26,016 nt of DNA from Bacteroidaceae bacterium (lineage in GTDB: Bacteria > Bacteroidota > Bacteroidia > Bacteroidales > Bacteroidaceae). Position 1 is the stretch's first letter. Each line of letters opens with the position of its first letter. Location: NCBI GenBank assembly GCA_017619585.1, contig JAFZSA010000007.1:1-26016 (forward strand). Direction: 5' to 3'. Of this stretch, positions 1 through 26,016 are shown in pieces. The notes beneath the pieces are model-generated. The model made no database searches. It saw only the letters and a program-made list of their open reading frames with translations, and was not told the DNA's origin. Both the position numbers and the translations under genes were made by a program.

Positions 1-126
1 CCCCTCCCATCCTCCCCGTTAGGGGAGGTGACTAATGAGGGTATGGGTCAAAAGTTAATAATCATTTTTCTATAACATCCCCTCACCCTCCCTGACGGGA
101 GGGGCGGGGTGGGTCTTTTACTTCAG
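1..126 (-). repeat. 126-bp terminal repeat, left copy (GC-rich palindromic element at a stop codon)
   Basis: Bases 1-126 are identical to 25891-26016. Read on the minus strand, the element starts at the last codons of the 118-4440 gene (CTGAAGTAA) and continues AAGACCC. It then gives two perfect 7-bp hairpins: CCCTCCC-GTCA-GGGAGGG (86-103) and CCTCCCC-TAAC-GGGGAGG (11-28), separated by an AT-rich stretch. Neither hairpin has a T run, so this is not a classic intrinsic terminator. It could still form a 3' mRNA structure. It belongs to the same family as the elements after the stop codons at 8200, 11946 and 13981. Confidence 0.9.
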
Positions 127-3100
127 AATTTTCTTACCACCAACAATGTTGATACCCTTCTGCAGTTTGCTTACGCGCTGACCGGCAACATTGTAAATGG
201 CACCCTCGCCTTCGGAAAGGGCTGGTGTGAGGTCGTTAATGCCTGTTTCTTCCTCGCCGAAGAAGGGATAGAAGGCCTTAACAGCATTGCTCAGCTCAAG
301 GTAGCCCTTACCTGCAGCAATAGTGCCTGTAGCCTTGAAGAAGCCTACTTTACCGTCAACCTTAGCCAAAATGTACTGGGCACCGTTAGTTGTTACCTCC
401 TCTGTTGCGGCCTTCAGTTCGTTATCAGCACCAAGAACAGCATCTGTGGTTGCGGGAACGGTGTATTTGCCTTCCTCGGCCTTCACAACAACAGCTGTAC
501 CAGCAGGAACGGTGGTCACAGGAGCGAGCTGAACGTATGTGCCGTCGAACTTAGCAGCATTTGCAGCAATAGCAGCACCTGTGAAGTCAACATCAATTGG
601 AGCAACGAAGGTTGCATAACCAGCATCACTAACCTCTATGGTAGCACCAACCTGAGCCTCCAAGCCGAAGTCGCAATATGCACCACCGAAGTTCTGCTCA
701 ATATACATAGCCAGAACATTCTTGCCTGCAACCAGCAATGCGGGATCAACGTCAATTGTTCTCCAATCGTTTTCGCCGCCTGTCCAGTTGAATTCAGCCC
801 ATACCTTCTTGCCATTGATAAATACTGCGCAGTCATCATCGTGGGTAGCCTTCAGCGTCAGCTTGGTGATTGCAGCGGGGTTCTCAATATAGAAGTCACG
901 ACGGAACCAGAAGGTGTTGTATTCACCAATCCAGCGTGTATGGTAAGGACCAAATGAGCCAAGAGGCATCATCAGTTCATCCCATGCAGAGTCATCGAAG
1001 TCAGCATTTGTCCAACCTTCTTCAATGTCAACGTATTCATCTTCGCTAACCTTATTTGTGTGACGGTACTTAGCATAGTAAGGTGTATTGTCTGTTCCAC
1101 GTGTTGGCAGAAGCACAACCTCAGAAGCCTTTGCACCACAAACTGTGCAGACTCCCTTCTCATAGGCATGTGCAGCAAGAGGCAGAACCTCAGTCTTCAG
1201 TACATGGCTGGTAGTACATTCTGTAACCTTCTCGCCAAGCTTTGAGCAAGTAGCGGCGGTCTCTGTGGGCTCGCCCCAAGTATATGCCTGAGCGTTAATC
1301 CAGAATTCACCCATCTGGAAGCCGTCTGCAAGCTGAGTAGCAGAGAACTTGAAGAACTTGTATTTCTCAGTGCCGTTTACAGGGAATGCAAACTCTTCCT
1401 TGTTCTTTGCCTGAAGCTGATAAGTCTGTACCTTCTCATCAACGAGTGTCCAGTTCTGGTTGTCGTTAGAACCTTCAAGCTTCCAGCTAACAGGATTACG
1501 ACTAGGATAGTTGTAGGTATCACCGCCAGTTACAATAGAGTACTGCTTAACGGCAACGGGTTCGCTGGCAACGATGATAGCCCATGCTTCGCCTACATTA
1601 GATGTACCAAACTTAGTTGTTGCATTATTGTCAAGGAGAGCTGAGAGTGGAGAGTCACCCCATCCGTTACCGCCAGCAATAATAGCATAACCAACGTTTT
1701 CAGCATCGAAGCGCTTGTAGTCAGGCTCAGAAACAGTCAACTCATAGCTGGCTGTCCAGCCCTGATCGGCATCAGTAGTAACTGTGATTGTAACCTTACC
1801 TGCTGCCTTACCAGTTACAGTACCATCGGCAGCAACAGTAGCTTTGCTCTCATCTGAAGATGTCCAAGTGAAAGCTGCACCGTCAAGATTCTGAACATCG
1901 GGCAAGAACTGAGAAGTTGTACCTACAATGACAATGCGGGTATCCTTATTATAAGTAAGGTATGCCTGATCATCAAGCTTCTTAAAGCCATAGCCATCAA
2001 GTTTGCCCTGAGCAGGCTGAACAAATACCTTAGAAGCCTTGTCATAGAAGCCGAACACACCATCGTGACGCATTACTGGCTTGAAGTTGTAGATAACCTC
2101 ACCAGCTTCGCTAATCTTGCAGTAGTAGAAGCGGCCACGCATTGGATTGTCCCATTCGGGGTTAGCGAAGAGTGACAGGTTACGTGTGGTAGCGTTAGTA
2201 ACAGAGTTGCCTGTAGGATATTCCTCGCCATTTACAACTAGCTTGGTCACATCAGCAGTAACCTCATAGTCGGTGTTCAGGCTAAAAGGAGCAAAGTTGT
2301 CACCACCGCCTGTTGTTCCACCTGTGAAGTAACCGAAGTGAGCACGGTCATTTCCATTCATGTAGAGAGAAATACCTGTTCCTGCGTAAGTGTTACGAGC
2401 AGAGAAGATGCCGCACCAGCCATTAGATGTATCATATACCTGGAACTTGGTGTCAATCTGCGTAGCAGTAATTGGATTGTAAGGCAGAGTGAATGCATTC
2501 TCTCTGCTTGCACCTGTACTTTCAATGTATGCCAGTTCTGTATACTTAACAGGATCTGCCCATGTGATATCTCTATAAGCAGCTGGGTAATCTTGCTTCT
2601 CGACCTTAATATTGTTGAAGCTGAATGCAAATGCAGGATCATGAGAACCATCATCCACAACACCGAACTGGATGCACAACAGTGCATACGTATGGTTAGC
2701 CACGAAGGTTGTTGAGAATGCCTGGTCATTTGTCTCGGTGTTTGGCATAGCAAAGTAACCGAGAGCTGCATCAGGATTGTTAAAGGCATTGTCAGGCATG
2801 TTCTCGTTGTCGAGCACAAAGAAAGGCAATGTGGTATAAGAACTCCAAGAGTGCCACGCTGTGCCAGTGTAATTGAATGAGGCACGATAGCTTTCACCCT
2901 TGGTCAGACCTGTAAGCTTGAACGACAAAGGTTCCCAACCGCCCTTACCTTCGTAGGGGCTTAGTGTGTTGCTGCCAGTTTCAGCATTATAGACATTTAC
3001 GCCAAAGGTACTATCGTATGTAGCGCTAGGATACTTCCAGTTAGAAAGGTTACGATAATCAGTAGCAAGACCAGAAACGGGAGCGTAAGTCAAAGCGCCC

Positions 3101-4440
3101 TTGTCAACAAAGTTGCCGTTGGTATATTCATACTGATTGCCATTATAGATAACCATCTTGCCCTCGTAAACGGGAACACCAGCTGCACCAGCTATAGTCT
3201 GACCGTCGGGACTCAATTCAAACTCAGCACTATTAGCTGATCCGTAGAATGTGCCGGTAAGTTTGTCCTTCAGACCGCCCTTTCCCTCACCGTTAACAGC
3301 GGGTACAAGATCCATTACAAGTGTCTCGCCTTCATAGAGTTGCAGACCATAGATAGTTACGAAGGGGTTGTAGCAGTCAGTCTGTGTATTACCATCGGGG
3401 ATATCCTTGTTCTGGGCAAAGACATAAAGAGGAGTCTTACAGTCGGCAGTTTTGGGGGAGTCGGTGATGGTGTTAAGCAATGTTTCGCCATCAGCAGCGA
3501 AGATATCCAACTTGCCTGCAACAGCATCAAGGACGGTGACAATCTTCTCGTTAAAGACCATATTATCTTTTTTGATTGTTTCTCCTCCAAGATTAATGGC
3601 ACCGTTTGTCGTGAAGAAACAGAAGCGGTCTTTCCAACCATTCTGATTGTAGCCACAACCGTAAGCAGCCTTCCAATCACCACCGGTCTCTGCAACCATT
3701 GTGCAGATTGCCTTAGAGTTAGCCTTGGGGATGTAGTTCAGATTGATATAGGCACCATTGGGGCTCTTGAGATACTCAATCTCGGAAACGCCAGCACCTG
3801 CAGCCTTCAAAGCTTTGACCTCTGTGTAGACGCCATACTCTTCATACTCGTCAAGGCTGTTGAGGGCGTAATACTTCAATGCCTTCTTGTCATAGACAAA
3901 GGGATCCTTGCCACTATAGCTTGCAAGGCTCTCAATCGGCGTTGCCTCGATGGGTTCAGTACCAGCATTGGGGTCAACAGGAGTGTAGCTGTCATCAGGC
4001 GTGTATTCCACGTAAATCTGTGTAAGACGGAACGTGCCATTAACAGTGAAAGTCACGGAATTTGTTTCTCCATTAGGTACCCAGCTGGGGCTGGTATAAG
4101 TACCAGTGCTAGCAGAAACATTGGCAGTCTGGCTAGCAGGGTTAGTGGAAATTTTGATTCTGTCAAGGGTACCCTTGCCAGCCACGGATACGGTGAATTG
4201 GCAGGTAGTGGGGATGCTAAAAGGAGAAGTGACAGAAAGACTTCCCCCTGTTCCATCCTGGTTGGCGATGTCAACAGACACATGATAAGGAGCCGTCTTC
4301 CAAGAGTATGGAAGGGAAATGTTTGTGTTGCCTGATGGAAGAGCTGACCTCAGGTCACTTACGCTGAACGTGACATTATCAGCAAATAGCTGACACATGC
4401 CAAGCACTAACATAGTTAATAATAAGGAAAACTTTTTCAT
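118..4440 (-). CDS. Large secreted multidomain protein of lectin/carbohydrate-binding-like modules with C-terminal sorting tail
   Basis: This is a 1440-aa protein with a signal peptide (about residues 1-20, ending LFA). The N-terminal beta-rich region covers 21-150. Two concanavalin/LamG-like stretches lie at about 175-400 and 630-815; the second opens TELAYIESTGA. A beta-sandwich region at 455-615 resembles a carbohydrate-binding module. A Big_2-like Ig domain (about 825-903, with SSDESKATV and DGTVTGKAAG) and an F5/8-type discoidin-like domain (about 905-1055) follow. A Cys-rich spacer with a CTVCGA motif (1064-1102) precedes a galactose-binding-like module (about 1140-1265) that resembles the two in the neighbouring 4698-7841 protein. 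The tail (about 1412-1440, YNVAGQ...KGINIVGGKKILK) matches a T9SS-type sorting signal. I see no catalytic domain. An extracellular adhesin or glycan-binding role is an inference. Confidence 0.85.
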   Translation of the reverse strand: MKKFSLLLTMLVLGMCQLFADNVTFSVSDLRSALPSGNTNISLPYSWKTAPYHVSVDIANQDGTGGSLSVTSPFSIPTTCQFTVSVAGKGTLDRIKISTNPASQTANVSASTGTYTSPSWVPNGETNSVTFTVNGTFRLTQIYVEYTPDDSYTPVDPNAGTEPIEATPIESLASYSGKDPFVYDKKALKYYALNSLDEYEEYGVYTEVKALKAAGAGVSEIEYLKSPNGAYINLNYIPKANSKAICTMVAETGGDWKAAYGCGYNQNGWKDRFCFFTTNGAINLGGETIKKDNMVFNEKIVTVLDAVAGKLDIFAADGETLLNTITDSPKTADCKTPLYVFAQNKDIPDGNTQTDCYNPFVTIYGLQLYEGETLVMDLVPAVNGEGKGGLKDKLTGTFYGSANSAEFELSPDGQTIAGAAGVPVYEGKMVIYNGNQYEYTNGNFVDKGALTYAPVSGLATDYRNLSNWKYPSATYDSTFGVNVYNAETGSNTLSPYEGKGGWEPLSFKLTGLTKGESYRASFNYTGTAWHSWSSYTTLPFFVLDNENMPDNAFNNPDAALGYFAMPNTETNDQAFSTTFVANHTYALLCIQFGVVDDGSHDPAFAFSFNNIKVEKQDYPAAYRDITWADPVKYTELAYIESTGASRENAFTLPYNPITATQIDTKFQVYDTSNGWCGIFSARNTYAGTGISLYMNGNDRAHFGYFTGGTTGGGDNFAPFSLNTDYEVTADVTKLVVNGEEYPTGNSVTNATTRNLSLFANPEWDNPMRGRFYYCKISEAGEVIYNFKPVMRHDGVFGFYDKASKVFVQPAQGKLDGYGFKKLDDQAYLTYNKDTRIVIVGTTSQFLPDVQNLDGAAFTWTSSDESKATVAADGTVTGKAAGKVTITVTTDADQGWTASYELTVSEPDYKRFDAENVGYAIIAGGNGWGDSPLSALLDNNATTKFGTSNVGEAWAIIVASEPVAVKQYSIVTGGDTYNYPSRNPVSWKLEGSNDNQNWTLVDEKVQTYQLQAKNKEEFAFPVNGTEKYKFFKFSATQLADGFQMGEFWINAQAYTWGEPTETAATCSKLGEKVTECTTSHVLKTEVLPLAAHAYEKGVCTVCGAKASEVVLLPTRGTDNTPYYAKYRHTNKVSEDEYVDIEEGWTNADFDDSAWDELMMPLGSFGPYHTRWIGEYNTFWFRRDFYIENPAAITKLTLKATHDDDCAVFINGKKVWAEFNWTGGENDWRTIDVDPALLVAGKNVLAMYIEQNFGGAYCDFGLEAQVGATIEVSDAGYATFVAPIDVDFTGAAIAANAAKFDGTYVQLAPVTTVPAGTAVVVKAEEGKYTVPATTDAVLGADNELKAATEEVTTNGAQYILAKVDGKVGFFKATGTIAAGKGYLELSNAVKAFYPFFGEEETGINDLTPALSEGEGAIYNVAGQRVSKLQKGINIVGGKKILK
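203..231 (-). repeat. In-frame palindromic repeat encoding LTPALSEGEGA, copy 1
   Basis: A 29-bp stretch encodes LTPALSEGEGA at residues 1404-1414 of the 118-4440 protein, directly before its sorting tail. It matches 17371-17399 in the M60 peptidase gene with two mismatches, although the rest of the two proteins is different. Its CCCT...AGGG arms give it the character of the GC-rich palindromes found at stop codons in this window. Confidence 0.8.
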
Positions 4441-4520
4441 GTTGTTTTTTAATTAAGTTAATATTGAAACGTTATTGGTTGGTTATATCGGTTTTTAGGT
4501 TTTTTATGTGATAGGTCATG

Positions 4521-4552
4521 CAAATATGCAAAAATTATATTCACGAACCAAA
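4521..4552 (-). promoter_or_regulatory. Candidate promoter of the 118-4440 gene
   Basis: On the minus strand a TTTG (4552-4549) is followed after 20 nt by CATATTTG (4528-4521), close to the Bacteroidetes -7 consensus TAnnTTTG. Transcription would start near 4514 and leave a T/A-rich leader of about 74 nt. The -7 box is imperfect, so this is tentative. Confidence 0.4.
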
Positions 4553-4631
4553 TTTTTATGCTTTTTTTGAGGGATATGCGTCTTTTTTTTACGATATTAC
4601 TTTTATTTGCCATCATTATGGAAGAGGAAAT

Positions 4632-4662
4632 TTTGTTATTAGAGCATAATTGCGTAATTTCG
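4632..4662 (+). promoter_or_regulatory. Promoter of the 4698-7841 gene
   Basis: A TTTG (4632-4635), a 19-nt spacer and TAATTTCG (4655-4662) fit the Bacteroidetes -33/-7 arrangement with one mismatch. The predicted start near 4669 leaves a leader of about 29 nt. The 257-bp region 4441-4697 between the divergent genes otherwise holds only AT-rich sequence. Confidence 0.6.
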
Positions 4663-4697
4663 CAGCGCAAAAATTAACAATCATTAATTATTAGCCA

Positions 4698-7600
4698 ATG
4701 AATAAAACATTAACCTTTCTGTTTGCGCTGCTCACATCAGTAGTTTTGCAAGCACAATCGGACTATTTTACGCCTTACAAGCAGACCAGTTTACGTCTGC
4801 CATCTGTTCCCCTAATCTCCAATGACCCATATATCTCATACTGGTCGCCTTACAACAAGCTGACAGGAGGTACCACCCGGCATTGGACAGGAGCTGTTAA
4901 GGCCATGGATGGTATCTTACGTGTTGACGGCAAGAACTATCGTTTCATGGGAACACAGAAGGATGTACTATTAAAAGCCATCGCCCCCATGGGCAACCAA
5001 GGACGCTGGGTAGCCAAGATAAAACGGTCGAACGCCGCTGCCAACTGGTATGAGAAAGATGCCAGCGAGAGCGGATGGGCTACTGGTTACGGATCTTTTG
5101 GAACCAAGAGCGAATACGAAGGAGTAACAACTGAGTGGAATGACATATCGGAATACTACATCAGACGCCATGTTACCCTCACAGAGGAGGATCTGAAGAG
5201 CGACCTGTGGATTGTGTACTCCCATGATGACAACTTCGAGCTTTATATCAACGGAATAAAACTGGCAGGAGTAACAAATGGCAATACATGGAAACAGAAC
5301 GTCAAGGTTCACCTGCAGGGTGCTTCACGTGATGCCCTGGTTGCAGGAGACAACGTCATTGCCTTCCATGTTATTAATACACGAGGCGGTGCCTTGGCAG
5401 ATGTTGGTCTCTTCCGTAATTCCCTCGGATTCCATCCTGGCATGCAGACAATCGCAGCAATGGCCGATGAGGGACCTTGGACAGCCCGTGTCCGTAACGC
5501 AACACTCTCTGGCACGGCATGGACAACTGAAAGTTATGATGATACCGGTTCAACCTGGCAAGACAAGCAGGGCGCGTTTGGAACTTCCGACCAGCCCAAC
5601 ATAAACACACCATGGACAGCAACAGGCTCTGATATATACATCCGTCGCCGTATCACCCTGACAGCAGAAGACTTGCAGCGTGATCTGCACGTCATCTATT
5701 CACACGATGATGTCTGCGAGGGTTATATCAACGGGCGTAAGATATTCTCTACAGGGGAAACATGGGTAAACAATGTGGATTATCAGCTTACAGATGCCGA
5801 CAAAGCTGTGCTGCACGAAGGAGAAAACGTGATAGCCTACCATGTACATAATACCACAGGAGGTGCTATGGCCGATATAGGCCTGTATTACAGCACCACG
5901 GGCGAACAGGTTGCAGAGCAGACGAACTGTCACGTGCTGGCCACCAACACCTATTATAAATTCACATGCGGACCAGTAACGCTGGATGTCGTCTTCACCG
6001 CTCCCATGCTAATGAAGGATGTCGACCTCATGTCAACACCCATTAACTTTATCTCCTATCAGGTAACTTCCAACGATGGGGAAGAGCATGATGTGCAATT
6101 CTACTTTGCTACTTCGCCCGAACTCTCTGTTAACAACAACATGCAGGCTACTGTCTCATCTGTCACTACACAGAACGGCATTCGCTACATTAAGTCTGGT
6201 GCCAAGACGCAAAAGGTACTGGGTAAGGCAGGCGACCTGATATGTATTGACTGGGGCTATCTCTATATCCCCGAAATTAACGGAACAATTACCATTGGCG
6301 ACCGCAATGAAGTGGCCAACACCTTCGCAACCACAGGTAAACTGCCAGAGCCTTCTAACACCTCTATTTCAAGTACAGAGGAAGCTGAGATGCCGTTGTT
6401 GGCCTTCTCAAAGGATATGGGCAAAGTCTCTCAGGCCAGCTCCTATATGATGATTGGTTACGACGAAGTAAAGGATATGCGTTACATGAATGTGGACTAT
6501 CCGGGATACTGGGCTCGCAACGGCAAGACCATCTTCACTGCCTTTGAGGAGCTGCATGACCGTTACGATCAGATTATGACTGATTGTCAGGCACAGGATA
6601 AGCAGATTTATGATGACGGATTAAGCGCCGGAAATGCCAAATACGCAGAACTGCTTTCTGGTTGCTACCGTCATGTGATAGCTGCACATAAAATCTTCCA
6701 GGACAATAAGGGCAACCTACTTTTCTTCTCGAAGGAGAACAATTCCAACGGTTGTGTGAATACCGTGGACCTTACCTATCCTTCAGCTCCCTTATTCCTT
6801 ATATATAATACAGACCTCATGAAGGGTATGTGTACTTCTATTCTGGACTATTGCGAGAGTAGCCGATGGGGATTCGATTTCGCCGCCCACGACATCGGTA
6901 CCTACCCGCATGCCAACGGACAGGTTTATTCTATTACCAAACCAGATGCAAACGGAGGCTTTGCAGGCAACATGCCCATCGAGGAATCCGGAAATATTGT
7001 GGTACTGGCAGCTGCCATATCACTTATTGATGACGACCTGACATGGGCCAATAAATACTGGAAAACCCTGAAGACCTGGACCGACTATCTGGTAGAGAAT
7101 GGACTCGACCCCGAGAATCAACTTTGTACCGATGACTTTGCTGGACATCTGGCACACAATGCCAATCTTTCCCTCAAAGCCATCATGGGCGTAGCAGGAT
7201 TTGCCCTGATGTGTCAGCAGAAAGGTGACACGGAAGCCTACGAATATTACATAGGTAAAGCTAAATATATGGCCACAGAGTGGGTAAAGTTGGCTAAAGA
7301 CGGTGCTCACTACAAACTGGCGTTCGACAAGTCAGGCACCTGGAGCCAGAAATATAATATGGTATGGGATAAGGTATGGCAGACAAAACTCTTCCCGGAT
7401 GCAGTATATAAGCAAGAAATGGTTTACTATAACGGACAACTGAAGACATACGGTCTGCCCCTTGACAACCGCTCACTATACACTAAGACAGACTGGGTAT
7501 CATGGACAGCCTGCTTGGGTACTCAGAATCAGTTCAATACGCATATGGATCGTCTGTACAAGTATGCCAACGAGACCAAGTCACGTGTTCCCCTGTCTGA

Positions 7601-7841
7601 CTGGTATTATACAGACAGCGGTAACTATGTGGCGTTCATCGGCCGTTCTGTAGTAGGCGGGCACTGGATGAAGGTTCTCCTGGACAAGTGCGTATCCGGT
7701 GAGTTGATAAATGGGATCGACGAAATTCATAATTCACAATTCATAATTCATAATGATGCTGTTTACAATCTGGCCGGTCAAAAGTTGTCAGCACCACAGA
7801 AAGGTATCAATATCATTAATGGTAAAAAGGTAGTTTATTAA
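4698..7841 (+). CDS. Secreted GtaA/DUF4965-family six-hairpin protein with two inserted galactose-binding modules
   Basis: This is a 1047-aa protein with a signal peptide (1-20, ending LQAQ). Residues 28-95 match the DUF4964 N-terminus (RLPSVPLISNDPYISYWSP, then HWTG). Two homologous galactose-binding-like modules follow (about 100-240 and 255-397); both carry IRR, YSHDD, YING, NVIA.HV and GGA.AD.GL motifs, so they arose by duplication. The DUF5127-like sandwich (about 405-545) and the DUF4965/DUF1793 helical region (about 575-985, with FAAHDIGTYPHANGQVY) complete the glutaminase A-like architecture. Fungal GtaA members are annotated as glutaminases; the substrate of Bacteroidales members is uncertain and could be a glycan. 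The sorting tail (1021-1047, AVYNLAGQ...KGINIINGKKVVY) suggests T9SS-type export. Residues 1009-1019 are encoded by a heptamer array. Confidence 0.88.
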   Translation: MNKTLTFLFALLTSVVLQAQSDYFTPYKQTSLRLPSVPLISNDPYISYWSPYNKLTGGTTRHWTGAVKAMDGILRVDGKNYRFMGTQKDVLLKAIAPMGNQGRWVAKIKRSNAAANWYEKDASESGWATGYGSFGTKSEYEGVTTEWNDISEYYIRRHVTLTEEDLKSDLWIVYSHDDNFELYINGIKLAGVTNGNTWKQNVKVHLQGASRDALVAGDNVIAFHVINTRGGALADVGLFRNSLGFHPGMQTIAAMADEGPWTARVRNATLSGTAWTTESYDDTGSTWQDKQGAFGTSDQPNINTPWTATGSDIYIRRRITLTAEDLQRDLHVIYSHDDVCEGYINGRKIFSTGETWVNNVDYQLTDADKAVLHEGENVIAYHVHNTTGGAMADIGLYYSTTGEQVAEQTNCHVLATNTYYKFTCGPVTLDVVFTAPMLMKDVDLMSTPINFISYQVTSNDGEEHDVQFYFATSPELSVNNNMQATVSSVTTQNGIRYIKSGAKTQKVLGKAGDLICIDWGYLYIPEINGTITIGDRNEVANTFATTGKLPEPSNTSISSTEEAEMPLLAFSKDMGKVSQASSYMMIGYDEVKDMRYMNVDYPGYWARNGKTIFTAFEELHDRYDQIMTDCQAQDKQIYDDGLSAGNAKYAELLSGCYRHVIAAHKIFQDNKGNLLFFSKENNSNGCVNTVDLTYPSAPLFLIYNTDLMKGMCTSILDYCESSRWGFDFAAHDIGTYPHANGQVYSITKPDANGGFAGNMPIEESGNIVVLAAAISLIDDDLTWANKYWKTLKTWTDYLVENGLDPENQLCTDDFAGHLAHNANLSLKAIMGVAGFALMCQQKGDTEAYEYYIGKAKYMATEWVKLAKDGAHYKLAFDKSGTWSQKYNMVWDKVWQTKLFPDAVYKQEMVYYNGQLKTYGLPLDNRSLYTKTDWVSWTACLGTQNQFNTHMDRLYKYANETKSRVPLSDWYYTDSGNYVAFIGRSVVGGHWMKVLLDKCVSGELINGIDEIHNSQFIIHNDAVYNLAGQKLSAPQKGINIINGKKVVY
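7724..7751 (+). repeat. AATTCAT heptamer array inside the coding region, before the sorting tail
   Basis: There are four units: AATTCAT, AATTCAC, AATTCAT, AATTCAT. They are translated as part of EIHNSQFIIHND (residues 1009-1020), between the catalytic body and the sorting tail. Unit length is not a multiple of three, so gain or loss of one unit shifts the frame. Confidence 0.9.
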
Positions 7842-7875
7842 GTGAAGAATGAAGAGTGAAGAGTGAAGAGTGAAG
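7841..7875 (+). repeat. AGTGAAG heptamer array after the stop codon
   Basis: Five units (AGTGAAG, AATGAAG, then AGTGAAG three times) begin at the last base of the stop codon of the 4698-7841 gene and run into the terminator stem. Confidence 0.9.
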
Positions 7876-7879
7876 AATA

Positions 7880-7919
7880 AAATAGACCGTTGGGATTTTT
7901 CCAACGGTCTATTTTTCTT
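7880..7919. terminator. Bidirectional intrinsic terminator
   Basis: A perfect 14-bp stem (7880-7893 with 7901-7914; arms contain AGACCGTTGG / CCAACGGTCT) with a 7-nt loop is followed by T-rich sequence on the plus strand. On the minus strand it is followed by TTATTTTATTC-type sequence. It lies between the convergent 4698-7841 gene and the tRNA-Leu and can serve both. Confidence 0.85.
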
Positions 7920-7921
7920 TG

Positions 7922-8003
7922 TACGCCTGATAAGACTCGAACTTACACGCCTCACGGCACTAGATCCTAAGTCTAGCGTGTCTACCAATTCCACCACAGG
8001 CGC
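7922..8003 (-). tRNA. tRNA-Leu (anticodon UAG)
   Basis: The minus strand folds as a type II tRNA. The acceptor arms are GCGCCTG/CAGGCGT (first pair G-U) with discriminator A, as expected for leucine. The D arm contains GGTAGACAC. The anticodon stem CTAGA/TCTAG surrounds loop CTTAGGA, giving anticodon TAG, which reads CUA. A long variable arm (TGCCGTGAGGCG) and a T arm with TTCGAGTC follow. CCA is not encoded. It has its own promoter at 8023-8030 and shares the terminator at 7880-7919. Confidence 0.95.
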
Positions 8004-8022
8004 ATTCTTGGTTAAGACTGCG

Positions 8023-8030
8023 CAAAGGTA
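8023..8030 (-). promoter_or_regulatory. Promoter -7 box of tRNA-Leu
   Basis: TACCTTTG on the minus strand matches TAnnTTTG exactly and lies 20 bp upstream of the tRNA 5' end. A clear -33 TTTG is not visible. Confidence 0.65.
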
Positions 8031-8096
8031 TAACTTTTTGGCGAAATTGGGAAATAAAATCAAGAAAAATATTTGGCAACAACTCCTCATTCTTTC

Positions 8097-8155
8097 GGGC
8101 GGCTCTCGTTATGACGTTATAACGTTATATCGTTATTACGGTTTTTTGGCCGCCC
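8097..8155. repeat. GGCGG-bounded octamer element, copy 1
   Basis: This 59-bp element is bounded by GGGCGGC and its reverse complement GCCGCCC. Inside, an octamer NNCGTTAT repeats with a variable dinucleotide: TCGTTAT, GACGTTAT, AACGTTAT, ATCGTTAT, TACG. It includes the perfect palindrome TATAACGTTATA. It lies between the tRNA-Leu promoter and the 3' end of the alpha-galactosidase gene. Its 30-bp core is identical to that of the copy at 21657. Confidence 0.88.
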
Positions 8156-8157
8156 TA

Positions 8158-8199
8158 TTCCCCTCCCTCTCGGGGAGGGGTTAGGGGTTGGAGAGGGTC
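8158..8199 (-). repeat. GC-rich stop-codon palindrome (GACCC family)
   Basis: In gene orientation the sequence runs TAAGACCC directly from the stop codon of the alpha-galactosidase gene. It then contains CCCTCCC...GGGAGGG arms (within 8160-8180) as a 7- to 8-bp hairpin with a short loop. No T run follows, so a role as mRNA 3' structure is as likely as termination. Confidence 0.7.
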
Positions 8200-10440
8200 T
8201 TACTTCTTTATCTTCAAATATTTCACACCATGGGTGGGGATGAAGTAATTCATATCAGTAGTGCTCAAGTCCTGCTGGCGCCAGAGGTCACGGATACTCT
8301 GTAGATTATTGATACCCATTTCCTTGAAATACTTCTTGAAATCAATGCGGGCATCATCCTTGCCTACGTTAAAGATGCCTATTGCATAGCTGCCATCACT
8401 CAGAGGGCGACTCCAAATCTGGATACTGCCATCCAATACCACACGCTGTGCCTGCTTACCTAAGATATCTTGGTTAACGGCATTCACCTCATGGTTACAA
8501 AGCAGGCTAACAGTAAACTCATCCATCTGGGCAATATCACAGCCAATCAGCATATTGCTGGCCAAGAGAGTCCACAGACTAATATGAGTGTACTGCTCGT
8601 CAGGAGTAAGACGACTGTCTCGCAAATTATTGCTCCAACCTACCTTACCTACGATTAACATGTCGGGGTCATTCCAGTGACCGGGTTGTGCGTATGGATA
8701 GAGCTCGGGCTGACGGCAGAAACCTATGTCATACAGACTCTCCCATGTATCAGTGATATCACCAGTTGTACGCCATGAGTTGGCATCTACTGCATGCCCC
8801 CACTTCCATACCTCAGCCATACCATACTGGCAAAGGCTGTAGAAGATATCACGTGGCTGCTGACGCAGACAACGCTCCATCAACAGATAGGGACGTACAT
8901 AGCTGGCAACAGTCTTGTTGTCGGGTTCCGTAGCATGCTTACGTCCATAGCCACACCAGTCATACTTCAAGTAGTCAACACCCCAACTGTTGTAGCTTTC
9001 GGCATCCTGTAGCTCATGGTCGATAGAGCCCAAGTATCCACCGCAGGTCAGGTCGCCAGGTGAAGAGTAGATTCCAAACTTCAGACCTTCTGAGTGCAAC
9101 CAGTCACCCAATTCCTTCATGCTGGGGAACTTCTCGTTCACTGCAATGGTACCATCAGCATTACGCTTGGGAGCTTCCCAACCGTCATCAATGTTCATAT
9201 AGCAGTATCCGTAGTCCGCCAAGCCCTTCTCAATGAGCGCCTTGGAACTGCTTATTACCTTGTCCTGTGTAACGCTCAGACCCCAGCAGTTCCAACTGTT
9301 CCATCCCATAGGAGGAGTAAGACCAATCTTACTGCCGCAGCGTACAGTAAATCGTTGTGTTTGTTCACCCTTTGCATTCTTGGCCTTTACAGTAAAGGTA
9401 TAAGAACCGACTTTTTCCAAAGAACCGCTCAAGGCGCCATTATCGGGATTCAGTGTAAGCCCCTTTGGCAGATCATCGGAAGAGAACTTCATGGGTTTCT
9501 CACCGCTCACGCCAAAGCGGAAGTGAATAGGAGAACCGGGACGTACTCCGTACAAAGGAGTAGTATTAAATCTTGGCTCTGCTGGCGCAGCAGGTGTAAG
9601 AATATATTTGGGAATGTACTTTGTAGTGGTACTGAGACCTGTCTTACTCTCTGTGAAGGTTGCAATGATGCGAACCATCTGATGATTGTCGTATGGTATG
9701 CTAATTGCACTGCTCTTCTTGGCATTCACAGAAACCCTCTGGCTCTTCTCTGTCAGCACCTTACCAGTCTCGGGATCCTGAACCTGAATAGTATATACGC
9801 CGCTCTTGGTAGCATCCATCTTGCTATTCAGCGTGCAAACACATTGGCTGCTTCCTGTTACTTGCCCCTTGCCCCTTGCTCCTTCAGAGATACTGATACT
9901 CAGGTTGTCAATAGTATTAGGTACGCGTACGACGATAGGACCTTGGAACATACCACCAGGATCGCCTGCATTGTAAACCCTTACCGCCAACACATTGTCG
10001 GCATCCCATCTGATGAGATCACTATTTGCCTTAACACGATATTGACGTAAGGTGTTCCACTTGCCCTCATAGCCTTTGGGATCAGAAGGGAAACTACCTG
10101 TTTTACCTATCATCTTGCCGTTCAGATATACCTCATCGGCATCGTCAATCTTTCCCATTATGAAATCAACTGTCTCTTTCAGATCGGATTTCTCCAGCAG
10201 AGTTTTGGGAATAGTCACATGGTAGCGATACCACCCGAAACCGTTCTCACATTTAACACCCTGAGATGTCCACGTTGTAGTGTTGCTGATTTCACGCCAA
10301 ACACTCTCGTTAATGTTTGCACCTGCCCATGCAGCATCATCGCCAACATGGAATTTGCCCTTTTCTACAGAGACATCCTGTGCAGAAATCGGGAGTAAAA
10401 TGAAACTGATAATAATCAGTACAGAAAAGAAATGTTTCAT
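8200..10440 (-). CDS. Secreted GH27 alpha-galactosidase with N-terminal galactose-binding and Ig-like domains
   Basis: This is a 746-aa protein with a signal peptide (1-20, ending PISAQ). A galactose-binding-like jelly-roll domain spans about 25-175 (VYLNGKMIGKTG, NVLAVRVYN). A sandwich region lies at 195-285. A putative-Ig (He_PIG-type) domain spans about 290-368, with LPKGLTLNPDNGALSGS. The GH27 barrel begins at LTPPMGWNSWNCWG (373-386). By family analogy the nucleophile is Asp494 in LKYDWCGYGR and the acid/base is Asp561 in RTTGDITD. The product should remove terminal alpha-galactose from glycans, outside the cytoplasm. There is no sorting tail; the protein ends KYLKIKK, so a periplasmic location is likely. 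Residues 187-193 are encoded by a heptamer array. It has its own promoter at 10539-10569. Confidence 0.93.
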   Translation of the reverse strand: MKHFFSVLIIISFILLPISAQDVSVEKGKFHVGDDAAWAGANINESVWREISNTTTWTSQGVKCENGFGWYRYHVTIPKTLLEKSDLKETVDFIMGKIDDADEVYLNGKMIGKTGSFPSDPKGYEGKWNTLRQYRVKANSDLIRWDADNVLAVRVYNAGDPGGMFQGPIVVRVPNTIDNLSISISEGARGKGQVTGSSQCVCTLNSKMDATKSGVYTIQVQDPETGKVLTEKSQRVSVNAKKSSAISIPYDNHQMVRIIATFTESKTGLSTTTKYIPKYILTPAAPAEPRFNTTPLYGVRPGSPIHFRFGVSGEKPMKFSSDDLPKGLTLNPDNGALSGSLEKVGSYTFTVKAKNAKGEQTQRFTVRCGSKIGLTPPMGWNSWNCWGLSVTQDKVISSSKALIEKGLADYGYCYMNIDDGWEAPKRNADGTIAVNEKFPSMKELGDWLHSEGLKFGIYSSPGDLTCGGYLGSIDHELQDAESYNSWGVDYLKYDWCGYGRKHATEPDNKTVASYVRPYLLMERCLRQQPRDIFYSLCQYGMAEVWKWGHAVDANSWRTTGDITDTWESLYDIGFCRQPELYPYAQPGHWNDPDMLIVGKVGWSNNLRDSRLTPDEQYTHISLWTLLASNMLIGCDIAQMDEFTVSLLCNHEVNAVNQDILGKQAQRVVLDGSIQIWSRPLSDGSYAIGIFNVGKDDARIDFKKYFKEMGINNLQSIRDLWRQQDLSTTDMNYFIPTHGVKYLKIKK
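9861..9881 (-). repeat. CTTGCCC heptamer array inside the GH27 gene
   Basis: Three units (CTTGCCC, CTTGCCC, CTTGCTC on the plus strand) encode the Gly/Arg/Lys-rich linker GARGKGQ at residues 187-193, between the N-terminal jelly roll and the next domain. Confidence 0.75.
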
Positions 10441-10538
10441 TGTGTTGAATAGTTTATATTGTTTAATATATGGTTATTGGGCTCACCATCGATCCATCTC
10501 CGAGAGAGAGGAGGGCTAATTCTTCATTTGTATCGCTG

Positions 10539-10569
10539 CAAAGTTAAGAGGTTTTTGTATACAAACAAA
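10539..10569 (-). promoter_or_regulatory. Promoter of the alpha-galactosidase gene
   Basis: On the minus strand TTTG (10569-10566), a 19-nt spacer and TAACTTTG (10546-10539) match the Bacteroidetes consensus. It sits only 3 bp from the rplS terminator stem. The leader is about 90 nt. Confidence 0.7.
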
Positions 10570-10571
10570 AA

Positions 10572-10602
10572 AAAGCACCAGGAAAAGTATTCCTGATGCT
10601 TT
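10572..10602 (-). terminator. Intrinsic terminator of rplS
   Basis: On the minus strand AAAGCATCAGGA pairs with TCCTGGTGCTTT (one G-U pair), followed by a run of T. It lies 30 bp after the rplS stop codon. Confidence 0.85.
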
Positions 10603-10631
10603 CTTGATTCTTGCTTAAGATTAGGGAGTGC

Positions 10632-11000
10632 TTATTCAGCCTCCTTAACGGCAACACGCTTTTCAGCGATACGTGCCTTCTTACCAGTGAGGTTACGCAG
10701 GTAGTACAACTTAGCGCGACGTACCTTACCAACCTTGTTTACGGTAATGCTGTCAATGTTGGGTGACTCGATGGGGAAGATACGCTCAACACCAACGGTA
10801 CCAGACATCTTACGAACAGTGAAACGCTTCTTCTCACCGTGACCAGAGATCTTAATCACTACACCACGATAGAGCTGGATACGCTCCTTGTTACCCTCGA
10901 CAATTTTGTATGCTACTGTAATAGTGTCACCAGCCTTGAATGAAGGATGGCTCTTGCCTGTAGCAAATGCTTCTTCAGCAATTTTAATTAAATCAGCCAT
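10632..11000 (-). CDS. rplS: 50S ribosomal protein L19 (bL19)
   Basis: The 122-aa product has the bL19 signatures: [20 protein letters not shown] (17-36), [11 protein letters not shown], the [13 protein letters not shown] segment and the basic C-terminal [19 protein letters not shown]. Length is close to the family norm of 115-120. L19 sits at the interface of the ribosomal subunits. The gene is monocistronic here, with its own promoter (11090-11097), a leader of about 83 nt and a terminator. This single-copy housekeeping gene argues for a chromosomal origin of the window. Confidence 0.97.
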
Positions 11001-11041
11001 TTTTGCTTATGTTTAAAAATTGTTTGTCGATCACCGATAGG

Positions 11042-11077
11042 CATAACAGGTCACACTTCTCCTGCCAGCGACCTATG
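11042..11077 (-). promoter_or_regulatory. Possible structured leader of rplS mRNA
   Basis: Within the untranslated leader, CATAGGTC and GACC(TGT)TATG can pair around a 17-nt loop with a 3-nt bulge. Ribosomal protein leaders that bind their own product are known, but I cannot assign this hairpin to a known leader family. Confidence 0.3.
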
Positions 11078-11089
11078 GGAAAGCGGGTG

Positions 11090-11097
11090 CAAAGGTA
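11090..11097 (-). promoter_or_regulatory. Promoter -7 box of rplS
   Basis: TACCTTTG on the minus strand is an exact -7 box. The expected -33 position falls inside the AATTCAT array at 11106-11133, and no TTTG is seen there. Confidence 0.65.
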
Positions 11098-11105
11098 TAA
11101 CTTTT

Positions 11106-11133
11106 AATTCATAATTCATAATTCATAATTCAT
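11106..11133. repeat. AATTCAT heptamer array between divergent promoters
   Basis: Four exact AATTCAT units lie between the rplS -7 box and the -33 box of the downstream 5'-nucleotidase gene. Confidence 0.92.
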
Positions 11134-11136
11134 CAT

Positions 11137-11168
11137 TTTGTTGTTATAAGTGTTTTTTTGTACTTTTG
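11137..11168 (+). promoter_or_regulatory. Promoter of the split 5'-nucleotidase genes
   Basis: TTTG (11137-11140), a 20-nt spacer and TACTTTTG (11161-11168) match the consensus. The -7 box lies downstream of an in-frame ATG at 11158, so transcription should begin too late to use that codon. This supports translation from 11188. Confidence 0.75.
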
Positions 11169-11187
11169 CGCATTAAATAATGTAATT

Positions 11188-11946
11188 ATGAGGCACAAAT
11201 TAGGAATACTTCTTTTAATTCTTCACTTTTTACTCTTCACTGTTCACTTTGCATCAGCACAACAATATAAGGTAAAGTCCACAAAGTGGAAACGTATTGA
11301 GGTGACCAGTGCCTTGGATGCCAAACCGGATTCTCAGGCCTTGTCTATCATTGCACCATATAAAGTCAGTGTTGACAGTGTAATGTCTCCCGTATTAGGT
11401 GCGAGTCGTGTTGCTATGAACGCCAAAAGACCGGAGAGTCTGCTTAGCAACTGGGCTGCTGATGTAATGGTGGAAGGCAGTACAGCTACGGGATTGCCAG
11501 TAGCTGATATGGGACTGGTAAATATCGGCGGTTTACGCAATAATATGCCTAAGGGCATCGTCCGTAGAGGGGATATACTCCTTATCTCACCCTTCGAGAA
11601 CAGCCTTGTTGTATTGGAATTGAAAGGTAAAGACCTTATTAAGCTCATGCAGAATATTGCTGCCGTAGGAGGAGAAGGTGTTAGCAGCAGTGTTAGAATG
11701 ATTATCAGTAAAGATGGGAAACTCATCAGCGCCACCATCAACGGAGAGAAAATTTCCCGCAAACGTACCTATACAGTAGCTACACTGGATTATCTGGCTG
11801 AGGGAAACGACAAGATGTACGCTCTGAAGAAAGCCAATAAACGCCACGAAATAGGTCTGAAAACACGCGATGTAATGATGGAAAGTCTAATCAAGCACCG
11901 AATAATCGACAGCCAGATAGAAGGGAGAATCGTCATTAGGGAATAA
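11188..11946 (+). CDS. 5'-nucleotidase C-terminal domain protein (secreted)
   Basis: The 252-aa product begins MRHKLGILL with a signal peptide ending about residue 25 (ASAQQ). An ATG at 11158 is in frame but lies upstream of the -7 box at 11161-11168. The mature part matches the 5'-nucleotidase C-terminal (substrate-binding) domain. Visible motifs are ADMGLVNIGGLRNNMPKG, RRGDILLISPFENSLVVLELKGKDL and YTVATLDYLAEGND. In UshA-type enzymes this domain follows the metallophosphatase domain in one chain. Here it is a separate gene, 100 bp upstream of the catalytic half at 12047-12901, and the order is reversed. The two products probably act together in the periplasm on nucleotides. The hydrophobic core of the signal peptide is encoded by a heptamer array. 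Confidence 0.85.
   Translation: MRHKLGILLLILHFLLFTVHFASAQQYKVKSTKWKRIEVTSALDAKPDSQALSIIAPYKVSVDSVMSPVLGASRVAMNAKRPESLLSNWAADVMVEGSTATGLPVADMGLVNIGGLRNNMPKGIVRRGDILLISPFENSLVVLELKGKDLIKLMQNIAAVGGEGVSSSVRMIISKDGKLISATINGEKISRKRTYTVATLDYLAEGNDKMYALKKANKRHEIGLKTRDVMMESLIKHRIIDSQIEGRIVIRE
11221..11248 (+). repeat. CTTCACT heptamer array encoding a signal peptide core
   Basis: The units CTTCACT, TTTTACT, CTTCACT and GTTCACT encode LHFLLFTVHF (residues 12-21). They are the reverse complement of the AGTGAAG family found intergenically at 7841-7875. Confidence 0.75.
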
Positions 11947-11972
11947 GACCCCCTAACCCCCTTTAGGGGGAA
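11947..11972 (+). repeat. GC-rich stop-codon palindrome (GACCC family)
   Basis: Directly after the stop codon the sequence reads TAAGACCCCC, then CCCCC-TTTA-GGGGG (11957-11970). It starts with the same TAAGACCC octamer as the element at the alpha-galactosidase stop codon. Confidence 0.7.
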
Positions 11973-12046
11973 AGGATTCAAAAATCAAAATTCAATTATG
12001 CTAATCGCTAACCCAGATATTTAGCCCCATTAAGCCTATTATAAAT

Positions 12047-12901
12047 ATGAAACGCATAATCACAATAGTATTCTTTCTTTTTTTCATCCTTTCATTTATT
12101 CATTCTTTCGTCTGTATGGCGCAAGGACGCACGTTGCTCTTAGTTCATACCAGCGACACCCACTCATGCGTAGAGCCCATCTCTCCCAACTTCAGTGATA
12201 CAGCCCAGGCCAATAAGGGCGGATTCATTCGCAGAATTGCATTATTCAAGGAATTAAGAGATAAACACCCTGATAATATGCTGACATTGGATTGTGGCGA
12301 CTTCTCACAAGGCAGCGTTTATTACAATCTATTCAGAGGAGAGGTGGAGGTGAAGCTCATGAATCAAATGAAGTATGATGCCGTAACAATAGGAAACCAT
12401 GAATTCGATTTTGGCATGGAGAATATGGCCCGACTATTCCGTATGGCAACATTTCCCATCGTATGCTGTAACTATGATTTTACCGGCACACCTTGTGAAG
12501 GTCTGGTAAAACCTTATATTACAATAGAGCGCAATGGGATAAAAGTTGGCATCTTTGGTGTCTGCCCACAACCAAAGGGACTGATAGTTCAACATAACTA
12601 CGAAGGCATGAGGTACATCTCACCTGTCAAGGCTGCTCAGCCCATTATTGATAAGCTACGCCATCAGGAGAATTGCGATGTCGTAATTTGTTTGAGCCAC
12701 TTGGGTTGGGGCAATGAACCTGAGCAAGACCAGAATTTTATCTCCCATACCTCAGGTATAGATGTGCTATTGGGCGGACATACGCATACATATTTTTCAA
12801 AAGAAGAATATGTTACCGACAAAAAAGGGCATAAAGTTGTAGTCGATCACGCAGGCAAGAATGCCCGCTTCATAGGAACTCTAGAACTGGAAGTTGAATA
12901 G
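12047..12901 (+). CDS. Secreted metallophosphatase (catalytic half of a split 5'-nucleotidase)
   Basis: The 284-aa product has a signal peptide (about 1-26, ending VCMAQ) and a calcineurin-like dinuclear metal phosphoesterase domain. The five metal motifs are all present: TSDTHS (DxH), DCGDFSQGS, GNHEFDFG, LSHLGWG and GGHTHTYF. It ends at the end of the catalytic domain and lacks the usual 5'-nucleotidase C-terminal domain, which the adjacent upstream gene supplies. No clear promoter is seen in the 100-bp gap, so cotranscription is likely. It probably dephosphorylates nucleotides or related esters in the periplasm. The signal peptide coding region contains an octamer-like TTCATNNN array (12083-12110). 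Confidence 0.88.
   Translation: MKRIITIVFFLFFILSFIHSFVCMAQGRTLLLVHTSDTHSCVEPISPNFSDTAQANKGGFIRRIALFKELRDKHPDNMLTLDCGDFSQGSVYYNLFRGEVEVKLMNQMKYDAVTIGNHEFDFGMENMARLFRMATFPIVCCNYDFTGTPCEGLVKPYITIERNGIKVGIFGVCPQPKGLIVQHNYEGMRYISPVKAAQPIIDKLRHQENCDVVICLSHLGWGNEPEQDQNFISHTSGIDVLLGGHTHTYFSKEEYVTDKKGHKVVVDHAGKNARFIGTLELEVE
12083..12110 (+). repeat. TTCATNNN octamer-like array in a signal peptide
   Basis: TTCAT recurs exactly every 8 bp (12083, 12091, 12099) and is followed by TTCG at 12107. It encodes the hydrophobic core of the metallophosphatase signal peptide. A Phe/Ile-rich signal sequence could produce this by chance. Confidence 0.45.
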
Positions 12902-12906
12902 GGTAT

Positions 12907-12936
12907 AAAAAAAAGACGGTTGTCATCCCGACAACC
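12907..12936 (-). terminator. Intrinsic terminator of a short minus-strand transcript
   Basis: On the minus strand GGTTGTC-GGGAT-GACAACC (12936-12918) is followed by GTC and eight T (12914-12907). On the plus strand only a weak T-rich tail follows, so the signal is mainly for the minus strand. Confidence 0.75.
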
Positions 12937-12970
12937 AATCTTTCCTTAACCTTAAACTAATACCATGAAA
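12907..12970 (-). ncRNA. Candidate small RNA downstream of nagB
   Basis: An exact -7 box TACCTTTG (12984-12977), with TTG about 20 nt upstream, would start a transcript near 12970. A strong terminator ends it near 12907, giving about 64 nt. The unit lies after nagB on the same strand and contains no convincing reading frame. It could be an independent sRNA or a 3' decoy. I cannot assign it to a known RNA family. Confidence 0.45.
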
Positions 12971-12976
12971 ACGCTG

Positions 12977-12984
12977 CAAAGGTA
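12977..12984 (-). promoter_or_regulatory. Promoter -7 box of the candidate small RNA
   Basis: TACCTTTG on the minus strand is an exact match to the Bacteroidetes -7 consensus and drives leftward into the short unit. The sequence between it and the nagB stop codon (about 140 bp) holds one inverted repeat, CTGATTA/TAATCAG (13061-13099), and nothing else I recognise. Confidence 0.55.
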
Positions 12985-13125
12985 CGGCCATTTGGCGAAC
13001 CTTGCAACGTTTACATGGCTTTAATTATTTTTTCTGCCGCTTTATTGATTTATATCAACTCTGATTAATCCAAACACTCCGAGTACTCAGAATAATCAGG
13101 AAATCCTAACGGCTATTATGTTTAA

Positions 13126-13917
13126 TTACAAATTATCCTTCTCAATGTCCTTGAAGTACTTGTAGGTATCAACCTTCAGCTCACCGCAAGCAGCTTCATC
13201 GCATACAATGATGGCATGGGGATGCATCTGCAGGGCAGAGATAGTCCACATCTGGCTAACGCCTTCCTCCACTCCATGCTGCAGAGCACGAGCCTTGTTG
13301 TGTCCGTTAACAACAATCAACACTTCCTTTGCATCCATTACAGTACCAACACCAACGGTAAGAGCAGTCTTGGGAACCTTATTGACATCGTTATCAAAGA
13401 AACGGCAGTTAGCGATGATTGTATCGGTGGTCAACGTTTTAACTCGTGTACGTGATGTCAAAGACGAACCTGGCTCATTAAAGGCAATATGTCCGTCGGG
13501 ACCTATACCACCCATAAAGAGATCAATACCTCCTGCATCCTTGATGGCCTGCTCATAGGCAGCGCACTCAGCAGCAAGATCAGGCGCATTACCATTAAGG
13601 ATGTGCACATTTTCCTTCTTGATATCGATATGTGAGAAGAAATTGGTCCACATGAAGCTATGGTATGACTCAGGATGCTCCTCGGGCAGGTTCACATACT
13701 CATCCATGTTGAAGGTTACAACGTTCTGGAAAGAAACCTTTCCGGCCTTGTTCAAAGCAATGAGTTCCTTGTAAAGGCCAAGAGGAGATGAACCCGTAGG
13801 ACAACCCAACTTAAAGGGCTTCTCGGGTGTTGGATTAGCTGCATTAATCTTTGCAGCAACGTAGCTTGCTGCCCACTTTGAAAGTGTGGCATAATCTGGA
13901 TTGATGATTACTCTCAT
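13126..13917 (-). CDS. nagB: Glucosamine-6-phosphate deaminase
   Basis: The enzyme converts glucosamine-6-phosphate to fructose-6-phosphate and ammonia in the cytoplasm, feeding amino sugars into glycolysis. The ATG at 13917 gives 263 aa ([17 protein letters not shown]). With this start the catalytic residues fall at Asp72 (FNMDEY), Asp141, His143 and Glu148 ([14 protein letters not shown]), the same numbers as in E. coli NagB. This argues against the in-frame TTG two codons upstream. SRTRVKTL matches the allosteric-site region. It lies 63 bp after the CxxCH lipoprotein gene on the same strand, with a GC-rich palindrome between them. Cotranscription with the upstream M60 cluster is possible but not shown. 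Confidence 0.96.
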
Positions 13918-13923
13918 CTGCAA

Positions 13924-13980
13924 TAGCCCTCTCCAAACTCCCGTTAGGGATAGACAACCAGGGCTGTGGGTCTATGGTTA
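13924..13980 (-). repeat. GC-rich stop-codon palindrome (GACCC family, degenerate)
   Basis: In gene orientation the sequence runs TAACCATAGACCC from the stop codon of the lipoprotein gene. AGCCCT/AGGGCT arms and an inner TCCC-TAAC-GGGA hairpin follow. The TAAC loop is the same as in the terminal repeat element. Confidence 0.6.
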
Positions 13981-15594
13981 TTACTGTTTTGTATTTTTTG
14001 GACTTGCGCCCGTTATTGCATCATGTTCTGTTCTCGGCTTCTGATGACGATAGGTAGCATCTGTAGGAATATACTTTGCATTAACTGCCTCCGTCTCATA
14101 TACGCACTTGCTAATATCCGCCGTAGAGATAGTAACGGAATCCTTGGTAAGCTCAGGTACATTGTAACTCTTGAGCAAAAGGATATTCATTTCAGGATCT
14201 TCCTGTGGAATGACAAATGCCTTATGAGCCTTACCGTTCTTATCGAAGTATGCCAGAAAAGCTCTTGAGTAGTTCCCGTCCATCCTGCGACTGGCAAACA
14301 CCATCCAACGTCCATTGCTACTCCACGAATGGAAACTTTCTGCATCATCACTATTAGCATCCTTAAGTGCATAGCAACTGTCCGTCTTGAGGTCTTTCAC
14401 CCATAGGTCTGCACTTTTATGCCAAATATGGAACTGGCCATAATCGCCTTGTGTATACAACACATATCGTCCATCCGGACTAACTCTGGGTACACTGACA
14501 CTCTTATGTCTGGACGCAGCATCCACTTCTAACTTAGGTTCACCGAACTTACGTGTCTTTGCATCAAAGGTTATAGACATCAGATTGTAGTATATACTAT
14601 CATAGCGAAACATCAACTGATGAGCTCTGGTACTGTCAGGCATTGAATAATCCAATATATTTGACAAATCCGCGTTACAGTAGTAAAGTTTCTTTCCGTC
14701 TGGCGCCCAGCACGGGAAGGTCTCCAAATCATAAGGGGTACGTACGATGTGACTAACCTCATTCTTCGTTACATCATATAACAGAAGATCGCTGGACTCG
14801 TCCAGCACCTCAATCTTTTCTGCATGATAGAGATGGAAGACCTGCCCCGTCTTGTTAGTGGAGAAAGCTATCAGGTTCTCTGTAGGATGCCATGACGGAT
14901 AAACGCCAGCTGAGATGATGGTGCTATCCTTCATCTGAACCTTGTGTGCCTTCCCATTCTGAACGATTACCGTTCCGCCATGATTGGCCCTGACGTGGAA
15001 CATCATGTCAGCAGAGCTGTTGCTTCTGTAGTTGTGACAGTTGATGCAGTGGTTGACATTATTCTGATACTCACGGTTATTCTCATATATAGTATGAACA
15101 TCCCAGTTAGTAAGGTTACGCTGATAAATACCTAACTGACGGTATAACTCGTAACTGGGCTGTATCAGACGATAACTCAAGAAAGCGTCAACAGGCTCCT
15201 CTGCTACACTGAGCGTATATGGTTTGTAACAGAACCACTTCTCTCCCCTTCTGGCATATACAGAAACACTTATATCTGTTCCTTTGCAGGTTGAAAGCAA
15301 CTTCTTCCATGCTGACATATCCATCTGCATAACACCATCCTGCCCTGCAGAGACCAATAACTCGGCACCATTTCCTTGCAGATGTGCAACAAAGGCATCT
15401 GCCAATGAGTCACGTACTATAAAGTTGAGCGGGGCAATGTTAGGTGGTACTATGATATCTGTATAATCAGGATAAATCTCAGCTTTCTCCTCGAGTTGTG
15501 AAAACTGAGCAGGAATCTGAGCAGTAGGTTTACCACAAGCTACCAGCAGGACAGCTACTGATGCAATAAGGATGTATTTTAATTCATAATTCAT
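13981..15594 (-). CDS. Lipoprotein with TolB/PD40-like beta-propeller and a CxxCH motif
   Basis: The 537-aa product has a lipoprotein signal with lipobox LVAC (Cys20). An N-terminal region (25-160) is followed by HCINCHNYR; the CxxCH at 183-187 is a heme c attachment motif. Beta-propeller repeats then run from about 225 to 490, with PSWHPTENLIAFSTN, PCWAPDGKKLYYC, PRVSPDGRYVLYT and SWSSNGRWMVFASRR. It should be anchored in a membrane facing the periplasm or outside. A role in electron transfer or sensing is inference. It follows the DUF6057-like membrane protein by 102 bp, and the two may work together. The start codon and the MNYELKY N-terminus lie inside an AATTCAT array. Confidence 0.82.
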   Translation of the reverse strand: MNYELKYILIASVAVLLVACGKPTAQIPAQFSQLEEKAEIYPDYTDIIVPPNIAPLNFIVRDSLADAFVAHLQGNGAELLVSAGQDGVMQMDMSAWKKLLSTCKGTDISVSVYARRGEKWFCYKPYTLSVAEEPVDAFLSYRLIQPSYELYRQLGIYQRNLTNWDVHTIYENNREYQNNVNHCINCHNYRSNSSADMMFHVRANHGGTVIVQNGKAHKVQMKDSTIISAGVYPSWHPTENLIAFSTNKTGQVFHLYHAEKIEVLDESSDLLLYDVTKNEVSHIVRTPYDLETFPCWAPDGKKLYYCNADLSNILDYSMPDSTRAHQLMFRYDSIYYNLMSITFDAKTRKFGEPKLEVDAASRHKSVSVPRVSPDGRYVLYTQGDYGQFHIWHKSADLWVKDLKTDSCYALKDANSDDAESFHSWSSNGRWMVFASRRMDGNYSRAFLAYFDKNGKAHKAFVIPQEDPEMNILLLKSYNVPELTKDSVTISTADISKCVYETEAVNAKYIPTDATYRHQKPRTEHDAITGASPKNTKQ

Positions 15595-15615
15595 AATTCA
15601 CAATTCATAATTCAA
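15581..15615. repeat. AATTCAT heptamer array over the lipoprotein start codon
   Basis: There are five units: AATTCAT, AATTCAT, AATTCAC, AATTCAT, AATTCAA. The ATG of the lipoprotein gene (15594-15592) is part of the second unit. The array sits 9 bp from the GGCGG-bounded element at 15625. Confidence 0.92.
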
Positions 15616-15624
15616 TATTTCGAT

Positions 15625-15688
15625 GGGCGGTTTTTTCGTCATAACGTTATTACGTTATATCGTTATAACGATAATTTTAAGGCCGCCC
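15625..15688. repeat. GGCGG-bounded octamer element, copy 2
   Basis: This 64-bp element is bounded by GGGCGG and CCGCCC. The octamers are TTCGTCAT, AACGTTAT, TACGTTAT, ATCGTTAT and AACGATAA. It lies between the stop codon of the DUF6057-like gene and the AATTCAT array of the lipoprotein gene. Confidence 0.88.
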
Positions 15689-15696
15689 CATTATTT

Positions 15697-17259
15697 CTAG
15701 TTCACTCCCGAATTAGAGGTTTCCAGACTGGTATATCCCTTCTTCGTGGCTTTCAGGTTACCGAAGAAATAATAATAAGGATAATACCCTTTGTATTTAC
15801 CGAACAGCTCGTATGCATGGCCAGGACGGTCACTCATATAGGGCTGTACATTATTCATGAAATTCTGAATACGGGGGATGCGCAAGTCAAGACCGCTAAA
15901 GTTCTTCTCCAAACCAGGATTCTTGGTTGCCGCCAACAAGATACCATCTGCTATGATATCCGGGGGTGTTGTGCCTACAATAGGCTCCAAACGTTCCATG
16001 AATGAAGGCATCAGTTTGGTATATAGACATACACAAAGCGAATTGTACAAGGCATTGACACTTCTACCTTCTACCAAATTCAAGTTATAACCCATGAATA
16101 CAGGTTGCTGATACATACTCTCGAAACTGTCATGAAGAGGTTCTGTGAGTCGGATCTTAGCAATCTCAGGGTCTGCATTTACCAAAGAGTCATTACCTAC
16201 CATAGCGCTGTATTTCTTACAGAAATCACCCTCAAAGGGTACATCGCTAAGAATACGAAGGTACTTACGACAGAGTTCCCACTCTCCACGCATCAGCGAA
16301 CTCTTGATATACAACTTCATTGTACGCAGCGTTGGTCCTGACATAACCATCTGCTCCATGCAGGAATGCATACAGGACTCTGCAAATCCTCCATGATAAC
16401 ATCCCTCGGGAATATACATGCTGCTGGCATTGTTATGTCCACCATCCATACCATGAATATAAAGGGAATCGTAATCAAGTCGGATATCATACATACGATA
16501 GGCAATCTGATCGGTATGTACCAAGGCTATGGCATACATACATGCCATAGGGCGGTTGCTCTGATAGGAATGGGCTCGTGCCAGTTTCTGAATACCCTCC
16601 CAATCCTGCTGCTGTTCCATGGAGGACAATTGGGTAATGACACGTACATAGGGACGCTTTACTTCGTTGAAAGTCACTATAGCAGCAAAGCCCAAAATGC
16701 AGACTGCCAACTGAACCAAGTTGTCGCGCTGGCTCTCATCAACAGGAATACCTATCAGAGCAGGAACCTTCTTTCTGCTGAAGCTCCTTATCATAATACC
16801 CCAAATGGCAAACACAAGAAGCACCAAGAAGGGTATTCCCATGATATATCCCGTTTCAGCTTCAAAGAATATGTCAAGCCCATAGAAAGTAACGGTTCCC
16901 ATATAGGCCAACGCAGGAAGATACTGAATGGCACGCCATTTTGCCTTCAGACGCCAGCAATAGCCTATAAGCCAAGTACCCAATGTGAGCATCAGCGCCA
17001 TTAGGAATCCACCTAATAGAGGGTACTTAAAGGCCATCAGTAAAACTCTGCCTATATAACGCAGACTTCCAAAGGAACACGAGAGGATATAATCCATCTG
17101 ACGTGTATCAGAGACCCAAAAACTATATTCGCGACTCAGATGGAAAACACTTCCATAATAAAATGCTGCCCATGCCAGTACTGCCACGAAGAACAGCGGC
17201 AGTACCGGCACGCGAAGGACAGATTTCTTTTCTTTTTTGTTAGGCTTTACTTGTGCCAT
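15697..17259 (-). CDS. Polytopic membrane protein, DUF6057-like
   Basis: The 520-aa product has a basic N-terminus (KPNKKEKK). About five membrane segments follow at residues 17-37, 78-100, 111-130, 138-157 and 184-201. The long C-terminal part (about 210-520) is soluble and helix-rich, and looks TPR-like (MEQQQDWEGIQKLARAHS). It resembles Bacteroidales proteins annotated DUF6057, whose function is not known to me. The start codon is 2 bp after the M60 peptidase stop codon, so the two are almost certainly translated from one mRNA. The lipoprotein with the CxxCH motif follows. A link to export or assembly of the peptidase is conceivable but unproven. Confidence 0.75.
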   Translation of the reverse strand: MAQVKPNKKEKKSVLRVPVLPLFFVAVLAWAAFYYGSVFHLSREYSFWVSDTRQMDYILSCSFGSLRYIGRVLLMAFKYPLLGGFLMALMLTLGTWLIGYCWRLKAKWRAIQYLPALAYMGTVTFYGLDIFFEAETGYIMGIPFLVLLVFAIWGIMIRSFSRKKVPALIGIPVDESQRDNLVQLAVCILGFAAIVTFNEVKRPYVRVITQLSSMEQQQDWEGIQKLARAHSYQSNRPMACMYAIALVHTDQIAYRMYDIRLDYDSLYIHGMDGGHNNASSMYIPEGCYHGGFAESCMHSCMEQMVMSGPTLRTMKLYIKSSLMRGEWELCRKYLRILSDVPFEGDFCKKYSAMVGNDSLVNADPEIAKIRLTEPLHDSFESMYQQPVFMGYNLNLVEGRSVNALYNSLCVCLYTKLMPSFMERLEPIVGTTPPDIIADGILLAATKNPGLEKNFSGLDLRIPRIQNFMNNVQPYMSDRPGHAYELFGKYKGYYPYYYFFGNLKATKKGYTSLETSNSGVN

Positions 17260-17261
17260 TT

Positions 17262-20200
17262 TTATCTTAATACCTTTTTACCATTAACAATGTAAATACC
17301 CTTTTTCAAAGAGTTGACGAGTTGACGAGTTGACAAGTTGACAAGTCTGCCGCTCAGGTCGTAAACAGCTCCCTCGCCTTCGGAGAGGGCTGGGGTGAGG
17401 CTCTTCACTGAGGTTTCATCATCACCCAGGTTAAATGCCTCACTGAAGATATATGTAAATGGGCTGACATCGTCAGCTGCAACTACAGACTTACCTTCAG
17501 CATCCAGAACATAACCTGGCAGCATCTGAGCGTAGGTGAAGGCATTCAACATTACATCATTTTCCACAATATCTATATTCCCATCTACCACAACGGGATC
17601 GCCAGCTGCAATATTTTCTACGCTTGTATCCAATTGATGATTAGTGATAGTACCTACATAACCATTCTTAACAGCGAAGGGCAGACGAAGTGCCTGGTAA
17701 CCTGTACCGCTCTTGGTGAACCTTACCTGTTGTGCATTAAAGTCTGCAGGTATATAGAAGGTTTTGTCTCCATCAATTACAAGGGACTGAGCAAGACCCT
17801 CTCCGTTTACGACATTGGTGTTAGCCAACAATCCTTCCGTTGGCTGTTTCTTATCAGACTGTCCAGGTTTGATGTATGCAATAGAGTTGGCAGGAAGGGG
17901 ATTCATCTCACTGACACCAGCCGTTCCCGTTCCATAATAATATAAGGTATGGGGGGTAGGATTGCCTTCATAGTAAGCCGTCATCTCACCGCGGTATAGA
18001 GAGGGAGCGAAGGGAACCAGTACTTCATATCCATTAGCTTCGCAAGCCACAATAGAGAAACCGCCCTGAATCTTAGATTGAACGTATGAAGGAAAGTTAA
18101 ACTTATTCTTATCAGATAGGTAAACCAGATTGCCAGCCTTATCATAAACCTTGTATCCTATGGCACCAGTGCCAGTTATCGAATAGGTGGTTACTCCCTG
18201 ACTGGTTGTAGTGGCATAAAAAAAGCCATTTGTCTGATAGTCATTCACGAAGTCGCTCCACTGTCCTACATCAGCATAGCCAATGGGAACTTCTCCATCA
18301 TCATAAGCAACACGGTTCTGACCTTTAGGTCTACCTTCGAAAGGTCCGTCAGAGATGCTGGGCGAAGGTTTGATACGGTCGTCTATGAAACAAATACTGG
18401 GAGCTTTCGGATAGCGGTGCATATAGGCTTTGGCTTCCTCTATGTCCTTCTCGGTTGTTGTCACCCAATAGTTGCTGTAATCGCCCACAAAGAACTTATC
18501 GTAAGGAACAAACATGCCATTAACCTCGAAGAGTTCGCTTAGGTCAAGTTGTGCGGCATCGCACATCTTCTTAGCCAAATGCAGGTAATCGTCCTTTCCG
18601 TAAGTAATAACACCACTTACAACGTTACCGTCACCATCTGTAAGGTTTGAATAGGACGGTCCCGTACGTTTCCGCATCGGATCCTTACGTAGCATCTTGA
18701 AGAGTGTAGGATAGAAGTCGGGCTTGTGTCCCTGGGCATGGAAATAGAGATACAACTGGTAATACAGGCGCGTCTGTTCCCAGATACCCATGCCGAACCA
18801 TCCCGTTCCTTTCGCAAAGTTGTCAAGCGTTGTCGTTACCTTCGATCCTCTTGTTGTAGAAACTCCGTGTAGGAATACATTAACATTAGAGAAGAGGTTG
18901 TTGCTCACCTCGGTGGCACCAACAATGTTGATACAAGACTGATGGTTATGACCTATCTCGTGCGAAGGTCCCCAGATAGCACCACCGCTGGCAGTGATGG
19001 TGTTATAGTTCATGACAGTGCCAATAGTACTATCACTATAATAGGTTCCATAGGTAGAGGCATACATGTATCCATGGTTGACGGAGAAAGCATTCCAGAC
19101 ATTTCTTAAACGTCCCTGAAGGTCTTCCTTGAAGCCCATAAGATCCTCCTCGCATTCAACAAAGTTGTTCCAAACGCGCATTAGCCCTTCCACCTCGCCT
19201 GTCTTGCCAATAGCATTCTTCACCAGATTACCCAGCATGGCAAACACTATACGGTCGCACTTGAAGTTTACAATCTTGCTCTTGTTAAGCATCTTCTCAT
19301 AGAGGAGCGTCCAGTCTTCATTGGTCATACCACGCGTATAATCAAAGTAGCCTTGCAGTTCACCTCCCTCAATGTGTATCTTGGCATTAGGATAGTTGGC
19401 AAGATACTTCTCGGGGTTGTTAAGCTGATAGAAGATATAGAGCGTACTGGGGTTGCTTAAAAGAACCGTATTAAGACCCGCATGCAGACTGGTGGTAGTA
19501 CCCGTCTGATGGTCGCCAGGGCTGTCGCTATCCGCAACGACCTCAGCCTGAAGGGTGCAATCGGCACTAGGTTCCTCGTCAAGGTATATGTAGATAATAT
19601 CACCGGCATTGCCTACAATACCAGTAGGACCGGATAGCTTTCCGAAACTGTTGCTCATACCTGCGTACCCATTCTCCGCCATCTGCTGATAGTGGCTGTA
19701 AACCTGATAGTCATCACGGATACGGAAGAACTTTTCAAAGCCTTCACGCGTATAACCCGTAGAGGAAGTATAACTCTGCCAAGTATTGTTCTTAACCTTG
19801 AGCACCATAGCCTTCATGTCATCATTGAGAGCCATGAAGTCCGTATTCTCTGCCAACGCTTCATCAGAGAGTGCCTGAATATCTTCTTTAAGTTCCGTGC
19901 ACGCATTGTCTCTGAAAAGATTGGCAAGGGCAGCCTTATATGTCCCTATCTTGGTCTTGAGGTCGGAATAATTCTTAAGGTTACTACGACCCTCCTGAAT
20001 GAACTCATCCGTCAGTTCCACTTCCTCAAAGCCCCATGTACTGCCGGCTATGTCTGTAGTATACCATCCCACAACATTACCGCTGGCGGCACAATGCAAG
20101 CCTACACTTCCGTTATCTATGATATAGAACAGAACATTCGTTGCATCACCGGTACGAGTGAGACTATATCCTGCATTAGGACTACTTGCCTGTGTCTTAT

Positions 20201-21446
20201 ACTGGGTACTAAGTGCCCCTCCCTGACGAGTAATATAGCGCTCTGTACAAAGATTCTGCATGAAATATTTACCCGCGGTGCCCGAGGAAACGAGTGTCCA
20301 ATACTGCGATAGTTTATCAGCATTTATCTCTTCACAGTTGATAGAGTTGTTACTGAAATCCTCATTCATATAGGTACTATAGCCCATATTACGGATGCGA
20401 TAATACTTACCCACCTTAGGTTCCTTGAATTCAGACTGCGATAACAATCCAGCCTCAACATCCTCTAATGAGTAATTCTCAACCATCGATATATCCCAGT
20501 CAGATCCTATATCGCCCTGGCATGTCCATTTGTAAAGCGTGGTACCGTTGAGGTTCAAACAGATATTTCCACTGAAATCACTCTTCTCGGCTACGTTAAT
20601 GTAGGTTGAGTTATTACTGTTATTGGGGCTGTACTGGATATACAAGGTCTTAGCCGTTGTACTCGGAGAACGGAAATTGTCATCGGCTGACAGATAACGA
20701 CCCGTGCTACCGTTACGTAACGTATATCCATCACCTTTCTTATCCAGAATCCAGACCTGCTGTAGCGAGTTTACATCAGCCTTTACGCCCAATGTCTGAC
20801 TATTGTCATCGGTAAGATTCGTGCTCGAGTATCTACGGTTTGTAAGACGGACCAGTCCCCCCTTGTTAAGAACGTATTTCACAAAGGCCGACCCTTCCAG
20901 GTCATCCAAACCTGTGAAGACAACCTTCTTGAATACCCAATCTCGGTCACCTCCGGCAGATCCAATGCTACTGGCTCCCTTCAGTTGGCCGTCAATACAT
21001 TGCATAAAATAGAGAGTACTCTTGAGAGTCCAATGTCCGGCAGAGCCAAACTCGGCAATGGTATAAACATATTTGGTAGCTACAGTTGCGCTGGTACCAT
21101 TGTTCTTGCTCGTTGTCATGTTAGCATAATAGTTCCCGAGGCCAGACTTCAGGTAATATTTCCCTTCTGTTTCCGTAGCTTCCAACTGAACCAGATAGCC
21201 GGCACCACTTGAGGCATCCAGGCCATTCGGACTTATAGTAGTGGGACCCAAGGTGTTCCCAGTACCCTCCTTGGTATAAGATAATGTGCTGGGGTTATAT
21301 AGGAAGTACCATTCCCCAGTCTGGAGTGTTGTTACATTCTCTCCAACAGACAGGATTTTCCCTTCCCATTCCTGACTCTGTGCTTGCACTGTCCATATGC
21401 CAAGTAGCTGAAACAGCAATAAAGTTATTAAAGATTTTGCTTTCAT
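17262..21446 (-). CDS. Secreted M60-family (mucin-type) zinc metallopeptidase with sorting tail
   Basis: The 1394-aa product has a signal peptide (1-22, ending VQAQ). The N-terminal half carries beta-trefoil/RICIN-like repeats (about 170-480; TLRNGSTGRYLSADDN, KYFMQNLCTERYITRQ). The M60 catalytic region spans about 570-920. It contains His829-Glu-Ile-Gly-His833 in GPSHEIGHNHQ and the downstream Glu846 (GATEVSNN), matching the gluzincin pattern HExxH...E of this family. Known M60 enzymes cleave mucin-like O-glycoproteins. The sorting tail (AVYDLSGR...KKGIYIVNGKKVLR) suggests T9SS-type export. Two repeats are translated near the end: LTPALSEGEGA, and an octamer array (residues 1368-1378) that lies within the tail itself. 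It is the first gene of the cluster with the DUF6057-like gene. Confidence 0.92.
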   Translation of the reverse strand: MKAKSLITLLLFQLLGIWTVQAQSQEWEGKILSVGENVTTLQTGEWYFLYNPSTLSYTKEGTGNTLGPTTISPNGLDASSGAGYLVQLEATETEGKYYLKSGLGNYYANMTTSKNNGTSATVATKYVYTIAEFGSAGHWTLKSTLYFMQCIDGQLKGASSIGSAGGDRDWVFKKVVFTGLDDLEGSAFVKYVLNKGGLVRLTNRRYSSTNLTDDNSQTLGVKADVNSLQQVWILDKKGDGYTLRNGSTGRYLSADDNFRSPSTTAKTLYIQYSPNNSNNSTYINVAEKSDFSGNICLNLNGTTLYKWTCQGDIGSDWDISMVENYSLEDVEAGLLSQSEFKEPKVGKYYRIRNMGYSTYMNEDFSNNSINCEEINADKLSQYWTLVSSGTAGKYFMQNLCTERYITRQGGALSTQYKTQASSPNAGYSLTRTGDATNVLFYIIDNGSVGLHCAASGNVVGWYTTDIAGSTWGFEEVELTDEFIQEGRSNLKNYSDLKTKIGTYKAALANLFRDNACTELKEDIQALSDEALAENTDFMALNDDMKAMVLKVKNNTWQSYTSSTGYTREGFEKFFRIRDDYQVYSHYQQMAENGYAGMSNSFGKLSGPTGIVGNAGDIIYIYLDEEPSADCTLQAEVVADSDSPGDHQTGTTTSLHAGLNTVLLSNPSTLYIFYQLNNPEKYLANYPNAKIHIEGGELQGYFDYTRGMTNEDWTLLYEKMLNKSKIVNFKCDRIVFAMLGNLVKNAIGKTGEVEGLMRVWNNFVECEEDLMGFKEDLQGRLRNVWNAFSVNHGYMYASTYGTYYSDSTIGTVMNYNTITASGGAIWGPSHEIGHNHQSCINIVGATEVSNNLFSNVNVFLHGVSTTRGSKVTTTLDNFAKGTGWFGMGIWEQTRLYYQLYLYFHAQGHKPDFYPTLFKMLRKDPMRKRTGPSYSNLTDGDGNVVSGVITYGKDDYLHLAKKMCDAAQLDLSELFEVNGMFVPYDKFFVGDYSNYWVTTTEKDIEEAKAYMHRYPKAPSICFIDDRIKPSPSISDGPFEGRPKGQNRVAYDDGEVPIGYADVGQWSDFVNDYQTNGFFYATTTSQGVTTYSITGTGAIGYKVYDKAGNLVYLSDKNKFNFPSYVQSKIQGGFSIVACEANGYEVLVPFAPSLYRGEMTAYYEGNPTPHTLYYYGTGTAGVSEMNPLPANSIAYIKPGQSDKKQPTEGLLANTNVVNGEGLAQSLVIDGDKTFYIPADFNAQQVRFTKSGTGYQALRLPFAVKNGYVGTITNHQLDTSVENIAAGDPVVVDGNIDIVENDVMLNAFTYAQMLPGYVLDAEGKSVVAADDVSPFTYIFSEAFNLGDDETSVKSLTPALSEGEGAVYDLSGRLVNLSTRQLVNSLKKGIYIVNGKKVLR
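17314..17345 (-). repeat. TTGACNAG octamer array inside the M60 sorting tail
   Basis: Four units (TTGACGAG twice, TTGACAAG twice) are translated on the minus strand as LVNLSTRQLVNS. The array separates the AVYDLSGR motif from KKGIYIVNGKK, segments that are about 7 residues apart in the other two tails of this window. Confidence 0.9.
17371..17399 (-). repeat. In-frame palindromic repeat encoding LTPALSEGEGA, copy 2
   Basis: A 29-bp match to 203-231 with two mismatches, at the same place relative to the sorting tail. Both copies use the same reading frame, although the host proteins are otherwise unrelated. Confidence 0.8.
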
Positions 21447-21561
21447 GGTGGTTATTTTTTTAAGGCACGGAAATAAAAGCGGAAGTAAATTCGCCTCTCA
21501 ACTTCATATTTGACTTCCCTTTTTGTTTCCAAAATGTAGAATTATTAATCAATTATCACTG

Positions 21562-21569
21562 CAAAGATA
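21562..21569 (-). promoter_or_regulatory. Promoter -7 box of the M60 cluster
   Basis: TATCTTTG on the minus strand is an exact -7 box. The -33 region is A/T-rich without a clear TTTG. The leader is about 110 nt. The intergenic region 21447-21727 holds this promoter, the octamer element at 21657 and AT-rich sequence. Confidence 0.6.
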
Positions 21570-21656
21570 ACAATATTTTCCATAAAAGAAGATGTTACCG
21601 CAGGTTTTTTATACTTCGCTCCTTTTTAGCGGTCGATTTTTCGTTATTATCGTTTT

Positions 21657-21715
21657 GGCGGCCTTCGATATGACGTTATAACGTTATATCGTTATTACGA
21701 CATTTTCTGGCCGCC
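21657..21715. repeat. GGCGG-bounded octamer element, copy 3
   Basis: This 59-bp element is bounded by the perfect inverted repeat GGCGGCC/GGCCGCC. The octamers are TTCGATAT, GACGTTAT, AACGTTAT, ATCGTTAT and TACGACAT. It lies 12 bp after the stop codon of the PgpH-like gene. Confidence 0.9.
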
Positions 21716-21727
21716 ACGCTTCATTCG

Positions 21728-23791
21728 TCACTTACTTAGCTCAGGATACTGTATACGTGTATGGTACATGGTACGAAGCTTAGTCTTGAAGACCTCTTTG
21801 GCCTCAGCTATCTCCAGGAAGGAAATGGGACACTGTGCAAAGTAGCCACTTGTAACTTGGTCGTCAATAATCCTGTCAACCATACCGTTCAGACTTTCCT
21901 CGGTGTATTCCGGCAGACTGCGGGATGCCGCCTCTATAGAATCGGCCATCATCAGAATAGCCTGCTCCAGTGTTGTAGGATTGGGACCGGGATAAGTGAA
22001 CACGCTCTTGTCCACCTCCTTGTCAGGGAAATCATTCTTGTATGAAACATAGAAATACTTGGCCATACTCTGCCCATGATGAGTAGAGATGAACTCCTTT
22101 ATCACAGAAGGCAACTGATATTTGTCGGCCAGACGTAAACCATTCCTTACATGCTGAATAATAATCTGTGCGCTCTGCTCATATGGCAGATTATCATGCG
22201 GGTTGGTACCCGACTGGTTCTCGGTGAAGAAAACAGGGTTCTCAAGTTTTCCAATGTCGTGATACAAGGCACCGGTACGCACCAACTGGCTCTTAGCACC
22301 TATACTGTTAGCGACTTCTGCTGCCAGGTTAGCAACCTGCATACTGTGTTGGAAGGTGCCCGGAGCTTCTTCCGAAAGTCTGCGAAGTATGGTGTTATTG
22401 ATATTCGAGAGCTCTACCAATGTAACATTTGACGTAAAGCCGAAGATGCGCTCTATAGGCATGAGCAGGGTGTAAGACAACAAAGACAGAACTCCAGCTA
22501 CCAGAATATAGATATACGTCCATCTGTCAAATCCATTAGAGCTATACGGACTGCCATGCAACAATTCGATGCAGAAATAGGTCACCAAGGCTGCTACAGT
22601 TACCAAAACTGCCGCGCGAACCAACTCACTACGCTGCGAGAGTTGTCGCAGGCTGTATATGGCTACTAGACCAGCCACCAACTGAGTGACAATGAATTCG
22701 TACGGATGGTTAAGCACCAATGCACAAGTAAGTATAGACAGTGCATGGGCAATAAAGGCCGTTCTACTGTCCATAAATACACGAATGAAGATGGGCAAGA
22801 TACAATAGGGAATAACGTACACGCTCATCAAACTGTGTGACATCAGTGTGAATGTAATTATCGGGAATAGCAGACACTGACTTATCACCAGCATAACAGT
22901 ACGTGGATTAGCCAGATAATCACTACGGAATTGCTCAAAGTAGAACAAGAGCAGAATCATCAGAATGGCGATGTACGTTACCTGACCGCCTAATAGCAGC
23001 AGGCGTTCCTTATTGCTCATAGAACGGCTCTGTTGGAAACGCTCCAATGACTGCAAGACGCAATATGTATATTCATCCACAATCTGTCCGTGATCAACTA
23101 GTTTCTGACCTACCTGAACCTGCCCGATGTATGGTACCAGTTGGGCATCCACCTCTTGTCGTTGCTGTAGGGATTTCTCAGCATCATAAATCAGGTTGGG
23201 CTGTATGAATTTTTCCAGCCCACACCGCATCAGTTTGCTATGATTGTAATGTGTGCTATCCACCTCAGCCATCATGTATTCATAGGCTGTTTTCTCTGTA
23301 AACAATTGTTTCACATATCGGGGTTGCGACTCGTTATTCTCATAAAGCCATACCTGTCGTGTATTTTCCTTTTTCAGCACCTCGTAGTCCTCGGCCTCTA
23401 TAATACCCTGGGCATACAGATATCTTAGCTTCTCTAGCAGATGTGGCAGATAATAAAAAGGTATCCCCTCGCCTACCATAGACTTCAAGGCATCTTTCAT
23501 CTGAGCAGCCTGCTTCTCATAGACAATATCCTTGTACTCAAAATATGGCTCATAATAGTTACGGAGGCTATCGCTCTCGCGCTTCAGTTGAGCATCACTC
23601 TTATACACAGGAAAACTGTCTTGAGCAATCAGCTGCGAACCATCCCAAGGTTCTCCCACCTTGTACTCATATTTACTATAACCGCCCTTTGGCAGGAAGA
23701 CGGTCAGGATGACTATCATAGCTATCAGTCCAGAGATCCTATACAGGTACTCTTTCTTGCTGATTTTTCTTTGTCTATTGTATCGGCTCAT
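21728..23791 (-). CDS. pgpH: PgpH-like 7TM-HD domain phosphodiesterase
   Basis: The 687-aa product has an N-terminal membrane segment (about 18-35, ISGLIAMIVILTVFLP) and an extracytoplasmic 7TMR-HDED-type domain (about 38-265). A block of about seven membrane helices (about 265-455) precedes a cytoplasmic HD domain (about 475-650). Metal-binding HD residues are His511-Asp512 in LYHDIGKLENP, with FQHSMQVANLA and STHHGQSMAKY contributing further histidines. PgpH relatives hydrolyse cyclic di-AMP; that activity is inferred here from architecture only. It is divergent from gltX and carries an AATTCAT array in its leader. Confidence 0.88.
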   Translation of the reverse strand: MSRYNRQRKISKKEYLYRISGLIAMIVILTVFLPKGGYSKYEYKVGEPWDGSQLIAQDSFPVYKSDAQLKRESDSLRNYYEPYFEYKDIVYEKQAAQMKDALKSMVGEGIPFYYLPHLLEKLRYLYAQGIIEAEDYEVLKKENTRQVWLYENNESQPRYVKQLFTEKTAYEYMMAEVDSTHYNHSKLMRCGLEKFIQPNLIYDAEKSLQQRQEVDAQLVPYIGQVQVGQKLVDHGQIVDEYTYCVLQSLERFQQSRSMSNKERLLLLGGQVTYIAILMILLLFYFEQFRSDYLANPRTVMLVISQCLLFPIITFTLMSHSLMSVYVIPYCILPIFIRVFMDSRTAFIAHALSILTCALVLNHPYEFIVTQLVAGLVAIYSLRQLSQRSELVRAAVLVTVAALVTYFCIELLHGSPYSSNGFDRWTYIYILVAGVLSLLSYTLLMPIERIFGFTSNVTLVELSNINNTILRRLSEEAPGTFQHSMQVANLAAEVANSIGAKSQLVRTGALYHDIGKLENPVFFTENQSGTNPHDNLPYEQSAQIIIQHVRNGLRLADKYQLPSVIKEFISTHHGQSMAKYFYVSYKNDFPDKEVDKSVFTYPGPNPTTLEQAILMMADSIEAASRSLPEYTEESLNGMVDRIIDDQVTSGYFAQCPISFLEIAEAKEVFKTKLRTMYHTRIQYPELSK

Positions 23792-23797
23792 CTTGTC

Positions 23798-23832
23798 AAT
23801 TCATAATTATCAATTCATAATTCATAATTACG
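23798..23832. repeat. AATTCAT heptamer array in the pgpH leader
   Basis: Five units, two of them degenerate (AATTCAT, AATTATC, AATTCAT, AATTCAT, AATTACG), end 6 bp before the ATG of the PgpH-like gene. Confidence 0.85.
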
Positions 23833-23860
23833 CTTACTGGTAATCATAGATTAATTATGG

Positions 23861-23868
23861 CAAAGATA
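23861..23868 (-). promoter_or_regulatory. Promoter -7 box of the PgpH-like gene
   Basis: TATCTTTG on the minus strand is an exact -7 box. Its -33 position would fall inside the AATTCAT array at 23882-23902. Confidence 0.6.
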
Positions 23869-23881
23869 CATAGAAAATCAT

Positions 23882-23902
23882 AATTCATAATTCATAATTC
23901 AC
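23882..23902. repeat. AATTCAT heptamer array between divergent promoters
   Basis: Three units (AATTCAT, AATTCAT, AATTCAC) lie between the -7 boxes of the PgpH-like gene and gltX, covering the expected -33 positions of both. Confidence 0.88.
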
Positions 23903-23912
23903 TTTTTCTTTA

Positions 23913-23920
23913 TAATTTTG
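23913..23920 (+). promoter_or_regulatory. Promoter -7 box of gltX
   Basis: TAATTTTG is an exact -7 box. Transcription would start near 23927, giving a leader of about 134 nt. The leader holds a hairpin (23942-23958), an octamer element and an AATTCAT array. Confidence 0.55.
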
Positions 23921-23941
23921 CACAGATTTTAAAATAAAATG

Positions 23942-23958
23942 TCCGCCACGCTGGCGGA
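23942..23958 (+). promoter_or_regulatory. Hairpin in the gltX leader
   Basis: TCCGCCA-CGC-TGGCGGA is a perfect 7-bp stem with a 3-nt loop and no T run. It shares the GGCGG motif that bounds the octamer elements. Confidence 0.5.
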
Positions 23959-23983
23959 TAGATTAACTATAAAGAGTGGAGAT

Positions 23984-24043
23984 GGCGGTTAAATAGCCCG
24001 ATATAACGCTATAACGATATATCGAAATAACGAAGAAACCGCC
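23984..24043. repeat. GGCGG-bounded octamer element, copy 4
   Basis: This 60-bp element is bounded by GGCGGTT/AACCGCC. The octamers are more diverged: CCCGATAT, AACGCTAT, AACGATAT, ATCGAAAT, AACGAAGA. The NNCG spacing of 8 is retained. It lies in the gltX leader, 17 bp before the ATG. Confidence 0.8.
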
Positions 24044-24048
24044 CAAAA

Positions 24049-24076
24049 GAATTATGAATTATGGATTGTGAATTGA
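24049..24076. repeat. AATTCAT-family heptamer array over the gltX start codon
   Basis: In the inverse orientation the units are GAATTAT, GAATTAT, GGATTGT and GAATTGA. The gltX ATG (24061-24063) overlaps the second and third units, and residues 1-5 (MDCEL) come from the array. Confidence 0.82.
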
Positions 24077-25629
24077 ATAAAGTAAGGGTAAGATTTGCCC
24101 CAAGTCCTACTGGTCCGCTGCATATTGGTGGCGTAAGGACCGCGTTATACAACTACCTTTTTGCACGCCAGCATGGCGGCGATCTGATCTTCAGAATCGA
24201 AGATACTGATAGCGGACGATTCGTTCCCGGTGCCGAGGAATATATCATTGAAAGCTTCCGTTGGTTGGGCATTAAGTTTGACGAGGGTGTCAGCTTTGGT
24301 GGCTCACACGGTCCGTACCGTCAGAGCGAGCGCCGTGACATCTACAAGAAATATGTACAGCAGCTCTTGGATAACGGAAAGGCTTACATCGCCTTTGATA
24401 CACCAGAGGAGCTGGATGCCAAGCGTGCTGAGATAGAGAACTTCCAGTACGATGCCAGCACCCGTATGCAGATGCGCAACTCACTCTCTATGTCCAAGGA
24501 GGAGGTTGACAAGCTGATTGCTGAAGGTAAGCAATACGTGGTTCGTTTCCTTATCGAGCCCGGACGTGATGTATTGGTTGACGACCTGATTCGTGGTGAG
24601 GTACGTATCAACAGTAGCATCTTAGATGACAAGGTACTCTACAAGAGTGCCGATGAGCTGCCTACCTACCATCTGGCCAACATCGTTGATGACCATCTGA
24701 TGGAGGTTACCCATGTAATACGTGGTGAAGAGTGGTTGCCCAGTGCGCCCTTGCACGTTCTGCTTTATGAAGCATTCGGATGGGCAGACACTATGCCACG
24801 CTTCGCTCACCTGCCCCTCTTGCTTAAACCCATAGGCAATGGTAAACTCAGTAAGCGCGATGGTGATAAATTAGGATTCCCCGTATTCCCCTTGGAGTGG
24901 CACGATCCCAAGACAGGAGAGATTTCAAGCGGATACCGCGAGAAAGGCTACCTGCCCCAAGCTGTTGTTAACTTCCTGGCACTGCTGGGTTGGAACCCAG
25001 GCAACGACCAGGAGCTGATGACACTGGATGAGATGGTGAAACTGTTTGACCTGAGCAAGTGCTCTAAGAACGGTGCTAAGTTCGATTATGTGAAGGCAGC
25101 CTGGTTCAACCACCAGTACCTTATCCAGCAGCCCGACGAGGCATGGGCACCAGCCTTTGACAAGATACTGAAGGCTGAAGGCATCAATGCCACTACCGAA
25201 CAGGAAGCCGAGGTAGTACGTATGATGAAACTCAAGGTCATTGAGTATGTAGATGGTCAGGGCAACAAGCGCAAGCGTAATATCAGTTTTCCGTCTGACC
25301 TCTGGCCTCTTACCCGTTTCTTCTTTGTTGCACCTGAGAGTTTCGACCGCGAGGATAAGTTCATCCGTAAGAACTGGACAGAGAATACTGCTGCTGAGAT
25401 GCAGCAGTTCTGCGAGGTGTTGGAAGGCATTCAGGACTTCAGTGTAGAAGGCATGAAGGCTGTTGTAGATCCATGGGTAGAGACATCAGGTCTGCGTCCC
25501 TGGAACGCATGGCGTATCTGTCTGGTAGGTGCCGGTCAAGGTCCTGACATGTATGAATTAGCCGCATTCTTGGGTAAAGAGGAAACCCTGAAGCGCATGA
25601 AGTTTGCAATAGCATTTTTTCAACGATAA
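24061..25629 (+). CDS. gltX: Glutamyl-tRNA synthetase
   Basis: The 522-aa class I enzyme charges tRNA-Glu with glutamate. It opens [21 protein letters not shown]; the HIGH motif appears as HIGG at residues 21-24. The KMSKS motif appears as KLSKR at 262-266. [23 protein letters not shown] and the C-terminal anticodon-binding region are intact. It is slightly longer than usual. No other ATG precedes the conserved block, so the start at 24061 stands. Unusually, both ends of the reading frame lie in short-repeat arrays: the first residues in an AATTCAT-type array, and the last codons (Gln-Arg-stop) in a hexamer array. Essential and normally single-copy. Confidence 0.97.
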
Positions 25630-25645
25630 CGTTAACGTAAACGAT
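25622..25645 (+). repeat. AACGNN hexamer array over the gltX stop codon
   Basis: Four units (AACGAT, AACGTT, AACGTA, AACGAT) begin inside the last codons of gltX and continue past the stop codon (25627-25629). Confidence 0.7.
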
Positions 25646-25653
25646 TACTCTAA

Positions 25654-25681
25654 TGACTAAAGTCTAAAGTCTAAGGTCTAT
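25654..25681. repeat. AAGTCTA heptamer array
   Basis: Four units (TGACTAA, AGTCTAA, AGTCTAA, GGTCTAT) lie between the gltX stop codon and its terminator. Confidence 0.75.
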
Positions 25682-25688
25682 ATAAACA

Positions 25689-25727
25689 AGAGAGGCAGTT
25701 CTTAACGAGCTGCCTCTCTTTGTATTT
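25689..25727. terminator. Bidirectional intrinsic terminator
   Basis: A perfect 10-bp stem AGAGAGGCAG/CTGCCTCTCT (25689-25698 with 25710-25719) is followed by TTGTATTTTT on the plus strand. It ends gltX and, on the minus strand, the small ORF at 25728-25883. Confidence 0.88.
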
Positions 25728-25883
25728 TTATTCATCTTCGTCAGACCAGATGGCCCAATCATTTTCCTTTGTCAGTGCTTCACCACCATCTACTGTGGTA
25801 TCACCGTTTATCACCAGGCTCTCTGCCAACATGTTGACAACCTGAGCCGATTCAATCTTCAATGCAGGTTTAATATATCTCAT
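25728..25883 (-). CDS. Small acidic protein of 51 aa, function unknown
   Basis: The frame starts MRYIKPALKIESAQVVNML and ends in a Trp/acidic tail (NDWAIWSDEDE). It has a basic, beta-prone head, a short hydrophobic middle (VVNMLAESLVI) and a strongly acidic C-terminus. Small proteins of this general plan (a KYIKP-like start, a W/D/E-rich end) are common and uncharacterised in Bacteroidales as far as I recall. The minus-strand frame is closed by the terminator at 25689-25727. The ATG is 8 bp from the terminal repeat, whose edge reads GGGAGGGG. If the contig is circular, this gene lies directly downstream of the 118-4440 gene. No function is proposed. Confidence 0.6.
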   Translation of the reverse strand: MRYIKPALKIESAQVVNMLAESLVINGDTTVDGGEALTKENDWAIWSDEDE

Positions 25884-25890
25884 ATATAGA

Positions 25891-26016
25891 CCCCTCCCAT
25901 CCTCCCCGTTAGGGGAGGTGACTAATGAGGGTATGGGTCAAAAGTTAATAATCATTTTTCTATAACATCCCCTCACCCTCCCTGACGGGAGGGGCGGGGT
26001 GGGTCTTTTACTTCAG
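25891..26016 (-). repeat. 126-bp terminal repeat, right copy
   Basis: Identical over all 126 bases to 1-126. The last nine bases (26008-26016) read CTGAAGTAA on the minus strand, the last codons of a protein ending Leu-Lys. It is therefore either the same gene end as at 118 or a second gene with the same ending. Confidence 0.92.

What the first reader, a model, noticed from the sequence alone, without database searches (positions are those of the whole stretch)
8097..8155. New-looking family of ~60-bp elements: GGCGG inverted repeats around an NNCGTTAT octamer array
Four copies (8097-8155, 15625-15688, 21657-21715, 23984-24043) share the plan GGCGG..., four to five octamers with CG at a fixed 8-bp spacing and a variable leading dinucleotide, ...CCGCC. 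Copies 1 and 3 share a 30-bp identical core. All are intergenic. The defined ends with a variable tandem interior resemble neither a simple microsatellite nor a REP element. It could be a mobile palindrome, a DNA-binding array or a structured RNA.
Basis: seen in the sequence. Interest (0 to 1): 0.8.

Follow-up and report, generated by a model that had tools for sequence, protein, structure and literature searches.

The report
Gene-end hairpins holding four octamers
Some rumen bacteria of two distant groups carry, often just after the ends of genes, a small DNA element in which a short paired stem encloses exactly four 8-letter units that obey one strict spelling rule; that rule is kept while the free letters change, so the element probably does something, but what reads it is unknown.

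Summary
The four copies are real and far above chance (0 in 200 simulated windows). They belong to a larger family with a strict grammar: GC-rich complementary arms of variable sequence, a long spacer (mostly 9-12 nt), exactly four octamers CG-DD-AT-HH plus a closing CG, a short spacer (0-6 nt), and the second arm. Arms go with the number four (34 of 38 stem-flanked arrays; 55 of 169 unflanked ones). The searched arm type occurs in 8 of 139 genomes of one Prevotella-type genus and in 10 of 28 of an unrelated phylum, but in 3 of 395 across Bacteroidota (two chance-like). Many elements lie directly after a stop codon, oriented with that gene; two convergent gene pairs carry head-to-head doublets. 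In nine orthologous pairs the CG/AT skeleton changed at 0 of 162 sites, the free letters at 31 of 144. Free letters disfavour internal folding. Copies within a genome show little sign of recent copying, yet presence varies, including one clean empty site. Best reading: a gene-end stem-loop presenting four binding units to an unknown factor, in RNA or DNA. It is not a simple microsatellite, matches no Rfam family and is not a RAYT-linked REP. Function is inferred, not shown.

The parts
8097..8155 (-). Copy 1: arms GGGCGGC/GCCGCCC, long spacer 8, four octamers, short spacer 3. Read on the minus strand it lies 44 nt after the stop of the alpha-galactosidase-like gene 8200-10440(-) and upstream of tRNA-Leu(-).
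   Evidence: not present in the aligned interval of G005, where the tRNA-Leu stretch is inverted
15625..15688 (-). Copy 2: arms GGGCGG/CCGCCC, long spacer 12, four octamers, short spacer 6. Read on the minus strand it lies 8 nt after the stop of the DUF6057 gene 15697-17259(-), before gene 13981-15594(-).
   Evidence: the element is letter-identical in G005
21657..21715 (-). Copy 3: arms GGCGGCC/GGCCGCC, long spacer 9, four octamers, short spacer 2. Read on the minus strand it lies 11 nt after the stop of the 7TM-HD gene 21728-23791(-).
   Evidence: present in G005 with two changes, both in one arm
23984..24043 (+). Copy 4: arms GGCGGTT/AACCGCC, long spacer 8, four octamers, short spacer 4. 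It lies between divergent genes, 17 nt before the start called for gltX 24061-25629(+), so it is not at a gene end.
   Evidence: not testable in G005, whose contig ends before this place

Best explanation
It is a cis-acting gene-boundary element. Shown by sequence: complementary GC arms enclose exactly four strand-symmetric octamers CG-DD-AT-HH, often directly after a stop codon and oriented with that gene (arm, long spacer, array, short spacer, arm); the CG/AT skeleton is conserved in place while the free letters drift; the free letters disfavour internal folding. Inferred: once transcribed, the arms pair into a stem that presents the array as an open loop, and a dedicated factor binds the four units and marks or protects the 3' boundary (mRNA 3' end, or separation from the abutting gene; a convergent pair may carry one unit for each gene, head to head). 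Whether the bound form is RNA, single-stranded DNA or duplex DNA is not settled.
For: Arms and the number four go together: 34 of 38 stem-flanked arrays against 55 of 169 without arms; with arrays chosen without regard to arms, 15 of 20 four-octamer arrays against 1 of 9 others in G005, and 8 of 61 against 1 of 79 in the scan set. Skeleton changes 0 of 162, free letters 31 of 144 in nine orthologous pairs; 0 of 54 against 10 of 48 in the three pairs found by flanks alone. Arms keep complementarity through different sequences. Upstream gene co-directional in 20 of 28 and 15 of 21 elements, with the element at -1 to 11 nt from its stop in 11 of those 20 and 11 of those 15. Whole elements fold better than shuffles (z -3.5 to -5.4 for the window copies) and arms form in 54 of 57 folds, while cores fold worse than D/H-preserving shuffles on both strands.
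Against: The octamer rule equals its own reverse complement, which single-strand recognition does not ask for. Imperfect arm pairs were too few to show G-U use (1 G-U, 1 A-C). Copy 4 lies before a gene start, and 8 of 28 and 6 of 21 elements do not follow a co-directional gene. Several members are orthologs or halves of doublets, so the counts are not independent. Other genomes do without the element at the same site. No expression data and no candidate factor.
Confidence: 0.42

Rival explanations
1. Duplex DNA site: a protein binds the four strand-symmetric octamers in double-stranded DNA at gene ends and acts as a roadblock or insulator for transcription from either side; the arms are secondary or act as a cruciform.
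For: Rule CG-DD-AT-HH is its own reverse complement; a single element can fill nearly the whole gap between convergent stops (1-6 nt on one side and 8-16 nt on the other in L199, L220, L228, L216, L229, L230); little sign of G-U pairs in arms; folding is disfavoured alike on both strands.
Against: Complementary change of the arms has no obvious role in duplex DNA, and a cruciform with a loop of about 47 nt is costly (general knowledge); consistent orientation of the spacers relative to the upstream gene.
Confidence: 0.23
2. Non-autonomous mobile element (MITE- or REP-like) that inserts at gene ends and whose skeleton and arms are needed by its mobilising enzyme.
For: Clean empty site: G008 lacks the doublet that G164 has, flanks 94-95% identical; absent in G095 where G004 and G002 have it; different elements at one site in different genomes; two near-identical copies 1.8 kb apart in L201; core of copy 1 exact at another G005 place; slight excess of identical cores, 2 pairs against 0.11 expected.
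Against: Otherwise core distances follow column shuffles and the identical cores have different arms and spacers; resident copies keep the skeleton while free letters change; Y1 transposase over cut-off in only 4 of 18 carriers. No other transposase family was searched.
Confidence: 0.2
3. Neutral minisatellite: octamer slippage product that happens to sit between GC palindromes, common in these AT-rich spacers.
For: The same bacteria carry many unflanked octamer and heptamer arrays between genes, with 2 to 12 octamers.
Against: Fixed number four with arms, skeleton conserved in orthologs, same grammar in two phyla with different free letters; 0 elements in the reversed-sequence control against 63 candidates.
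Confidence: 0.07

Closest known systems
[quoted passage not shown] passages and supplement legends read)
   Same: Multicopy sites with four tandem octanucleotide repeats, paired on opposite strands; function unknown, binding by IHF/HU proteins only predicted by its authors.
   Different: Consensus GTTGCTYN is not strand-symmetric and the outer two repeats are poorly conserved; the passages mention no GC stem closing one array and no stop-codon placement. The alignments themselves were not seen.
BrickBuilt MITE of Porphyromonas gingivalis (PMC4596501; abstract and one section read)
   Same: Tandem repeat inside an element with small inverted-repeat ends, intergenic, in Bacteroidales.
   Different: 23-nt unit, 1 to 22.8 repeats, leader and tail with homology between copies, 84-991 nt. 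Here 8-nt units, number fixed at four, about 60 bp, little homology between copies beyond the rule.
REP elements, GTAG- and CGTC-tagged (PMC3733652; abstract and passages read)
   Same: Located downstream of genes, between co-directional or convergent genes, often near or overlapping stop codons, often as inverted neighbours.
   Different: REPs are 20-40 bp palindromic repeats with a GTAG or CGTC tag; here the arms differ in sequence and enclose a loop of about 47 nt made of four octamers.

Membership tests
REP/REPIN with RAYT | Shared palindrome sequence with a GTAG or CGTC tag | tested here: not met
   Arms vary (GGCGGCC, GGCCGCC, GGCCGC, GGGCGCC, GCGGCGG, CGCGCCGC and others) while staying complementary. 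The tag was judged by eye on the aligned elements; no tag search was run.
REP/REPIN with RAYT | RAYT-type Y1 transposase (PF01797) in carriers | tested here: not met
   Over cut-off in 4 of 18 element-carrying genomes (6 of 18 at E 0.001 or better) and in 10 of 20 others.
REP/REPIN with RAYT | Position downstream of genes, co-directional or convergent neighbours | tested here: met
MITE | Many near-identical copies with conserved terminal inverted repeats and target-site duplications | tested here: not met
   Copies differ much as column shuffles do and arms differ; a possible 2-bp AG repeat at the one clean empty site proves nothing. Exceptions: L201 pair, copy 1 core in L179.
Simple microsatellite | Variable copy number, no fixed ends | tested here: not met
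   34 of 38 armed arrays have four octamers; complementary arms.
Intrinsic terminator | GC hairpin with short loop followed by a T run | tested here: inconclusive
   The scan lists none of the four window elements, but it allows loops of 3-8 only; by eye no T run follows the 3' arm of copies 1-4. Several G006-phylum orthologous spacers hold the element and a separate hairpin followed by T residues (seen by eye).
Integron attC | Core sites RYYYAAC/GTTRRRY and an integron integrase (recalled, from no call) | not tested
   No integrase search was made.
Any Rfam 15 family | Match at the gathering score | tested here: not met
   Only tRNA and FopS were found in the window; the elements of other genomes were not scanned.

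The most novel reading that the evidence does not exclude
A fixed-number recognition code: a stem displays four units CG-DD-AT-HH, 18 specified letters at 4-nt steps, read by an unknown multivalent factor shared by two distant lineages, with duplex or loop-loop recognition explaining why the code equals its own reverse complement. It would be a new class of gene-end signal in bacteria, defined by grammar and not by sequence homology.
Probability: 0.33. Interest if true: 0.85.

Novelty: new variant of a known kind. Interest (0 to 1): 0.72.

Why it matters
Small gene-end palindromes are known mostly as families of sequence copies. This one is held together by a grammar (complementary arms, exactly four strand-symmetric octamers) that persists while the free letters change, in two distant groups of bacteria whose genomes come largely from ruminant guts. 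If a factor reads it, that factor is a new multivalent RNA- or DNA-binding system and possibly a new way of marking gene ends. The split into skeleton and free letters makes the question directly testable with point mutants.

Tried and rejected
Internal hairpin of the array: not supported. On the Prevotella side free letters are less complementary than shuffled in the full fold-back register (z -2.5); the second phylum (+1.9) and the pooled set (+3.3) are positive, but there genomes of different GC are mixed. Within-element shuffles give mixed signs (N1-N4 z +2.6 and -2.2 in the two clades, others between -1.4 and +2.1). Cores fold worse than D/H-preserving shuffles in both clades. Mutual information between free positions: best of 120 pairs p 0.005, nothing after correction.

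Recent copying: (two identical core pairs against 0.11 expected, the rest as shuffled; L201 pair; core of copy 1 exact in L179).

G-U against A-C in the arms as a test of RNA against DNA: too few imperfect pairs (1 and 1, two others).

Covariance model: not built, because MAFFT did not put the arms in register.

Literature: in the listings of seven searches I saw no description of this element; only followed the Geobacter lead. Listings were capped (for example 12 of 95), and the library lacks most subscription journals. PMC2884548 was read in passages only and concerns variable segments in general.

The 57 elements include 8 with one skeleton mismatch, two of these being L046 read out of phase on both strands; the 49 with a perfect skeleton are those. 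In one search three of 41 arrays above the score were dropped by hand as AT-rich chance pairs (L013, L043, L062), and 6 of intermediate score are in neither group. At least six of the 63 candidates look like such chance pairs (L013, L026, L035, L043, L058, L080). In one search, 7 of 57 were dropped for short flanks and 6 of the rest overlap mechanical ORFs; genes there are simple longest ORFs. The GGCGG pattern misses other arms, so carrier counts are lower bounds.

Full report
OBSERVATION. CGNNATNNCGNNATNNCG with up to one mismatch has 13 matches in the window, 12 in the four copies, against 0.44 expected from shuffles. Four complete elements are present and none in 200 first-order Markov simulations of the window. 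Each copy has complementary arms, exactly four octamers and a closing CG.

ORGANISM AND RELATIVES. No whole genome is held for the window. The viral collection gave 13 stretches, not studied further. One hit genome, G005 (locus L047, Prevotellaceae MAG SRR12081302_bin.49), is a close relative: window 14000-16000 is 91% identical to G005:C25, and long blocks of the window align to that contig at 85-93%. Copy 2 is letter-identical there and copy 3 differs at two letters of one arm. Copy 1 is not in the aligned interval, which is locally rearranged. Copy 4 cannot be judged, because the contig ends before its place.

THE FAMILY. In G005 the three-octamer pattern with up to one mismatch has 72 matches a strand and its backward control 0. 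Arrays with their flanks show a fixed plan: arm, long spacer (7-16 nt, mostly 9-12; the letter before the first CG is T in 35 of 49), four octamers, CG, short spacer (0-6 nt; the letter after the last CG is A in 42 of 49), arm. Of 38 stem-flanked arrays 34 have four octamers, of 169 arrays without arms 55 do. The link also appears when arrays are chosen without looking at arms: 15 of 20 four-octamer arrays in G005 have arms against 1 of 9 others, and 8 of 61 against 1 of 79 in the scan set, where one of the 8 and the single other are AT-rich chance types. Swapped-flank controls give 0.205 and 0.011 for the four-octamer groups; the first is high because arms in G005 resemble each other. A scan of the loci then held gave 63 candidates (53 with a perfect skeleton, at least six chance-like) against 0 in the same sequences reversed.

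ARMS. GGCGGCC/GGCCGCC is the commonest type found, but GGCCGCC/GGCGGCC, GGCCGC/GCGGCC, TGGGCGCC/GGCGCCCA and TGGCCGCT/AGCGGCCA occur in the same genome, and GCGGCGG, CGCGCCGC, GCGCCGCC, CGCCGCC and GGCGCGC types in the second phylum. Complementarity is kept while sequence changes. Of 57 elements 53 have perfect arms; many were found with a pattern that asks for GGCGG and CCGCC, and the score favours perfect arms.

CODE. In two clades the octamer reads CG-DD-AT-HH (D not C, H not G). In the second phylum (23 elements, 92 octamers) the two letters after CG are never C, and G follows AT in 2 and 1 of 92. On the Prevotella side (26 elements, 104 octamers) the exceptions are C 1 and 5, G 6 and 0. 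The rule equals its own reverse complement. Free letters show no consistent pairing (mixed signs given under Tried and rejected). Cores fold worse than shuffles that keep D and H positions: mean z +0.70 and +0.72 on the two strands of the Prevotella side, +0.40 and +0.55 in the second phylum, standard errors 0.15-0.20. Arms form in 54 of 57 minimum-energy folds. As whole elements the window copies fold better than shuffles, z -3.5 to -5.4.

DISTRIBUTION. GGCGG..two octamers..CCGCC hits 5 of 14 genomes chosen from array hits, 8 of 139 of the genus of G005, 10 of 28 of the phylum of G006 and 3 of 395 drawn from the phylum of G005; two of those three matches lack the four-octamer plan, and the backward control there has one hit. 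Other arms are missed, so these are lower bounds. In the second phylum free letters are often G or C, as in CGGGATCACGGGATTACGGAATCTCGGGATCTCG, so AT-richness is not what is shared.

PLACEMENT. With the long spacer as the 5' side, the upstream gene is co-directional in 20 of 28 elements (Prevotella side) and in 15 of the 21 with a known upstream gene (second phylum, 22 in all). In 11 of the 20 and 11 of the 15 the element starts -1 to 11 nt from the stop codon. On the Prevotella side 16 of 28 lie between two co-directional genes; in the second phylum 13 of 22 lie between convergent genes (7 of 57 dropped for short flanks; some members are orthologs or halves of doublets). Copy 4 is an exception: divergent genes, 17 nt before gltX. 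Doublets of opposite orientation that share the middle arm lie between convergent genes at one orthologous place of G164 and G171; a similar doublet is in G172. Genes next to the window copies are of unrelated kinds, which speaks against a pathway-specific regulator.

EVOLUTION. Nine orthologous pairs: skeleton 0 of 162, free letters 31 of 144 (p 1e-11); three of the nine show no change at all. The three pairs found by flanks and not by the octamer pattern: 0 of 54 against 10 of 48 (p 3e-4). Not every skeleton is perfect: one flank-found group shares CGAAACAT and another CGATGTTT. Sites turn over: G008 has a clean empty site where G164 has a doublet, flanks 94-95% identical; a G164 site is shorter in G008, not cleanly; G095 lacks the element of G004 and G002; at the L195 site only G004 and G095 of the 30 genomes whose loci were fetched have it, one of the 30 having no sequence beyond the gene. 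At one site different genomes carry different elements. Among 17 window and G005 elements core distances follow column shuffles apart from an excess of identical pairs (2 against 0.11), and those have different arms and spacers. Signs of copying: two near-identical copies 1.8 kb apart in L201, and the core of copy 1 exact in L179 of G005.

UNFLANKED ARRAYS. Octamer arrays without arms are common in the same bacteria: 143 arrays in the 119 loci of the scan (armed ones included), 25 inside mechanical ORFs. Between co-directional genes 65 run with transcription, 8 against, 11 undecided; where oriented with a neighbouring gene they lie a median 12 nt after the upstream stop and 21 nt before the next start. 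The armed element may be a specialised form of this habit.

MECHANISM. Shown: grammar, frequent gene-end placement, conservation of the skeleton in place, complementary arms, disfavoured internal folding, turnover. Inferred: a factor reads the array. Arms that change in concert speak for a folded single strand, most simply the transcript; the strand-symmetric code speaks for duplex or loop-loop recognition. I put a stem-loop boundary element with an unknown factor first (0.42), a duplex DNA site second (0.23), a mobile element third (0.20) and a neutral minisatellite last (0.07).

KNOWN SYSTEMS. In placement it is like a REP (PMC3733652, passages), but it lacks a shared palindrome sequence, and a Y1 transposase is over cut-off in only 4 of 18 carriers against 10 of 20 others. 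The nearest printed likeness seen is the Geobacter metallireducens class 1 sites with four tandem octanucleotide repeats (PMC2700814, passages), with a different, non-symmetric consensus. BrickBuilt (PMC4596501, abstract and one section) has longer units in variable number. The window copies match no Rfam family at the gathering score. The listings of searches showed no description of this element.

Noticed in passing
window 1-126 and 25891-26016: Perfect 126-bp direct repeat at the two ends, as in a circularised contig, although the genes are chromosomal in kind (gltX, ribosomal protein L19, tRNA-Leu). In G005 the sequence is nearly colinear across the joint, but gltX does not align there.
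   Followed up: partly
window 7724-7754, 11105-11137, 15580-15614, 23796-23829, 23878-23901, 24049-24074: Heptamer arrays AATTCAT/ATGAATT; two overlap likely start codons (gene 13981-15594(-) and gltX). Other heptamer and octamer arrays of different motifs fill the orthologous spacers of related genomes.
   Followed up: no
window 7876-8070; L171 12126-12320: The tRNA-Leu stretch is inverted between the window and G005, next to copy 1.
   Followed up: no
window 12905-12974 (-): Rfam FopS, a Bacteroidetes family of paralogous small RNAs (RF04319, 63.4 bits).
   Followed up: no
L301, L303, L311, L312: A second octamer type, about CGTNACGN, inside GCGCGCC-type arms at the same gene ends in the second phylum (read by eye); its units are palindromic too.
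   Followed up: no
L010, L024, L059, L085, L119: Unflanked octamer arrays in what looks like the rpsK-rpsD spacer of several genomes (genes recognised by eye from recalled start peptides, not by a search).
   Followed up: no
window 23942-23958 (-); L172 near 7920: Short GC hairpin TCCGCCAGCGTGGCGGA with a T-rich tail beside copy 4; G005 has a GGCGGCTCCGCCGC palindrome inside a heptamer array in the corresponding spacer.
   Followed up: no
L201 3934-4001 and 5764-5831: Two near-identical elements 1.8 kb apart, alike about 16 nt and 5 nt beyond the arms.
   Followed up: no
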